A DNA stretch of 64,000 nucleotides, taken from assembly GCA_030427255.1 (NCBI GenBank), contig JAUHWY010000006.1:83848-147847 (forward strand). Direction: 5' to 3'. Positions 1-64,000 of this stretch are shown piece by piece (position 1 is the first letter of the stretch; each line of letters starts with the position of its first letter). The DNA is from Bacteroidia bacterium (GTDB taxonomy: Bacteria > Bacteroidota > Bacteroidia > CAIKAF01). Both the position numbers and the translations under genes were made by a program. Below the pieces are notes generated by a model, which was not told where the DNA came from, did not search any database, and worked only from the letters and a program-made list of their open reading frames with translations.

Positions 1-1
1 T

Positions 2-1702
2 AGTTCGGACAGCTTGCAAAGCGCTGCGGGACTGCCTGCCCGTGTTTTTGACCGTTGGACGCTTACCGAAGCCGGTCTGCCAAAAATCAAAACTCCTGAT
101 GGTAAGGTAGATTTACTTTATGTGGTTTGGAAAAACAACCGTTACCTACATGGAATGAATACCCTAGATCATTCAGGATATGGAGTGACCCCTTTTCGTG
201 GAAAACCATTTGGTCCCTTTGTTGGACTAAATACTGCAGCCTCTTTTAACCAAAGTCAAGGTTTGGGGCATAGCCTACATGTAACCGTTTGCGAACATTT
301 GCATGCGCTCTTTGGCGGAAACAACTGGCATTCGGGCGGTGGAGCCGGAATGCATACCTTTTTTGCTATTCCTGCCAACTATGGCTTAACCGGACAAATG
401 AACAGTCCTATGATTGCTTTTAGTGCCTGGGACCGCTGGATGATGCAATGGAGAAACCCTCAAAAAAAATTCATTACCTCCGCGCTCGACAGCCTCGGGC
501 AAGAAGTCCCCACCGACAACCTACTTGGCGACCAAGGGCCAAACCGCGAAGTGTTTTACCTCAGGAATTTCAGAACCACCGGAGATGCGCTAAGAATTAA
601 ACTACCCCACCTTAACTACCAAAATAAAGGGGATGTAAAAAACCAATACCTCTGGATTGAATACCGACTTTTAGACCATGAATCCGAAGAATACCTTAGC
701 CCAAAACACGATTGCAATTACCGAGAAAACGAGTTTTTCCGGCAAGGAACGCCGGGAGCTTATGCCTACATTCAAGTAGGCAAAGACCAACAAAGGGGAA
801 ACATGGACCTTTACAATGCCCGCCCGGAATTGCCGAATGGCTTAGGTTCCTTTATTTTTCCTTTACCTGCCGACGGACGATGGGATTACCGGTTTAGGCC
901 GGATAAGGAAGCAAAGCCCCATTATGGAGCCTGCTGTTGGAACAACCGCTCCATTCCGGTCGATTATGCCTCCAGCCTCCCAAACCCTTTTACTGGTCTT
1001 CATGATTTATTTATGACCTACGACACCAATGAAGACGGCAGAATCTGGGGGGGAGACCCTGCCCAACCCGGACTTGCTGAATGGATACCCGATACTGTCC
1101 TATGGAATCAAAGAAGTTCCGGCGACAGCCAAGACGCTTTTGGTGCACGAACAGGCTACACTGAACTAAGCCTTTCTACCAACCCCGCACCCGTGCCTGT
1201 TTACACCCATGCCACACACTTCGAAGGGCGATATGCAGGCCCTCCAAATGCCTCCTTCGAAAATAGAATCATTCATTTAAACGGCTTACGCATTCAATTC
1301 TTCGAAGACACCATTGCACAACACATGAAAGTAGTGGTAGAACGAAATGTATACCAAATCAATAATAATGTACGTTGGTGTGGAATCATTCATTTACACC
1401 CAAGACACGATAGCCTTGATCTGCCCTCCTTGTGGGTGCCCAATAAACGAACTCTCCGACTTGCCAAGTCCACTAGCCCCACAATGGCCAGAGCTCCAGG
1501 GAAAAGCACAGATTTAACCGGCCCAACTGAGTTCCACCTCTTGCCCGGAAGCAAGCTTAAAGTGCAACGCAGGGGAAAAATCATTTTGGAAAAAGGAACA
1601 AGGCTGGTACAGCACCCGGGAAGCATCCTAGAAGTACCTGCTGGGCAAAAGAAAAAATGGCTCAAACGCGGTCAATTGGTAATTTTGGAAAGCAACAAAT
1701 GA
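2..1702 (+). CDS. Secreted metallopeptidase-like protein, 5' end outside the window
   Basis: The frame is open to the left edge, so the TTG at 14 in the ORF track is not a trustworthy start and the gene is partial. Around residues 95-115 the pattern CEHLHALFGG...NWHSGG resembles the zinc region of M6/M43-like secreted peptidases of Bacteroidota (HEFGHYLFGGGH type), followed by an SAWDRW segment like the SAWER motif of those enzymes. The first zinc histidine is replaced by cysteine, so activity is doubtful. A later stretch (DTNEDGRIWGGD) looks like a calcium-binding loop. The C-terminus (about 50 residues) is rich in short beta-type repeats and is not a clear T9SS sorting domain. The gene is followed by a lipoprotein gene with ATGA overlap. 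The family call is tentative. Confidence 0.55.
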   Translation, partial: SSDSLQSAAGLPARVFDRWTLTEAGLPKIKTPDGKVDLLYVVWKNNRYLHGMNTLDHSGYGVTPFRGKPFGPFVGLNTAASFNQSQGLGHSLHVTVCEHLHALFGGNNWHSGGGAGMHTFFAIPANYGLTGQMNSPMIAFSAWDRWMMQWRNPQKKFITSALDSLGQEVPTDNLLGDQGPNREVFYLRNFRTTGDALRIKLPHLNYQNKGDVKNQYLWIEYRLLDHESEEYLSPKHDCNYRENEFFRQGTPGAYAYIQVGKDQQRGNMDLYNARPELPNGLGSFIFPLPADGRWDYRFRPDKEAKPHYGACCWNNRSIPVDYASSLPNPFTGLHDLFMTYDTNEDGRIWGGDPAQPGLAEWIPDTVLWNQRSSGDSQDAFGARTGYTELSLSTNPAPVPVYTHATHFEGRYAGPPNASFENRIIHLNGLRIQFFEDTIAQHMKVVVERNVYQINNNVRWCGIIHLHPRHDSLDLPSLWVPNKRTLRLAKSTSPTMARAPGKSTDLTGPTEFHLLPGSKLKVQRRGKIILEKGTRLVQHPGSILEVPAGQKKKWLKRGQLVILESNK

Positions 1703-2148
1703 ACCGCCTTCCACATTTCCTGCGATTATTGTCTATCGCCTTTCTCTTATGTCTCCTAAGCTCCGCTTGCAAAGGAAATCAAAACCGCTATGGTCGCCTC
1801 TCCGAAGGCCAACAAAGTACTGCACCCAAAGGCAATAGTGGAGTTTCGGCTAAAAAACGAAAGGCCATGCAACAGCGTGACTTCTTGGGAGGCGAAAAAG
1901 GCTCCGATAGACGCCAAAGAAAACGCAAGGCTAAAGCCAACCGAGAAACCATGGAGAGCTTCAAATCCCAAAAAGAACAGGAGGAAGCACGCCAAAAGGA
2001 ACAACTCACCCGAAAAGAGCGCCGCCAACTTAAAAAGCTCAAAAAACAACAAAAGCGCAGGCACTTAGACATTCAAGACAAAAAAACACGAAAACGAATG
2101 AAAAAAAACAAACGCGATGCCGAAAAAAGACACAAGAAAAACAGATAA
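1699..2148 (+). CDS. Small, very basic lipoprotein of unknown function
   Basis: The start is placed at ATG 1699, overlapping the upstream stop (ATGA), instead of 1657. It opens with a classic lipoprotein signal: positively charged start, leucine-rich core and lipobox LSSAC with Cys at about residue 24. The mature part of roughly 125 residues is almost entirely Lys/Arg/Glu/Gln and probably forms a charged helix or is disordered (repeated RKERRQLKKLKK-like stretches). Many shadow ORFs on both strands come from this low-complexity composition. No domain is recognised. The overlap suggests co-translation with the upstream gene. Confidence 0.7.
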   Translation: MNRLPHFLRLLSIAFLLCLLSSACKGNQNRYGRLSEGQQSTAPKGNSGVSAKKRKAMQQRDFLGGEKGSDRRQRKRKAKANRETMESFKSQKEQEEARQKEQLTRKERRQLKKLKKQQKRRHLDIQDKKTRKRMKKNKRDAEKRHKKNR

Positions 2149-2413
2149 TAAGCCCTTCTTAACCATGGAGCAAAAGCAACAACCATAAGGGATAAGAGCA
2201 TAGAAAGCAATGGCTCAATGGCATACTTTTGGCCAAAGGCTTTTCCAATATCTGTTAAAATGCAAAAAAAGTGCGGGTTTTGCCATAGTTTTGCCCTGCT
2301 ATCAGCACAGATGCTAAACCATAATTGGACCCGAAGGCAACCCTTGGCTGTTTTTCCCCGTCCTATTTATGAAATTAGCCCCCTGTGCTTGGACGCACGT
2401 GTTGGAGTAAATT

Positions 2414-2776
2414 ATGAAAGCATCGGTCTCTGAATTCAACGCCTTTAGGGCAAAGCAAAACAAACGTTTGCTTGAAAGCGATAACCTGCTTATTAAGCGT
2501 TTGTATAATTTAGACCATCGAGCTTACGAAGCCGGCGCTCTTCCCATCCAAACCAAAGAAATGCTTGGCTTGGCCATGTCCTTAGTACTCCGTTGCGACG
2601 ATTGCGTTAAATACCACTTAGAACAAGCCATGCAGGCCCAAGTCTCCGAAGCCGAAATCCTAGAAGTCTTAGCTTTGGCTCAACTCGTTGGAGGTACCAT
2701 AGTTATTCCCCACGCCCGAAAAGCCATCGAATGGTGGGACTTATTGCATGAATCCCCAAGCAATTCTAAGGCATGA
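2414..2776 (+). CDS. Carboxymuconolactone decarboxylase / AhpD-like protein
   Basis: This 120-residue all-helical protein has the AhpD-type redox motif CDDC at about residues 57-60 followed by KYHLEQA, as in CMD-family proteins (CxxC..H). Family members act as alkylhydroperoxidase-like disulfide reductases or decarboxylases; the exact substrate cannot be told. A GGAG stretch lies about 6 bases before the ATG, one of the few Shine-Dalgarno-like sites in this window. The stop overlaps the next start (ATGA), so it is probably translated together with the DUF5686 gene, although no functional link is obvious. Confidence 0.85.
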   Translation: MKASVSEFNAFRAKQNKRLLESDNLLIKRLYNLDHRAYEAGALPIQTKEMLGLAMSLVLRCDDCVKYHLEQAMQAQVSEAEILEVLALAQLVGGTIVIPHARKAIEWWDLLHESPSNSKA

Positions 2777-5358
2777 GGCATTGGTTTATTTGGCTTTTTA
2801 CTGCGCTACTTGCATGCGCCACAGCTGCAACCGCTCAAGTAACCATCGTTCGAGGGGTCATATACGATGGCGACCCCTCCCAAAACAAAAAAACTCCCTT
2901 GCCTTTTGCCAACGTAATTCTGGAAGGAACCACCATTGGCGATGTAACCAATTTGGATGGGCGATTTGAACTCAAAACCGACCAAAAACCTCAGTTCCTT
3001 CGGGTAAATCTCATGGGCTACCGTGACACGCTAGTCAAAATCCGTCCCGGTACCGTAAACGACGTAAAAATCACCTTGCCTCTTTCGGCCAAAACGCTCG
3101 GAGAATTCGAACTTAAATACAAACGATACCGAAATCCCGCACTTGTCGTTATTGACTCCGTAAAAACCTATCGAAAACAAAACGACCCCTTCCGATTTCC
3201 TAGCGTAGAAGCCGAAGTCTACACCAAAAACCAACTCGACGCCTACAACCTCCCCGAAAAAATGCGCAAATCCAAGCTTGGACGCGTGTTTAAACCCTTT
3301 TACGAACTCTCCTACCAAGACAGTCGCCTAGGAGATACCAACACCTATTACCCCTTTATGCTCATAGAAATGGTGAGCAATGTTTACCGCAAAAAGGGCG
3401 CATCCATTCGAGAAATCATCCATAAATTCGACATTACAGGGGTCGAAAACGATCAGTTTGCGCCCTTCATGAGCGCCACCTTCCAAAACTTCAACTTCTA
3501 CGACGACAACCAGCAAATCCTTGGAAAAAACTTCATCGGCCCATTATCTCCCTTCGGATCGGCTTACTATAAATACATCTTAGAAGATTCCCTCATGATT
3601 GGGGATATGCGCTGCTATCAAATCCGGTTTGAACCCATGGGACTCACCCAACGCGAAATGATTTACGAAGGTCGAATGTGGGTGCACGACGAAACCTGGG
3701 GCGTGCGTAAAGTGGAGCTTCACATGAACCGAACCGCCAACGTGAATTTTATCGCAGGTTTCGAAATCAAACAAGAATTCGACATCGACACCCTTAACGA
3801 CACCTGGATACTCACCAACGATGAAGCACACTTGGACATTAACCCAAAGGACTTTGTAGACTTTTCGCTCAATCTTGCCGAAAAAGACACCAATTACCGA
3901 GTCGTGGTTCACCGATTCCGCTACTTCAAAGATTATGTGTACAACCAACCCGCCTCCGATATTTTTCCCGCTGCAGGCAATGAAGTAGATATGCTTGAAG
4001 AAGTCCGACGCCCCCAAAGCTATTGGGACTCCATTCGCCCACTAAAATTAACACCTCAGGAAGCTGCCATTGACTCTGCCACCGAAGAAGTAAAGAAAAA
4101 TGGATTGTTCCGCTTCGTCTATAAAGTTGGCGACCTCGTTTCATCCGGCTTTTGGAACTTCGGTTACTTTGGCTACGGGCCCCTCTACGAAACTTGGTCT
4201 ATGAACGACATCGAAGGCCATAGAATCAAAATTGGAGGAAGAACCTCCGACAGCCTTTCCAAACGCTTTTATACCGAAGCACACCTCATTTACGGCACAC
4301 GAGACCAAAAATTCAAATGGGACTTTTCCGGCATTTACCACGTCAATAAACGCAAAAACCCCTGGCGCATGTTCGGATGGAAATTTCGGCATGACGTAGA
4401 ACAATTAGGCCTTTCGCGGAACCAATGGCGCCCCGACAACCTGTTAGGCACCTTCCTCCGCAGACGCTCCCTTTCCGATGTTTCCTACATCGACGAGGCT
4501 ACCATGTTTTACGAACACGACTGGTTTACCGGACTTAACTCCAAAATTACCGCCAGCTGGATGCGCGTCTACGATACCGGAACCCTAAGGTTTGGAATAC
4601 TAGACGAAAACAACCAAATCAACAACTTCCTCAGCGATTTTACCCGAGCAGAAATCAAAATTGAAACCGAACTCGCCTACGGACAACAGTGGCTCCGAGG
4701 AAGAGTAAAAAGAAGGGCCATTCGAGGCGAATACCCCGTGGTAAAACTCGAATACACCCTCGGCCTGCCCAACATTTTAGGCAGCGATTATACCTACCAT
4801 GCCGTCCGTTGCTCCATTGCCGACCGCTTTCGTATCCGCCCTCTCGGATACACCGACTGGGAAATCAAAGCCGGTAAAATCTTCGGAACCATCCCCTACC
4901 CGCTCATGGAAATTCACCTCGGCAACGATACCTACATGTACGACCGCTTTGGTTTCAACCTTATGAACTATTTTGAGTTTGTAAGCGACCAATACGCCAC
5001 CGTACGCGTAGAGCATTTCTTCGACGGACTGTTCTTCAACAAAATACCCGGAATCCGAAAGCTGAAATGGCGCGAAACCTTTGGAGCTCGCGCCCTCATC
5101 GGAAGCATAAGCGACGCCAACAAACGCTACATGGCCTTGCCCGAAGGAACCTACGAACTGCGTGACCAGCGCACCGGTAACTTTATTCCTTACGTAGAAA
5201 TTAATGCAGGAATCGAAAATATCTTTAACGTACTTCGCATTGACTTTCACTGGCGCTTAACCCATAGAAACCAACCCGACCCTACCAACCCCGGACAAGA
5301 ACTCTATCCCAACACACCTACCTGGGGAATCACCGGAGAAATTCGCGTAAAGATTTAA
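2773..5358 (+). CDS. DUF5686 family outer-membrane protein with carboxypeptidase-like regulatory domain
   Basis: A signal peptide (to about residue 22, ATAQ) is followed by a CarboxypepD_reg-like beta-sandwich (residues about 23-110; [13 protein letters not shown]...LDGRFEL). The rest, about 750 residues, is rich in aromatic beta strands expected of an outer-membrane barrel, matching the DUF5686 family of Bacteroidota. The same beta-sandwich is found at the N-terminus of SusC-like receptors, but there is no TonB plug here. Function is unknown; an envelope role is inferred. It overlaps the upstream CMD gene by 4 bases and is 5 bases from lptB, so it is likely in one transcript with an LPS-export gene. 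Confidence 0.8.
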
Positions 5359-5363
5359 TAAGC

Positions 5364-6104
5364 ATGGAATTACGCGCTGAGCATCTCGTCAAACGCTACA
5401 AAAAACGCACCGTGGTCAGCGATGTGTCCATCAGCGTAAACCAAGGCGAAATTGTGGGACTCCTCGGACCCAATGGTGCCGGAAAAACAACCACCTTTTA
5501 CATGGTTACCGGCATGATTCGCCCAAACGAAGGAAATATTTTCCTCGACCAAGAGCGGATTACCGACTTGCCCATGTACAAACGCGCACGCAAAGGTATT
5601 GGATACCTCCCCCAAGAAGCCTCCGTTTTTCGAAAACTCAGCGTCGAAGACAACATCCGCGCCGTCCTAGAACATCTTGGCCTAAGCAAAGAAGAGCAAC
5701 GCAAACGCTGTGAGGAACTTATAGAAGAATTTGGCCTCGATAGAGTCCGCAAAAACAGAGGCGACCTCCTATCCGGTGGCGAAAGACGACGTACCGAAAT
5801 CGCACGTGCATTGGCCGCAAACCCCGGATTCATCCTCCTCGACGAACCCTTCGCCGGCGTAGACCCCATTGCCGTTGAAGACATTCAGTCCATTGTTTAC
5901 GGACTCAAAAAACGAAACATCGGTATCCTAATCACCGATCATAATGTACATGAAACCCTGAGTATTACTGACCGCGCGTACCTTCTATTCGAAGGAAAAA
6001 TCCTTAAATCAGGAGTAGCGGAAGAGCTTGCCGAAGACGAGCAAGTGAGAAAAGTTTACTTAGGCCAACACTTCGAACTTCGACGCCCCAAAACAAGAAG
6101 TTAA
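5364..6104 (+). CDS. lptB: LPS export ABC transporter ATP-binding protein LptB
   Basis: LptB is the cytoplasmic ATPase of the LptB2FGC transporter, which extracts lipopolysaccharide from the inner membrane. Visible motifs are Walker [10 protein letters not shown] (residues about 35-43), Q-loop region, signature LLSGGERRR, Walker [13 protein letters not shown] and the H-loop [10 protein letters not shown]. The 246-residue length matches the family. LptB is distinguished from amino-acid ABC ATPases by the GGERRR signature and the [14 protein letters not shown] segment. The gene lies 5 bases after the DUF5686 gene. A GC-rich repeat follows 11 bases after the stop. Confidence 0.95.
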
Positions 6105-6115
6105 TTCCTGTTTTT

Positions 6116-6420
6116 CTTTTTGGGGCCTCGCCCATAGCTAAATCATGTTCCAGAGCCGGCCCTAGCTCCGGCCTCCCTCGCCCATGCGTGGCGGCAAATT
6201 GAGTTTGTTAACGGGAGGCCTTTTCAAGTTTTAAACCCTAACCAAAGCGTCAGTGCAAAATGCTTAAGATTTGACCGTAAGGCAAAGGTGCGGCCCGAAT
6301 AGCCTTCCGTTAACAAACTCAAGGCCCTCCGGGGGTTCCGCCTAGCTCCACCTCCTCGGGCACTTGCCGCCAAACGCATGGGCTTCGGGCGGGCCTCCAC
6401 TTGGCCGGGGGCCCATCCTT
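6116..6420. repeat. Dispersed GC-rich intergenic repeat, copy A (with insertion)
   Basis: One of about eight related intergenic elements in this window. It starts with T-rich TTTTTGGGGCC, ends with GGCCGGGGGCCC and contains the family core GGGGGTTCCGCctAGCTcCACCTCCTC (6331-6357). It has no coding potential that can be supported. Copy A differs from the others in carrying a 124-bp palindromic segment (6199-6322). From 6421 to about 6600 nothing is recognised. Confidence 0.75.
6199..6322. repeat. 124-bp nested element with perfect 16-bp inverted ends
   Basis: TTGAGTTTGTTAACGG at 6199-6214 is an exact reverse complement of 6307-6322. The interior is more AT-rich than the surrounding repeat. Outside it, GCCCATGCGTGGCGGCAA (6180-6197) pairs with TTGCCGCCAAACGCATGGGC (6364-6383). 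No clear target duplication flanks the inner ends. It could be a small non-autonomous element inserted in repeat copy A or a cruciform/RNA structure. Confidence 0.6.
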
Positions 6421-6615
6421 CAAAAATTATAAACACTAGTTAAGACCAAAGTCACCCTTAAACACAGGTCTAAACAAAAGGCATAGCTCCAAAGCAAATC
6501 AGGCTGGTTGGAAAAAAAGTCAGAAATAGCCCTAAAGGCCCAAATAAATTCCCTTACGGACTGCCAGCAAACACAAGAGGTTTAGAACTTTCATTTCATT
6601 TTTATTGACAAACCC

Positions 6616-6646
6616 TTGACAATTAGACAATCATGTCCTAATATTG
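6616..6646 (+). promoter_or_regulatory. Predicted promoter for a small RNA
   Basis: TTGAC at 6616 is followed, 20 bases after TTG, by TAATATTG (6639-6646), a 7/8 match to the Bacteroidota -7 box TAnnTTTG. Transcription would begin near 6650-6652. Confidence 0.5.
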
Positions 6647-6651
6647 CCTCT

Positions 6652-6760
6652 GAAAGCTTGAATACTTACTCCGCAAATCAGGGGTGTTCAATGCATTTGT
6701 AGAAAGGAAAAGAACCACAGCTCCTACTTTGGTAGTGGGTTGTGGTTCTTCCTTTTTACT
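6652..6760 (+). ncRNA. Candidate small RNA (about 105 nt)
   Basis: Predicted transcript between a good promoter and a strong intrinsic terminator, with no ORF inside. The 3' half forms the hairpin AGAACCACA/TGTGGTTCT. Downstream lysA has its own -7 box (6868-6875), so this looks like a free-standing RNA and not a lysA leader, although an attenuator cannot be excluded. It lacks the SRP RNA motif. It might belong to a known Bacteroidota sRNA family; I cannot confirm this. Confidence 0.5.
6703..6757 (+). terminator. Intrinsic terminator of the candidate small RNA
   Basis: AAAGGaaAAGAACCACA pairs with TGTGGTTCTTCCTTT, with an inner CTAC/GTAG helix, and is followed by a T run (CCTTTTT). Confidence 0.75.
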
Positions 6761-6867
6761 ACCATCCAAATCCTAGCTAAGCGGGCTGCTCAAATGCTGC
6801 ATTTGGAAAAGAGCGCTTATTTCGGGAAAAATGAGCCCAAACAGACAGCAGAAAGGCGACCAAATGG

Positions 6868-6875
6868 TAATTTTG
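6868..6875 (+). promoter_or_regulatory. -7 box of lysA
   Basis: TAATTTTG is a full match to TAnnTTTG, 13 bases before the lysA ATG. No clear -33 element is seen. Confidence 0.45.
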
Positions 6876-6888
6876 CCAAAAATAAGCC

Positions 6889-8106
6889 ATGCCTTTCACC
6901 TTTGAGTCCCAAACGGAGCTTTGTCTCCAGGCTGTAGAAACTTACGGAAGTCCTTTGTATTTGTACGATGCAGACCGTATGGAGTTTCAATACAAACGAC
7001 TCACCAAGGCCTTTGAAGGCTTGCCTGTTCGATTCAATTATGCGTGCAAAGCGCTCTCTAACCAAGCGATTTTAAAGCTCTTTCATGACCTGGGGGCCGG
7101 CTTGGATACCGTCTCTATTCAGGAGGTGAAACTTGGACTTTTGGCCGGTTTTGAGCCCAAGCAAATCATTTTCACTCCAAATAGCGTAGGTTTTCAAGAG
7201 TTTTTGGAAGCTGTAGAACTGGGAGTTGTCATCAATATCGACAACATTTCCATTCTGGAGCAGTTTGGCGATCGCTTTGGAGCCGATTACCCCATTTCCA
7301 TTCGAATCAATCCACACATTATGGCCGGAGGAAATGCCAACATTTCTACCGGGCATATCGACAGCAAATTTGGCATCTCTATTCACCAAATGCGCCATGT
7401 GGAGCGGGTAGTCCAAAAAACAGGACTGGAAGTGGAGGGACTGCACATGCACACCGGCTCCGATATTCTGGATACCGAAGTCTTTTTGCAGGGCGCTGAT
7501 GTGTTACTCTCTTATGCTGCCTTATTTCCCAACCTTAAATTCGTTGATTTTGGCAGCGGATTCAAAGTGCCTTATCATCCGGAAGATTTGGAAACCGACA
7601 TAGATGCCCTAGCCCAAGGTCTCAAGCAGCGAATGGCAGATTTTTACCGCGACTATGGAAAAGAAGTGGAGCTTTGGTTTGAACCCGGTAAGTTTTTGGT
7701 TAGCGAAGCCGGAAAGTTTCTTTGCCGTGTAAATGTAGTGAAGCATACTACGGCCACTGTGTTTGCCGGCATTGACAGCGGGTTTCACCACCTTATTCGC
7801 CCCATGTTGTACCGAGCCAATCATTTCATTGAAAACCTAAGCCATAGAGAGGGGCCCAAACGAATTTACACCGTGGTTGGTATGATTTGCGAAACCGACA
7901 CCTTCGCTTCGGACATCCCTTTAAACCAAGTGCACGAAGGCGACATCCTCATGTTTTACAATGCCGGTGCATACGGTTTTGAAATGTCCATGAACTACAA
8001 TGCACGCCTCAAGCCTGCAGAAGTTATGATAAAAAACGGCAAGCTTCAACTCATTCGAAAAAGAGAAACGTTCGAAGATTTGCTGAGGAATCAAATCCTT
8101 GCTTAA
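6889..8106 (+). CDS. lysA: Diaminopimelate decarboxylase
   Basis: This enzyme makes L-lysine from meso-diaminopimelate in the cytoplasm. It is a PLP fold-type III enzyme. The cofactor lysine is in NYACKALSN (K54), followed by HMHTGSDI (phosphate-binding region), EPGKFLVSEAG and CETDTFASD, the substrate-site cysteine motif. Final aromatic segment is YGFEMSMNYN, where family members have a YG...SxYN motif. Length of 405 fits. The gene stands alone: repeat and sRNA upstream, and a convergent gene whose stop shares the TTAA at 8103-8106. Other PLP decarboxylases of this fold (ornithine, carboxynorspermidine) are less likely given the motif set. Confidence 0.93.
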   Translation: MPFTFESQTELCLQAVETYGSPLYLYDADRMEFQYKRLTKAFEGLPVRFNYACKALSNQAILKLFHDLGAGLDTVSIQEVKLGLLAGFEPKQIIFTPNSVGFQEFLEAVELGVVINIDNISILEQFGDRFGADYPISIRINPHIMAGGNANISTGHIDSKFGISIHQMRHVERVVQKTGLEVEGLHMHTGSDILDTEVFLQGADVLLSYAALFPNLKFVDFGSGFKVPYHPEDLETDIDALAQGLKQRMADFYRDYGKEVELWFEPGKFLVSEAGKFLCRVNVVKHTTATVFAGIDSGFHHLIRPMLYRANHFIENLSHREGPKRIYTVVGMICETDTFASDIPLNQVHEGDILMFYNAGAYGFEMSMNYNARLKPAEVMIKNGKLQLIRKRETFEDLLRNQILA

Positions 8107-9554
8107 GGACACACCCTCGTCAACGTTACATAACCATGACCCACTCGAAAACTTCCTAAATTTTGAATTGGGCCATTCAAGGTTCCGCTACCTGCATAGT
8201 TCCCGTCTGAGGTAGCCACATTGCTTGCACTTGGAGCAATGAAGCTGCCCCCTCCACCTCCATTGCCGTGGGTGGTGCTGTTCCAATTTCCGCCGCCACC
8301 GCCGCTGTAACCGCCACCGCCGCCGCCGTATCCAGAAGAAGAAACACCGCCGCCGCCGCCGCCAAATCCTCCGTCATTTGTGCTTCCCCCATTTCCTCCG
8401 GCACCACCATTTAGAAACCCTACGCCCTCGTTTGCGCTGGACCCAAGTCCGCCATCATTAAGGTAACCGCCACCACCGCCGGCTACAGCTCCTCCCCCTC
8501 CATAACCTTGCGATCCACCCTGCGCAACACCACCCCCTCCGGGACCGGGCGCAGGATTGCCATAGTTACCGGACAAAATGTTGGAGTTACCTCCAATAGT
8601 GCTCGTCCTACCATTACCTCCGTCGCTGTAACCACGTGTGCTTCCTAAAAATCCATTGCCCCCTCCACCGCCGCCGGCGGCCATTAATAAGTTCCCTCCT
8701 TGAAGTTCCACATAAGAACCGCCACCGCCACCGCCGCCGTCCGGTTGAGTACCCCCCTGCTGCCCAACCAAAATTCGAAGCACATCGCCCGAATTTAACG
8801 ATAAAGTACCTCTTACAATTGCCCCGGAACCACCCACCGTGGGAGAGCCTCCGGCACCGCCCTGTGCACCTGCAACCTCTATTTGCCATTGTCCGGAAGA
8901 AGGAACCGTCCATTCCTGAATTCCATTGCTTACGTTCACTACCCCTTGACCATAACTGCTGTTGCATTGGGCTTGGCTGGGACCGTTTTGACCGGTTTGA
9001 CCACAATTTGAAAACGTTATGCTTAGGGGGCTACAACTACTGACAACCACACTATCGCTATGGCTGCTTTGACAGCCCGCACTGTCTGTTACGGTTAAAC
9101 TTACCGCATAGGTTCCTGCGTTGCTCCAAGTTACTTGCGGATTTTGAGCTACTGAGCTTGCCGGGGTACCGCTTTGAAAAGTCCAAGCATAGGTCATATT
9201 TGGTGCCGGGGCTGAAAAAGATACCGGATTATTCAGGGAAGCTGAGGGCAAGCCAAAAACTGCGTTTGGGAAAGCAGTACAGCCGCACTCAATAGCCTTC
9301 CATGTGCCTGAAGCAAAATACATTTCCAGACAGTCGCTGTCTGTATTGTAAATCTGCAATCCAAATACAGGATTATTAATTGCGTTCCGTTGAGCTGTGG
9401 TTAATCGAGGCAGAGCAAAGCCACGGGTAGTCGACTGCAAATCCAGTACTGCCGAAGAGTCGGGAGGATTATTGCTGCCAATAGTTACCCCTTGTCCAAA
9501 AAGGCTCATTGAAAAAACACCAAACACAAGAAAAAGCGATACCACATAGTTCAT
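8103..9554 (-). CDS. Secreted PKD-domain and glycine-rich protein
   Basis: A signal peptide (to about residue 20, SLFGQ) is followed by a short segment common in Bacteroidota surface proteins (DSSAVLDLQST..GFALPRL, about 30-55). A PKD domain follows (about 100-170; FSAPAPNMTYAWTFQ...GTYAVSLTVTD). Then comes a roughly 280-residue region dominated by Gly-Gly-Gly, similar to glycine-rich surface domains (PF12810-like). There is no T9SS sorting domain at the C-terminus. The GC-rich glycine codons give large shadow ORFs. The stop overlaps the lysA stop. A TATTTTTA box sits 4 bases before the ATG. Surface adhesion is a guess only. Confidence 0.75.
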   Translation of the reverse strand: MNYVVSLFLVFGVFSMSLFGQGVTIGSNNPPDSSAVLDLQSTTRGFALPRLTTAQRNAINNPVFGLQIYNTDSDCLEMYFASGTWKAIECGCTAFPNAVFGLPSASLNNPVSFSAPAPNMTYAWTFQSGTPASSVAQNPQVTWSNAGTYAVSLTVTDSAGCQSSHSDSVVVSSCSPLSITFSNCGQTGQNGPSQAQCNSSYGQGVVNVSNGIQEWTVPSSGQWQIEVAGAQGGAGGSPTVGGSGAIVRGTLSLNSGDVLRILVGQQGGTQPDGGGGGGGSYVELQGGNLLMAAGGGGGGNGFLGSTRGYSDGGNGRTSTIGGNSNILSGNYGNPAPGPGGGGVAQGGSQGYGGGGAVAGGGGGYLNDGGLGSSANEGVGFLNGGAGGNGGSTNDGGFGGGGGGVSSSGYGGGGGGYSGGGGGNWNSTTHGNGGGGGSFIAPSASNVATSDGNYAGSGTLNGPIQNLGSFRVGHGYVTLTRVCP

Positions 9555-9558
9555 GGTT

Positions 9559-9566
9559 TAAAAATA
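9559..9566 (-). promoter_or_regulatory. -7 box 4 bases before the glycine-rich protein gene
   Basis: TATTTTTA on the minus strand (7/8 match to TAnnTTTG) ends 4 bases before the ATG at 9554, fitting a leaderless or nearly leaderless mRNA. Confidence 0.4.
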
Positions 9567-9619
9567 ACGCTTTATGCCTAAACCTCCCAACCTGAGTCTA
9601 TCGCCTCTTTCAGATTTCC

Positions 9620-9627
9620 TACCTTTG
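9620..9627 (+). promoter_or_regulatory. -7 box of the YCF48-like gene
   Basis: TACCTTTG is a perfect TAnnTTTG match, 13 bases upstream of the ATG at 9641. Confidence 0.45.
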
Positions 9628-9640
9628 AAAAAAAATCACC

Positions 9641-10804
9641 ATGCCCAAATGGTATTTCGTAATGCTCCTGTTGCCCTTGCTTGCTAAAGCCCAAAGTTGG
9701 CAGTCCATGGGGCCTTTTCATCCCGACAATTTGCTCGACATTCATTTCATTAACCCCGATACCGGCTTTGCCGTTGGGGGAACTACAGATGCCGCACGAT
9801 TGTACAGAACAACCAATGGAGGCCTTACCTGGAACTTCCAAGTGCTGCAAAACCAACCCATCCAATACGCCATAGGAAGTACGCAAGATGGAAGGCTTTT
9901 CTGCTCAGGTTTCGAAGGACAAGGACTTTACAGCAGCGATTTAGGGCTAAGCTGGAATTCCATGGAATTTGCCAACGGCAGTTGGATGATGGATTGGACC
10001 CAAACACCCCAAGGAAAACTTATTGCCTGTGGACTCAACGGAAGCATTCAGGTGTCCAACCAAATCGAAAATGGCTGGACGGTAGTCCCAAGTACCACCC
10101 AGTCTTGGCTTTTGGCCTTAGCTTGCTCCCCTGAAGGACACCTTTGGTGTGTGGGCGAAAACGGTACCATCCTCAAAAGTACCGACGAGGGAAACACTTG
10201 GGAAAAACAAGATTTAGAAGCACCTGAGACCCTAACCGGGCTGCATGTCCTTAACAAAGACACCGTGTTTGTAACCGGTTTTGACGGCCTTATTTTAAGA
10301 ACCTACAATGGTGGCGAATCTTGGCAGCGCATTAGAACCGGAGAACAAAACCTTAACGACCTTTGGTTCGCTTCCCCGCTTAAAGGTTGGGCAGTTGGCG
10401 ACGGCATTATTTTACATACCACCGATGGAGGAAACTCTTGGACACAACAGCCCTACCCTCTAAATTACCTTGAAATTAGTGCCATCACAGGTTTAGCCAA
10501 CGGCACCTTGTATGCCTCGGGAAAAGGCGGGCTTCTGCTCAAACAAAGCAACCCCATGGGGCTTGAATCCCCAAACACTGATTTCCTTTTGTTCCCTAAC
10601 CCCAGCGAGGGTTGGGTACAATGGCTCAAGCCCGGTCCTAACACACCTTTAGTAGAAATATACACCACTGAAGGTCGTCTTATTTCCACCCAAACTCCTG
10701 ACAATCAAGGGGTCTTACATCTAAACCACTTGCCAAAAGGAACCTATGTTCTGGTACAGGGCAACACACGCGCTAAACTGCTGCTAAATCCCAACGACTT
10801 CTAA
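9641..10804 (+). CDS. YCF48/BNR-repeat beta-propeller protein with T9SS sorting domain
   Basis: After a signal peptide (to about residue 17, LLAKAQ) there are repeated blades with the BNR/Asp-box style pattern: TTNGGLTWN, STDEGNTWE, TYNGGESWQ, TTDGGNSWT, as in YCF48-like propellers. The last 80 residues (FLLFPNPSEG...PKGTYVLVQG) are a type A T9SS C-terminal sorting domain. The protein is therefore exported by the type IX system and probably ends up at the cell surface or outside. No catalytic site is visible. Its TAA overlaps the start of the TauE gene by one base. Confidence 0.85.
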   Translation: MPKWYFVMLLLPLLAKAQSWQSMGPFHPDNLLDIHFINPDTGFAVGGTTDAARLYRTTNGGLTWNFQVLQNQPIQYAIGSTQDGRLFCSGFEGQGLYSSDLGLSWNSMEFANGSWMMDWTQTPQGKLIACGLNGSIQVSNQIENGWTVVPSTTQSWLLALACSPEGHLWCVGENGTILKSTDEGNTWEKQDLEAPETLTGLHVLNKDTVFVTGFDGLILRTYNGGESWQRIRTGEQNLNDLWFASPLKGWAVGDGIILHTTDGGNSWTQQPYPLNYLEISAITGLANGTLYASGKGGLLLKQSNPMGLESPNTDFLLFPNPSEGWVQWLKPGPNTPLVEIYTTEGRLISTQTPDNQGVLHLNHLPKGTYVLVQGNTRAKLLLNPNDF

Positions 10805-11184
10805 TGAAAGCGCCTATGGACACCCAAACCTTTATAATGCTCGCTCTAATTGGCATATCGGCTGGATTTTTGAGCGGATTCGTTGGCATTGGCGGTGGCG
10901 TGGTGATGGTCCCGGCCCTTGTGGTTTTGCTGGGATTAAGCCAATTGACCGCACAAGGAACCAGCCTAGCAGTGCTTATGGTTCCGGTAGGCATTTTAGG
11001 GGTGCTCAATTATTACAACAAAGGGCATGTAAAATTTAATTACGCCCTGGTAATTGCCCTTTGCTTTGTGGCCGGAAGCTTTTTAGGCTCTAAAATTGCA
11101 CTCAAACTGGACCCCATTCTAGTCCGCCGCATCTTTGGCGGTTTTATGCTTGTGATTGCCCTTAAATTCATTTTGGGCAAATGA
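10804..11184 (+). CDS. Half-size TauE/SafE-family membrane protein
   Basis: This 126-residue protein has about four hydrophobic segments and the TauE/SafE hallmark GFLSGFVGIGGGVVMVPAL near the N-terminus. Full members have two such halves (about 250 residues), so this one would need to form dimers or act with a partner. The family moves sulfur-containing anions such as sulfite across the inner membrane; the substrate here is unknown. It is packed between the YCF48-like gene (one-base overlap) and the amidohydrolase (ATGA overlap). Confidence 0.85.
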   Translation: MKAPMDTQTFIMLALIGISAGFLSGFVGIGGGVVMVPALVVLLGLSQLTAQGTSLAVLMVPVGILGVLNYYNKGHVKFNYALVIALCFVAGSFLGSKIALKLDPILVRRIFGGFMLVIALKFILGK

Positions 11185-12398
11185 AACCGGATTGGTTTTT
11201 GGAACGGGCCCGACACTACCTTTCTTGGATGCAAGAAAAAAGAGCCCTGTTTCACCGGTTCCCCGAACTGTCTTTTGAAGAATGGGAAACCCGTAAACGT
11301 GTATTGGAAGCGCTCCCCTCCAACATCGGTGAAATCCACAGCTCAGAAAAGCATGCCGGCCTATGGGGCTGCTGGAAAGGGAAAGGCCCCGGAGACGCAA
11401 CCCTTGGTTTAAGAGCTGACATGGACGCTCTACCCATAGAAGAAGACGCTAAGGACGGGAGAAGCTATGCATCTCGTCATAAAGGCATTATGCACGCCTG
11501 CGGCCATGACGTGCACATGACTTGCTTGCTGGGAGCTTTGCATATTCTAAAAGACTGCGAACAGGATTGGGGCGGAGAGCTGAGCTTTATTTTTCAACCC
11601 GGCGAAGAGAAGTTACCCGGAGGAGCCAATGCCATGATGCAATCCGGCGCTTTAGACAAACTAAAATCAGGCCCCTTGTTGGCCCTGCATGTGTTTCCCG
11701 AAGCACCGGTGGGAACGCTAGGCTTTAGACCAGGCCCCTACATGGCTTCGACCGATGAGTTGCATATCCAAATAAAGGGCTCCGGTGGACATGCGGCCTT
11801 GCCCAAAGGCATGACCAATCCGGTGATGGCTGCTGCGGAACTGACGACGAAGCTTTATGAACTACCGAATACACTATTCGACAAGGCCTTTTTACCCATT
11901 GTGGCAATTGGAAAAATAAATGCCCCGGGGGCCACCAATGTAATTCCGGCTTTGGTGCAGATGGAAGGAACCATTAGATGTCTCAAAACCGAAGACAGAG
12001 CGCTATTGCACGCTTCCATACAGGGTTTGGCCAAGGAAGTGGCTCAAAAACACCGGGTGGCCATTGATGTTCGTATTGAAAAAGGATATCCACCGCTGGA
12101 AAACGACCCGGAATATACCTTAGCCATGAAGCAAAAAGCGCAAGAATTATTGGGTTCAAGCCAAGTTTTGGACTTACCGGTGCGCATGACCGCCGAAGAC
12201 TTTGCCTTTTATGCAAAAAAAGCTCCTTTGGTTTTTATGCGGCTGGGAACCGCAAGTCCCGATGGCCGAAACCAACATTCGGTGCACCATCCGGCCTTTG
12301 ACGTGGATCCGGAATGCTTTGTGTATGGCGCGGCCTCTTTGGCCTGGCTTGCCTTTAGCCGCTTGAGCATGCCTTCTACAGGGGAGGAAATGAAGTAG
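11181..12398 (+). CDS. M20 family amidohydrolase (N-acyl amino acid / hippurate hydrolase type)
   Basis: The protein belongs to the M20D group of zinc amidohydrolases, which cleave N-acyl or similar amide bonds of amino acids in the cytoplasm. Metal-site motifs seen: LRADMDALPI, HACGHDVHMT and FQPGEEKLPGGA, then the dimerisation-domain start GSGGHAALP and the C-terminal HSVHHPAFDVD. Length of 405 fits. Substrate cannot be fixed from sequence; auxin-conjugate and hippurate hydrolases share the motifs. It overlaps tauE by 4 bases. Confidence 0.9.
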   Translation: MKPDWFLERARHYLSWMQEKRALFHRFPELSFEEWETRKRVLEALPSNIGEIHSSEKHAGLWGCWKGKGPGDATLGLRADMDALPIEEDAKDGRSYASRHKGIMHACGHDVHMTCLLGALHILKDCEQDWGGELSFIFQPGEEKLPGGANAMMQSGALDKLKSGPLLALHVFPEAPVGTLGFRPGPYMASTDELHIQIKGSGGHAALPKGMTNPVMAAAELTTKLYELPNTLFDKAFLPIVAIGKINAPGATNVIPALVQMEGTIRCLKTEDRALLHASIQGLAKEVAQKHRVAIDVRIEKGYPPLENDPEYTLAMKQKAQELLGSSQVLDLPVRMTAEDFAFYAKKAPLVFMRLGTASPDGRNQHSVHHPAFDVDPECFVYGAASLAWLAFSRLSMPSTGEEMK

Positions 12399-12461
12399 TA
12401 AAGACTTAACTAATTCTTAGCCAAGACCTCGAATTTTAAGTTCAAAAGTGCAAAGAATGTT

Positions 12462-12636
12462 GCCCCCCGGCCAAGGTAGGGCCGCACGAAAACAAAAGGA
12501 GGCTGCCCTTAGGCGAGGAGGTGTAGCTTTGCGGAACCACCGCAGCCTTAGAGCAGCCTGCTTTTGACGAGTGCGACCGAACGCAAGGCCGGATAGAGTA
12601 AAAAAACGGAACACGGAGCAGGGCCCCAAAAAAAAA
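12462..12636. repeat. Dispersed GC-rich intergenic repeat, copy B
   Basis: Minus-oriented relative to copies A and C: begins GCCCCCCGGCC, contains GAGGAGGTGTAGCTTTGCGGAACCACC (reverse complement of the family core) and ends GGGCCCC followed by a nine-base A run. It also has an AGGCTGC/GCAGCCT inverted repeat around the core. It fills most of the amidohydrolase-frr interval. Confidence 0.75.
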
Positions 12637-12693
12637 GACGGGTACGCCCCGTCTTTAGCTATCCATGGGAGACGGGAGGCATCCCGTCTTTAC
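12637..12693. repeat. Two short GACGGG palindromes
   Basis: GACGGGTACGCCCCGTC (12637-12653) and GACGGGAGGCATCCCGTCTTTAC (12671-12693). The second is the reverse complement of the hairpin repeated in tandem at 63030-63345. It lies 12 bases past the frr stop, so it could end frr transcripts, although it has no T run. Confidence 0.7.
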
Positions 12694-12705
12694 TACCTTA
12701 TGCCT

Positions 12706-13263
12706 CTAAACCTTCATAATTTCCTTTTCCTTAATGGCGCAGAGCTCATCCACCTTTTTGGTGAAGCTATCGATAATTTGTTGGATTTCTGCTTCGGCAT
12801 CTTTGGCCAGGTCTTCGGCAAGGCCTTCTTTCTGAAGCTTCTTTACGGCCTCGTTGGCGTCGCGGCGGGCGTTGCGGAGGCTCACTTTGGCATGTTCTCC
12901 TTCGGCTTTGGCCAGCTTTACCATTTCTTTGCGGCGCTCTTCGGTTAAGGGCGGCACGTTGATGCGGATCATTTCGCCGTCGTTTTGAGGGTTCAATCCC
13001 AAATTGGCTTGAATGATGGCCTTTTCAATGTCAGGAATGATGTTTTTTTCCCAAGGTTGCACGGATATGGTGCGCGCATCCGGGGTGTTGACCGAAGCCA
13101 CCTGCTGTATGGGCGTAGGCGTGCCGTAATAAGGCACCATTACCGAATCCAGCATGGCAGGACTGGCTTTGCCAGTGCGTATTTTAAGCAGTTCACTTTC
13201 TAAATGGTCAATGGCCTTGGACATGGCACTTTTGCAAGTGGATAGAACAGCGTCGGTACTCAT
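12706..13263 (-). CDS. frr: Ribosome recycling factor
   Basis: RRF splits the post-termination 70S ribosome together with EF-G. The 185-residue length is exactly typical. Visible family blocks are HLESELLKIRTGKASP near the N-terminus, YYGTPTPIQQVASV, DARTISVQPWEKNIIPDIEKAI, GEMIRINVPPLTEERRKEMVKL and the C-terminal long-helix region. In many bacteria frr follows pyrH; here no pyrH is seen upstream and a small membrane-protein gene lies there. A TATTTTTA box about 30 bases before the ATG may be its promoter. Confidence 0.97.
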   Translation of the reverse strand: MSTDAVLSTCKSAMSKAIDHLESELLKIRTGKASPAMLDSVMVPYYGTPTPIQQVASVNTPDARTISVQPWEKNIIPDIEKAIIQANLGLNPQNDGEMIRINVPPLTEERRKEMVKLAKAEGEHAKVSLRNARRDANEAVKKLQKEGLAEDLAKDAEAEIQQIIDSFTKKVDELCAIKEKEIMKV

Positions 13264-13315
13264 AATTCAGCAATTGATTGAAGCAGCGTAAAAATAGAGA
13301 AATTTATTTCCGTGT

Positions 13316-13513
13316 TTAGCTTTCGCTCTTGCACTGTTCTTCCGGAAGTGCCCCACACATACTGCATGCCTTTCCATCGGGGTTCAAAAAAGGACTTTGG
13401 CTGGCGCAGGTGCCTGCAAATTTGCCGTTCTTCTTAACCAAAATTTTAATGGCAATGCCGGCAAAGCCCAAGGCCAAAAGGCCAATACTAATAAGTGCTA
13501 ATTTCCAAATCAT
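13316..13513 (-). CDS. Small cysteine-containing membrane protein, unknown function
   Basis: This 65-residue protein has one N-terminal membrane segment (residues about 4-26) followed by a basic stretch and a short domain with four cysteines (GTCAS, ACSMC, EEQC), which could bind a metal or form disulfides. Similar short proteins occur widely in Flavobacteriia without known role. A plus-strand ORF (13329-13526) over the same bases has no such structure. Divergent from mazG. Confidence 0.65.
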   Translation of the reverse strand: MIWKLALISIGLLALGFAGIAIKILVKKNGKFAGTCASQSPFLNPDGKACSMCGALPEEQCKSES

Positions 13514-13543
13514 GCTTCTCTGGTAAAGGATACGGATGCATCC

Positions 13544-13551
13544 TATCTTTG
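13544..13551 (+). promoter_or_regulatory. -7 box 5 bases before mazG
   Basis: TATCTTTG fully matches TAnnTTTG and ends 5 bases before ATG 13557. It overlaps the upstream in-frame codons, which argues against the earlier ORF-track start at 13536. Confidence 0.5.
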
Positions 13552-13556
13552 TTACA

Positions 13557-14366
13557 ATGACAAAAGTACAAAAGAACCATCAAGAAGCCGCCGAGGCCTT
13601 TGTTCGCTTGCTCAAAATCATGGATGAATTGCGCACCCAATGTCCATGGGACCAAAAGCAAACCATGGAAAGTCTGCGCACGCTCAGCATTGAAGAACTT
13701 TATGAACTTTCGGACGCCATTTTAGAGAATAAGCCTAGTGAAATTCGAAAAGAGCTTGGAGATTTGTTTCTGCATCTGGTTTTTTATGCCCGCATAGCGG
13801 ACGAAAAAAACTGGTTTCGGCTTTCGGAAGTGCTGCATGGCATCTGCGACAAACTCATTGAGCGGCATCCTCACATATACGGCGACGTAGAGGCCAATGA
13901 CGCCGAAACCGTAAAGCAAAACTGGGAAAAAATCAAGCTCAAAGAAGGCCACCGCTCTGTCCTAGCCGGGGTTCCCAACAGCCTGCCGGCACTGGTAAAG
14001 GCTTGGCGCATGCAAGAAAAGGCCTCCGGTGTGGGCTTTGACTGGAAACACGAAGCTCCGGTTTGGGACAAAATCACCGAAGAAATTCAAGAATTTAAGC
14101 AGGCGGTGCAAGAGGGCTCCGAGCGGGAAAAAGAAGACGAGTTCGGAGATTTGCTCTTTAGCCTCGTCAACCTGGCCCGCTTTCAACACATCAACCCGGA
14201 AGATGCACTTGCACGGGCCAATCAAAAATTCAAACAGCGTTTCGAAGGCCTGGAAGCTTGGATGCAGGCCGAAAACAAAAGCTGGGACGAACTGAGCGAG
14301 GCCCAAGCCGACCTCTACTGGGAGCGGGTAAAAGCCGGTAAATGGCCCAAAACTAAAAAACCTTAA
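13557..14366 (+). CDS. mazG: Nucleoside triphosphate pyrophosphohydrolase MazG
   Basis: MazG hydrolyses (d)NTPs to monophosphate and pyrophosphate and is a house-cleaning enzyme in the cytoplasm. Two MazG domains can be seen: residues about 20-120 (CPWDQKQTMESLRTLSIEELYEL, ELGDLFLHLVFY) and about 150-250 (AWRMQEKASGVGFDW, EDEFGDLLFSLVNLARF). The acidic ExxE/ExxD metal sites are present. The 269-residue length fits. The start at 13557 is chosen because a perfect -7 box sits just upstream of it. Confidence 0.93.
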   Translation: MTKVQKNHQEAAEAFVRLLKIMDELRTQCPWDQKQTMESLRTLSIEELYELSDAILENKPSEIRKELGDLFLHLVFYARIADEKNWFRLSEVLHGICDKLIERHPHIYGDVEANDAETVKQNWEKIKLKEGHRSVLAGVPNSLPALVKAWRMQEKASGVGFDWKHEAPVWDKITEEIQEFKQAVQEGSEREKEDEFGDLLFSLVNLARFQHINPEDALARANQKFKQRFEGLEAWMQAENKSWDELSEAQADLYWERVKAGKWPKTKKP

Positions 14367-14422
14367 TATCGAACCCTTTCGAAGCGGCTTTCGTTATTTT
14401 GCAAAAATAAATCCTAAAAATT

Positions 14423-14743
14423 ATGGCCGTAAACGTGCTTACTGATACTGAATTCAAAGAATTGCTGGAAAGCGGCGACGCCATAGCCGTAAAATATTAT
14501 GCCGATTGGTGCGGCAGCTGCAAACTGTTTGCCCCCAAATTCCGCCGCCTCTCCGAAGACGAACGCTTCGCAGGCATCCAATTTGTGGACATCAACGCCG
14601 AAAACAACCCCGAAAGCCGCCAAATTGCCGGGGTAGACAACCTCCCCTTCATTGCCGTGTTTAAAGGCGGAAAACTTGTGGGCGGAAGCGCTACCAGCAA
14701 AGAAGAAAAGGCCGTGGAACTGCTCAACCAAATCGCCTCATGA
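14423..14743 (+). CDS. Thioredoxin-family protein
   Basis: The 106-residue protein has a thioredoxin fold with the active-site CGSC in YADWCGSCKLF (about residues 31-34) and the cis-proline region NLPFIAVFKGGKLVGG. The CGSC variant, lacking the usual CGPC proline, changes redox potential compared with classic TrxA and also occurs in other thioredoxin-like proteins. No signal peptide is seen, so it is cytoplasmic. It overlaps the next small gene by 4 bases. TATTTTG at 14395 is a possible -7 box. Confidence 0.88.
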   Translation: MAVNVLTDTEFKELLESGDAIAVKYYADWCGSCKLFAPKFRRLSEDERFAGIQFVDINAENNPESRQIAGVDNLPFIAVFKGGKLVGGSATSKEEKAVELLNQIAS

Positions 14744-14979
14744 AAATTCCTGTCATCAAAAAACTGGTGCAAGAGCACAACGATGAGGCCCTGAAACTGG
14801 CCGAAGAAGCCCTGCTCGAAGAGCAAAAGCCCGCCATTGACATTGAAGGGGAAGACGAAGGAGAACAACTTACCCATGTGTTGGCAGCCCGCGAAATTCT
14901 GGGGTATATGTCTCAGGGACAAAGCTTTCCGGAAGCATTACGCAACTACACCCAGCGGGTACGCAAGTCCATTTCTTAA
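14740..14979 (+). CDS. Small conserved protein beside thioredoxin (DUF6952-like)
   Basis: 79 residues, soluble and mostly helical, acidic in the middle (DIEGEDEGEQ). It starts within the thioredoxin stop (ATGA), so the two are almost surely co-translated. The pattern resembles the short DUF6952 proteins found next to thioredoxin genes in Flavobacteriia; this assignment is from memory. Function unknown; a redox partner or chaperone of the thioredoxin is a guess. Copy C of the GC-rich repeat starts 7 bases after the stop. Confidence 0.7.
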   Translation: MKIPVIKKLVQEHNDEALKLAEEALLEEQKPAIDIEGEDEGEQLTHVLAAREILGYMSQGQSFPEALRNYTQRVRKSIS

Positions 14980-14986
14980 AGATTAG

Positions 14987-15170
14987 GTTTTTTGGGCCCC
15001 GGTTCCAAAAGACGTTTTTGTATGCTAACCGGCCCCGGTTCCGGTCTCCTTTGGCCCCGGGTGGGCTCAGGGCGGTGCGGGGGTTCCGCAAAGCTACACC
15101 TCCTCCCTGCCCTTTGCCCAAACCCGGCGCCTGCAGGCGGCCCTACTCCGGCCGGGGGGCGATTCTTTGG
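14987..15170. repeat. Dispersed GC-rich intergenic repeat, copy C
   Basis: Begins TTTTTTGGGCCCCGGTTCC, contains the core CGGGGGTTCCGCAAAGCTACACCTCCTCC (about 15078-15106) and ends GGCCGGGGGGCGATTCTTTGG. It is followed by G-rich imperfect repeats (GGGCCTGGGCGCGGGCC) up to the metF promoter. ORF-track entries here are repeat artefacts. Confidence 0.8.
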
Positions 15171-15272
15171 GGTGTTGGGGCTTTGGGCGGGGTTGGGGCC
15201 GACTTTCGTCGGGCCTGGGCGCGGGCCTGGGCGCGGGCTGGGGTCTGTGCGTGGGGTTCTGCTATTTTGGCA

Positions 15273-15280
15273 TATCTTTG
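15273..15280 (+). promoter_or_regulatory. -7 box 6 bases before metF
   Basis: TATCTTTG is a perfect TAnnTTTG match ending 6 bases before ATG 15287. It supports the shorter metF start and a leaderless or nearly leaderless mRNA. Confidence 0.5.
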
Positions 15281-15286
15281 GGCATT

Positions 15287-16246
15287 ATGAACGTTATTGA
15301 AAGAATTGAGTCTTCCGACGCCCCTCTATTCTCTTTTGAGGTCATCCCACCCCTCAAAGGAAAAGGCATTGGCAGTTTGTTCGACGCCATAGATCCGCTC
15401 ATGCCTTTGGGCCCCTCGTTTATAAACGTTACCTACCACCGAGAGGAGTTCGTGTATAAAAAGCGTGAGAAAGGCTACCTCGAAAAAGTGTCCATCCGGA
15501 AACGCCCGGGAACGGTGAGCATTTGTGCTGCCATTCAAAACAAGTATAATGTAGACACGGTTCCACACCTCATTTGCGGAGGCTTTTCGAAAGAAGAAAC
15601 AGAAAATGCCCTCATTGACCTCAACTTTTTGGATATTCATAATGTTCTTGCGCTGCGTGGAGATCCCATAAAAACCGAGCCGCATTTTACCGCTACCGAA
15701 GGTGGACACAGTTTTGCGGTAGATTTGGTGCATCAAATTCGCGAGCTCAACCAGGGCAAGTATTTGGATGAAGATCTCAAAGGAGCCCATGCCACTAACT
15801 TTTGTATAGGGGTAGCCGGATATCCCGAAAAGCACTTTGAATCTCCAAACATGGATTTGGATATTAAATATTTAAAAGAAAAAGTAGATGCGGGTGCGAG
15901 CTATATCATAACTCAGTTATTTTTTGACAACAGCAAGTTTTTTGCGTTTAGGAAAAAATGTGAGGATGCCGGAATTCAGGTGCCCATCATACCAGGAATT
16001 AAACCCATAGCGCGCAAGGCTCACTTGACGTTTATGCCAAAGTTTTTCCATGTAGACTTACCCGAGGCCCTTACTCACGATCTAATGAAATGTAGCAACG
16101 ACAAGGAAATAGCCGAAGTAGGGGTAGCATGGGGCAAAAAGCAATGTGCTGAGCTTTTAAAAGAGGGTGTACCCGGTTTACACTTCTTTACGATGGGCAA
16201 ATCGGAAGCTGTTAGAGAAATTGCAGGTTCTGTATTTAAGGCTTAA
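15287..16246 (+). CDS. metF: Methylenetetrahydrofolate reductase
   Basis: MetF reduces 5,10-methylene-THF to 5-methyl-THF for methionine synthesis, using FAD. The 319-residue TIM barrel has FSFEVIPPLKGKG (catalytic Glu region), NVTYHR, the LALRGDPI FAD loop, FCIGVAGYPEKH and IITQLFFDN. The ORF track begins at 15167, but the first 40 residues are translated repeat DNA (glycine/tryptophan-rich), so ATG 15287 is used. Its end overlaps a convergent lipoprotein gene by 11 bases. No methionine synthase gene is adjacent and no SAM riboswitch is seen. Confidence 0.95.
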   Translation: MNVIERIESSDAPLFSFEVIPPLKGKGIGSLFDAIDPLMPLGPSFINVTYHREEFVYKKREKGYLEKVSIRKRPGTVSICAAIQNKYNVDTVPHLICGGFSKEETENALIDLNFLDIHNVLALRGDPIKTEPHFTATEGGHSFAVDLVHQIRELNQGKYLDEDLKGAHATNFCIGVAGYPEKHFESPNMDLDIKYLKEKVDAGASYIITQLFFDNSKFFAFRKKCEDAGIQVPIIPGIKPIARKAHLTFMPKFFHVDLPEALTHDLMKCSNDKEIAEVGVAWGKKQCAELLKEGVPGLHFFTMGKSEAVREIAGSVFKA

Positions 16247-16754
16247 AGAGCAGGGGCTTAGGCCAAGCTTCCAATTGAATAACAAAGGCACCTCCCCTAC
16301 CTAGGGTTGATATTTCAAAACTGTAGGTTTCCTGTAATAGTCCCCTACACGGGTCTTCTTGCAAAAAAAGTAAACGTAATGGTCTTTGGGGAGGCAAGGA
16401 TTTGCTTTGAACGCCGTTGGTCACCAACAGGGCTTGCTGCTCTACACAGCCTCCACTGCGTTGGATTTTTACCACCAAGCACTTGCCGTCAAGCCAAGCT
16501 GAATCTAGGCTAAACTCTGCACTTGTTTTATTCCAAAGAGCCGTATCCTGTACCCAAGCCAATCCGCAGCTAGGTTTAGTTCTTCCGGAAGGTGGGGGCA
16601 TAGGACCTTGCAATTCGGGTTCGGGTCTTGGGGAAGAGGCTCCACTTCCTTGGTTTACCGAGGATTTGCATGCTGTTTGAAAAAAAAGAATTACAAGGCA
16701 AAAAAGGCCGGATCTAAGTCCAACCACTCTAAGGCTGATTTGTGGTAAATCCAT
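16236..16754 (-). CDS. Putative lipoprotein of unknown function
   Basis: 172 residues with a hydrophobic N-terminal segment and a lipobox-like FQTAC (Cys about residue 29), followed by a Pro/Ser-rich linker and a small beta-rich domain containing four cysteines. No family is recognised. Its first 64 bases overlap the end of the ACMSD gene on the same strand, so an internal start (for example the GTG codons at residues 10-11) is possible, but the signal peptide needs most of the N-terminus. It also overlaps metF at its end. Confidence 0.6.
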   Translation of the reverse strand: MDLPQISLRVVGLRSGLFCLVILFFQTACKSSVNQGSGASSPRPEPELQGPMPPPSGRTKPSCGLAWVQDTALWNKTSAEFSLDSAWLDGKCLVVKIQRSGGCVEQQALLVTNGVQSKSLPPQRPLRLLFLQEDPCRGLLQETYSFEISTLGRGGAFVIQLEAWPKPLLFKP

Positions 16755-17704
16755 GCTTTATCTTCTTCATTTAAGCCCATGGTTTCTAAATAAGCTCCAA
16801 TTTCCAAATCCCCTAGAGGAAAAGGATAATCAGATCCCATGGCCATTTTTTGAGGTCCTACTTTAGACAAAATATAACGGGTTAGTTCAGCATCATGTGT
16901 AATGGAGTCTACCCAAAACTTTCCAAGGTATTCTCTAGGATTAATGGGATTGTCAATGGCTACCAAGTCAGGCCGGCAATTGAACCCATGCTCGAGCCGA
17001 CCAATGGTTGGAATAAAAGAGCCGCCTGCATGGGCAAAACAAACCCGTAGCTTAGGCAAACGTTGCAAAGTTCCGGAAAAAATCATGCTAGCAATAGCCC
17101 TTGCTGTTTCGGCAGGCATGCCTACCAGCCAAGGCAGCCAATACTTACCCATAAACTCCTTTCCCATCATATTCCAGGGATGCACCATTACGGCTATTCC
17201 TAGGTCAGCGCAGGCCTCAAAAATGGGGAACAGGCTTTCTTCTCCTAAGTTTTTGTCGTTGATGTTAGAGCCGATTTGAATGCCCGGCAACTTTAGGTCC
17301 TCCTTAATTCTTCTCAGCTCCTGTATGGCCAAATCTGTGTCTTGAAGCGGGAGGGTTCCCAAAGAAATATAGTGTTTGGGGTAGGAATGCTGGAGCTCAG
17401 CAATATGATCGTTAAGGAACTTGGCTACTTCCAGTCCATCTTTGGGTTTGGCCCAATAGGAAAACATGACAGGAATGGTGCAAACCACTTGCACTTGTGT
17501 TCCAAGGGCTGCATATTCTTGAATCCTTAATTCGGGATCCCAGCAATTGGATTTAATTTCCCGGAAAAACTTTTCGCCTTGCATCATGCGGGCAGCGCCT
17601 GGTTTGTGGTGATGCAGGCGAATAAACCCTTCGTAGCCGAATTTTTTAGAAAAATCCGGGATCTCGGAAGGAAGGATATGGGAATGCATGTCCACTTTGA
17701 GCAT
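16691..17704 (-). CDS. 2-amino-3-carboxymuconate-6-semialdehyde decarboxylase (ACMSD)
   Basis: ACMSD removes CO2 from ACMS in the tryptophan-kynurenine catabolic route, diverting flux away from quinolinate/NAD. The whole protein closely follows the animal and Pseudomonas enzyme: DMHSHILP (metal site HxH), NCWDPE, PVMFSYWAKP, GTLPLQD, MVHPWNM, YWLPWLVGMPAET, RVCFAHAGGSF and MGSDYPFPLGD. Length of 337 matches. No other kynurenine-pathway gene is in the window. A TACCTTTA box ends 5 bases before the ATG. Confidence 0.92.
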   Translation of the reverse strand: MLKVDMHSHILPSEIPDFSKKFGYEGFIRLHHHKPGAARMMQGEKFFREIKSNCWDPELRIQEYAALGTQVQVVCTIPVMFSYWAKPKDGLEVAKFLNDHIAELQHSYPKHYISLGTLPLQDTDLAIQELRRIKEDLKLPGIQIGSNINDKNLGEESLFPIFEACADLGIAVMVHPWNMMGKEFMGKYWLPWLVGMPAETARAIASMIFSGTLQRLPKLRVCFAHAGGSFIPTIGRLEHGFNCRPDLVAIDNPINPREYLGKFWVDSITHDAELTRYILSKVGPQKMAMGSDYPFPLGDLEIGAYLETMGLNEEDKAWIYHKSALEWLDLDPAFFAL

Positions 17705-17709
17705 GGCAT

Positions 17710-17717
17710 TAAAGGTA
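17710..17717 (-). promoter_or_regulatory. -7 box 5 bases before the ACMSD gene
   Basis: TACCTTTA on the minus strand (7/8 to TAnnTTTG), 5 bases from the ATG at 17704. Confidence 0.4.
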
Positions 17718-17881
17718 CAGATTATTCCAATGAGCGGTAAAAAGAGCTTTGGCCGATTTCGTAAACAAACGTGTCTGTTTCAAATCAAAAAACAGGCAAA
17801 ACACACGCAAAATGCACAAAACATCTAATTTGTTGTTGCATTGCAGAAGCCACAGAAAGTTGGCTCCAAAAATGAATTCCT

Positions 17882-17889
17882 TAATATTG
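17882..17889 (+). promoter_or_regulatory. -7 box 4 bases before fni
   Basis: TAATATTG (7/8) with a TTG 19 bases further upstream; it ends 4 bases before the ATG at 17894. Confidence 0.5.
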
Positions 17890-17893
17890 CATT

Positions 17894-18907
17894 ATGTCGA
17901 ATCAGGAGTCCCTAGAGACACGTAAAAAAGACCATATAGACTTGGCATTCAGCTCTAGGACCCATGAGGCTGACCCTAGGTTTTATTATGAGCCACTCTT
18001 TAGTGGCCATCCAAGCCAAACCGACTGGCCTTTGGTCTTTCTTAATAAGCAGCTTAGGGCACCACTTTGGGTAAGTTCCATGACCGGCGGCACCGCTGAA
18101 GCGGCCAACATAAACAAAAATTTAGCTAAAGCTTGTGCCGAATTTGGCATGGGCATGGGTTTAGGCAGCTGTAGGCCCTTGTTGGATTCCAGCCAGGCTT
18201 TCGAAGACTTTAATTTACGTCCCATTTTGGGTCAAGAACTTCCCTTTTATGCCAACTTAGGCATTGCTCAACTGGAAGAGCTCATAGACAGAGGGGCCTT
18301 TGCTACCATTCGGGAGCTTATCCAATCGCTTCAGGCCGACGGTTTAATCATTCATGTGAACCCCTTGCAAGAATGGATGCAAGCGGGTGGAGATGTGTTT
18401 ACACGATCACCATTGGAAACCATTAAGCAGGTTTTGCATGCAGCTGACTTTCCGATAATTGTAAAGGAAGTAGGGCAAGGCATTGGTCCTGCTGGGGTCG
18501 AAGCTTTGTTGCAACTTCCATTGGCGGCGCTAGATTTTGGGGCATTTGGAGGCACCAACTTTGCGCTGCTGGAATACCTCCGTCAACAAGGCAAAGAAAA
18601 AAATCTACATGAGTCGTTTACAAAGGTTGGTCACAGTGCCATAGAAATGTTGGGTTTTGCAAATGAGATTTACCACCGAAACAAGGGTCAGCTTGCTTGT
18701 CATCAGCTGATTATCAGCGGAGGTATTAGCGATTATTTGTCGGGATATTGGCTTCTTTCGCAATCTCCGATGCCGGCCGTTTATGGGATGGCCTCCGGCT
18801 TTTTAGCCCATGCCCGTGGAGAGTATACCGAGTTGCAAAAATTTGTCAAAGCGCAATTGGAAGGACTGGCCATGGCAAGGGCTGTACTGCGTCCAAGAGC
18901 GTTGTAA
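17894..18907 (+). CDS. fni: Type 2 isopentenyl-diphosphate delta-isomerase
   Basis: The FMN- and NADPH-dependent enzyme interconverts IPP and DMAPP. Motifs: TRKKDHI near the N-terminus, SSMTGGT (about 61-67), GMGLGSCR, and NPLQEWMQAGGD, which carries the catalytic Gln-Glu pair, then IVKEVGQGIGP and FGGTNF. The 337-residue length fits. It begins the isoprenoid block fni-mvaA-GHMP kinase, all on the plus strand. It is not related to the Nudix-type idi. Confidence 0.95.
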   Translation: MSNQESLETRKKDHIDLAFSSRTHEADPRFYYEPLFSGHPSQTDWPLVFLNKQLRAPLWVSSMTGGTAEAANINKNLAKACAEFGMGMGLGSCRPLLDSSQAFEDFNLRPILGQELPFYANLGIAQLEELIDRGAFATIRELIQSLQADGLIIHVNPLQEWMQAGGDVFTRSPLETIKQVLHAADFPIIVKEVGQGIGPAGVEALLQLPLAALDFGAFGGTNFALLEYLRQQGKEKNLHESFTKVGHSAIEMLGFANEIYHRNKGQLACHQLIISGGISDYLSGYWLLSQSPMPAVYGMASGFLAHARGEYTELQKFVKAQLEGLAMARAVLRPRAL

Positions 18908-19020
18908 ACAGCCGACAGGGGAAAACTGAAATCGCTTTGCTTTCTTAAAATTTCTGAAGTTCATTTCTTTGTAAACTAACCGGCAGGTTGATACGTTTCA
19001 ATCCACATAGCCGAATGCTT

Positions 19021-20382
19021 ATGAATCCCAAATACACAGCACCCATTGAAGGGTTCTCTAAATTAACGAAAGCGGAAAAAATTGCCGTGGTTTCCTCCCT
19101 TTTTAACGACCCTAAAGTGGTACAAAAGGAATTGGAAGGTTTTTGGCACGACGATCCGGGACTTCAGCAGCGGTTCGATGAGTTTAGCGAAAATACCCTC
19201 TCGAATTTTTACTTTCCTTTTGGCGTGGTACCTAATTTTCAGCTGAATCAAAAGCTTTATATGGTGCCTATGGTTATTGAGGAAAGTTCAGTGGTTGCAG
19301 CGGCATCAAAAAGCGCAAAATTCTGGCAAGACAAAGGTGGGTTTCATGCGGAAATTGTAGGCACGGTTAAAGTAGGTCAAGTCCACTTTATTTGGAATGG
19401 TCCTGAAGAGGTTTTAAAGCAACACTTTGTAGAGCTTAAGGAGCTGCTAAAAGAGCAAACCGGGCACATTACCTCAAACATGGACAAGCGAGGTGGTGGA
19501 ATTCTAGATATTGAGCTGGTAGACATGCAAGTTTACGAGCCGGGCTATTTCCAGCTTAAAGCCAGTTTTGAGACCTGCGACTCCATGGGAGCCAATTTTA
19601 TCAACTCTTGTTTAGAAGAGTTTGCCCGTATTCTTCAAGACTGGTTCAAAGAGAGCGGTCACTTTTCTGAGGATCATGGAGAAGTGCACATTATTATGAG
19701 CATTTTAAGCAATTACACCCCGGAATGCCGCGTGCGTACTTGGGTCAGCTGCCCTATTGAACAGCTAGGTGTTCAAGAAGGCATGTCTTCCAAAGAGTTT
19801 GCTTGGAAATTTGAAAAGGCAGTAAAAGTAGCCGCTGCAGATGTTCATAGGGCAACCACGCACAATAAGGGCATTTTTAATGGCATTGATGCGGTAGTCT
19901 TGGCTACCGGTAATGATTTTAGGGCAGTAGAAGCTTGCGGTCATACTTGGGCGGCACGAAACGGTCGCTATACAAGCCTTACGAAGCTCAATTTGGAAAA
20001 CGACACCTTCCATTACGAACTTGAGATTCCTATGGCTTTGGGTGTTGTGGGAGGATTAACCGGCTTACACCCTTTGGTAAAGCGAGGCCTTGAAATGTTG
20101 GGACAGCCTTCTGCTTCCGAACTCATGTGCATTGCGGCCAGTCTTGGCCTTGCCAATAATTTTGGAGCCCTAAGGTCCCTCACTACCACCGGAATCCAAA
20201 AAGGGCACATGAAAATGCACTTGCTGAATATTCTCAACCATTTTGATGCTACTACTCTGGAAAAAGAGAAAGCCATGGAGTATTTTAAGCATCACAAAGT
20301 GTCTTTTACAGCGGTCCGGGCTTTTGTTCTTAGCCAACGAGAACAAGTATTGAGCCCTTCAGACTCCCAAAAAAGCAGTTAA
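19021..20382 (+). CDS. mvaA: Hydroxymethylglutaryl-CoA reductase (class II type)
   Basis: This enzyme commits HMG-CoA to mevalonate. Key parts: PMVIEESSVVAAASKSAKFW (catalytic Glu about residue 88), THNKGIFNGID (catalytic Lys), ATGNDFRAVEA (catalytic Asp), LEIPMALGVVGG and HMKMHLLN (catalytic His). The track start at 18988 is TTG; ATG codons at 19015 and 19021 are better, and the conserved sequence begins at MNPKY. The mevalonate kinase-like gene follows 11 bases after the stop. Other mevalonate-pathway enzymes, such as HMG-CoA synthase and the diphosphomevalonate decarboxylase, are not in the window. Confidence 0.93.
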   Translation: MNPKYTAPIEGFSKLTKAEKIAVVSSLFNDPKVVQKELEGFWHDDPGLQQRFDEFSENTLSNFYFPFGVVPNFQLNQKLYMVPMVIEESSVVAAASKSAKFWQDKGGFHAEIVGTVKVGQVHFIWNGPEEVLKQHFVELKELLKEQTGHITSNMDKRGGGILDIELVDMQVYEPGYFQLKASFETCDSMGANFINSCLEEFARILQDWFKESGHFSEDHGEVHIIMSILSNYTPECRVRTWVSCPIEQLGVQEGMSSKEFAWKFEKAVKVAAADVHRATTHNKGIFNGIDAVVLATGNDFRAVEACGHTWAARNGRYTSLTKLNLENDTFHYELEIPMALGVVGGLTGLHPLVKRGLEMLGQPSASELMCIAASLGLANNFGALRSLTTTGIQKGHMKMHLLNILNHFDATTLEKEKAMEYFKHHKVSFTAVRAFVLSQREQVLSPSDSQKSS

Positions 20383-20393
20383 GTTTTGTTCTC

Positions 20394-21314
20394 TTGAAAA
20401 CCCCACGAACAGAAAGCGCCTTTAGGGCAAACGGAAAATTTCTGCTCTCTGGGGAGTACGCGCTTCTCGATGGAGCCGCAGGCTTGGCCATTCCCTTGAG
20501 GTTTGGACAATCTATGCACCTTAGGCCTCATCAAGGTGAACATCTGATATGGACCAGCTTGGAGGCCGATGGAAGTCCATGGTTTCAAGCCACTTTTCAT
20601 CCGGGAACCGGACTTTTAATGGAAAGCACAGACCGTGAGGTGGGGCTCATGCTCGAAAAACTACTCCGGGCAGCTCCTGAAGATGCCAGAAGAAGCATCC
20701 TGAAAAGTCAACACCTTCGTATACAAGCAGACTTCAACCGTGATTGGGGGCTTGGTTCCAGCGCAACTTTGGTTTGGCTGGTGGCAAGCCTTCTTAAAAC
20801 CAGTCCATACCCTCTGCTTGATGCCTCATTTGGTGGCTCCGGTTACGATTTGGCCTGCGCGGCAGCTGCCGGCCCTATCGTTTATCAACGAGACCAAGGC
20901 AAGCCTTCCAGTACACCAGTGGCTCTACCCGTGGACATTCTAGACCACTTATTCTTTGTGTATAGCGGAAAAAAGCAAAATAGCCGAGAGGGCATTAAAT
21001 TATACCGGTCAAAAAAAGACTCCCACTCCTTTACGCAGGATATGCATCAACTAAGCATGGAGCTTACCAAGGCAAGAACGGTAGATGCATTTAGCGCATG
21101 TTTGCAAGCTATTGAAGAAAAAGTTAGTGGCCATTTAATGCTCAACAGCCTTAAGGACTTTTACCCCGACTATCCTGGAATTCTAAAACCCATGGGCGCA
21201 TGGGGAGGCGACTTTTTCCTTGCCTTTGGGCCTCCGGAAAAAACCCGTTCATATTTCGAGTCTAAAGGCTTTTTTCCTGTCTGGCAGGCCAAGGAAGTCA
21301 TGCTAAATTACTGA
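20394..21314 (+). CDS. GYDIA-family GHMP kinase (mevalonate-pathway-linked)
   Basis: The only supportable start is TTG 20394, since the next in-frame ATG is about 40 codons later and would remove the conserved GKFLLSGEYALLDG (about residues 14-27). The GHMP ATP motif is LGSSATLVW (about 120-128). The family-name motif reads SGYDLACAAA (Leu for Ile), around residue 150. These kinases sit beside HMG-CoA reductase in Bacteroidota and are thought to work on a mevalonate-pathway intermediate; the exact substrate is not established from sequence. It lies 11 bases after mvaA in one operon. Confidence 0.85.
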   Translation: MKTPRTESAFRANGKFLLSGEYALLDGAAGLAIPLRFGQSMHLRPHQGEHLIWTSLEADGSPWFQATFHPGTGLLMESTDREVGLMLEKLLRAAPEDARRSILKSQHLRIQADFNRDWGLGSSATLVWLVASLLKTSPYPLLDASFGGSGYDLACAAAAGPIVYQRDQGKPSSTPVALPVDILDHLFFVYSGKKQNSREGIKLYRSKKDSHSFTQDMHQLSMELTKARTVDAFSACLQAIEEKVSGHLMLNSLKDFYPDYPGILKPMGAWGGDFFLAFGPPEKTRSYFESKGFFPVWQAKEVMLNY

Positions 21315-21353
21315 TGGAACCTGCTTAACCCTTAAAAGGCACAAGGAAATAGC

Positions 21354-21361
21354 TAACTTTA
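21354..21361 (+). promoter_or_regulatory. -7 box 4 bases before the DUF695-like gene
   Basis: TAACTTTA (7/8) ends 4 bases before the ATG at 21366. Confidence 0.4.
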
Positions 21362-21365
21362 CTCC

Positions 21366-21833
21366 ATGTCCTTTCCCGAACAATTCCGATGGATTCGCTA
21401 CCACAGCGAAATTGACCACAAGCCGGCAATGATTTCTATGGACCATGCCTTGAAAGAAGAATTGGATGGTCAAAACTTCCGTTACCTTGGTTGGGTACAA
21501 TTAAAAGCCAAACCAAGCCCGGAAGGACTCATGGACATTTCGGAGACAAGGCGCCGAGTTATGGAACTACTTCCCCAAATTCAAGAAGTATTGGCTAATA
21601 TGCCTTGCCACTTAGCCGGACTCACCGTGCAAAAAGGAGAAGTAATGTTCCTCTTCTATTGCTCACAAAGGGTTCGAAAAACCAGCGTATTCCGGCCCTT
21701 TATAAAGCATCATGCCCAATGGAACATTCAAATTGGCCAAGTTTTAGATGAGGCGTGGGAAACTTACCACGAACTTTTGGAGCCTACTCGTGAGGACAGA
21801 AACCATTGGCGAAGTTTTATTTTTCCCGCCTAA
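21366..21833 (+). CDS. DUF695-like protein of unknown function
   Basis: A 155-residue soluble protein without signal peptide. The opening (YHSEIDHKPAMISMDHAL) and the central GLTVQKGEVMFLFYCS resemble DUF695-type proteins, which often carry a partner domain; here it stands alone. I make this assignment with reserve. Its stop overlaps the stop of the convergent protease gene by three bases. Confidence 0.6.
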   Translation: MSFPEQFRWIRYHSEIDHKPAMISMDHALKEELDGQNFRYLGWVQLKAKPSPEGLMDISETRRRVMELLPQIQEVLANMPCHLAGLTVQKGEVMFLFYCSQRVRKTSVFRPFIKHHAQWNIQIGQVLDEAWETYHELLEPTREDRNHWRSFIFPA

Positions 21834-24733
21834 GGGAGCTTTAGCCAAGGCATAGCTAAGCCCAAAGCCGGCACCTTAAGCACATAGTAACCCGCCGGAA
21901 TACTTTGCACATCCAAAGCCAGGCCACTTTTTACCTGACCCGATTGAAGCACCCTGCCTCTCAAATCCAAAATCTGATAGGCATGGACTTCTTTGCCCTC
22001 GTAAGATAAAAGCAGCTGTCCATGGCTTGGGTTTGGATACAACCTAAACGTTTGCCCATTCTGACTAACTACTCCGGTTTGGAAAGAAAAACCTTCGCTT
22101 TGGCCTGAACATCCATTCCCGTCGTTTACTTGTACCGAATAGCTGCCCGGCTGACCGGGAATGTAACTTTGTCCATTGGCACCGGGTATAGGGTTCCCAT
22201 TCAAAAACCATTGATAGGAGGCGAAAAGATCTGTACTTAAAATGCCGCCTTGCTCATAAATAGGAGGCTGTGGACCCGAAGTAACGGTAATGGAACCGGA
22301 GAATTGGTCGCTGCCATGGCTATTGGTGGCCAATAAGACCACCGGATAAGCCCCCACTTGATTGTATACCACCGTTGGGTTTTGTTGGGTACTTGTTCCC
22401 GGAGTTCCGCCTGAAAAAGTCCAGCTCCAGGAAGTAGGTGTAAACATGGATTGGTCGGTGAATTGTACCGTTTGCCCAACACAAACCGTTTCTAAACTTT
22501 GGTCAAAATCGGCTATTGGGGCAATGGCCGGAGGACCGCTGCAAATGCCGGTGAGCCTTATATTATCTAACCATACATTGTTTCCTCCATTGTTTTGCAC
22601 CACAAAAGCAAGGTGGAGGTTGGGGTACCCATCAAAGGCAGAAAGATCCAAATTAAAACAGCTGGTGTTGGTAGGCGCATTAAAGCACCAGTCCCCGGCT
22701 CCTGTTGGTTCAAAACTGCTGTTGAGCAAAAAGCCTGTGGCAAAGGTACCTGAGCCGTCTTCGGCTACCCGCAACAGGTTATGCGGAAAAGTTTGTCCTC
22801 CATCGGTGCTTAATAATACAAACAGAGAATCTCTGAAATTTGCACTACGTCGTCTGTGTGCGTGCTCAAAGCTCAAACTTAAGGCAGTGTGTTGACTTGC
22901 ATCAATAGCCGGACTAATAAGCAGGTCTTCAGCCCCACTGAGTTGGTTATTGTTCCAAACATCAACATAAGCTGCTGCATTTCCCGGAGCAGTTCCGTTT
23001 GCCACACCCAACTCCCAGGTATTGTTGTTGTCCGGGTTTTGAACTTGCCAGCCTGACTGGGCAAAGCTTCCTGACTCAAAGGTTTCCTCAAAAATCACGG
23101 CAGTTCCCGTATTGGTAACTTGCACCGCTCCTTGTTGTAGCAGGGTATCACAGCCAAAGCCATTGCAGGCCACCAACTGCACGTCATAACTTCCCAAAGC
23201 ATTGTAAACTACACTTGGATTTGGGCTGGAGGATTGCGCAGGGTTGCCTCCCGGAAACAGCCAAATCAAACTATCTACCGTACCCACGCTAGTACTATTA
23301 AAGCTGAAGGTAGCACCGGGACAACCGGTTTGGCCTCCGCCGCCAAAATTTGCTTGAGGGGGCTGGTTAGGGTTGCAGAGGTACGTTTGAACATTCAAAA
23401 TACCTTTGTAGAGATTCAAACGCCCTTCACTAGAGGTAGTCCCTGCCATAGAAGCAATGGAGTCAACGCCTGTTAGCAACCACTGGCGCATGGTTAAGGC
23501 CAATGCTGCAGGGTTGGCTTTGTAGTCGTTCATGAATTGAGGACATGCCGCCGAGTAATACAAGGCAATAGCTCCTGCCACATGAGGAGTGGCCATGCTG
23601 GTGCCGGTTAAGTCATTGTAATTATTGGTCGGAACTGTATTGTAAATGCTGGTTCCGGGCGCTCCAATGTCCATATTTATTGCGCCATAGCCTGCCCCAT
23701 TGTTTCTTTGATCGGTGCGCGTGGTGTTGGTTACCGCTACCATATAACTAGAGGGGCAAGTAGTAGGCACATCGCCGACTTGGTCAATATCCACACCTTG
23801 ATTAGGCCCTGCACCGGCATTAAGAATGCCGAGAGTACCTAAAGTGTCGTAAAAGGCGCACCAAATAGGATAATTGGCTGCATTACCGAAATCTACTCCA
23901 AATGAGGCATTGGTAGAGACCACAAAAGCTCCTTGTTGTCCATTGGTGTTGTTGTACTGTTCCCGCAAAGTGGCAGCATAAGCATAGGCACCTACCACCG
24001 TTGATTCATTCCCGCTGGAACCTTGTATGGGCAAAATTTTTACTCGCCAATTCACCCCGGAAACACCAATCCCGTTATCGCCTCTGGCTCCAATGATACC
24101 GGCCACATGGGTGCCGTGCGTTCCGCTACCTATATTTCCATTATTGTTGTAGGCGTTCCAGCCGTTTACATCGTCCACATAACCATTATTGTCGTCGTCA
24201 ATATTGTTGTTGGGTATTTCGGCCCAATTTCTATACATATTAGGTGCTAAGTCCGGATGGTTGATTTGAAAACTACCATCTACAACGGCTACCACCAAGG
24301 TATCGCCGGTAGTGGTTAAGCCTCCTGTAGTAATGTTCCAAGCCAACTCGGCATCTACATCTGCTCCGGGAGTTCCACCTCCTTGACCCGTATTGTTCAG
24401 GCTCCATTGATCCGACACATAACTTGGATCGTTAGGCGCAGCTCTATGTTCTAAGGTATGGTTGTACTGAGCCAAAGCCACACCGGGCATGGATTGAACT
24501 TGCCGCAACGCTTGTTCTGCCGGGGTACTCAATGGAAATTTAAGGACATGGATGTTGTATCGATCACTAACCGTAGACTCAAGTGACCAATCTCCTTGTT
24601 CATTCAGTAGGTTTTGGATAGCGGCACCTTTATGCAGCATGACCAATAACTCCCCCGGTCTAATATTTTGTTCGGTTTGTGCCTGTAGAGAAAAGACTGT
24701 AAAAACTGAAAGAAGAAGAAATAAAGAGCGCAT
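21830..24733 (-). CDS. Secreted subtilisin-like (S8) protease with PKD domains and T9SS sorting domain
   Basis: The start is set at ATG 24733, giving the signal peptide RSLFLLLSVFTVFSLQAQ. The S8 catalytic triad is complete: VVDGSFQINHPDL (Asp), HGTHVAGIIG (His) and GTSMATPHVAGA (Ser), in residues about 140-410. Two PKD domains (FSFNSTSVG...YDVQLVACN and VQFTDQSM...YPVVLLATN) flank a choice-of-anchor J/MAM-like domain (FEETFESGSFAQSGW). The last about 75 residues (FRLYPNPSHGQ...AGYYVLKVP) are the type A sorting signal. The enzyme is most likely released or held at the surface by the type IX system and digests external protein. A TATTTTTA box lies about 30 bases upstream. Confidence 0.93.
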   Translation of the reverse strand: MRSLFLLLSVFTVFSLQAQTEQNIRPGELLVMLHKGAAIQNLLNEQGDWSLESTVSDRYNIHVLKFPLSTPAEQALRQVQSMPGVALAQYNHTLEHRAAPNDPSYVSDQWSLNNTGQGGGTPGADVDAELAWNITTGGLTTTGDTLVVAVVDGSFQINHPDLAPNMYRNWAEIPNNNIDDDNNGYVDDVNGWNAYNNNGNIGSGTHGTHVAGIIGARGDNGIGVSGVNWRVKILPIQGSSGNESTVVGAYAYAATLREQYNNTNGQQGAFVVSTNASFGVDFGNAANYPIWCAFYDTLGTLGILNAGAGPNQGVDIDQVGDVPTTCPSSYMVAVTNTTRTDQRNNGAGYGAINMDIGAPGTSIYNTVPTNNYNDLTGTSMATPHVAGAIALYYSAACPQFMNDYKANPAALALTMRQWLLTGVDSIASMAGTTSSEGRLNLYKGILNVQTYLCNPNQPPQANFGGGGQTGCPGATFSFNSTSVGTVDSLIWLFPGGNPAQSSSPNPSVVYNALGSYDVQLVACNGFGCDTLLQQGAVQVTNTGTAVIFEETFESGSFAQSGWQVQNPDNNNTWELGVANGTAPGNAAAYVDVWNNNQLSGAEDLLISPAIDASQHTALSLSFEHAHRRRSANFRDSLFVLLSTDGGQTFPHNLLRVAEDGSGTFATGFLLNSSFEPTGAGDWCFNAPTNTSCFNLDLSAFDGYPNLHLAFVVQNNGGNNVWLDNIRLTGICSGPPAIAPIADFDQSLETVCVGQTVQFTDQSMFTPTSWSWTFSGGTPGTSTQQNPTVVYNQVGAYPVVLLATNSHGSDQFSGSITVTSGPQPPIYEQGGILSTDLFASYQWFLNGNPIPGANGQSYIPGQPGSYSVQVNDGNGCSGQSEGFSFQTGVVSQNGQTFRLYPNPSHGQLLLSYEGKEVHAYQILDLRGRVLQSGQVKSGLALDVQSIPAGYYVLKVPALGLAMPWLKLP

Positions 24734-24841
24734 GTACAATTGGAGTTTATTTAAAACACCAATAAAAATACCAAAAAACATACAGAATATCTGATGTTCC
24801 TCTATCTATTTTGTAATCTGCAACCCCACAGAAACACGGCT

Positions 24842-25906
24842 TTAGGACTCTTCTTCTTCTGGCTCAACGCCTTGCGTGCGACCCGCTAAATATCGGTGCC
24901 ACTTTTCCAAAATGGCAACAAAACCCGGCGGCGGATCCGTCTTAAAAGACATTTCCTCTCCGGTAGCCGGATGAACAAATGCCAGAGATTCGGCATGCAA
25001 TGCCTGCCCGGGAATCAATGCCAAACAATTCTTTATAAACTGCTTGTATTTCGTAGTATCTACTCCCCGTAAAATACGATCGCCACCATAAAATGGATCA
25101 TTAAACAAAGGATGTCCCTTAAACTTTAAATGAACCCGTATTTGATGCGTTCTTCCGGTCTCCAAACGGCAGCGTATTAGACTCACAAAGCCCAAGGGCT
25201 CAATGGTTTCGTAATGGGTTACTGCATGTTTCCCAAAATCCCCTTCCGGGTACACCTTATACAACTGTCTATTGTTCTGATCTCGGCCTATGTTCCCGGT
25301 TATGGTGCCGGTCTCAGGATCAGGCCCCCCCCAACACAGCGCCAAATAGCGCCTATGAATGGTTCTGTGAAAAAACTGAGCCGCCAAATGAGTCATCGCT
25401 TCTTCGGTTCGAGCAATCACCATAACCCCACTGGTATCTTTGTCTAAGCGGTGCACCAGTCCCGGCCTTTGCTCGTCCCCTCCTGGCAAATGCCGCACAT
25501 GATGCAACAAGGCATTTACCAAGGTGCCACTATAATTGCCAACTCCGGGGTGGACCACCATTCCCGCCGGCTTATTAATTACCAAAAGATGATCGTCTTG
25601 GTACAGTACATCTAAGGGAATGTCCTCAGGCTCTAAGCTGTGGTCTTGTGGTGGAGTAGGAAATACCAAACTCACCACATCTCCGGGCTTTACTTTATAA
25701 TTACTTTTTACCGCAACTCCATTCACTTGAAGGCAACCGGCATCTGCTGCTTTTTGAATCCGATTTCTGCTGGTCTTTTCCAACCGAATGGTCAAAAACT
25801 TGTCTACCCGTAAAACAGCCTGACCAGGATCTACCGTAATGCGCTTATGTTCATACAGCTCCTCTTCGAACTGTTCCTCATTTTCCTCCATCGGCTTAGA
25901 ATCCAC
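24842..25906 (-). CDS. rluD: RluA-family 23S rRNA pseudouridine synthase
   Basis: An S4 RNA-binding domain (about residues 30-85; VDKFLTIRLEKTSRNRIQKAA) precedes the pseudouridine synthase domain with HRLDKDTSGVMVIAR (catalytic Asp) and GRTHQIRVHLKFKGHPL. RluD-type enzymes modify helix 69 of 23S rRNA. The assignment to RluD versus another RluA-type enzyme is by length, the S4 domain and neighbourhood: in many Bacteroidota this gene follows ddl and a PASTA gene, as here. It starts 8 bases after the upstream T9SS-cargo gene. Confidence 0.85.
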   Translation of the reverse strand: MDSKPMEENEEQFEEELYEHKRITVDPGQAVLRVDKFLTIRLEKTSRNRIQKAADAGCLQVNGVAVKSNYKVKPGDVVSLVFPTPPQDHSLEPEDIPLDVLYQDDHLLVINKPAGMVVHPGVGNYSGTLVNALLHHVRHLPGGDEQRPGLVHRLDKDTSGVMVIARTEEAMTHLAAQFFHRTIHRRYLALCWGGPDPETGTITGNIGRDQNNRQLYKVYPEGDFGKHAVTHYETIEPLGFVSLIRCRLETGRTHQIRVHLKFKGHPLFNDPFYGGDRILRGVDTTKYKQFIKNCLALIPGQALHAESLAFVHPATGEEMSFKTDPPPGFVAILEKWHRYLAGRTQGVEPEEEES

Positions 25907-25914
25907 CCACTGTT

Positions 25915-28167
25915 TTAATGCATCAGTAATTTTTCGCGGAACTGATGCCCTTCCAAGGTGGTTATTTCAAAAACATACATCCCTTGTGGAACGCCAGGCA
26001 AATGAAAGCTATGCTGACCCGGATTTGCCGCTCCGTGACGCACTTCCCGACCACTTAAATCTACCAAACGCCAAGAGGCTATTTCTGCACCCGTTTGCAC
26101 ATGAACCATGCCCTGATTCGGATTTGGAAAAACCTGCATGCGCTCTTCAGACAATACGGGCTCCTGATTCAACTCGTTCAACCGAAAATCATTGGCAACC
26201 AAGGGCCGAATCATGGCTGCGCCACCTAGATCTAAGGTGTCCCAATCCGAATAAATTCGATAAAACGTATTGTTGGATGCATCGTTGTTTCGGTCAAACC
26301 CTAAATTCACTTTAAAGACTTGACTTTGAGTCCAGCCCACATAAAACGGACCAGAGGACAAGGGCAAAGGCTCCTCCAACACATAGGTCGTAAAGCCATT
26401 GTTTTCGTTTATGCGCCTGGCGTCATTGTCCAAGGGACTTACACCAATCCTAACTCGTTCGGTATACAACGGATCATCATCCAAATTCTTCCAAACAGTA
26501 AGGTCAATATTTCTACTCAGGTTATTTTCTTTAACCGGCGAAAAATACATGCTGATTCCGTACAGAGTATCGGCGAAATTATTTCTGAATTTAACCGCAA
26601 AGGATCCGGGAACTCCAAGCCATACGGCCACTTCAGCCGTACCATCGTCGTAAGCAAAATAATTATGGAAGGGCTGGGTAATGGTAATGGTATCGTTGTC
26701 TAACAGCTTATCTGCATTGAGCTGAGTAAGTATATGTTTTACCGTAAAGGTGGCACTGTCTTGCAATGGAAAATACCCGCCGTTAGCAAAATCGTAGGTA
26801 AAGTCAGGCTGACTCCAACGGCTGAAGTTTGCATAGCCGTTGGTTAAATAAGGTTGAATGATGTTGGTATCCGAAGGCAGTGGGTTGTAGTCCTGAGGAT
26901 ATTGATTAAACAAATTCCCATCGGTATCTCTCACTTCAAATCCATAAGAAATAACTCGAGGAACATCGTCTCTATTGGCAATTTGATTCCGCCATTTTTG
27001 CTCAATTTCCGGCATGGTCACTTGCGTCCAAGGCATGGCGGTGTAGAAACGCAAAAAGTGCGACTGCACATTTACCAAAGCCACGTCCTCTAAGAGGGTA
27101 TCATCAAAGGTTCTGAAGCGGTCCAGCTCCACATAATCTATAGACCAATGATCTTGATTACCACTCCGGTTGGCGTAGTTTACAAAACGAAACTGAAAGC
27201 CACGTCTCAAATATTGAGGCTCCACAATAGGAATTAGGATGGGTCGAAAATCTTGAACCGAATCGCCGGGCAGGGCAAATCTTCGATTCCAGCGACGAGC
27301 CACGGGATCCAAAAACTCCACTACCAAGGAATCTTGCGGTGCGGGGGCATAACCCAAACCCTGAGGTTGAACCCAAAAACTCAAATAAATGGAGTCCGAA
27401 GCCGGATAGGTTAAATCGATAGGTTTGGAAGTTAGGCGATCGGCACGACCGTAAGCCGAAGCCTGAAAATCGTAAGGGGCGCCTAACTCGTCCGTTCCAT
27501 CAAAAGTTGCCACGCCCCAACTGGGAGGGTCTAAGGCCATGGTATTGTTGCGGTAGGTGTAGTGGTCCAACCACACCGACCCGTCATTCAATGGAAAAAA
27601 CACCCGAATAGTGTCTGTGGTATCGGCAGTAACAAAGCCATCGATCAATTGAGGAATGGTATCTACGAGCTGCGTATTCTCGTTATACACCAATCGAAAA
27701 GGACTAAACTCCCAAACCGTAAGCGTATCGTTGGGTCGAAACGGATTTAAGCTGTCGTTATAAAAAACAATTTCATGCACCGGAGTTTGAAAACTATCCA
27801 CAGCACTTCCGGAAATCATATAGGTATAGGCCGGTGTAGTTTTATAATTAAACGGCCATTGCTGCGGCGCCGGAATCACCCGATATTTAGGCCTCACCGA
27901 ATCTCGCGGAGCCGGATACTTCCACGCGTCGTAGCTGGTGTAGCGGTCGGTCGAAAAATCGTCTAAAAAGGGGAGGTTGAGGGTATCGGGCGGAAAAAAG
28001 CGGTTTGACCCGTTGGGGTTGATTATTTCTTGCGGCGCAACATGCTTGAGCGAAACCCGCTGTTGTTTGTTTGGATTGTAATCCAAAGGACCCATAATAA
28101 CCTGAGCATCAGCAAAGTTAGCGCTCAGCAGGGCGAAAAACAATATGGAAATCAGGGCCGATCTCAT
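25915..28167 (-). CDS. Large secreted protein with T9SS sorting domain, function unknown
   Basis: A signal peptide (to about residue 22, NFADAQ) leads a 750-residue beta-rich protein. The first half contains jelly-roll-like segments (FLDDFSTDRYTSYDAWKY, SIYLSFWVQPQG) like choice-of-anchor modules. The last 75 residues (VFPNPNQGMVHV...PQGMYVFEI) are a type A sorting domain, so the protein should be exported through the type IX system. No catalytic motif is seen. It overlaps the PASTA gene start by 4 bases (ATGA) and is 8 bases from rluD, so this cargo sits inside a cell-wall/ribosome operon. Confidence 0.8.
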   Translation of the reverse strand: MRSALISILFFALLSANFADAQVIMGPLDYNPNKQQRVSLKHVAPQEIINPNGSNRFFPPDTLNLPFLDDFSTDRYTSYDAWKYPAPRDSVRPKYRVIPAPQQWPFNYKTTPAYTYMISGSAVDSFQTPVHEIVFYNDSLNPFRPNDTLTVWEFSPFRLVYNENTQLVDTIPQLIDGFVTADTTDTIRVFFPLNDGSVWLDHYTYRNNTMALDPPSWGVATFDGTDELGAPYDFQASAYGRADRLTSKPIDLTYPASDSIYLSFWVQPQGLGYAPAPQDSLVVEFLDPVARRWNRRFALPGDSVQDFRPILIPIVEPQYLRRGFQFRFVNYANRSGNQDHWSIDYVELDRFRTFDDTLLEDVALVNVQSHFLRFYTAMPWTQVTMPEIEQKWRNQIANRDDVPRVISYGFEVRDTDGNLFNQYPQDYNPLPSDTNIIQPYLTNGYANFSRWSQPDFTYDFANGGYFPLQDSATFTVKHILTQLNADKLLDNDTITITQPFHNYFAYDDGTAEVAVWLGVPGSFAVKFRNNFADTLYGISMYFSPVKENNLSRNIDLTVWKNLDDDPLYTERVRIGVSPLDNDARRINENNGFTTYVLEEPLPLSSGPFYVGWTQSQVFKVNLGFDRNNDASNNTFYRIYSDWDTLDLGGAAMIRPLVANDFRLNELNQEPVLSEERMQVFPNPNQGMVHVQTGAEIASWRLVDLSGREVRHGAANPGQHSFHLPGVPQGMYVFEITTLEGHQFREKLLMH

Positions 28168-28814
28168 GGATTCATTCCGTTATTGAAGTTTGAAGGTAAA
28201 CTATTCTCTTCATTATTCAAAACCTCATCTATCAAAAGTGAGTCATCGTCTTGCTCTTTTAGGTCATCAACCACAAGCACAATGGGACTTCCCTTTGGAA
28301 GTTTTTGCCCCAATTTCAGTGCTTTTCCTTTATGCCTAAGCTCAACTATTGGGGGATTCAACTCCATTTTAGGAGGCCTGCCCGACGCAGTAATCACGGC
28401 TTCAATCACCAAGCCTTTGGCCTCAAGCTCTGCACGTGCCACATTAACACTAAAGTTCACCAAATTGGGTAAAGAAACCATGGGAGGCGCGGCAGACCGC
28501 AAAAACAACCGCACTTTTCGCCCCTGTTTCACGTCAACTCCAGCCCGTGGATTTTGGTCTAACACGTGCCCGGCAGGAACAAACGCCAAAAAATCAGGCA
28601 CTTCGTACAGCGTATCGCTCAGCAAACCCTGCAAGTCCAGCGCATCCAACTGCTCCATGGCCTCAGCCTCACTCAGGCCAACCAACTGTGGAACTTCAAT
28701 CGTTTCTCCATGGTTGGTATACCAATGAAAAAAACGAAACGTAAGCCACAGCAACAGCAGCACCGACAGCATGGCCAGCACCACGTTGAGCCAAAAATTC
28801 CTGGAGCGAAGCAT
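28164..28814 (-). CDS. PASTA-domain membrane protein
   Basis: One N-terminal membrane anchor (about residues 8-28) is followed by PASTA domains (VPQLVGLSEAEAMEQLDALDLQG..., about 40-105; SLPNLVNFSVNVARAELEAKGL..., about 112-190) facing the periplasm, and an acidic tail. PASTA domains bind peptidoglycan-type ligands or beta-lactams in other proteins. There is no kinase or transpeptidase domain. The gene order PASTA-rluD near ddl is common in Flavobacteriia and suggests a cell-wall role. A TACTTTCG box about 30 bases upstream could be its promoter. Confidence 0.85.
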   Translation of the reverse strand: MLRSRNFWLNVVLAMLSVLLLLWLTFRFFHWYTNHGETIEVPQLVGLSEAEAMEQLDALDLQGLLSDTLYEVPDFLAFVPAGHVLDQNPRAGVDVKQGRKVRLFLRSAAPPMVSLPNLVNFSVNVARAELEAKGLVIEAVITASGRPPKMELNPPIVELRHKGKALKLGQKLPKGSPIVLVVDDLKEQDDDSLLIDEVLNNEENSLPSNFNNGMNP

Positions 28815-28852
28815 TCCGATAGGCTTAATTCAATTGCAAGACCCGAAAGTAC

Positions 28853-29182
28853 GTTTTTTTTTCGGGTGGTGGATTTTTGGGGGCCTTATCCGGCTCTCCG
28901 CTTTAGCTGTCTCAGGAAAGCTAAGTGGGGCAAACCTTTGGCGGGGCTTGCTAAAGCTCCGCCCGCCTCAGGCGGCCCCACTAAGCTTTCCTTTCGTCAG
29001 GCTATCGCGTCCATCCGGGGCCCAAATCATCTTCCAAAAAAGCATCTCTTCACGGAGCACTGCGCCCCTGACCGCACCGATAGCTGTAGGGTGCAGCCAT
29101 GGAGCAATTCCGGCACCGAAGCGGCCCCGATTCTTCGGGGACCCTGCAGGGCCTGGAATTGCCCATGGGTGGACCCTACACT
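28853..29182. repeat. GC-rich intergenic repeat, divergent copy D, with two large hairpins
   Basis: It shares the T-run/GGGGGCC and CCGGGGCCC ends with the other copies but not their core. AGGAAAGCTAAGTGGGGC (28914-28931) pairs with 28975-28992, with an inner GCGGGGCTT/AAGCTCCGC helix. A second imperfect palindrome, GTAGGGTGCAGCCATGG.. (29086-29114) with ..CCATGGGTGGACCCTAC (29151-29179), lies before the next gene. Confidence 0.6.
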
Positions 29183-29223
29183 AAAGGTAAGGGCAGGAAA
29201 AGGCGCCCAAAACCAAATTTTGC

Positions 29224-29231
29224 TACTTTTA
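29224..29231 (+). promoter_or_regulatory. -7 box 3 bases before the small membrane protein gene
   Basis: TACTTTTA (7/8 to TAnnTTTG) ends 3 bases before ATG 29235. Confidence 0.35.
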
Positions 29232-29234
29232 AGC

Positions 29235-29747
29235 ATGCTTTTGTACGAAGATTCGGTGCGTTGGAACTTGCGTGGTTTCAGGTTTCTCTTGCTTTTGCCC
29301 GGCATGGTTTTTGCCCTGTTTTTTGTGCTGGGTTGGTGCGGTGTTGCTCCTTTTGCGGCTCATGGCCTGCTTTGGCTGTCCCTAAGCATGGCCGCTTGGG
29401 GTATTTTGTTGTTGCTGGTCAGCATGCGCCTGCATTTTAGGCTTGACAATCAATTCCTTAGCTACAAACTTTCGCCTTTGATGCGGGATTTTAAACAAAT
29501 TCGCTTAGCGCAAATTGAACGAGTGGACCATGGGCCTTATAGACCCATCCGCGAATTTGGCGGCTGGGGGCTGCGTTACAACCTGCGTGGTACCAAAGCT
29601 GCGGTGTCGATTTATGGAAGCCGGGGCGTACGGCTGCATCTTAAAAACAATAAGCAATTGCTGCTGGGAACGCCAAGGGATAATGCGCTGGCTGCGGCCA
29701 TTGAGTCCGCCTTGAAGCAAAGCGAGGCAAAGGACAAAAGCTCTTGA
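29235..29747 (+). CDS. Small membrane protein, unknown function
   Basis: The track ORF starts at 28566 but its first 223 codons are repeat and antisense DNA; ATG 29235 is the first start giving a sensible protein. The 170-residue product has two membrane helices (about residues 18-65) and a C-terminal soluble part of about 100 residues with beta character (YKLSPLMRDFKQIRLAQIERV..., TKAAVSIYGSRGVRLHL), which looks like the bacterial PH-domain (DUF304-like) layout. It is 101 bases upstream of ddl. No function can be given. Confidence 0.65.
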   Translation: MLLYEDSVRWNLRGFRFLLLLPGMVFALFFVLGWCGVAPFAAHGLLWLSLSMAAWGILLLLVSMRLHFRLDNQFLSYKLSPLMRDFKQIRLAQIERVDHGPYRPIREFGGWGLRYNLRGTKAAVSIYGSRGVRLHLKNNKQLLLGTPRDNALAAAIESALKQSEAKDKSS

Positions 29748-29836
29748 GTGGTTTAGCCCGATATGAATAAGGCGGTCTGTGCAATACTTTGTTGATTAAA
29801 ATTCTTGCCTGCTGTTGCGGCTGGCGATTTGCCCTC

Positions 29837-29844
29837 TACATTTG
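29837..29844 (+). promoter_or_regulatory. -7 box 4 bases before ddl
   Basis: TACATTTG is a perfect TAnnTTTG match with TTG 19 bases further upstream; it ends 4 bases before ATG 29849, which fits a leaderless mRNA. Confidence 0.55.
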
Positions 29845-29848
29845 AAAT

Positions 29849-30841
29849 ATGAGTGCAAAACCTGTTGTTGCCGTGCTGGCAGGGAGCTATACCGGCGAAC
29901 ATGAAATCAGTTTAAAATCGGCGGCCCGGGTTATGGAGCAAATGGACCGTGAGGCATTTTCCCCTTGGCTTGTGGTGTTTAAAGAAAATACCTGGTGGGT
30001 GCAACTCCCCGAGGGAGAGGAGCTGGAAATTGACGCATCGCTTTGGGAATTTGCCTACGAAGGGCAATTGATTTGTTTTGACGTGGCCTACATTATTATG
30101 CATGGGGTACCCGGAGAGAGCGGTGAAGTGCAGGGCTTGTTGGAAATGTGTGGTCTTCCCTACACCACCCCCGGAGTCTTGGTTTCCTCGCTCACCATGA
30201 ACAAGCAGCTGACCAAAACTTTGGTAGCTTCCTTAGAGATTCCTGTGGCAAAATCCTTGCTGTATCGCGCCAATCAGGCACAAATATCCATTGACGAAGC
30301 GGTGGAGGAGCTAGGCTTACCTCTTTTTGTGAAGCCAAACCATGGAGGGTCCAGCTTAGCTACCTTTAAGGTGAAAAGCAAAACCGAAATGGTAGAGGCT
30401 ATTGAAAAGGCCTTTGAGGTAGACCACGAGGTTCTGGCCGAGGGATTTTTACCGGGCAGAGAGCTAACCTTAGGGCTTTATAAGTTTCAGGATACCTTGA
30501 TTTGCTTGCCGCCTACTGAAATTGTGCCGCACAATGAATTCTTTGACTATCAAGCAAAATACGAGGGCCAATCCGACGAGATAACCCCTGCAAAAATACC
30601 GGAAGAGCTAAGAAAGCAAATGGAAGCCTACAGCAAGGCCATATACTCCTTTTTAAATATTCGCGGTTTGGTACGCATGGACTACATGCTTCACCCGACA
30701 GAAGGTTTAATTTTCATGGAAATCAATACGGTTCCGGGTTTTTCGGAGGCTTCCATTGTTCCGCAACAAATACGCGCTGCCGGACAAACCGAAAAAGAGC
30801 TCATTTCACGCTTGATTTGGGAGGCTTTGGCAGAGCGCTAA
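29849..30841 (+). CDS. ddl: D-alanine--D-alanine ligase
   Basis: Ddl joins two D-alanines for the peptidoglycan stem peptide in the cytoplasm. ATP-grasp features: GSYTGEHEISLKSA (N-terminal substrate loop), PLFVKPNHGGSSLATFKVKS (ATP-binding), GRELTLGLY, and VRMDYML...FMEINTVPGFSEASIVPQ (metal and D-Ala site). The 330-residue length fits. It is divergent from the PASTA-cargo-rluD operon. In related genomes ddl, PASTA and rluD usually run on the same strand, so an inversion may have occurred. Confidence 0.95.
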   Translation: MSAKPVVAVLAGSYTGEHEISLKSAARVMEQMDREAFSPWLVVFKENTWWVQLPEGEELEIDASLWEFAYEGQLICFDVAYIIMHGVPGESGEVQGLLEMCGLPYTTPGVLVSSLTMNKQLTKTLVASLEIPVAKSLLYRANQAQISIDEAVEELGLPLFVKPNHGGSSLATFKVKSKTEMVEAIEKAFEVDHEVLAEGFLPGRELTLGLYKFQDTLICLPPTEIVPHNEFFDYQAKYEGQSDEITPAKIPEELRKQMEAYSKAIYSFLNIRGLVRMDYMLHPTEGLIFMEINTVPGFSEASIVPQQIRAAGQTEKELISRLIWEALAER

Positions 30842-30929
30842 CAACAGCCCGGAGGCTTAAAAAGGAAACCCTTAATTTGATAATCTCAAAAGGTAGCCAA
30901 AGAATATCGACTTTGGGAAAGTGAAATAA

Positions 30930-30954
30930 AAAAGCCGCTCATTGAGCGGCTTTT
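30930..30954. terminator. Bidirectional intrinsic terminator between ddl and coxA
   Basis: AAAAGCCGCTC-ATT-GAGCGGCTTTT forms an 11-bp perfect stem. On the minus strand it runs into TTTTTTATTTC just after the coxA stop; on the plus strand into TTTTCTATTT after ddl. Confidence 0.85.
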
Positions 30955-30962
30955 CTATTTGA

Positions 30963-32783
30963 TTAATGGGTGACTTTGGCTTCTTTTTCCTGTTCGGATA
31001 AGGCCTCATCTTGTGGTATGAAGTCTCGTTCTTCACCGTTCGGTACGCTATAGTCGTAAGGCCAGCGGTGTACGGCAGGAATATCGCCGGGCCAGTTGCC
31101 GTGAATTCCTTTAACCGGAGTAGTCCATTCGAGGGTGGTAGCTTTCCAAGGGTTCTTGGGAGCTTTAGGACCACGGAAGGCACTGTAGAAGAAGTTAAAG
31201 ACAAAGAGGAACTGGACCAAGCCTCCAATGATGGCAAAGATGGAGATGACCACATTTAAGTCAGCAAAGCCGTCGAAGAATTCAAAGTTTTGGTAATAAC
31301 GGCGTGGAACACCGGCCAAACCCATGTAGTGCATGGGGAAGAACACCCCATAAGCAGAGATAATGGTAACCCAGAAGTGTATGTACCCCAACTTTTTGTT
31401 CATCATACGTCCGAACATTTTAGGGAACCAGTGGTAAACCCCTGCAAAGGTGCCAAACATGGAGGCTACGCCCATTACTAAGTGGAAGTGAGCAACCACG
31501 AAATAGGTGTGGTGCAAGTTCACGTCAAGGGCTGAGTCGGCAAGGATGATGCCGGTAAGACCACCGGAGATGAATAGAGATACTACACCAATAGCGAAGA
31601 GCATGCCCGGGGTAAACACAATATTGCCTTTCCAAAGCGTGGTGATGTAGTTAAACGCCTTAATGGCAGATGGAATAGCAATCAACAAGGTAGTGAAGGT
31701 GAACACAGAACCTAACAGGGGATCCATTCCGGTAACGAACATGTGGTGTCCCCAAACAATAAAGGAAAGGAAAGCAATACCCAGCATGGAGCCAATCATG
31801 GCACGGTAACCAAAGATGGGTTTGCGCGAGTTAACCGCCAAAACCTCAGAGGTAATGCCCAAGGAAGGCAATAGAATGATATACACTTCGGGGTGTCCAA
31901 GGAACCAAAACAAGTGTTGGTAAAGCACAGGACTACCACCTGTTTGCTCCATAGCTTGTCCGGAGATGTAGATATCAGACAAATAGAAAGAAGTACCCAT
32001 GGAGCGGTCAAACAACAACAGAAGACCGGCGGCCAAAAGGACAGGGAAGGACAGAAGACCTAAGATAGCGGTAATAAGGAATGCCCAAATAGTGAGCGGC
32101 ATGCGCGTCATAGACATTCCCTTAGTACGCAAGTTTAGTACCGTAGTAATGTAGTTTAGACCACCAATAAGTACGGAAACAATGAATAGAATGATGGAAA
32201 CCAACCAAAGGGTCATACCCAAACCGGAACCGGAGGAAGCCTCAGGCAACGCGGAGAGCGGAGGATATACAGTCCATCCGGCAGAAGCGGGTCCTGTTTC
32301 TACAAAAAGCGAAACCATCATAACCGCACTAGAGGCGAAGAAGAACCAATACGACAGCATATTTAAGAAAGGCGAGGCCATATCGCGCGCTCCCAACTGC
32401 AATGGAATCAGCAAGTTCGAAAATGTACCTGAAAGACCGGCAGTAAGTACCATAAAAATAAGGATGGTACCATGTATGGTTACAGCCGCCAAATAGAAAT
32501 TGGGATCTAATACTCCGTCGGGAGCCCATTTACCTAGAAAAGTCTCTAAAATGGGCATTTCTTGTCCGGGCCATCCCAATTGAAGCCTAAAGAACAAAGA
32601 GAGCAACATACCCACAAGCCCCATAAACATTCCTGTAATCAGGAATTGCTTTGCGATCATCTTGTGGTCTTGCGAAAAAATGTATTTCGTAATGAACGTC
32701 TCTTTGTGATCGTGGTGGTCGTGTGCGTGCTCGTGTCCGTGGATGGACTCTTGAGCGACCTGATTGGATTGAACTTGACTCAT
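30963..32783 (-). CDS. coxA: Cytochrome c oxidase subunit I
   Basis: Subunit I holds the haem a / haem a3-CuB centre that reduces O2 and pumps protons. The start is put at ATG 32783 (track TTG is 21 bases further up). A His-rich, Asp-rich N-terminal tail (HGHEHAHDHHDHK) precedes about 12 membrane helices. The binuclear-centre motif GHPEVYIILLPSLG (CuB His cross-linked to Tyr), WGHHMFVTGMDP (CuB His pair) and VVAHFHLVMGVA (haem a and a3 His) are intact. Last gene of the act-cox operon; the terminator follows 9 bases after the stop. Confidence 0.96.
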   Translation of the reverse strand: MSQVQSNQVAQESIHGHEHAHDHHDHKETFITKYIFSQDHKMIAKQFLITGMFMGLVGMLLSLFFRLQLGWPGQEMPILETFLGKWAPDGVLDPNFYLAAVTIHGTILIFMVLTAGLSGTFSNLLIPLQLGARDMASPFLNMLSYWFFFASSAVMMVSLFVETGPASAGWTVYPPLSALPEASSGSGLGMTLWLVSIILFIVSVLIGGLNYITTVLNLRTKGMSMTRMPLTIWAFLITAILGLLSFPVLLAAGLLLLFDRSMGTSFYLSDIYISGQAMEQTGGSPVLYQHLFWFLGHPEVYIILLPSLGITSEVLAVNSRKPIFGYRAMIGSMLGIAFLSFIVWGHHMFVTGMDPLLGSVFTFTTLLIAIPSAIKAFNYITTLWKGNIVFTPGMLFAIGVVSLFISGGLTGIILADSALDVNLHHTYFVVAHFHLVMGVASMFGTFAGVYHWFPKMFGRMMNKKLGYIHFWVTIISAYGVFFPMHYMGLAGVPRRYYQNFEFFDGFADLNVVISIFAIIGGLVQFLFVFNFFYSAFRGPKAPKNPWKATTLEWTTPVKGIHGNWPGDIPAVHRWPYDYSVPNGEERDFIPQDEALSEQEKEAKVTH

Positions 32784-32807
32784 GACTCGTGCTTGTTCGT
32801 TCAAAAA

Positions 32808-34016
32808 TTAATTATTGTTGGCAAAACGGGTAATCCACCCTTTAGCCGCCAAACGTTCGGTAGTTTCTTGTCCGAAAGTCTTTTTACCGGCCGCCCAAGT
32901 ATCGTAGGCCTCTCCGTCTATAACACGAATTGGTAGCATCATGTTAAAGTGGGTAGCGCCGCAGATGTTGTTGCAATACAGGCGGTATTCGAAATCCGGA
33001 TCGTTGAGTTTCTCCTTCATTTCCTCAGAGGTAATGATGGGCGTGAAGTTAAAGTAGGTTTCTGTGCCGGGTACACAGTACATGTGCACACGGAAATGTG
33101 GCATGTATGCGCTATGGATTACATCTTGAGAGCGCATGGTAAGTTTGATGGGACGATTTACCGGCAAATAAATGGTATCGCGAACAATAACATCGTCATA
33201 GGTAGAAGCAAAAGTCTCTGCTCCGGTTTCGTATTCATATCGGAAACCAGCGATGGTTCGGATCTGGTGAATGATTCTTCTCAGCCTTGTTTTCTCCTTA
33301 CCTAGTTTTTCCTCAGGCAAGAATCCGTTTACAATGCTGGAATCGGTTACCGTGGAGTCTCTGCGCAACAAAGTCATTTGTTCCATGATGGTTTCAGCCG
33401 ACAACAGGCCAAGGATATTGTCGTTGTTGATCATGGTATAATTTGCTTTTCCAAGAGCATTGTCTGCCCCGGAATAGCGGGCGGTCCAATCGAACTGACG
33501 TGCGTAAAGCTCAAGATTGATAGCGCCTTCGTCGTCGTCGGTAATATGACTCCACACGATTAAACCTTTTAGCACCAACACAGCCATAACAACGGCAGGC
33601 ACTAAGGTCCAAATCAGCTCCAAGTTGTTGTTGTGGGCATAGTGTGTAGCTCTGCGGGCTTTGTTGTAGCGGTATTTCCAGCTAAACCAAATAAGCAGCA
33701 CCTGAGTAATTACAAAAGCGATGCTGATTACAATAAAGTTCAAGTTCAACAGGCTATCTACCTCTTCGCCATGGGCGGAAGCAGCTTGAGGAACGAACTG
33801 GTCGTTGTAATACTTAACGGTGAGGTATACGAACATCCCCAACAGCCCTACCAAATAGAGCAGCCAAATAAAGGCATTCAGTTGGTTGTCGGATTCTGAG
33901 ACCTCATGCGCCTTTTGACCACGCAGGGTCGCAGCTGCTTGAATAACATTAAGTAGTCTTGCAGCCGTTAGGACTGTAAGTACAATGAGGGCAATAAGTG
34001 CAATATTCATCAACAT
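32808..34016 (-). CDS. coxB: Cytochrome c oxidase subunit II
   Basis: Subunit II carries the CuA site that takes electrons from cytochrome c or directly from ACIII. Three or four hydrophobic segments in the N-terminal 170 residues are more than the usual two and form an N-terminal extension. The cupredoxin domain has HSAYMPHFRVHMYCVPG and CNNICGATHFNM. The CuA loop reads C-N-N-I-C, with Asn where most families have Glu. There is no fused cytochrome c domain. The gene is followed by coxA. Confidence 0.94.
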   Translation of the reverse strand: MLMNIALIALIVLTVLTAARLLNVIQAAATLRGQKAHEVSESDNQLNAFIWLLYLVGLLGMFVYLTVKYYNDQFVPQAASAHGEEVDSLLNLNFIVISIAFVITQVLLIWFSWKYRYNKARRATHYAHNNNLELIWTLVPAVVMAVLVLKGLIVWSHITDDDEGAINLELYARQFDWTARYSGADNALGKANYTMINNDNILGLLSAETIMEQMTLLRRDSTVTDSSIVNGFLPEEKLGKEKTRLRRIIHQIRTIAGFRYEYETGAETFASTYDDVIVRDTIYLPVNRPIKLTMRSQDVIHSAYMPHFRVHMYCVPGTETYFNFTPIITSEEMKEKLNDPDFEYRLYCNNICGATHFNMMLPIRVIDGEAYDTWAAGKKTFGQETTERLAAKGWITRFANNN

Positions 34017-34056
34017 GGCAAGCTGTTATTGAAACACCGTGGGATTAAAAAAAGTT

Positions 34057-35232
34057 TTAAATATGGTGTTGTTTCGACTCGTTTAAGAAAGGGTGATTTT
34101 TGGGAACCAAGGCAGCTTTTCCAAGTGCCCGGTAGGTAACGAACAGAAACAGACCCAAAAAGCCGATCATCATGCCCACAGATTGAGGCAAAAGCACTTG
34201 ATAGCCTGCCATGGCTCCCGGCATGATGATTTGGTACATATCTAAAAAGTGACCAAAGAAAACTATGATTCCTGCGGCGAAGGTGAGTCTATAACTACGC
34301 TTTGCGTCGCGGTGCATAAGCACCAACAAAGGGAAAGCAAAGTTAATTACCAGCATAAAAATCATAAAAGGTTGGTAAGCGGTATGGAAACGCTCCATGA
34401 AGTAGTTGATTTCTTCAGGAATATTGGAATACCAAATCAGCATGTATTGGCTAAACCATAGGTAAGTCCAAAAAATGCTAAAAGCGAACATCATTTTGGC
34501 CAAATCGTGGATATGGCTGGTATTTAGGTGAGGCATGTATCCGTTTTGCTTTAACCAAAGCGTTAACAAAAGCATGAGGGTAAGGGCAGAAACAAAGAAG
34601 CCGGCAAATACATACCATCCAAATAGAGTAGAAAACCAATGGAAATCCAAAGACATCAACCAGTCCCAAGAAGCCGTAGAAGATGTAACAGCGAAGAAAA
34701 CTAGGAAGGCTGCAGACCAGCGGTAGGATTTCTTATGCCAAGTTAAACCACCTTCCAAATCTTCTTTCAAAGAAAACTGACGAAGTTTCATGGTAAAGAA
34801 AATCCAACCTGCCAGATAAAATACGGTACGGATGAGCCAAAACTCATTTTGAAGCCATACTTTTTTTCCGGAAGTAAGGTAAATTTCATCGGTAGCTTGT
34901 ACTTCGGGATCAAGCCAATGGTATAGGTGGTGTCCATGGAAATAGCCCATAATAACCACAATAAAAAGGAAGAGAGAGCCGATAGGCAAATATTGGCTCA
35001 TGGCTTCGGGCACACGCTTAAAACCAATATGCCAGCCACCTTCACCTACATAATGCACGGCAACAAAGAAGGTACCTGCTAAGGCAATAGCAGTAAACCA
35101 GAAACTGTTGAGCAGCAAATTGGCCCAAGCGTAATGCGCATCGGCCACAAAGGCTCCGATGATAGAAACTAAACCAATACCCATCATGCCGAGGAGTAGG
35201 TTGCGGATATTTCCAGGTAAGGAGAATTGCAT
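34057..35232 (-). CDS. actF: Alternative complex III subunit ActF
   Basis: ActF is a membrane subunit of quinol:cytochrome c oxidoreductase ACIII with about ten hydrophobic helices (391 residues). Its pattern (HYAWANLLLNSFWF, HYVGEGGWHIGFKRVPEAM, SWDWLMSLDFHWFSTLFGWY) is that of the ActF/quinol:cytochrome c oxidoreductase family of Bacteroidota. It is a diverged homologue of the NrfD-type ActC, but lacks the quinol-site layout. It lies between actE and coxB, 40 bases upstream of coxB. Confidence 0.92.
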   Translation of the reverse strand: MQFSLPGNIRNLLLGMMGIGLVSIIGAFVADAHYAWANLLLNSFWFTAIALAGTFFVAVHYVGEGGWHIGFKRVPEAMSQYLPIGSLFLFIVVIMGYFHGHHLYHWLDPEVQATDEIYLTSGKKVWLQNEFWLIRTVFYLAGWIFFTMKLRQFSLKEDLEGGLTWHKKSYRWSAAFLVFFAVTSSTASWDWLMSLDFHWFSTLFGWYVFAGFFVSALTLMLLLTLWLKQNGYMPHLNTSHIHDLAKMMFAFSIFWTYLWFSQYMLIWYSNIPEEINYFMERFHTAYQPFMIFMLVINFAFPLLVLMHRDAKRSYRLTFAAGIIVFFGHFLDMYQIIMPGAMAGYQVLLPQSVGMMIGFLGLFLFVTYRALGKAALVPKNHPFLNESKQHHI

Positions 35233-35270
35233 GATTATTTTTTTAGGCGTGGTGCAAATGGTTTAACAAA

Positions 35271-35948
35271 TCAATTAGCAGCAGTAGAGTCCGGGGAAGC
35301 TGCTTCTGTAGTTTCGGCATCCGTTTCCTCTGCCTCTTCGGCTCCGAGTTGTTGGAGGGTTTGTACATACTGTACAATCTGCCAACGTTCTACGGCATTG
35401 GTTTGAGATGCATAGCTGCCCATATTTCCTTTGCCGTATTGCATAGCATAATAAATTTGACCTTCGGAAATCCCTTTAAGTTGGTCGCTGTTGTAAGCCG
35501 GTGGTTGTAGACCGTAATTGTCCTTTTCCAGCAATATTTTCACAACAGAGCCATCCCCTTTGCCTTCTTTACCGTGGCAAGCTATGCAGTAAACTTCGTA
35601 CAAACGTTTGCCCTCGTCTAAATGAAAAGAGTTCCTTTCTAATGGGCTTTTAAGCTCTGCAATAGCTGCTTCGCGTCCCTCAGGGCTATCTTCGTAAGGG
35701 AAAGGAGCAAAATTTATTTTATCCAAAGCTTCGTCGGTATGAGCCACGGTACCTTCAACCGGCACTTGATTGGTGATGCCATTCTCGTAGTTTGGATTGG
35801 GCTCCCCGGGTTTGTAAGCCGGGCTGTAATACATATCCGGCATATACTCATAACCCGGGCTATTGGGGTCAGACTGGAAACATGAAGTCACCCCTAACGA
35901 GAGAAGGGCGCTACATCCTATCAGTGCTATTTGCTTAAATGATTTCAT
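35271..35948 (-). CDS. actE: Alternative complex III monohaem cytochrome ActE
   Basis: The start at ATG 35948 gives a lipoprotein signal (ALLSLGVTSC), so the protein is anchored in the periplasmic face by lipid. One haem c site, CIACHGKEG, lies at about residue 120, with a methionine-rich segment later (YAMQYGKGNMGSY) probably giving the distal ligand. ActE is thought to hand electrons to the terminal oxidase. The C-terminal tail is acidic. The track start at 36014 would overlap actD and destroy the lipobox. Confidence 0.92.
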   Translation of the reverse strand: MKSFKQIALIGCSALLSLGVTSCFQSDPNSPGYEYMPDMYYSPAYKPGEPNPNYENGITNQVPVEGTVAHTDEALDKINFAPFPYEDSPEGREAAIAELKSPLERNSFHLDEGKRLYEVYCIACHGKEGKGDGSVVKILLEKDNYGLQPPAYNSDQLKGISEGQIYYAMQYGKGNMGSYASQTNAVERWQIVQYVQTLQQLGAEEAEETDAETTEAASPDSTAAN

Positions 35949-35970
35949 GGTGCCGTTTTTCCGATTTCGG

Positions 35971-36516
35971 TTAGTCTTCATAACGCAATTCATCATCGGT
36001 ACATTCCATGGCACCGAGTTCCAGCAATTGATCTTTCAAAGCGGTAGCTTCTTGCTTGGGGTTGTCTTGCAAAACAATCTCCATAACAAACAGGTCGTTT
36101 GTTGACCGGGGTTCCGGGTTCATGGGCTGAATACCCGGAGCCAAGCGTGTGCGGAAAAAATAGGTTCCTATCATTCCATGAGCAGCAATAAGAACCGTAA
36201 TTTCAAACGCTACAGGAATAAATGCAGGCAAATTAGTGGCCAAAGAGAAACTGGGTTTTCCACCAATATCCATGGGCCAATCCTGAACGTTCATATACCA
36301 CATCATTAATAAGGCAAGGCTTAGGCCTGCGCCACCATAAAAGAATGCGGCAGTTGAAATTCTGGTCTTAGATAATCCCAATACCGGATCGATTCCGTGG
36401 ATTGGGAATGGAGAGTATACCTCACGAATCTTGACTCCACCTTTTACCAAAGCTTCTGCAGCGTGCAAACACTCGTCGGGGTCTGTGAATTTGGCCAGAA
36501 TCGTTTTCTTGCTCAT
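35971..36516 (-). CDS. actD: Alternative complex III subunit ActD (DUF3341)
   Basis: A cytoplasmic N-terminal domain (residues about 1-50; FTDPDECLHAAEALVKGGVKIREVYSPFPIHGID) is followed by two membrane helices (about 58-80 and 100-122). The sequence matches the DUF3341/ActD family found in all ACIII operons. It is a structural subunit without redox centres. It lies 21 bases after actC and about 22 before the actE start. Confidence 0.93.
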   Translation of the reverse strand: MSKKTILAKFTDPDECLHAAEALVKGGVKIREVYSPFPIHGIDPVLGLSKTRISTAAFFYGGAGLSLALLMMWYMNVQDWPMDIGGKPSFSLATNLPAFIPVAFEITVLIAAHGMIGTYFFRTRLAPGIQPMNPEPRSTNDLFVMEIVLQDNPKQEATALKDQLLELGAMECTDDELRYED

Positions 36517-36537
36517 AACGGTCTCTGATGAAATAAA

Positions 36538-37950
36538 TTAATGGGCTTCGGCTTCTTCACCGATGCGTGCATACTTTTCTTTTGTCTTGCGTTTCCAACC
36601 GTCACCGCTGGACTTCAAAATAGATTTGGTCTCGGCAATGGCAATAACGGGGAAGGTACGCGCAAACAACAGGAAGAGTGTAAAGAAAATACCCAGTGTT
36701 CCAACAAATATGCCTACGTCTACCCAAGTAGGATAAAACATGGTCCACGAAGAGGGCAAGTAGTCGCGGTGCAATGAGGTAACAATAATTACGAAACGCT
36801 CAAACCACATACCAATGTTAACCACAATAGACAACAGGAAAGTACCCACCAAACTGCGGCGAATTCCTTTAAACCAAAACAACTGTGGACTAATCACATT
36901 ACAACTCATCATGATCCAATACGCCCAAGCATAAGGCCCTGTAGCGCGGTTCAAGAAAGCGTAGTGCTCATACTGTACACCGGAATACCAAGCAATAACC
37001 AATTCGGTAATGTAGGCTACACCTACAATAGATCCGGTAACCACAATAATCTTGTTCATAGACTCCAAGTGATTCACCGTAATGTACTCCTCCAAGTTCA
37101 AGACCTTACGCATGATAATGAGAAGCGTGGCTACCATGGCAAAACCGGAGAAAATCGCACCAGCCACAAAGTAAGGGGGGAAAATGGTGGTGTGCCAACC
37201 CGGTATTACAGAAGTAGCAAAGTCAAACGATACAATGGTGTGCACTGAAAGTACCAAAGGAGTTGAAAGGCCGGCAAGTACCAAGGATACTTCTTCGAAA
37301 CGCTGCCAGCTTTTGGTAGTGCCACTCCATCCGAAAGAAACGATTTTATAAATACGTTTCATGAAAGGAATAATTTGGCGGTCACGCACCGTTGCAAAGT
37401 CAGGAATCAAGCCCACATACCAGAATCCAAGAGAAACGGAGAAGTAGGTAGAGATGGCAAACAAGTCCCAAAGCAGGGGTGAGTTAAAGTTCACCCACAG
37501 AGAACCAAACTGGTTTGGTACGGGGAAGAACCAATACACCACCCAAACACGACCTACGTGAATACCCGGGAACATGGCGGCGCATATTACCGCAAAAATG
37601 GTCATAGCTTCTGCCGAACGGTTGATGGCCATCCGCCATTTTTGACGGAACAGCAACAAGATGGCAGAAATCAAGGTGCCGGCGTGACCAATACCTACCC
37701 ACCATACAAAGTTGGTAATGTCCCAAGCCCAACCTACGGTTTTATTGAGGCCCCATACCCCAATTCCTGTTCCAAAGGTGTAAGCAATTAAGCCAAGTCC
37801 CCAGAGTGCGCACAATGCGGCTATGGTAAAAACCAGATACCACATCTTGTTTGCACGCCCTTCGATGGGCCGAACTATTTCGTCCGTAATCTGAGCATAG
37901 GACTTATTTCCTAAGATCAGTGGCTGCCTGATGGGGGATTCAATTTGCAT
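36538..37950 (-). CDS. actC: Alternative complex III subunit ActC (NrfD-like)
   Basis: A 470-residue membrane protein with about ten helices, of the NrfD/PsrC family. It is the quinol-oxidising subunit of ACIII, near the Fe-S clusters of ActB. Typical segments: GLNKTVGWAWDITNFVWWVGIGHAGTL, SLHTIVSFDFA-like (SVHTIVSFDFATSVIPGWHTTIFPPYFVAGAI), and EHYAFLNRATGPYAWAYWIM. The gene is 31 bases after actB. Confidence 0.95.
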   Translation of the reverse strand: MQIESPIRQPLILGNKSYAQITDEIVRPIEGRANKMWYLVFTIAALCALWGLGLIAYTFGTGIGVWGLNKTVGWAWDITNFVWWVGIGHAGTLISAILLLFRQKWRMAINRSAEAMTIFAVICAAMFPGIHVGRVWVVYWFFPVPNQFGSLWVNFNSPLLWDLFAISTYFSVSLGFWYVGLIPDFATVRDRQIIPFMKRIYKIVSFGWSGTTKSWQRFEEVSLVLAGLSTPLVLSVHTIVSFDFATSVIPGWHTTIFPPYFVAGAIFSGFAMVATLLIIMRKVLNLEEYITVNHLESMNKIIVVTGSIVGVAYITELVIAWYSGVQYEHYAFLNRATGPYAWAYWIMMSCNVISPQLFWFKGIRRSLVGTFLLSIVVNIGMWFERFVIIVTSLHRDYLPSSWTMFYPTWVDVGIFVGTLGIFFTLFLLFARTFPVIAIAETKSILKSSGDGWKRKTKEKYARIGEEAEAH

Positions 37951-37981
37951 AAGGCGTTATTCTGTTGTTTCTCTAATCTGA

Positions 37982-40900
37982 TTAATGTCCGGTAGGCATA
38001 TCGTGAGCGGCCTCTTCATGACCGGCTTCGGAATGACCATGCGCTTCGTCATGTCCACCTCCATGATGACCATGCGCGGCATGTCCATAGGCTTCCTCCA
38101 CATTGCGCACTTTGGTTTGGTACACAATATTGGGTTTAACGCCTACTTCTTCCAGCAAATAATAAGCCCGACCTTCTTGAGACTTTTTGCTCAATTGACC
38201 TTTGTCGTCGTTAAAGTCACCAAATACAATGGCATTGGCGGGACAAGCTTCGGCACAGGCGGTTTGAATCTCGCCGTCTTTTACCATCCGTCCTTCGGAC
38301 TTAGCGGTAAGCTTGCCAGCTTGAATGCGTTGCACGCACATAGAGCATTTCTCCATAACACCACGCGCACGAACGGTAACGTCGGGATTGAGCACCATTT
38401 TGCCCAAATCGTCGTTCATGTAATAGTCAAACTTATCGTTGTCATGATAGCTAAACCAATTGAAGCGACGCACTTTGTAAGGACAGTTGTTGGCACAGTA
38501 GCGGGTACCTACACAACGGTTGTAGGTCATTTGGTTAAGCCCCTCTGTGCTGTGCGTAGTGGCCAATACCGGGCAAACCGTTTCGCAAGGAGCATGGTTG
38601 CAATGTTGACACATCACCGGTTGGAAAGCAACCCTTGGATTGGCCTGAGGAATTTCCTTGGCGCTATGGTTTTTATTTCCACGCTCGTAACGTGTGCTTG
38701 GGTCAGCGTCTGAGGTGTAGTAACGGTCAATCCGCAGCCAATGCATATCGCGTGAGCGGCGAATCTCGTCTTTTCCTACCACAGGAACGTTGTTCTCTAC
38801 GTGACAAGAAACCACACATGCTCCGCAACCTGTGCATGCGTTGAGGTCAATAGACATGCCCCAACGGTGATTAATCATTTTAAACTCCCGCCAGTAGTCG
38901 ATTTTATCTACCGGTGCCCCATGTTCCCCTTCCGGAATTAGTTCCTTAATGTTGGTATGGAGCAATTTGGGCGCATTTCCTGATTGAGGATTGCTTTGGT
39001 ACTCTCCAAAAGAAGTTTCCTTAATGATATCTCTACCCATCATGGTGTGGTGGGTTTGAGTACCGGCCAATTGATACCTTGCATCTGTAGCTTCAACCTG
39101 GGCGCCCAAGGCATGCGTTTGAAGGTACCCGTTGCTCACCTGAAGCATCGGGAACACATTTGCACCAATGGCTTTTTGCTCTTGGCGACCAAACAAACGG
39201 CCATAACCTAAAGCAAGGCCTATGGTTTTGGGGGCTTGACCGGGTTGGGCCAAGGCAGGAAGTTCTACAGTTTTACCGTTAAGGGTCACCTTAACCACAT
39301 GGGCATATTGTTCTTGGCCCATGAGTTTATTGAGGTTCAACTCATCCATATCCGAGGGCGCCATGGTAACATAGTTGTCCCAGGTCACTCGGGTAATTGG
39401 GTCAGGAAGTTCTTGAAGGATGGGGTTGTTGCTGTGGTTGCCCCAGCCCATTCCGGCTTTCTCATAAAGCACTACTTCCCAACCTTGGGTTGAGGCATTC
39501 AAAAGTGCCTTTGCTGCAGCTACGGCATCAAAAGAGCTACTTACTGTTTCGTCAACCCCCTCTACAGGAGCTTCGGTATGGGCTTCGGCAGATTCGGAGC
39601 TGTTGTGTTTGGCGGTATAGACTCCATCAAACAAGAAACTGTTCCAGAAGTCGCTAAAAAACAGACCCTCTCCTCCAACAAACAAGCCATCTTGCCATTG
39701 CTTCTTAAGAAAATCCCGGAAGTTGGTGTTGTTCTTGTTCCCACGACGCACTTGTCCGGTCCACACCAAAAAGCTCTCTTGAGCCTGACGTGTGTCGAAC
39801 AATGGGTGGATGGTAGGTTGCTGAATGGTGTAACGTCCCGTTACTGCCTCGTGGTCGTTCCAGCTCTCTAGGCTGTGATGATCCGGCAACAAATATTGGG
39901 TTTGAGTCTCCTCTACTCTATCGGCGAAGGAAACAGAAAGGCTAAGGCCTTTCATTGCTTCGGCGAGTTCCGCACCATTGGGCATGGAATATACAGGATT
40001 GCAGCCGTACACAATTAAGCCGGCCACTTCACCTTTGGCGATACGACCTGCCAACTTAGCGGCAGCAGCGTCGTTGCCTTGGTACAAATTCACGGTATGG
40101 TCGGTGCGCAAGGTATGTCCGTAGTTGCCCAACATTTGGTTGATGCGCGCTACTAAACCTTGAGCATGCTTATCGTTTAATCCACAAACTACAAGTCCCT
40201 TTCCTTTATTGCTCAGCAAATGATCTCCGGCGCGAGCGATGTCTTCGCTAAAAGAAACCTCAGCATTTCCTGCTTTGGATTGACCAAGCTTAGAGGCAAT
40301 GTAATTGTGAAGTGCTACCACGGCAGCGCCATGTTCCGAAGCCTTAATCATGGTTCGGTAATCGGCGTTGGCTCCGGCCAAGGACATTACCGTCTCAAAT
40401 TGGAAATGACGGCTCATGTGCGGATTGTCCGGATTACGTCCCTCGGCATAGCCATGTTCGTAAGCCGTGGAAAAGAGCCAGCCATTCAAAAAGTCGGCAC
40501 CAATGGAAACGATGGACTTGGCTTTGCCAAAATCCAAACAAGGAATAATGGACTTGCCCATAACTTCCCGGTGTGCATCGCGGATGCTTTTCCAGGAAAC
40601 GGCATCGTAAGAGATATGCTCAATGTTTCCATAAACTTCCGCAAATTGAGCGATGGCCCTTTTGGTGGAAGGAGAAACAATGCTGTGGCTAAGCAAAACC
40701 GTCTTCTTTCCTGAATCGGCAATCTTTTGCAAGGAAGTAATGATTTCCTTATCTGCATCGGACCAAGCAATGGGTTGGCCCTCTTTCAAGGCAGATTTGG
40801 CTCTTTTGCCATCGTACAAGGAAAGTACGGAGGCTTGAATACGGGCATTGGTACCTCCATGCGTTATGGAGCAATGCTTATTGCCCTTTACTTTAATGGG

Positions 40901-41248
40901 TCTTCCCTCCCGCGTCTTGACCGACAAGCTGGCAAAATCTTTGCCATCGTAATAGGCAGAAGCATAATAGTTGGGGACTCCGGGCGTAATGGTTTCCGGC
41001 TTTACCACATAGGGTATGGCCTTGGTCACCGGCGTTTCGCAGGCCGCAAGGGTAGCTGCAGTTACGCTGAAGCCAAGAAACTTCAGGAAGTCACGCCGGT
41101 TGGTTGACGTGGCATCCAATGCCTCGCCATCGCCTAGGAATTCATCCATAGGCACCTCGCCGGGAAATTCTTTCTCGCGATTGGCTACAAAGGCCGGATC
41201 TTGCTCCAGCTCTTCGTATCCTTTCCAGTACATTTTCTTGTTGCTCAT
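37982..41248 (-). CDS. actB: Alternative complex III iron-sulfur subunit ActB
   Basis: A Tat-type signal NRRDFLKFLGFSVTAATLAAC begins around residue 50. The first about 750 residues form a molybdopterin-oxidoreductase-like domain, which has no molybdenum cofactor in known ActB. The last third has ferredoxin-like cluster sites: CTGCGACVVSCHVEN, CQHCNHAPCETVCPV, CVGTRYCANNCPY, CSMCVQRIQ and CAEACPANAIVFGD. Several 4Fe-4S clusters (plus a possible 3Fe-4S) carry electrons from ActC to ActA. The C-terminus is His-rich (HAAHGHHGGGHDEAHGH). Length of 1088 fits. Confidence 0.95.
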   Translation of the reverse strand: MSNKKMYWKGYEELEQDPAFVANREKEFPGEVPMDEFLGDGEALDATSTNRRDFLKFLGFSVTAATLAACETPVTKAIPYVVKPETITPGVPNYYASAYYDGKDFASLSVKTREGRPIKVKGNKHCSITHGGTNARIQASVLSLYDGKRAKSALKEGQPIAWSDADKEIITSLQKIADSGKKTVLLSHSIVSPSTKRAIAQFAEVYGNIEHISYDAVSWKSIRDAHREVMGKSIIPCLDFGKAKSIVSIGADFLNGWLFSTAYEHGYAEGRNPDNPHMSRHFQFETVMSLAGANADYRTMIKASEHGAAVVALHNYIASKLGQSKAGNAEVSFSEDIARAGDHLLSNKGKGLVVCGLNDKHAQGLVARINQMLGNYGHTLRTDHTVNLYQGNDAAAAKLAGRIAKGEVAGLIVYGCNPVYSMPNGAELAEAMKGLSLSVSFADRVEETQTQYLLPDHHSLESWNDHEAVTGRYTIQQPTIHPLFDTRQAQESFLVWTGQVRRGNKNNTNFRDFLKKQWQDGLFVGGEGLFFSDFWNSFLFDGVYTAKHNSSESAEAHTEAPVEGVDETVSSSFDAVAAAKALLNASTQGWEVVLYEKAGMGWGNHSNNPILQELPDPITRVTWDNYVTMAPSDMDELNLNKLMGQEQYAHVVKVTLNGKTVELPALAQPGQAPKTIGLALGYGRLFGRQEQKAIGANVFPMLQVSNGYLQTHALGAQVEATDARYQLAGTQTHHTMMGRDIIKETSFGEYQSNPQSGNAPKLLHTNIKELIPEGEHGAPVDKIDYWREFKMINHRWGMSIDLNACTGCGACVVSCHVENNVPVVGKDEIRRSRDMHWLRIDRYYTSDADPSTRYERGNKNHSAKEIPQANPRVAFQPVMCQHCNHAPCETVCPVLATTHSTEGLNQMTYNRCVGTRYCANNCPYKVRRFNWFSYHDNDKFDYYMNDDLGKMVLNPDVTVRARGVMEKCSMCVQRIQAGKLTAKSEGRMVKDGEIQTACAEACPANAIVFGDFNDDKGQLSKKSQEGRAYYLLEEVGVKPNIVYQTKVRNVEEAYGHAAHGHHGGGHDEAHGHSEAGHEEAAHDMPTGH

Positions 41249-41284
41249 ATCCGATTCCGGTCGGTTACTATTAGGAAAGAACGA

Positions 41285-42637
41285 TCAATAATGACATTTA
41301 GAACATTCAAGGCCACCGATTTTCTCTACGGTGAAGGCTTGGCCTTCGCGCATTTCGTATTCGCCTTTGTGTTCTTTGTAGTAATCGTGTAAGCGCTCGT
41401 AATAGCCGTTGCTGGCATATTGCACCTCCGTTTCACGGTGGCAGTTGATGCACCAACCCATGGTAAGAGGAGCGTATTGATACACTTCCTCCATTTCGGC
41501 CAACTCACCGTGGCAGGTAGTACATTCTACTTTACCCACTTTAACGTGTTGTGCATGACTAAAGAACGCATGATCAGGAAGCTTGTGGATTTGCACCCAT
41601 TCGATAGGCTTTTGGATGAAGGGTTCTACTTCCTTCATGGCCTTGTCGTCTCCCAAATAGGAAGCGAAAACAGCCTTCACCTCTTCGGGATCCATTTGTT
41701 GATAGTTTTCGAAATAGGCCAATTTTTCAGGATTCCATCCGATGGAAGCGTAGATTTTGGTAATCTCGTTTTTACCGTATTGAGGGCCTTCTTGCACGGC
41801 TTTGTGGCAATTCATACACACATTGGCCGAAGGGATGTTGGCGTGACGGCTTTTCTCTACAGTGGAGTGGCAATACTGACACTCGATTTTATTTTGCCCA
41901 ACGTGCAACTTATGAGAGAACTTAATGGGCTGAGCAGGCTGATATCCTTGGTAAATGCCAATGGTATTTAATCCGACAAAACCTTGGTAGGCTAAGTAAC
42001 TAACAATAACAATTGAGGCTACACCTACCACTTTTTTATTCTTGGCCGCCCAGGTAACGAAACGCCCCACGTAATCCGGCTTAAAATCGGGCAAGGGATC
42101 TTCTCCGGCCTTTTCGCGGCGCAGGTTTTCGAGCGCTTTGGTAACGTTGTTTAGCGAACGGGCGAGAATTAAGAGGATAATGGCGAACCCGATAAGGATG
42201 TAGGTGAGCGTATTATTGCTATCACTATTCTCCTCGGGGGTTAAAGGGTCGGGTGTAGTTGAAATGGTTGGATCTTCTTTTACCCCTTCCTCTACATACG
42301 CAAGAATCGACAAAATTTCATCGTCGGAGAGGTTAAAGGCCGGCATGACCGAACCGTTATACTCTTCAAAAAGCTTAGTTGCGTAGCTATCGCCGGTTTT
42401 TAGGTAATCGGAGGAATTCCGAATCCAAGCGATTAGATTGGCTTCCTCGTCCCAACGGTCACGCACTCCTGCGAGGCCGGGACCTACGAAACGTTTATCG
42501 GTGACGTAATGACACCGGGCACAGTTGGCTTTAAACAACTGTTCACCTTGTGCTATGTCTTGTGCCCGACCCTGTCCGGTTAGGGAAAGGAGCAGGAGCA
42601 TTACAAACCATCGGGTCATGCGCATTGCGTTACTCAT
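41285..42637 (-). CDS. actA: Alternative complex III multihaem cytochrome ActA
   Basis: Six CxxCH haem c sites are visible: CARCH in an N-terminal monohaem-type cytochrome domain (about residues 25-125), then CQYCH, CMNCH, CTTCH, CINCH and CSKCH in the pentahaem part. A signal peptide ends at GRAQ and a membrane helix (about residues 148-162, TYILIGFAIILLILA) separates the two parts, with another near residue 205. The fusion of a mono-haem domain to the pentahaem ActA adds a haem compared with a plain pentahaem ActA. First gene of the operon, with a -7 box about 50 bases upstream. Confidence 0.93.
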   Translation of the reverse strand: MSNAMRMTRWFVMLLLLSLTGQGRAQDIAQGEQLFKANCARCHYVTDKRFVGPGLAGVRDRWDEEANLIAWIRNSSDYLKTGDSYATKLFEEYNGSVMPAFNLSDDEILSILAYVEEGVKEDPTISTTPDPLTPEENSDSNNTLTYILIGFAIILLILARSLNNVTKALENLRREKAGEDPLPDFKPDYVGRFVTWAAKNKKVVGVASIVIVSYLAYQGFVGLNTIGIYQGYQPAQPIKFSHKLHVGQNKIECQYCHSTVEKSRHANIPSANVCMNCHKAVQEGPQYGKNEITKIYASIGWNPEKLAYFENYQQMDPEEVKAVFASYLGDDKAMKEVEPFIQKPIEWVQIHKLPDHAFFSHAQHVKVGKVECTTCHGELAEMEEVYQYAPLTMGWCINCHRETEVQYASNGYYERLHDYYKEHKGEYEMREGQAFTVEKIGGLECSKCHY

Positions 42638-42686
42638 AGAGCGAATTGTTGCCTCAATGTTAAAAAACCCTATTAAAGGATTGGTG

Positions 42687-42694
42687 CAAATTTA
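42687..42694 (-). promoter_or_regulatory. -7 box of the act-cox operon
   Basis: TAAATTTG on the minus strand is a perfect TAnnTTTG match, about 49 bases before the actA ATG. No clear -33 box is seen at the usual distance. Confidence 0.5.
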
Positions 42695-42828
42695 TAGGAA
42701 AACACGTTCAATGGGTTATTTTGTTTGGAAAAAAACGCCTTTTAGGCTCTTTAGAATGATTCTAAACTACACTATACTTAGGTAGGGTGCTGTTATTGAA
42801 ACACATCGGAGATACCCCAAATAGGGGA

Positions 42829-42990
42829 TTTTTTTTGGGCAAGGGACCGGCACGGATACCCAGCCTCCGGAAAAAGCTACAAAGGCGCAAAAAGCGGTGT
42901 GGAGCTTGCGGAACGCCCGCTTTAGGCTTGCCTTTGTGCTTTTTTCGGAGGCTGCGTAGCAGGGAGGGCCCGACCCTTTAGGGTTGCCCC
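42829..42990. repeat. GC-rich intergenic repeat, copy E, with a 25-bp stem
   Basis: It begins TTTTTTTTGGGC and ends GGTTGCCCCCAAGCC; the family core is present in reverse as GTGTGGAGCTTGCGGAAC. CAGCCTCCGGAAAAAGCTACAAAGGC (42861-42886) pairs with GCCTTTGTGCTTTTTTCGGAGGCTG (about 42929-42953) with few mismatches. It lies between the act operon promoter and the S46 peptidase gene. Confidence 0.7.
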
Positions 42991-43015
42991 CAAGCCAAAA
43001 TTAACTTAGGCTGCT

Positions 43016-43023
43016 TACCTTTG
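43016..43023 (+). promoter_or_regulatory. -7 box of the S46 peptidase gene
   Basis: TACCTTTG is a perfect TAnnTTTG match, 25 bases before the ATG at 43049. Confidence 0.45.
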
Positions 43024-43048
43024 TTTACCATTACACCCGAAAGAAAAC

Positions 43049-45202
43049 ATGCATTTTATGGCTAGACTTCGCATTCCAAAACCGGCTAAAGCCCTCCTTT
43101 TTGTATTCGCATTGCTTCTTTTTTTCAAGCAAGGAAAGGCCGACGAGGGCATGTGGTTGCCCATGCATGTAAAAAACTACATTGAGGTAATGCGTCAAAA
43201 AGGCTGTTTGCTGAGTGCCGAAGACATTTACAGCCTCAATAAAGCCAGTTTAAAAGATGCTATTGTACATTTTGGCGGATTTTGTACCGGAGAGCTGGTT
43301 TCGTCTCAAGGTCTGGTGTTTACCAACCACCATTGCGGCTACGATGCCATTGCCTCCCTTTCGAGTCCCGAGCATAACTACCTCGATTCGGGCTATTGGG
43401 CCCCAAGTTTTGAAAAAGAGCTTCCTGCGGAAGGACTTTTTGTCACCTTTTTGGTGCGCATGGAAGACGTAACCGATCGCGTGCGTTATGCCAAAGACAA
43501 AGACGAAGCCATTAAACGGATTGTACAGGAAGTGGAGTCCGATGGTAAGTATACGGCCAGAGTTACTCCTATTCTATATGAGCATCAATACATTCTTTGG
43601 GTGTATCAAACCTTTGAAGATGTCCGTTTTGTAGGCACGCCACCGGCCTCCATTGGAAAATTTGGCGGCGATACCGACAACTGGATGTGGCCACGTCATA
43701 CGGGTGACTTCTCCGTGTTCAGGGTGTATGCCGATGCCAACAACGAGCCTGCGGCCTACAGTCCTGACAACAAGCCTTATCAACCCAAGCACTTCTTGCC
43801 TATTTCATTGGCAGGAATTTCTCCCGGAGATTTCACCATGATTATGGGATTCCCGGCACGCACCACCCGCTACCTTCCTTTACCGGCCATGGAATTTAAG
43901 GTTAAGGAACAATACCCGGCGCTAAAAAGCATGTTTGCCGCCATGTTGCGCATCATGGAACGGGATATGGCTGCCGACATTCGCGTGAAATTGGCCTTGG
44001 CAAGTACGCAAGCCCGTTTTGCCAACTCCGAAAAATACTATCAAGGCGTTATGGAAGCCATGCGCGATGCCGGCATTTGGGAGCAACGGCAGGCCTTTGA
44101 GTCCGGGCTGGAAGCTTGGGCTGCAAATCAGGAAGGCGACATGAAAACCGTGGTAAAAGATTTTAGAGCCTTGTACGAAAGCGCCCAAAGCAGCATGATG
44201 CAAGGTTTGGCGATACGCTTGGTGCAATCCTTAAATCCGGTATTGGCAAGAGGCAAGGCCTTGTACTCTCTGTACCGCAAGCTAAGTGAGGGAAAAGACG
44301 AGGAAGCCCAGGCATTGGCTGACCAACTGAAAAAAAGGCTGGAACGCAGCTTTGAGAACGACCAGCCTGCTACCTACCGAAAAGTGTTGGGTGCACTCCT
44401 GAAGCAATACAAATTCTCGGTGCCCGCCGAACGCATTCCCGATTGGATGAACAGCAAGGAAGTGGCCAAACTAAAAAGCCCGGAGGGCGGCGACAGGTAC
44501 CAAGCCATGGCCAACTATATTTACGACGAGTCTTTTTTAGCTACTCAGGAAAAGCTTATGCGCTTTTTGTCCAAACCAAGCGCCAAAGACTTAGAAAAGG
44601 ACCCCGGTTTTTTGCTGGCCAAAGATTTTGTGAAGCTGGAAACAGAAATCGAAGCCGCTACGGCTTACTTTAACAGCAGAGAAGAACAGTTGCTGCACCT
44701 TTGGATGGAGGCTTGGATGAAATACCAGCCCAACCGCAACTTTTATCCGGACGCCAACTCTACGCTTAGACTCACTTATGGGACAGTGGAGGCCTACGAT
44801 CCCAGAGATGCGGTTGAGTATAGTGCTACCACGAGCCACGAAGGCTTGTTGGAAAAAGAAATTCCCGGCGACCATGAATTTGATTTGCCTGCAAGATTGA
44901 AATCCCTCCTTAAAAAGCGTGATTTTGGGCCTTATGCCAACGGTTCGGGTGACCTCCAAGTAAATTTTTTGAGCAACAACGACATTACCGGAGGAAACTC
45001 AGGAAGCCCGGTCATCAATGCCAAAGGCCAATTGGTGGGTATAGCTTTTGACGGGAACTGGGAAAGCATGGCCGGAGATATTGTATTTGACCCGCGCTAC
45101 AAGCGTACCATTTCGGTAGACATACGCTATGTGCTATTTGTGATGGATAAGCTGGGCGGTGCTCAACGTCTGCTTGACGAACTTACTATCGTGAAAAACT
45201 AA
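43049..45202 (+). CDS. S46 family dipeptidyl peptidase (DPP7-like)
   Basis: S46 enzymes cut dipeptides from protein N-termini in the periplasm. After a signal peptide (to about residue 32, KQGKA) the catalytic triad is complete: TNHHCGYD (His), DTDNWMWPRHTGDF (Asp) and GGNSGSPV (Ser). The residue that decides substrate preference lies after the Ser in the AFDGNWES stretch; a Gly there is the DPP7 pattern, favouring hydrophobic residues, where DPP11 has Arg for acidic ones. This reading is from memory. The 717-residue length is typical. It would feed peptides for amino-acid catabolism. Confidence 0.92.
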   Translation: MHFMARLRIPKPAKALLFVFALLLFFKQGKADEGMWLPMHVKNYIEVMRQKGCLLSAEDIYSLNKASLKDAIVHFGGFCTGELVSSQGLVFTNHHCGYDAIASLSSPEHNYLDSGYWAPSFEKELPAEGLFVTFLVRMEDVTDRVRYAKDKDEAIKRIVQEVESDGKYTARVTPILYEHQYILWVYQTFEDVRFVGTPPASIGKFGGDTDNWMWPRHTGDFSVFRVYADANNEPAAYSPDNKPYQPKHFLPISLAGISPGDFTMIMGFPARTTRYLPLPAMEFKVKEQYPALKSMFAAMLRIMERDMAADIRVKLALASTQARFANSEKYYQGVMEAMRDAGIWEQRQAFESGLEAWAANQEGDMKTVVKDFRALYESAQSSMMQGLAIRLVQSLNPVLARGKALYSLYRKLSEGKDEEAQALADQLKKRLERSFENDQPATYRKVLGALLKQYKFSVPAERIPDWMNSKEVAKLKSPEGGDRYQAMANYIYDESFLATQEKLMRFLSKPSAKDLEKDPGFLLAKDFVKLETEIEAATAYFNSREEQLLHLWMEAWMKYQPNRNFYPDANSTLRLTYGTVEAYDPRDAVEYSATTSHEGLLEKEIPGDHEFDLPARLKSLLKKRDFGPYANGSGDLQVNFLSNNDITGGNSGSPVINAKGQLVGIAFDGNWESMAGDIVFDPRYKRTISVDIRYVLFVMDKLGGAQRLLDELTIVKN

Positions 45203-45237
45203 GTGTGGTAGGGCTTGTGCAAGGAAGGGGCTTTTTG

Positions 45238-45245
45238 TAAATTTG
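45238..45245 (+). promoter_or_regulatory. -7 box 4 bases before the helicase gene
   Basis: TAAATTTG (perfect) with a TTG 20 bases upstream ends 4 bases before the ATG at 45250. Confidence 0.5.
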
Positions 45246-45249
45246 TAGT

Positions 45250-47514
45250 ATGTCCGATCCTGAACAATCCCAACAGGACCCTGCCCAACTTGCTGAAGCC
45301 TTTTTAAACCACACCAATGCGCATGTTTTTCTAACCGGAAAAGCGGGCACAGGAAAAACCACCTTTTTGCATCGCATTCGGGAGGCTGCCCACAAGCGTA
45401 TGCTTATTACCGCACCCACAGGAATTGCAGCGCTCAATGCACGAGGCGTAACCTTGCATGCCCAATTTCAACTGCCTCCTTGCACCTATTTACCCGACAG
45501 GGTTGCTCCGGTGTTTGACGGCCCGGTACGCATCGAAACGGCCCAATCCCTGCTGCGTCATTTTCGCATGAGTCGGCAAAAAAGACTAGCCATTCGGGAA
45601 GCAGAACTGTTGGTGATTGATGAGGTGAGTATGCTTCGTGCCGATACCCTAGATGCCATAGATCAGGTACTGCGCTATGTGCGCCGCGACGCCCGACCTT
45701 TTGGAGGAATACAGCTTTTGCTCATTGGCGATATGATGCAGCTGCCGCCCGTAATTAAAGACGAAGAATACAGCTATTTGCGGCCGTATTACCCCGACGG
45801 ACTTTATTTTTTTCATGCCAGAGCCCTCAAAGAAAACCCTCCGGTATATATAGAACTCGAAAAAATATACCGGCAAAGCGATAGAAAATTCACCGACCTG
45901 CTCAACCGTTTAAGGTACAATCAAACCGCACCGGAAGATTTGGAAACGCTCAACCGCTATTTCCAGCCCGATTTCCGTCCCGACATGGACGAGCAATACA
46001 TAACCCTCACCACGCACAATTATCTGGCCAAACGCATTAACGAACACGGCCTTAGAAGCATTCCAGAACCTGTGTTTCGCTTTGAAGCAGAAATTCAAGG
46101 GGATTTTCCGGAAAGTATGTACCCCTGCCCCATAGATTTATTGCTGAAAGAAGGGGCGCAAGTCATGTTCATCAAGAACGATCCCAGCGGTATGGGGCGT
46201 TTCTACAACGGCAAGCTGGGTCGGGTTACCTCCTTAGGGGAATCCCACATTACCGTAAAAACCGAAGAAGGCCAGTTTATTGATGTCGAAAGCTATACCT
46301 GGCAAAACCTTAGGTATTTGGTGTCGGAAAAAACCGGAGAAATAGAAGAAGAAGAAATCGGAAGCTTTAAGCAGTTTCCCTTGCAGCTGGCCTGGGCCAT
46401 TACCATACACAAAAGCCAAGGCCTGACTTTTGAAAAAGCCGTATTGGATGTGCAGCAAGTGTTTGCCTCCGGACAGGCCTATGTGGCACTTTCGAGGTTA
46501 ACCGGCCTGCAGGGACTGGTGCTTACCAGCCCTTTCCCGGAGTCGGGAATCGACATTCCACTGCCCTTGCAGGATTTTGAATCTACCAAACCCCAAGCCA
46601 CGGCACTTGCCAAGGAATACAGTCAGGCGGCCTGGTCCTATTTGTTCGAATTTAGCCGCCAGTCCTTCGACTTCACGCGTCTTGGAAAGGTTTTTCAAGA
46701 ACATTACGAAAGCTATTTGCAGGCAGGTGCCAAAGCCGCAAAAGCACCCTATCGCGAGTGGGCTTGGGCCATGGCTTCGCGGGCGCCGGAGTGGCAAAAG
46801 GCGGCCTCAGCTTTTGGGAATCAGCTCTGGCAACTTTTTCATCAAGAACAGCCCGATTTGGCCTTTATATTGCAACGCTTGCAAGCCGCCCGTGCCTATT
46901 TTGAGCCCAAATTCAGGGAATGGAGCCTTGAACTGCTTCAGCACCACAGCGAATTGGGCCAAGCCAGCCGCAACAAGAGCTATGCCGCCGAAGTCAAAGA
47001 TTTGGAGCTGCAAGTGTTTCAGCAAATAAAAAACTTTTCCAAAGCCTGCTTGCTGGCCCAAGCCATTTTAGAAAACAAACCCATGGGCAAACAAGCTTGG
47101 GAAGCCGCATTTAAACCCGCTTGGAGAGAAGCTTGGATACAAGAGCTTGAACAACAGCAAAAAGAAAAACCGGCAAAAGCCAAGTCAGGAAAAATCAAAA
47201 AAGGCGAGACCTTCGAAACCACCTTTGCCTTATACCAACAAGATATGTCGGTAGAAGCCATAGCAGCTGAAAGAGGGCTGGCCGTAAGTACCATAGAAGG
47301 GCACTTTGCACGTTTAATTGCTCAAGGAAAAATCCCCATAGACCGATTGGTAGCCCCCGATGACTTAGAAGCTTTGGAAGAACTCCTTAAAGAACATCCC
47401 AACGCCAAACTTGAAGAACTTAGGGAGATCTCCGGCCGACCCAACTTACGCTATGCCCACCTTAGGGTGATTCAGGAAATGAAAAAACACCAAGAAGCCC
47501 TTTCTAAAGAATGA
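45250..47514 (+). CDS. Pif1/RecD-like SF1 helicase with C-terminal helix-turn-helix domain
   Basis: The N-terminal 450 residues are an SF1 helicase: Walker A LTGKAGTGKTTFL, ITAPTGIAALNARG, Walker B LLVIDEVSML (with DEV), GDMMQLPPV, and late motifs AWAITIHKSQGLTFEKAV and VALSRL as in Pif1. The rest has charged helices and, near residues 635-720, an HTH_40-type domain (ETFETTFALYQQDMSVEAIAAERGLAVSTIEGHFARL) like the RecQ C-terminus. Pif1-like enzymes unwind DNA, including G-quadruplexes. This architecture recurs in Bacteroidota without known function. Overlaps the next gene by 4 bases. Confidence 0.88.
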   Translation: MSDPEQSQQDPAQLAEAFLNHTNAHVFLTGKAGTGKTTFLHRIREAAHKRMLITAPTGIAALNARGVTLHAQFQLPPCTYLPDRVAPVFDGPVRIETAQSLLRHFRMSRQKRLAIREAELLVIDEVSMLRADTLDAIDQVLRYVRRDARPFGGIQLLLIGDMMQLPPVIKDEEYSYLRPYYPDGLYFFHARALKENPPVYIELEKIYRQSDRKFTDLLNRLRYNQTAPEDLETLNRYFQPDFRPDMDEQYITLTTHNYLAKRINEHGLRSIPEPVFRFEAEIQGDFPESMYPCPIDLLLKEGAQVMFIKNDPSGMGRFYNGKLGRVTSLGESHITVKTEEGQFIDVESYTWQNLRYLVSEKTGEIEEEEIGSFKQFPLQLAWAITIHKSQGLTFEKAVLDVQQVFASGQAYVALSRLTGLQGLVLTSPFPESGIDIPLPLQDFESTKPQATALAKEYSQAAWSYLFEFSRQSFDFTRLGKVFQEHYESYLQAGAKAAKAPYREWAWAMASRAPEWQKAASAFGNQLWQLFHQEQPDLAFILQRLQAARAYFEPKFREWSLELLQHHSELGQASRNKSYAAEVKDLELQVFQQIKNFSKACLLAQAILENKPMGKQAWEAAFKPAWREAWIQELEQQQKEKPAKAKSGKIKKGETFETTFALYQQDMSVEAIAAERGLAVSTIEGHFARLIAQGKIPIDRLVAPDDLEALEELLKEHPNAKLEELREISGRPNLRYAHLRVIQEMKKHQEALSKE

Positions 47515-48371
47515 ATTCCATTACCAAGGCAATTGCTCCACTGCTTCAAGGCTTGCTCATCTTAGCCATGGCTAGCCTCTGCTCTTTTGCGCTGCACACC
47601 CATAAGAAACCGAAAGACCCCCTGCCGCCCGGCTGCTTGGAAATAAGCCCAAACCTCTATGGCGACCAGCACGAAATCACCAACATGGCCTACCGGGAAT
47701 ACCTCTATTATTTAAAAAGCCTGTTGGGGCAACACCACCCGGCATTTGAAACCGCTTTGCCCGACACTTCGGTGTTCCATGCCTTACAAACCCCTACGCC
47801 CCCCGGTTTCTACACTACCTACTTTTCCCATGCCGATTACGCCGAACACCCTGTATTGGGCCTAAGTTGGGAACAAGCCATCGCATTCAGCTACTGGCGC
47901 AGTGAAATGGTATTTAAACAGCTGCTGCTCAAACAAAAAAAACTGGCGCCGGCCTGGGAAAACACACCACTAAGCATTAGCGGCTATTTCACCGCAAGAA
48001 TGGAAGGCATCACCCTGGATACCACCCTCCGAATTCCCTGGTACAGCCTGCCAAGTCCCGAAGATTTGTTGGCCATGGAAAAACACAGCAAAGCCATAAG
48101 CAACAGCCAAACAAGCCCCTTGCCCAACCACTGCCGAAGCCATGGCAAAAAGAAAGGCTTTTATGGCCTCGGCGATAACGTTTCCGAAATGACCAACAGC
48201 CCCGGCCAAGCCTATGGAGGCAACTTTTTACAAGGAGCAGCCTCTGTGGCCGATGCCCCAAAAAGCTATGAAAAACCGACGGTTTGGTTGGGTTTCCGCA
48301 ACGTATGCAGGTGGATTTCCTGGACCGAATACCGCGCCCTGCAAAGCAAAGCCCTAAACGGAGAAGACTAA
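47511..48371 (+). CDS. SUMF1/GldK-like (formylglycine-generating-enzyme fold) protein
   Basis: The 286-residue protein has an N-terminal hydrophobic segment (about 12-27) and an FGE-type fold: YGDQHEITNMAYREYLYYL, GLSWEQAIAFSYWRSEMV, GLGDNVSEMTNSPGQAYGGNF and WLGFRNVCRWISW, the C-terminal signature usually read GFRCV. Gliding/T9SS proteins GldJ and GldK share the fold, but this one is shorter. The active-site cysteine pair of true FGE is not seen. It starts in the helicase stop (ATGA); no shared job for the pair is known. Confidence 0.75.
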   Translation: MNSITKAIAPLLQGLLILAMASLCSFALHTHKKPKDPLPPGCLEISPNLYGDQHEITNMAYREYLYYLKSLLGQHHPAFETALPDTSVFHALQTPTPPGFYTTYFSHADYAEHPVLGLSWEQAIAFSYWRSEMVFKQLLLKQKKLAPAWENTPLSISGYFTARMEGITLDTTLRIPWYSLPSPEDLLAMEKHSKAISNSQTSPLPNHCRSHGKKKGFYGLGDNVSEMTNSPGQAYGGNFLQGAASVADAPKSYEKPTVWLGFRNVCRWISWTEYRALQSKALNGED

Positions 48372-48422
48372 GCCCAGCTTTGAACGTATAGAACACCATT
48401 TTCTTAAAGCAATGGGTCTTGG

Positions 48423-48600
48423 TTTTTTGGGCCCCGGTTCCAAAAAAGTGCATTACTCCGCATCCTGCCCCTGCTTCGGTCATGGCCGGCTGGGGCCGGC
48501 CGCAGCGGGGCTGCCGGGTGCTTCCGTTGGTCGCAGCCTCGCCCACGCTGCGGCAAGGCCCCAACCAACCATGGCCCTCCGCCGGGCAGGGGGGCCTTCC
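48423..48600. repeat. GC-rich intergenic repeat, copy F
   Basis: Begins TTTTTTGGGCCCCGGTTCC (the same 19 bases as copy C) and ends GCCGGGCAGGGGGGCC. The core is altered to GGGTGCTTCCGTTGGTCGCAGC. GGCCGCAGCG.../...CGCTGCGGC suggests a stem. Confidence 0.7.
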
Positions 48601-48618
48601 GCTTGAAGTGCTTTTATT

Positions 48619-50193
48619 TTACTTTTTAAGCTTATGATGCACCAACCCATACAACCAAAGCAAGGGTGCCAACAACAAACACAAACGACCCATCCAATCT
48701 CCACTCCGGGTATAAAGGGTCAACTCGCTGTTTAGCTGAATGTTATCTTTCACCCAGCCCGTTTCTAAATAACCCAAAGTGCCATAGCTGTCGCCCCGTT
48801 GGTTAATAAAGCCACTAATGCCTGTGTTGGCCGAACGAGCCACCGAACGCCGGTTTTCTATAGCACGCAAACGAGTATAGGCCAATAACTGTTTATGGCC
48901 GGGAGTATTGCCCCACCAAGCATCGTTGGTAATAACCGTAATGCAGCTGGCTCCTTTCCGCATGTACTCGGTAACAAAATCCCCATACACCGACTCGTAG
49001 CAAATTACCGGTGCAGCTACCAATCCTTCAACGGTGGGATGCGGAAAAACACTACGCTCTTTTTGCTTTCCCATATCGCCCACCCCATGAATGTTTTTCA
49101 ATAACGTTTCTTGAAAAGGCTTTAAAACCTCTGCAAAAGGAAAGGTTTCGGGTCCGGGCACCAACTTAGACTTATGGTAAATAGCCTGACTCCCATCCGG
49201 GTTCAGCTGCAAAGCACTGTTGTAGTCCTCTATAAAATCTCCGTTAGGCAACACCTTGGCCGATAAGGGAGGGGGGCCCTCAGCGTAAGGAAAGGTTTGG
49301 ATATAATACACCCCTGTTATCACCGACAATTCAGGCCTGCTTTCCATCAAAGCCCTATAAAACCGAAGCTTTGAAGTAGATCCTGCATCCTGATGCCAAA
49401 CTGCGGAAGGAACCGCGGTCTCCGGAAACAATACCAAACGAGTTTCCGGCCCAATGGCTTGTTGAGCTAAATTGGTCATGGCCTCTGCCTGAACAACAGC
49501 GCTGGTTTTAAACTTTTCGGTATAGGGATCTATGTTGGGCTGTACGGCAACCACTTCCACGGCCGGCCCTTTATCCTCCCAAGTAAAATAACGTATTAAG
49601 CTCCACGCGGAGGGAACCAAAACCACCAAAAGAGAAGGAACAAAAGCAACCACTCGGCGGGGCTTGCTGCGCAAGGCTTTCCAAATAAACATATTGACCA
49701 CTAAAACCCAAAGCGTTCCACCCATAACGCCTGTCCATTCATACCACTGAATCATTGGATACCAGGCGGCAAAACCATTGCCCAACTGCAGCCAAGGCCA
49801 GCTTAAATCCCAATTGAGGTGGGCATACTCAAAAGCCAGCCAAAAAAATACCAAACTCACTTTTCCGCGAAAAGCACCCAAACGTCCTGCGGTTTTAAAG
49901 TAAAGCAAGAACACCAAAGCCATAAATAGGGCATTGCACACAATGGCTAGTATGGCTCCTCCGGCTGTGGAATTCCAAACCCACCATGTGGTGAGGGCAT
50001 TGAACAGCAAAAAACCCGACCAAGAAAGCATAAAAAACCGCAGCCCTTTTTTGGATGCCCCATCCTTTCGGATATGTTCTTCGAGCCAAAACAAGGGTAC
50101 TAAGGCTACAAAAAGCAGCAAAGGAATTCCATGAACCGGCCAAGCCAAGGCCAATAGAACACCGGAAAGCAGAGGGGCAAGTATGCTTCGCAT
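48619..50193 (-). CDS. lnt: Apolipoprotein N-acyltransferase
   Basis: Lnt adds the third acyl chain to lipoproteins in the inner membrane. About six N-terminal helices (residues 1-210) are followed by the nitrilase-type domain with its triad: LFPETAVPS (Glu), YHKSKLVPGPETFPF (Lys) and PVICYESVYG (Cys), then ITNDAWWGNTPGHKQL. Length of 524 fits. It follows porU by 19 bases, so it may be in the same transcript, and it would serve the lipoproteins in this window. Confidence 0.95.
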   Translation of the reverse strand: MRSILAPLLSGVLLALAWPVHGIPLLLFVALVPLFWLEEHIRKDGASKKGLRFFMLSWSGFLLFNALTTWWVWNSTAGGAILAIVCNALFMALVFLLYFKTAGRLGAFRGKVSLVFFWLAFEYAHLNWDLSWPWLQLGNGFAAWYPMIQWYEWTGVMGGTLWVLVVNMFIWKALRSKPRRVVAFVPSLLVVLVPSAWSLIRYFTWEDKGPAVEVVAVQPNIDPYTEKFKTSAVVQAEAMTNLAQQAIGPETRLVLFPETAVPSAVWHQDAGSTSKLRFYRALMESRPELSVITGVYYIQTFPYAEGPPPLSAKVLPNGDFIEDYNSALQLNPDGSQAIYHKSKLVPGPETFPFAEVLKPFQETLLKNIHGVGDMGKQKERSVFPHPTVEGLVAAPVICYESVYGDFVTEYMRKGASCITVITNDAWWGNTPGHKQLLAYTRLRAIENRRSVARSANTGISGFINQRGDSYGTLGYLETGWVKDNIQLNSELTLYTRSGDWMGRLCLLLAPLLWLYGLVHHKLKK

Positions 50194-50197
50194 CCCC

Positions 50198-50205
50198 CGA
50201 AATTA
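50198..50205 (-). promoter_or_regulatory. Possible -7 box 4 bases before lnt
   Basis: TAATTTCG on the minus strand (7/8), 4 bases from the lnt ATG and overlapping the end region of porU. Confidence 0.35.
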
Positions 50206-50212
50206 GGCAATT

Positions 50213-53200
50213 TTAGCGCAAGAGGTACATTTTACCAAAGCCATTCTTAAAGAAGCGGTCTGCACCCGAGGCTCTTCGCTCCAAATCCTCTCCTTGGGTC
50301 TTTGCCACCACTTGGTAAATATAGGTTCCAGTGGCCAAGGGATCTCCAAATTCATCCCTTCCATCCCAGGCATACTGAGTAATGTTTCTTCCAATATGCA
50401 AAGGCCCCAACTCATCCATGGTAATTTCGCGAACTACCACTCCCGATACGGTCATGATTCGAATGGTCAGCTCATCGGGAACCTCGGTTCCCGTTAAGGT
50501 AAATACAAAACGTGTGCTGGTGCTAAAGGGGTTCGGATAGTTCATTACCTCAGTAATGGTAGATTGATGCACCACTTCAAAACGTACTCGATAGTCGTAG
50601 TTTCCATCGCCTGTTCCCGAAATATTTCCGGAGCGGTCTCTTGCCCTTACCAACAGCTCATACATGCCATCCGTCTGCTCCAAATCCGGTCGAAACTCCA
50701 ATCTAGCTTCATTGTCTTGAGCAGTTGCCGGGAAAAAAGTAACGGCGGGATCGCCCATAGGAATCAATACCGGTTGGCTTGCTCCCGGTCGTCGTAAATA
50801 AAGTTCGAAGTCGGCGGTATCATTTAGAGGGAGCAAGGGGTTCTCGTCGCTAAGGCTAATTTGAATAAGCGGATTTGCCGAAACCAAATCACCATCCATA
50901 ATGCGAATGCCATCAAAGGTTACGTCCAGCAATGGATTGGTACGGTCTCTCCCCACAAAAAATGGCCGCACCGCATTATTGTTCGATAAGGTCTGCTCCA
51001 AAAAACTACCGTTGGTTTGAGCCGGATTTCCTTCTAGGAAATAGGTGTTTTGCCCGCCATTCGCTAAAGTTGGAAAGCGCAAAGTGTCGAATAGAAGGTC
51101 TCCCGGCTGTGAAGCTGGCAAAAAGCGCTGCAATTGCTGCGATTGCCCGGACAAATTAGTTATCTGGTGCTGCACCAAAAAGCTATCCGCCGCTAAAAAG
51201 CCAATGTTTTGAAAAGGCACCACTACCTCCAAGGTATCGCCGCGTTGCAAACTGTCCTGAGCAAAACTAAAGCCTCTATTGGGCGCAAATGCCATTTCCG
51301 GAACCCCATCAAACAGCACATGCCATTGGTTCAATTGTCCGGGAGTTAAATTTTGGTCGTCACGGGTAAAATATTGCAAACGCAAATAGGGGTAAATTAA
51401 TGCACTTACCGAATCGCTGAGGTTATTTATGATTTGGGTTCCGGGGGTGAGGTTGTCCATTAGTAAATCTTCCCCTCCATTGGCACGGACGCCAAACACA
51501 CGCAAATAGGTTAAGTCGGTCAGCGGGTTTGTTTCTTCCGGATTACTTTGCCAGGTAAGCGAACGCCATTCCGAAGCCGGACCAATCAAAGAGGTACTCA
51601 AATTGCCATAGACCCAATCGGTACTCAAGTCAACCGACAAATTTATGGTGCCGCACTGCTGGGTACCCACCACTTCTTGTGCGCTGGTTAAGTCGCCTTT
51701 GCGCGCAAAGAAAATATAAGGCCGTGCCCAAGAGCTATCGACCAATGTCCGAAGGGTATCGGCTCCCAAAGACTCAAATGCAGTAACCAAGCTCGAAGGA
51801 AAAGCGGTTGGACTAAACGGCCCTTGGATAAATGTGTAGGCTAATATATAATGATCGTTGGGTACCGAATACAACAGGTTCTCCAAACCTATTTGCTGCA
51901 CAGGGCTATTCAACCAATAAATAAAGTACTTCTCAGGTCTGGCACGGCAAGATCCGTTGTCGTTTATGTTTCCAAACACATTGCCGGTGTTTTGGTTTCC
52001 AAACCTCGATTCCCATGGCTCCAAAGTAATGGGATCAATAATGGCTATGTGAATGGCGGGCTGTGCGGTACACCCATCACGCTCCATAACGGCTCCGTCA
52101 ATATCGTAATAGGTATCCCGGTATTGACTGGGGGTTGGACAGGTAATGCTCTTGCAGTTAAGCTTCTTAAACACCGGCACAAAGTCAAAAGCCGTTCCGG
52201 ATGCGTCAGGAGCCATATACAAGGCACTGTTTTCGCTCAGCTGCGAAAAGCGCGCTTGTCCCCAACCAAAGCGGTTATTGATGTACTGAAAACTGCTGTT
52301 TCTCCATTTGTAATAGATGCCCGTGCCGGCGCTATCGACTCCGGCACGCCAAAAGAAAACGGTAGAGTCCGCTGCCTGCAAACTAGGTGTCCAAGAGTAA
52401 ACACCGCCAAGACCAACAAAGGTGGTATCCCTTAACAATGGGCTATTAAAGGAGGGCGTAGTATCCAGCTCAATTCTATACCCTCGTTGGGGGGCAAAAG
52501 GGTCTCCGGTTTGTACCGAAATACGCAAGGGCAAATTGGGAACTACCGCATAGCGCGGTGGAAATACAGGCAAAATATCTGCCGACGAAATGGTCCGACT
52601 CAGACTAATGCTATTGTTGGACTTCGTAGTTTCTGTTATAAGGTTGGATGGATCCACCGTTACGGTAAATTGATGCAAACCTGGAATGATTTGCGGGTTT
52701 AGTGGCAACCATAACCTGGCCGTATCCGAAAAACCAACCGGTGGCATCAACACCGACACCGATGTATCTCCATTCAACATGCCCAAACGGTTCCAACGCA
52801 CCGACACCAGCACTGAGTCGTAGGGCATACGGCCCTGGTTTTGTACAGCAACTACTACTTGAAAACTATCCAAATCTGTAGTTAAATCCGTTGGTTCAAA
52901 GCGAATTCCCGGAGAAGTAATGAACAAATCCGGATTCTTTGGCACCCGCAAACTGTAGCCCGGGTCGCCATGCAGCTGAAAGCCTTGCGCAGTAAAACGC
53001 ACAAGAATATTGGTGGCCGGTTGGGTATTCCTATTGATGGCTTCCAACATGGCATCTCCAAAGGGCAAACCAAACCGATCTCTACAAAAGTTCCGGTATA
53101 ATGTGTCTGCATACACACTCATCAAACTCGAAATACCAGGGGCTCCATAGGCCAAAAAGCCCAAAGCTGCTTTATTCGGAGTTAATACAAAATCTTCACT

Positions 53201-55240
53201 CACCAAACGCTGCGGTGTAAAAATATCGCCTGTAAAGCAGGAGTTGGCAATGAGCATAAAATACCGCCCCTGATTGGTATAGTTCTCAATCTGGTCAATG
53301 TTCTGGTCAAAGCCTTGTCCTGAACCATGACCAAAAATGGTGATGACCGAAACGCCTTCGTTATTGATTAGGTTCTGAATCGAATCGCCCTGCGATATTT
53401 GTATTGGAGCTGAAGTGTTTTTGAACAAACTTACCACCTGACCTCCCATCAGGCTATCCTCGGCATGACGCTTAAAATTATTTAGATAGCCTGCCAAGGC
53501 CAATTGCTCGGCAGCCGAGTTGCCCCCTCCCAAATGCAAAAAACGTTTTCGCCACATGCCTTGATTTCCTGATGCATGGGCCTGCATTTTTGCCAAATAA
53601 TCAAGCACTTGCTGATTGGTCTCTGCGGCTAAGCGCCCTGTAGCAATGTGCTGCTTGCCATCGCCCAACAAGTTCCAAGCATACAAATTATCCGAAGCCG
53701 GTTCCCCCATAGGCGGCACCAAAGAACGCTGAGCCAAAGCTTGATTGTTTCTGGTGCTGGTATACTTTATCCCCTTGCCCATAAAAAAGGCATAACGAGG
53801 CTTTAAATCCCACTCCTGATAGGCCAAGCGCAAAAAACGTCGTATAGCTTCCGGATGCTTGGCAACTCCCTGACCAAACTGGTCGGAAAGCTCTTGGACC
53901 TCTACCACCATAGGGCTAAACCCGGTAAGCTTTCTAAAATTTGCATACTGCTGCGCTCCGGTGCGCAACCAAGCATTGGTTATGATTAAATAATCTGCAT
54001 TCTTTCGGCTTCTCTCAAAATCCTGAAACCTCCCATTATTGCCCGCAGGTTTTAACTGAACTATGTTGGTTATAGCGCTCTCAGCCGACACATAGAGGTC
54101 AATTTCTTGGGAGTTGCCCGGAACAACTGCCCTATAATTCCCCGAAGTCCAAGCCTGTACAGGAATTCTGCGCCGCCTGCTTATATCGTACAAGCGCACA
54201 TTGCCTCCCTGAGGGTTAAAATCACGAATGAGCAAGCTGCGCTTTAAGCCACTTTGTGGCGGCAATGAAAAATAAACCTTGCTTCTACCTCCAAATCGTG
54301 TTTGCAATGGCAATTTCAAACTCCATTCCGTAATGCCGTTTCGAGTTAAGCCCGACAAACTGGTATTGCACCTAAAAGTAAAGGGGGAGCTGCCTCCCGA
54401 AAACTGAGCAAAGGACAAACTGCGGGTATATATCTCTTGCCGATACCCATCCAAGGTGCGACTTTCCAATACATTACCCCCGGCGTCCAGTAGCTCATGA
54501 GCATGATCGGGCTGACCAATCGTGGGATTGCTGGCCGTAACTGTCCTCAACTCCAATTCGGCATTCGCATTATGCAGTATGGCCTGAAAGCCATTCAAGG
54601 GGCCGCTGTTCCAAGCCGGTGCAAAATTCAAGTTGCCGGTGGTCAGGGAAGCAAATCCCTCTCCTGCATCCATAATGGGATTCAAAGTACCTCCGGAATA
54701 AACAACACCGGTGTAATAGGTATTCTGAGCAATTCCCGGCACTTGACGTATGGTTTCGGTGCGGTGACTTACAGGACTGTACGCAAAAGCATTGGTATCA
54801 ACCTCGTTAATATACCGCAAGCCGTTGCTATTGGACCAAGTCAAAAAATAGTATAAGGTATCCGTAAACAAGCTCCGCCCCGGATGGGCTTGCTCCCCAG
54901 ATTGTTCGTAAAGCTCCCTATCCAAAAAACCGTCGTTGCCAAAAGCGACAAATTCAATAAACTCATTGGGCGCAAGCTGCCCATCACCCTCTCCGGGAAT
55001 AAACAAAGGCAACTCCTCGCCTTTACCATAAATTCGAATGGTCCGCGGGTCAATGGATGCTATAGGAATTCCCGCATTTTGGAGGGTTTGACCACTGATT
55101 CGGTATACCCCATCTTGAACTATGGGAAACTTATAATAGGTTTGGCTGTAATCAATCCAATCATTTCCGTATTGGGCCATTCCCATTAAAGGGAAACCCA
55201 AACAAAAGAACCACAGAAAAATACCTTTCATACCACTCAT
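50213..55240 (-). CDS. porU: Type IX secretion sortase PorU (gingipain-like C25 peptidase)
   Basis: PorU cuts off the C-terminal sorting signal of T9SS cargo at the cell surface. A signal peptide ends near GMAQYGND. The C25 peptidase domain (about residues 410-790) has DYLIITNAWL, AFFMGKGIKY, the catalytic His in ITIFGHGSGQGF and the catalytic Cys in IANSCFTGDIF. Many Ig-like segments follow, then a FlgD-Ig/CTD-type end (VMNYPNPFSTSTRF...GTYIYQVVAK). At 1675 residues it is clearly longer than common PorU proteins. It overlaps the PorV/PorQ gene by 4 bases. Confidence 0.9.
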   Translation of the reverse strand: MSGMKGIFLWFFCLGFPLMGMAQYGNDWIDYSQTYYKFPIVQDGVYRISGQTLQNAGIPIASIDPRTIRIYGKGEELPLFIPGEGDGQLAPNEFIEFVAFGNDGFLDRELYEQSGEQAHPGRSLFTDTLYYFLTWSNSNGLRYINEVDTNAFAYSPVSHRTETIRQVPGIAQNTYYTGVVYSGGTLNPIMDAGEGFASLTTGNLNFAPAWNSGPLNGFQAILHNANAELELRTVTASNPTIGQPDHAHELLDAGGNVLESRTLDGYRQEIYTRSLSFAQFSGGSSPFTFRCNTSLSGLTRNGITEWSLKLPLQTRFGGRSKVYFSLPPQSGLKRSLLIRDFNPQGGNVRLYDISRRRRIPVQAWTSGNYRAVVPGNSQEIDLYVSAESAITNIVQLKPAGNNGRFQDFERSRKNADYLIITNAWLRTGAQQYANFRKLTGFSPMVVEVQELSDQFGQGVAKHPEAIRRFLRLAYQEWDLKPRYAFFMGKGIKYTSTRNNQALAQRSLVPPMGEPASDNLYAWNLLGDGKQHIATGRLAAETNQQVLDYLAKMQAHASGNQGMWRKRFLHLGGGNSAAEQLALAGYLNNFKRHAEDSLMGGQVVSLFKNTSAPIQISQGDSIQNLINNEGVSVITIFGHGSGQGFDQNIDQIENYTNQGRYFMLIANSCFTGDIFTPQRLVSEDFVLTPNKAALGFLAYGAPGISSLMSVYADTLYRNFCRDRFGLPFGDAMLEAINRNTQPATNILVRFTAQGFQLHGDPGYSLRVPKNPDLFITSPGIRFEPTDLTTDLDSFQVVVAVQNQGRMPYDSVLVSVRWNRLGMLNGDTSVSVLMPPVGFSDTARLWLPLNPQIIPGLHQFTVTVDPSNLITETTKSNNSISLSRTISSADILPVFPPRYAVVPNLPLRISVQTGDPFAPQRGYRIELDTTPSFNSPLLRDTTFVGLGGVYSWTPSLQAADSTVFFWRAGVDSAGTGIYYKWRNSSFQYINNRFGWGQARFSQLSENSALYMAPDASGTAFDFVPVFKKLNCKSITCPTPSQYRDTYYDIDGAVMERDGCTAQPAIHIAIIDPITLEPWESRFGNQNTGNVFGNINDNGSCRARPEKYFIYWLNSPVQQIGLENLLYSVPNDHYILAYTFIQGPFSPTAFPSSLVTAFESLGADTLRTLVDSSWARPYIFFARKGDLTSAQEVVGTQQCGTINLSVDLSTDWVYGNLSTSLIGPASEWRSLTWQSNPEETNPLTDLTYLRVFGVRANGGEDLLMDNLTPGTQIINNLSDSVSALIYPYLRLQYFTRDDQNLTPGQLNQWHVLFDGVPEMAFAPNRGFSFAQDSLQRGDTLEVVVPFQNIGFLAADSFLVQHQITNLSGQSQQLQRFLPASQPGDLLFDTLRFPTLANGGQNTYFLEGNPAQTNGSFLEQTLSNNNAVRPFFVGRDRTNPLLDVTFDGIRIMDGDLVSANPLIQISLSDENPLLPLNDTADFELYLRRPGASQPVLIPMGDPAVTFFPATAQDNEARLEFRPDLEQTDGMYELLVRARDRSGNISGTGDGNYDYRVRFEVVHQSTITEVMNYPNPFSTSTRFVFTLTGTEVPDELTIRIMTVSGVVVREITMDELGPLHIGRNITQYAWDGRDEFGDPLATGTYIYQVVAKTQGEDLERRASGADRFFKNGFGKMYLLR

Positions 55241-56364
55241 GGCCTTAGATTGCTTTCGGTGGATTCATCTGCACCCTTTTTCCCGGCTTTATGGAAATCC
55301 AACCGCAAGCTAAACACATGCGACAAGCCCATAAAGCTGTTGCCAAAATTGGCTAAGGCATAATCCACCGTAAATGCTTTTATTCGAAACCCAATGCCCG
55401 CCGTTGGCAATAGGGTCAGTGACTTTCCATCATAGCCCCCACCGGCAGTTACCTCCTTTAAATACTGAAACCGTCCAACACCGCCGCGCAAAAACAGCAT
55501 GTCTTTGTAGCCAAACTCAAAGCCAAAGGACGGATCTATACTCAGAGCATCGGTGCCTATCAACACATTTCGTCGACCGTCCGTAGTCATTACCATTTGC
55601 AATTCAGGTTGAACACTCAAATTCCAAGGCAAGTCAAAACGACGAGCACCGGCCAACATAAGCCTGGGCACTGCAATTTCCGTAGAACTCGATATAACCT
55701 CATTCCCTGTTTGAGCAAAAATCACCCGAAAGGTTTCGGTATTGTATGAAAACTGAGTTATGGTTGAGGAGGCATCCCTAAACATGGCCCCAAACTTCCA
55801 CTTATTGCGCACATAACGCGCCGACAAGTCTATTCCAAATCCCCAACCCTGACCAAATTCACCTATATGGCGGTAAATTACTTTTGCATTGCCCCCAACA
55901 CTCAAACCTTTTAACTTATCAATTCTGCGGGCATAGGACAGCATAAAGGCATAATCCGCCGCTGAAAAACTTTGTACCCGATCGTAATCTACATTGCCAT
56001 TAGCGTCTAGGAGCTCCAAGGTATTGGGAATATCGTCTACTCCGCTTCGAATAAAAGTAAAAGCACCGGCATCCTTTTCACTAAACTTCACCGCAACCGT
56101 TCCATAATCGAACTTTACAATGCCGGCAAAATGCTCGTTGTGCATCAAGCCCACTTGAATGTCGCGCCGCATGTCGGTAAGCCCTGCCGGATTCCAAAAG
56201 GCAGCCGTGGCATCGTCGGCAGAAGCCACTGTTGCCTGAGAGAGCGCAATTCCTCGAGCGCCTACTCCTATATCTAAAAATGCGTTGGCGTACTTGTTTA
56301 CTTGGGCTTGAGCGCTTCCAACTCCGGCAAACAACACCAGCCATGCAGCAATTAATCTACTCAC
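55237..56364 (-). CDS. PorV/PorQ-family outer-membrane protein
   Basis: This 375-residue outer-membrane barrel has a signal peptide (to SAQA) and the FadL-like PorV/PorQ pattern: FLDIGVGARGIALSQATVASADDATAAFWNPAGLTD near the N-terminus and a beta-rich rest. PorV binds T9SS cargo and the attachment complex; PorQ and other members have similar sequences, so the subtype is left open. Start codon is GTG at 56364; a TTAATTTG box lies 17 bases upstream on the minus strand. It overlaps porU by 4 bases, the usual partnership. Confidence 0.85.
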   Translation of the reverse strand: MSRLIAAWLVLFAGVGSAQAQVNKYANAFLDIGVGARGIALSQATVASADDATAAFWNPAGLTDMRRDIQVGLMHNEHFAGIVKFDYGTVAVKFSEKDAGAFTFIRSGVDDIPNTLELLDANGNVDYDRVQSFSAADYAFMLSYARRIDKLKGLSVGGNAKVIYRHIGEFGQGWGFGIDLSARYVRNKWKFGAMFRDASSTITQFSYNTETFRVIFAQTGNEVISSSTEIAVPRLMLAGARRFDLPWNLSVQPELQMVMTTDGRRNVLIGTDALSIDPSFGFEFGYKDMLFLRGGVGRFQYLKEVTAGGGYDGKSLTLLPTAGIGFRIKAFTVDYALANFGNSFMGLSHVFSLRLDFHKAGKKGADESTESNLRP

Positions 56365-56439
56365 CGTCTAGTGTATTGGTACAAATTAAGCGTAACTTTT
56401 CGTGGAATCAAAAATAGCCCGAACTTTGAGCGGTTTTCA

Positions 56440-57138
56440 ATGTTTAATCGACCATTGCCTTTGAGGATTCGAACTGCCATACCCAATGCACTTACCCTTG
56501 GCAATCTCGCTTGCGGGGTTTTAGCCCTGTGGCTTTTTGCCCGCGACCACACCCAAACGGGTATGGTATTGATTCTAATAGCCGGACTTTTAGATGTATT
56601 CGACGGCGCAGTAGCCCGTTGGCTTAAGGCACAATCTCCCGTAGGTAAAGACTTGGACTCCCTTGCCGACCTGGTTAGTTTTGGAGTGGCTCCAGCCACC
56701 TTAATGGCCTTCTCTATGCCAAGTCCTCCCAATGCCTGGCAGCTTTTTCTCCTCTTGCTTTTGCCCATGTCTTCGGCCCTACGCTTGGCTCGCTTCAACC
56801 ACGACACCCGACAAACAAACGTTTTTATTGGAGTTCCTACCCCATTCAATGCGCTCTACCTTTTGCTCGTAGTTTGGTCTGAGCCATTTTGGCTCCTACC
56901 CCCACTTAACGCCGATTGGTGCTACCCCCTACTTGCGCTCCTAGCCGCTTTTTGGCTCCATGCGCCCATTCGACTGTTCTCCTTTAAGTCCCTATCTAAG
57001 TCTCCAAAGGCCATGCGCTGGCGCATTAGTTTTTTGGTATTGGTTTCCCTACTATGCTTTAGCTTAGGTTGGCTGGGTGCATTAGCCATACTTCCGGCAT
57101 ACCTGCTGTTTTCCATGATTGAAAACCGTTGGCCTTAG
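56440..57138 (+). CDS. pssA: CDP-diacylglycerol--serine O-phosphatidyltransferase
   Basis: PssA makes phosphatidylserine, the precursor of phosphatidylethanolamine, in the inner membrane. The CDP-alcohol transferase motif is intact: DVFDGAVARWLKAQSPVGKDLDSLAD (DGxxAR...GxxxDxxxD). About six helices. Start at ATG 56440, because the track's earlier codons are the divergent promoter region; GAACTTTG 11 bases upstream may be its -7 box. No psd gene is nearby. Confidence 0.93.
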   Translation: MFNRPLPLRIRTAIPNALTLGNLACGVLALWLFARDHTQTGMVLILIAGLLDVFDGAVARWLKAQSPVGKDLDSLADLVSFGVAPATLMAFSMPSPPNAWQLFLLLLLPMSSALRLARFNHDTRQTNVFIGVPTPFNALYLLLVVWSEPFWLLPPLNADWCYPLLALLAAFWLHAPIRLFSFKSLSKSPKAMRWRISFLVLVSLLCFSLGWLGALAILPAYLLFSMIENRWP

Positions 57139-57283
57139 CATGGCTTCGGGAGTTTTGTGGATGCCTTGCATCTCCAAGACCTAGTTCCCGGCACGAAGCC
57201 TCAAAACAAAATTGCCGCCGGAACAGCATCACATCAATAGCCTCACCGGGCTTTTTGCTACCTTTATATCCAAATTTTTGGTT

Positions 57284-57541
57284 ATGGCTTCTTTCCTTGC
57301 CCACATTACTGTTATGCCCCACGATGCCCTGCTAGACCCCCAAGGAAAAGCTGTTGAAAAAGGGCTGCACCACTTAGGTTTGGATACGCTCAACAATGTG
57401 CGTGTCGGAAAGCATATTCGCCTTCAGGTGCAAGCCGATTCCGAAGAGGAGGCAAACGCATTGGTCACCAAAGCCTGCCAAGAATTGCTCCACAATAAAG
57501 TAATGGAGCATTTTCATTTTCACTTAGAAGCCCTAAAATAA
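57284..57541 (+). CDS. purS: Phosphoribosylformylglycinamidine synthase subunit PurS
   Basis: PurS is a small structural subunit of the PurLQS complex in purine synthesis. The 85-residue product fits PurS in size and pattern (HITVMPHDALLDPQGKAVEKGLHHLGLDTLNNVRVGKHIRLQV). ATG 57284 is used; the track start at 57212 adds non-conserved residues. purL and purQ are not adjacent. A terminator follows directly after the stop. Confidence 0.9.
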   Translation: MASFLAHITVMPHDALLDPQGKAVEKGLHHLGLDTLNNVRVGKHIRLQVQADSEEEANALVTKACQELLHNKVMEHFHFHLEALK

Positions 57542-57571
57542 AAAACCCCGAAACAATCATGTTTCGAGGTT
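57542..57571 (-). terminator. Intrinsic terminator between purS and tonB
   Basis: A 13-bp stem with one mismatch and an ATCA loop (AAACCCCGAAACA/TGTTTCGAGGTTT). On the minus strand it is followed by TTTTTTATTTTA, so it mainly ends tonB transcripts. Confidence 0.8.
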
Positions 57572-57594
57572 TGAATCGCACATCTGCTAAAATT

Positions 57595-58311
57595 TTAGCG
57601 GAGGGTAAAGTTGATGGGCAACTGATACTGCACCCGAACCGGACGACCCCTCTGCTTGCCGGGCGTAAACTTCGGCAATTGAGAAATTACCCGCTTGGCC
57701 TCGGCACCACATCCGCCTCCAATATCACGCAACACTTTCACCTCGCCCACAGAACCATTCTTTTCTACTACAAAAGAAACATACACCCGACCGGTGATGC
57801 CCATATCTTTGGCAGTAGGCGGGTAACGTAAGTTCTTACCCAAAAACTTGTAGAGCTTTTCTTGAAAGCATTTGTCCGGGTCTTTGGCGTCTTCGCAACC
57901 GGCGAACCTAGGCATATCTTCTACAATTTGGAATACTTGGTCGTCTTGAACCTCCTCACCTACCGAGCCAAAGTCCCCGGTATTTTCGGAAATTTCGGTT
58001 TCCAAATCAATTTCTACATCAATTTCTACTTCCTGCTCCAACTCCACATCGTTCTCCACTATCTCTATCTGTTCCACTACCGAAGGGGGCGGCGGCTTAG
58101 GAGGAGAAGAAGGTGGCGGTGGAATGTAATTAATGATTTGTTCTTCCACCAAAAAATCATCTTCGGGGACAAAAGCCTCAATGGTCTTTTGCACGTATAC
58201 CCGCCATTCAGCGGCCATAAGCGTAAAAGACACGGCAATTACAAGCCCAATAGCACCGGCCAACAAACTGTAGCGGCGCACATCGACTTCGGGTTTTTTT
58301 CGCTGTTCCAT
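57595..58311 (-). CDS. tonB: TonB energy-transducer protein
   Basis: TonB couples the proton motive force to outer-membrane receptors. Visible: one membrane helix (about 13-35), a Pro-rich spacer (IPPPPSSPPKPPPPSV), an acidic Glu/Asp repeat (VELEQEVEIDVEIDLETE), and the C-terminal TonB domain (YPPTAKDMGITGRVYVSFVVEKNGSVGEVKVLRDIGGGCGAEAKRV). Third gene after gcvH and vanZ on the minus strand, an arrangement shared by many flavobacteria. A TAATTTTA box sits about 18 bases upstream, so it may have its own promoter. Confidence 0.93.
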   Translation of the reverse strand: MEQRKKPEVDVRRYSLLAGAIGLVIAVSFTLMAAEWRVYVQKTIEAFVPEDDFLVEEQIINYIPPPPSSPPKPPPPSVVEQIEIVENDVELEQEVEIDVEIDLETEISENTGDFGSVGEEVQDDQVFQIVEDMPRFAGCEDAKDPDKCFQEKLYKFLGKNLRYPPTAKDMGITGRVYVSFVVEKNGSVGEVKVLRDIGGGCGAEAKRVISQLPKFTPGKQRGRPVRVQYQLPINFTLR

Positions 58312-58415
58312 AACTTAAATCGCTCATAAAATTAAAGAACCCAAACAAATTTGCAAGTTTTTCCTTCGAACAAAACCTGCGGTTTGTCGGCTTCTTTATA
58401 GTATACGTTTCTAAT

Positions 58416-58847
58416 TCAAAAACGTTCAATCGACCCTTTAGGCCGCCATCGGTTTCTATGGCTCATACCTAGTCTAAAGCCGTCTTTACCAAACAAAAGC
58501 ACGTAAAACACCGCGCCGGCACCAACTCCAATGGCATCCGCCAAAAAGTCCTTCCAATCGGCACTACGACTCTCAAAGGCCAGCCCCTGAAGCAATTCCA
58601 GCAAGCCTCCATAAGCCAAGCATCCAAAAAAGGCCAAAGCAAAGCTATGTCGCCTCCACCAAATAAAGCGATCTTGCTTACGCAAACCCACCGACCACTG
58701 AAAAAAAAGCAGCATAAAAAATGCTGCATGACTCAGTTTATCAAAACTTATAAATGGCGAACCCGGCATGTCCCCTCCAGGAGTTAAACACAACAAACTC
58801 ACCAATAAAGTGAGCCCCAAAGGCAGGAGGTTATGCCGCCAAAACAT
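58416..58847 (-). CDS. VanZ-family membrane protein
   Basis: 143 residues with about four membrane helices. The VanZ family pattern is seen in FDKLSHAAFFMLLFF and YGGLLELLQGL...RSADWKDFLADAIGVGAGAV. VanZ confers low-level teicoplanin resistance in enterococci, but most members have no known role. It starts two bases after the gcvH stop and so is probably co-translated with it. Confidence 0.88.
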   Translation of the reverse strand: MFWRHNLLPLGLTLLVSLLCLTPGGDMPGSPFISFDKLSHAAFFMLLFFQWSVGLRKQDRFIWWRRHSFALAFFGCLAYGGLLELLQGLAFESRSADWKDFLADAIGVGAGAVFYVLLFGKDGFRLGMSHRNRWRPKGSIERF

Positions 58848-58849
58848 AA

Positions 58850-59227
58850 TTAGCCAATGTGTGCCGAGTAAGCATCAGCATCCATCAACTCCTCCAGCTC
58901 GGCGCTGTCGGTAATGCGAATCTTTATCATCCAACCCTCACCATAAGGATCACTGTTTACCGTTTCAGGGCCATCGTTCAAAGACTCGTTAAACTCCAAA
59001 ATCTCTCCGGAAATAGGCATGTACAGATCCGAAACGGTCTTCACCGCTTCCACACTGCCAAACACCTCTTCTTTGTCCATGGTCTCCCCTACGGTATCCA
59101 CTTCTACAAATACAATATCGCCAAGCTCACCCTGCGCATATGCAGTAATGCCCACGGTGGCCACATCACCCTCTACACGAACCCATTCATGGTCTTTCGA
59201 GTACTTCAAATCGGTCGGAATGCTCAT
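58850..59227 (-). CDS. gcvH: Glycine cleavage system H protein
   Basis: GcvH carries the lipoyl arm that shuttles the aminomethyl group between P, T and L proteins. The lipoylated Lys is in [15 protein letters not shown] (about residue 63). Other blocks: [28 protein letters not shown] and [11 protein letters not shown]. Length of 125 is typical. The start is ATG 59227 rather than the TTG at 59233. A perfect TAGGTTTG box lies 16 bases upstream. gcvT and gcvP are not in the window. Confidence 0.96.
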
Positions 59228-59243
59228 ATCCAAAAGCTTTTGT

Positions 59244-59251
59244 CAAACCTA
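59244..59251 (-). promoter_or_regulatory. -7 box of gcvH
   Basis: TAGGTTTG on the minus strand is a perfect TAnnTTTG match, 16 bases before the gcvH ATG. Confidence 0.45.
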
Positions 59252-59284
59252 ACTATTTTTTACATTTCGCCCTACTCGGCGCTC

Positions 59285-59465
59285 TTTTTTTTGGCCCCTC
59301 ACTCTATATTTTTTAGGTTTTTATCCGGCCCCGGCTCCAGCCCCGAAGCCCGCCGGACTTGGCGCCCTAAGCTGCCGGCCGCGTTCCGCAAAGCTCCACA
59401 GCCCGGCAGCAGGGCGCCATAGCCCGCCAACCTCCGGGGGCGTCCGCCCGGCCGGGGGGCCATTC
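59285..59465. repeat. GC-rich intergenic repeat, copy G
   Basis: T-run TTTTTTTTGGCCCC start, end GGCCGGGGGGCC, core CGCGTTCCGCAAAGCTCCACAGCCCGGCAG. GGCGCCCTaaGCTGCCGG (59361-59378) pairs with CCGGCAGCAGGGCGCC (59403-59418). It is nearly identical in its core 55 bases to copy H in the opposite orientation. From 59466 to 59642 nothing else is recognised. Confidence 0.8.
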
Positions 59466-59642
59466 TATGGACATTTGCCTTCCAAATTGTTGCACGCCCG
59501 GCCCGGTGCTAGTCCAACCAAAGCCCACTTTCTCTTTTTTTCATTTTTGGCAGAACTGATCCTGCCCTAAAGCAATACTCCCCCTTTGTTAAAAAAAATA
59601 AAGACCCTACCTGCTCATCCGGCATTCCCTTAATTTCATACT

Positions 59643-60494
59643 ATGAAGTTTGTGCCCAACACAATTCAAGGCATTCGCACCCTGCACAAAAGCGCCCAAG
59701 CAGAGTGGAGGTTTTCTGCACTTCAAAAAAAGGAAGTCTGCTTTGAAGCCCAAAACCGCATTTGCTTTAAAACGGTATTAGAAGGCCAAGAAGCCTATTT
59801 TTTCCATCGAAAACATTACCGACTAAAACCGGGACAAGCCTTAATTGTGCACGAGGACCAAAGCTACCAAGCCCAAATATCCGGCAACCTGCTTACCAAA
59901 GGCATGTGCATTGACTTATCCCCGGAGCTGCTTGCCCAACCCGGAAGTGACCCCTTGGAGCAAACCCAAGGATACTTGCTGGAACCGGGTTCCGGACAGC
60001 ATCACATTTCCTTGCTTCCTTCCAACTTTTGGGGCAAGCTTGGCTTTTCAAACAATTCCCAAAGACCCACAGAAGAACACACCATGCGCTTATTGAGCCT
60101 TTTGTGGGATTTGGAAAAGGAGTGCGTAGTACAACTTAAAAAGCTGCCCATTCAAAACCCGGCCTATAAAAAAGAGGTGTTTCGTCGCCTCTGTTTGGCC
60201 AAAGAGGCCTTGCATGATTTAGAGGGCCCCACTCCGGACCTGAAAGATTTAAGTGCAATTGCTGCTATTTCTCCATGGCATTTGCACCGCCTGTTTAGGC
60301 AAACCTTTGGTTGCAGCCCCTCCGACTACCACGAAAAGCTAAAAATTCAGGAGGCATGCCGCCTGCTGCAGAAGGGTCGGCGACCTGCTCATGTAGGTTT
60401 AGAGCTGGGTTTTGCCGACCCTTCGCATTTCGGCAAGCGGTTTCGCAAACACATGGGCACTAGCCCTAAGGCCTGGCAGCTGGAGCAAGCATAA
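59643..60494 (+). CDS. AraC-family transcriptional regulator
   Basis: 283 residues. The N-terminal about 170 residues look like a cupin-type sensing domain (QALIVHEDQSYQAQISGN). The C-terminal about 100 residues are the double HTH of AraC/XylS: LKDLSAIAAISPWHLHRLFRQTFGCSPSDYHEKLKIQEACRLL and VGLELGFADPSHFGKRFRKHMGTSPKAW. Ligand and targets are unknown. Its last 29 bases overlap the end of the convergent PDZ-hydrolase gene, so antisense transcription between the two is possible. Confidence 0.9.
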   Translation: MKFVPNTIQGIRTLHKSAQAEWRFSALQKKEVCFEAQNRICFKTVLEGQEAYFFHRKHYRLKPGQALIVHEDQSYQAQISGNLLTKGMCIDLSPELLAQPGSDPLEQTQGYLLEPGSGQHHISLLPSNFWGKLGFSNNSQRPTEEHTMRLLSLLWDLEKECVVQLKKLPIQNPAYKKEVFRRLCLAKEALHDLEGPTPDLKDLSAIAAISPWHLHRLFRQTFGCSPSDYHEKLKIQEACRLLQKGRRPAHVGLELGFADPSHFGKRFRKHMGTSPKAWQLEQA

Positions 60495-62925
60495 GCTTAT
60501 CGGCAGACCGGTAATTGCCAAAATACAAGCCCTGCCTTGCACCCAATTGCACAGGTAAAATCCTAACGCCACCATAAAATTCCCCGGGAGGAAGCCAGCC
60601 TTCTCGCAGCTCATAACTTAAAACGCCTTTGCTCATTACTGCCTCCCACACTTGCACTTTTTCGTCGTCCACAAAGTTGGTGGTAATCAAGTCCGGCAAA
60701 CCATCCCCACTAAGGTCTACAAAAGCCGCATCTAAGGTGGTGGCTACCGCCCCCGGCAAGGGAAGTGCAACAGGCTTTAGGCGACCCTTCCCCTGCTGCA
60801 GCAGTAAGCAATTGCGGGCGTCCTTTTCCGGATTCCAACCCACATGGCAAAAGAAGTAATCCTCATCGCCGTCCCCGTCCACATCGGCAGCCACCACCTT
60901 GCGGCATTCGTACTGTTCTCCCAGTCCCAAAAAATCAGGAGCTTCAACAAATGTTGAGCCATCAAACAAGTACACATTGCTCCCTCCGGTTTCTGCCGCT
61001 TCCAACACATCCAAATCTCCATCCTGATCTATATCGCTAAGCAGCAAATCTTGACTGTGGTCTGTATTCCTTGGCCAAATTCCGGAATCGTCTAAGACAA
61101 ATCCTTTTCCTTTTTGATTCAAGTACAATTCATTTTGACCACGTATGCCCAAAAGTATATCCGGCCAACCGTCGCCATTGGCATCTAAACTCAAAGCCGC
61201 ATTCGCCGCTCCTTGTTTGGCAGGAAACTCTGTGGCCAAGGCAAATCGTTTCTCTCCTTTGTTCCACAGCAAAATATGGTGCTTGGAATCTTCGCTGGCA
61301 AAAAACAAATCGGGCCGGCCATCTCCATTAAAATCCTTTACCAAAAGGGCCTCACTGTCTTCTCCGGCAGGCATTGGCGCTTCTGCCTCAGGTGCCGGCA
61401 ACACCGAATAGGCATCGGCAAACCAACCGGAGTCGTTCTGCCAAAAAACCAGATTGTTCCCAAACTCTGTGGCAAGAATTAAATCTTTTCGACCGTCTTC
61501 GTTCAAGTCCTCAAAGGCCACATCCATCGTGGAACCAACCGTTTGGAGGTAAGGAAAAGTCCCTCGTGCGTCTTGGTAGTAGGCATTCGTGTGTTGCTTC
61601 ACTTGAGCAATCCAATCCACCACCGCTTGGGGCAACGCTTCATTAAAATGCTCAATGGAATGCGTCCAGCCCAAGCCCCGTTGCATAAGCAATAGCTCTT
61701 CTTTCCTACTGGAAACTTTGGCCATAAGGTGGTTGGTGGCCTCCAAATGCACGTAGCTCCCCAAGCCCATTTGCTTTTGATTGAGGGTTTGGGCAATTAG
61801 TTCTGCATCTAAGCCATGAATGGCATGTGCATCGCTTGCGCCGTGCATGGCCAAGGTGGGCTTATCTAAGCTATTCCAAACCTTAAGCCATGGAATTTCT
61901 TGCACCCCCCGCCAAAAAAACATAGGCCTGCTAAACATGGTAGATGTTTCGGCATCGTAGCCATACCAATTCCGCAGGAGATTCTTTTGAACTTCTGAAA
62001 GCCCTTTTTCTGATTGCGAAGAAGCAAATAGTTGTGCTAAGGCCGGCCGCAAATCTTCTGCATCGCGCACCAAATCGCCTACCGGCTGCGAGGCCGTATT
62101 GGAGTACCATGCCATATCCTCTAAATAATCCACCCAAGGCCTTACCAATGTTCCAAAAACGGAAAGACCGGCAACCTCATGCTTCTGACCCAACAAGGGG
62201 ACCACCAAGCCTCCCAGCGAATGACCAAACAAATACACCTGGTCGGGCGATATTTCTTTCTGCTGTTTTAGAAACTCCAAAGCCGCTCCGAAATATTCGA
62301 CCTCCTCCATAAAAGTGTTCTCTTCGCAGGGACGGCATTGATAGCAAGGTTGAACTCCGGGTTTCTCGGCCATAAACACGGCCAAGCCTCGCTCTGTAAG
62401 GTAATCGGCGAAGCGTTGCATGGGACTTTTGGGATGAATGGCCACCGTTTGGCAGGTATAGCCCTGAACAAAAAACACAACCGGCACAGGGCCCTTCGTA
62501 TCGGGCAGATGCAAATAGCCACGCATATAGGCTTCCCCAAAGGGGACTTCCAAAAGCTTTAGATTGGGTTTGGATTGAGCCATAGGATCTGCAAGCAGGG
62601 TTCCTTTAAAGCTCATTTGTCTTCCTCCGCGTTGCACCAATAGTTCTATGGGAGCACCCGCAGCTAAGGGTTTTACATGCTGCTGCACATCGGCACCGGA
62701 CTGAATAGTATGCCCGTTTACAGAAATAAGCACATCGTTGGGTTCCAAGCCCAACTGTTCTGCCGTGCCTCCGGATACCAAACGCTCAATCTGAAAAGCT
62801 GCCTGAGGTTCCGAAGGCTCTTCATTGGGTTTAAGATATACGCCCAAGCTTCCTTTTTGAGGAATATGTTGTGCAGATAAAACACCTAGCATAGCTAGAA
62901 ATACACCTAAAAGCACTTTTCCCAT
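60466..62925 (-). CDS. Secreted PDZ - alpha/beta hydrolase - VCBS-repeat fusion protein
   Basis: Start at ATG 62925 (GTG 62928 is the alternative). A signal peptide (VLLGVFLAMLGVLSAQ) is followed by a PDZ domain (about 25-110; VSGGTAEQLGLEPNDVLISVNGH), an alpha/beta hydrolase (about 125-460) with the nucleophile elbow FGHSLGG, a possible acid in AMHGASDAH and a His in ATNHLM, then about six DxDxDGxxD-type repeats (DLNEDGRKDL, DFNGDGRPDL, DANGDGWPDI, DIDQDGDLDV, DVDGDGDEDY, DLSGDGLPDL) of the FG-GAP/VCBS kind that bind calcium. There is no T9SS sorting domain. Substrate unknown. Confidence 0.85.
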   Translation of the reverse strand: MGKVLLGVFLAMLGVLSAQHIPQKGSLGVYLKPNEEPSEPQAAFQIERLVSGGTAEQLGLEPNDVLISVNGHTIQSGADVQQHVKPLAAGAPIELLVQRGGRQMSFKGTLLADPMAQSKPNLKLLEVPFGEAYMRGYLHLPDTKGPVPVVFFVQGYTCQTVAIHPKSPMQRFADYLTERGLAVFMAEKPGVQPCYQCRPCEENTFMEEVEYFGAALEFLKQQKEISPDQVYLFGHSLGGLVVPLLGQKHEVAGLSVFGTLVRPWVDYLEDMAWYSNTASQPVGDLVRDAEDLRPALAQLFASSQSEKGLSEVQKNLLRNWYGYDAETSTMFSRPMFFWRGVQEIPWLKVWNSLDKPTLAMHGASDAHAIHGLDAELIAQTLNQKQMGLGSYVHLEATNHLMAKVSSRKEELLLMQRGLGWTHSIEHFNEALPQAVVDWIAQVKQHTNAYYQDARGTFPYLQTVGSTMDVAFEDLNEDGRKDLILATEFGNNLVFWQNDSGWFADAYSVLPAPEAEAPMPAGEDSEALLVKDFNGDGRPDLFFASEDSKHHILLWNKGEKRFALATEFPAKQGAANAALSLDANGDGWPDILLGIRGQNELYLNQKGKGFVLDDSGIWPRNTDHSQDLLLSDIDQDGDLDVLEAAETGGSNVYLFDGSTFVEAPDFLGLGEQYECRKVVAADVDGDGDEDYFFCHVGWNPEKDARNCLLLQQGKGRLKPVALPLPGAVATTLDAAFVDLSGDGLPDLITTNFVDDEKVQVWEAVMSKGVLSYELREGWLPPGEFYGGVRILPVQLGARQGLYFGNYRSADKLMLAPAARP

Positions 62926-63014
62926 CACGCTTAAACTTTGACTGCAAGTTAGGCTTCAAAGGTGAGCTAGGTTGGTAGCATCTTGCGGAATGGGGAATGA
63001 TAAATGATGAATGG

Positions 63015-63345
63015 TGAATGATGAATGATGCAGTAAAGACGGGATGCCTCCCGTCTCTCAACGATGAATGATGCAGTAAAGACGGGATGCCTCCAGTCTC
63101 TCAACGATGAATGATGCAGTAAAGACGGGATGCCTCCCGTCTCTCAACGATGAATGATGCAGTAAAGACGGGATGCCTCCCGTCTCTCAACGATGAATGA
63201 TGCAGTAAAGACGAGATGCCCCGTCTCTCAACGATGAATGATGCAGTAAAGACGGGATGCCTCCCGTCTCTCATGACAAAGTAAAGACGGGATGCCCCGC
63301 TCTCAATGATGAATGATGCAGTAAAGACGGGATGCCTTCCAGTGA
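63015..63345. repeat. 43-bp tandem repeat with GACGGGA/TCCCGTC hairpins, about 8 units
   Basis: Units with consensus CGATGAATGATGCAGTAAAGACGGGATGCCTCCCGTCTCTCAA begin at 63031, 63074, 63117, 63160 and 63203 (exactly 43 apart), then 63244, about 63280 and 63319 with small deletions. Each holds the short inverted repeat GACGGGA-TGCC-TCCCGTC. It is not a CRISPR: there are no unique spacers. The ORF on the minus strand (63101-63349) is a translation of the repeat. Confidence 0.95.
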
Positions 63346-63376
63346 CCAAAAATGAATGATGGGTTAAGAAAGGAGT

Positions 63377-63549
63377 GCCCCCCGGCCAAGCGGACGCCCG
63401 CCTAAAGGCGAGGGCTTAGGCGGCCTGCTGCCGGGCTGTGGAGCTTTGCGGAACGCGCCCGGCAGCTTAGGGCGCCTAGCTCAAGACTTTAGGAGGCTGG
63501 AGCTAGGGCCGGATAGATTTAGAAAACCCCAATTGGAACCGGGGCCCAA
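63377..63549. repeat. GC-rich intergenic repeat, copy H
   Basis: Reverse-oriented: begins GCCCCCCGGCC, contains CTGTGGAGCTTTGCGGAACGCG and ends TTGGAACCGGGGCCCAAAA, the reverse complement of the copy C/F starts. Its stem sequence matches copy G almost base for base. Confidence 0.8.
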
Positions 63550-63560
63550 AACCCAAACAA

Positions 63561-64000
63561 TCAATAACTAAGCTGAATGTTGGAGCGGGCAACCCCCATT
63601 TGGCTGTCGTTGCCGCAGTTGAAGAAGCCGCCGTTGTCGTGGCCCCAATCGCAAAACCATAGTTCGCCGTTGTTGTCGACATGGCTAAAGAAATCGATTC
63701 CGTGTTGTGTATCTGACCCTAAATTCCAGGTTACGCTCCAGGTATTGGCCACCGGATTGGGGTTGGCCAGGGTTCCACTGAGGCGAAACTGGCCGCTTTG
63801 GTGGTAATGCATAATTCGACCGTTTACGGTGTAAAGCACATTACCAAAGGCATCTTCTTCGGTGGGGTGCCAGTTGGAAGGATTGAATTGCGCCGCCGGC
63901 AAATTGGTGACGGTATTGTTTTGCCAGTCGAACTGCAGTATGCGGGCTCCTTGACCTTGGCGACCCACCAGAGCCATATCTACTCCGTCGGTAATGATGT
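63561..64000 (-). CDS. C-terminal part of a beta-propeller-like protein, 5' end outside the window
   Basis: The frame stays open to the right edge (IITDGVDMALVGRQG...), so the ATG at 63977 need not be the start. The visible part is rich in Trp, Gly and Asn with repeated short motifs (LQFDWQNNTVTNLP, LYTVNGRIMHYHQSG, GELWFCDWGHDNGG), as in surface beta-propeller or sugar-binding-like proteins. No sorting domain is seen at its C-terminus (NIQLSY). Function unknown. Confidence 0.6.
   Translation of the reverse strand, partial: IITDGVDMALVGRQGQGARILQFDWQNNTVTNLPAAQFNPSNWHPTEEDAFGNVLYTVNGRIMHYHQSGQFRLSGTLANPNPVANTWSVTWNLGSDTQHGIDFFSHVDNNGELWFCDWGHDNGGFFNCGNDSQMGVARSNIQLSY

Follow-up and report, generated by a model that had tools for sequence, protein, structure and literature searches.

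A Flavo-1-like family of long intergenic hairpins in a Bacteroidia lineage

The recurrence of GC-rich repeats between the genes of this DNA raises the question of what they are and what maintains them. An initial annotation, made from the letters alone, had described eight such repeats and had left their nature open between a REP/MITE-type element and a structured RNA. The stretch analysed here, of 64,000 nucleotides and hereafter called the window, belongs to contig 15 of a genome of 3.22 Mb in 57 contigs (G000). Comparisons were made with draft genomes and MAGs, for which gene calls were crude, among them the same-genus MAG M30B58 (JAGYKD01; G004) and CAILUT01 (G001).

Copies, copy number and architecture

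All eight annotated repeats were found where they had been placed, and a ninth was added on the minus strand (Table 1). Crude ORF calls confirmed that the family copies are intergenic and occur in both orientations, with no clear orientation bias relative to the neighbouring genes (19 divergent, 13 convergent and 18 co-directional). The proposed common end, a T-run followed by GGGCCCCGGTTCC, was detected four times in the window versus 0.12 times in shuffled sequences. The other proposed end, GGCCGGGGGGC, was weak on its own, with 6 occurrences versus 2.1 and with 2 of 100 shuffles reaching as high a count. The core ascribed to most copies, GTTCCGCAAAGCTNCAC, was exact in four of the eight, nearly matched in two (6116 and 42829) and absent from the remaining two (28853 and 48423). 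When up to three mismatches were allowed, this core occurred six times in the window versus 0.59 times in shuffles, none of 100 of which reached six; one of the six matches (59989) fell outside every element copy.

Table 1. Positions of the element copies, and of one insert nested within a copy, in the window
Feature	Position	Strand	Remarks
Copy 1, subtype A	6116-6413	+	Interrupted by nested insert at ~6199-6322; core with two mismatches
Nested inverted-repeat insert, TTGAGTTTGTTAACGG ... CCGTTAACAAACTCAA	6199-6322		Outside the family; orthologous G004 copy lacks the insert
Copy 2, subtype A	12462-12635	-	Exact core at 12521-12537
Copy 3, subtype A	14986-15160	+	Exact core at 15083-15099; site is a 6-nt spacer in G005
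Copy 4, subtype B (28853 copy)	28870-29027	+	No core; sub-threshold Flavo-1 match at 28883-29026, minus strand
Copy 4b, subtype B	29058-29216	-	Missing from the initial annotation; beside the 28853 copy
Copy 5, subtype B	42833-42995	-	Core shortened by one base (GTTCCGCAAGCTCCAC)
Copy 6, subtype A ends	48421-48597	+	Coreless apex
Copy 7, subtype A	59285-59462	+	Exact core at 59383-59399
Copy 8, subtype A	63377-63555	-	Exact core at 63438-63454

A separate repeat, a minisatellite of ~43-bp units (AACGATGAATGATGCAGTAAAGACGGGATGCCTCCCGTCTCTC) with internal palindromes, was observed at 63017-63340 of the window, and related units were present at 12648-12706 and in many places in G004.

Genome-wide, the exact core occurred 44 times, and 59 times with up to two mismatches (backwards control, 0 to 2). 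The core is only one among several interchangeable apices. Profiles built from core-bearing copies detected 61 loci in 468 kb of G000 and none in the reversed sequence, a density of about 1 element per 7.7 kb. Scaling of this value gave an estimate of ~420 copies per 3.2-Mb genome, and the density in G004 was similar. With a covariance model built from the genus's own copies (R1), every one of the six species of the genus gave between 101 and at least 150 copies, 150 being the limit of scoring; four of these species (G001, G002, G003 and G005) carry the family with another apical motif. Counts with R1 were 0 to 4 for five further genera of the taxonomic family and 57 for G055, a genome from a distant family of the class. 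The ~57 long-stem elements of G055, among them the loci L240 and L271, included some with the GGCTCC..AAGTCGCC apex of G001-G005. Exact-core matches in public genomes outside G004 and G001 had, among those inspected, the look of coding sequence, of chance or of an unrelated Calothrix repeat; the last is a dispersed repeat with GTTCCGCAAAGCTCCACTCAGAATGACA on Calothrix elsteri contigs (L102, L110, L120, L132, L152 and L169), whose core match is coincidental. Neither of the findings that would have spoken against the initial annotation, a copy number below a handful or a lack of common boundaries, was made: the copies number in the hundreds, and recent duplicates have sharp ends in common.

Each element is an intergenic unit of 150 to 215 bp that is predicted to fold into a single long rod. 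With the T-tract placed at the left, the order is T-tract, G-rich basal stem, internal loop, long stem, apex and return, with the basal stem, of the GGGCGG/CCGCC type, adjoining the T-tract. The elements end in TTTTGGG(C/G) and CCGC/GGGGCC, and two end types were distinguished, type A (GGGCCCCGGTTCC ... ATCCGGCC ... GGCCGGGGGGCC) and type B (GGGGCGC or GGGGGCC ... TCCGG ... GGGGCGC). The internal loop is conserved, its top strand GCTTTC...TTCAATC being equivalent to the GAUUGAA.../...GGAAAGC of Flavo-1, and the stem above this loop is variable in sequence with pairing always kept. The small apical motif is exchangeable. Apices in G000 and G004 were GTTCCGCAAAGCTNCAC, CTTGCTGCGCGCCGCC and GGGGTCCCCCGAA..TCGGGGGCCTCC, while the apex GGCTCC(C/T)AA(A/G)GTCGCC was present in 146 to 186 copies each in G001, G002, G003 and G005 versus 5 to 7 in G000 and G004. 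An alignment of 18 copies with this last apex had double changes in 38 of 47 predicted pairs, and the letters of the apex and internal loop were invariant or almost so. At one site (C1:1306390-1306486 of G004 versus C15 70474-70488 of G000), the apical hairpin has been deleted in G000, leaving the base alone, and is kept in G004. An intrinsic terminator was considered and rejected, as the T-tract lies before the hairpin on the top strand and hence forms an A-tract after the hairpin on the other strand.

Kinship with Flavo-1

Flavo-1 RNA (Rfam RF01705) is a candidate noncoding RNA (Weinberg et al. 2010; PMC2864571) that is classed by Rfam as Gene; sRNA, and no functional study of it was found in the literature searched. 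At the gathering score, Rfam yielded no match anywhere in the window. A permissive scan gave an RF01705 match to the 28853 copy (minus strand) that scored 21.7 bits, where the cut-off is 42, with an E value of 5.1 over the whole window. The cmscan alignment of this match spans the full model (1-76) with a 90-nt insert at the long/apical stem, and the copy has the internal-loop motif that is conserved in RF01705 together with the nested stems of the model. Permissive-scan matches to eukaryotic miRNA precursors were dismissed as chance hairpin matches.

RF01705 was also searched for in 15 genomes and in 14 control genomes. Two further genera of the taxonomic family (G006 and G008) gave scores over the cut-off, while matches in G000 to G005 were sub-threshold, with best scores of 33.9 bits in G000 and 38.0 bits in G004; none of the 14 control genomes had a match. 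Of 33 canonical Flavo-1 loci, model R1 weakly matched 4 exactly where Flavo-1 lies (L253, L327, L344 and L352; E values of 0.006 to 0.02). It matched the canonical locus L338 elsewhere in the locus and matched L240 and L271 of G055 strongly. Judged by motif and predicted fold, the window family is a long-stem, GC-rich relative of Flavo-1 whose scores lie under the gathering cut-off. The name Flavo-1-like was adopted because kinship was seen, yet the formal cut-off was failed.

Selection at fixed sites and strand symmetry of the stem

Two collinear stretches of G000 and G004, ~300 kb in blocks of 79% to 94% identity, were compared, and almost all testable elements were at identical sites in the two genomes. 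In the 20 cleanest ortholog pairs, the element interior differed by 6.5%, the flanks by 16.8% and four-fold sites by 32.9%, and interior divergence was below that of the flank in 19 pairs. High-information columns, those conserved across the family, changed at 2% to 4% versus 13% to 16%. Gene conversion between copies cannot explain the low interior divergence, because the stems are unique to each copy. The stems of 28 ortholog pairs contained 23 double changes versus the 6.6 predicted for independent substitution, and 16 of these were Watson-Crick pairs versus ~2.2 by chance (one third of 6.6). Some compensatory changes could have arisen by intrastrand template switching without selection. 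These comparisons showed that the copies are under purifying selection in place, with compensatory evolution.

The strand on which pairing is maintained was examined with a wobble test: the helix of a one-strand RNA should tolerate G.U over A.C, and these roles swap on the other strand. The GT:AC ratio in covarying columns was 63:79 for 79 nonredundant copies, 82:94 for 58 B-set copies (G000 and G004) and 37:26 for 18 A-set copies. Stem changes between orthologs comprised 27 to GT and 44 to AC, and canonical Flavo-1 of other families had a ratio of 59:75. By comparison, 31 tRNAs treated alike, by columns, had a ratio of 31:3 and strict terminators one of 15:3; these were used instead of two uninformative controls, a crude one of tRNA arms taken by fixed windows (22:25) and a loose set of 638 terminator-like sites (146:123). 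The lack of an excess of G.T over A.C indicated that the helix is kept equally for both strands, and hence that a DNA structure or a two-strand RNA fits and a one-strand sRNA does not.

A one-strand noncoding RNA family with hundreds of copies, as the filing of Flavo-1 in Rfam would have it, is accordingly very improbable. The Rfam class of the related family, the strongly conserved secondary structure and internal-loop motif and a near-constant T.G pair (top strand) in two stem columns of the G001-G005 set are in its favour, but neither strand exhibited the preference for G.U over A.C seen in tRNAs and strict terminators. For the structured-RNA half of the initial annotation, kinship with a candidate structured-RNA family was retained, whereas a G.U preference in the covariation was absent.

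Strand symmetry alone does not distinguish a function in DNA from a requirement for RNA hairpins of both strands. Hairpins in transcripts of either strand could act as stabilizers of mRNA 3' or 5' ends, insulators or processing sites, and the orientation of the element would be irrelevant as different places transcribe both strands. The symmetry of the wobble test is compatible with such a role. In Flavobacterium psychrophilum, Flavo-1 matches occur sense or antisense indistinctly, in agreement with the symmetry measured here, and some lie at transcribed 5' regions, but many lie outside transcribed regions (PMC9723704). Copies of the present family had no clear preference for a gene arrangement and occurred also between divergent genes, and their T-tract lies on the opposite side of the hairpin from that of an intrinsic terminator. 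Overall, we consider RNA hairpins of either strand to be an unlikely explanation.

Spread of the copies and comparison with known systems

Duplicates (L040/L041 and L004/L029), whose 5' flanks are unrelated, agreed from TTT(T)GGGCC onwards, and near-identical paralogs agreed until just beyond GGGGGGC(C/T)ATT(C/T)T, with one pair similar for ~25 nt longer. The 14987 site measured ~340 nt in G000 and consisted of the 6-nt spacer in G005, where any target duplication would be masked by divergence, and the 12462 site was unusable as an empty site, G004 having ~2 kb of other DNA there. In the ortholog pair at C15 28859, the apex was exchanged and the stem otherwise conserved. The duplicates, the 14987 site and the C15 28859 pair indicated past gains of copies and swaps of apices. 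Turnover since the split of G000 and G004 was very low.

Three to four Y1 (RAYT) transposases were detected in each of G000 and G004 and none in the carriers G001 and G005. Y1/RAYT was rejected as the mover on the basis of this absence from two carriers. The three Y1 genes of G000 (on C44, C7 and C51; L078-L080) lie near small palindromes of their own, e.g., GCTCCTACGGAGC and CGACCTCGAAGAGGTCG, which are unrelated to the elements, and look like genuine REP/RAYT pairs apart from the hairpin family. Flavo-1-like elements adjoin two of these three loci. A MITE-like repeat with the terminal inverted repeats GAGAC(C/T)(G/A)TTGA(C/T)GCG...CGC(G/A)TCAA(C/A)(G/A)GTCTC was also observed, at 33148-33425 and 61756-61930 of C15 in G000 and inside elements L025, L036, L047 and L077. 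Some of its sites are occupied in G000 and cleanly empty in G004, and vice versa, and it has been more recently active than the hairpin family.

The discrete duplicated units with sharp 5' ends, the T-tract that borders 47% of copies on the 5' side versus a background of 5.6%, the almost empty 14987 site and the lineage-wide changes of apex (44 copies versus 0 to 1, and 5 to 7 versus 146 to 186) would all be consistent with a REPIN- or MITE-like element that is purely selfish, depends on RAYT/Y1 or another transposase for its movement and decays neutrally once inserted. However, the divergence of copies that stay in place is five times slower than that of four-fold sites, insertion differences are almost nil across the ~300 kb of collinear sequence, and G001 and G005 contain at least 150 copies each without a Y1 transposase. 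A purely selfish element is thus quite unlikely.

These analyses demonstrated hundreds of copies, conserved positions, constraint in place, compensatory change, sharp boundaries and no G.U preference. The explanation as a whole, to which we give an even chance, is that the family is a long-stem lineage of a Flavo-1 superfamily, a selected, strand-symmetric hairpin that probably acts in DNA and was spread by rare duplication. The selected structure would act mainly in DNA, as an extruded or single-stranded hairpin, and may serve between genes as a binding or topological site whose internal loop and apex are recognized by a putative protein. Its spread would have occurred long ago through rare duplications mobilized in trans. 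More tentatively, Flavo-1 and its relatives may be Bacteroidota-wide intergenic DNA hairpin sites and not RNA genes, each selected, with a dedicated DNA-structure-binding reader and modular exchange of apices. The present results move the question from the function of an RNA to which factor reads chromosomal hairpins. With hundreds of copies and two collinear genomes, this lineage is a clean comparative system for in-place selection and strand symmetry, and the approach consists of simple tests applicable to any Bacteroidota genome pair.

ERIC/IRU-type elements are, like the present family, long imperfect palindromes between genes whose mover is not known. They are presumably unrelated to this family in sequence, and they come from another phylum.

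The occurrence of palindromes between genes, hundreds per genome and in both orientations, is a trait in common with REP/BIME elements and REPINs (PMC3733652, PMC3116915). The REP/MITE half of the initial annotation held insofar as the family is dispersed, structured, transposase-free and intergenic with common boundaries. Unlike REPs and REPINs, however, the elements are 150 to 215 bp and not 20 to 40 bp, have no GTAG or CGTC tetranucleotide foot and occur in two carriers without a RAYT. REP stems often contain G.T pairs (PMC3733652).

The family differs from Flavo-1 in its longer GC-rich stem (a ~90-nt insert versus the model), T-tract edge and lineage-specific apices, and from Flavo-1 as filed in its scores under the gathering score and its covariation without wobble preference. 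With Flavo-1 it shares the internal-loop motif GAUnGAnGCGnAA... / ...AGCGGAnAGCnGGA, the rod topology and an intergenic, multicopy occurrence in Bacteroidota.
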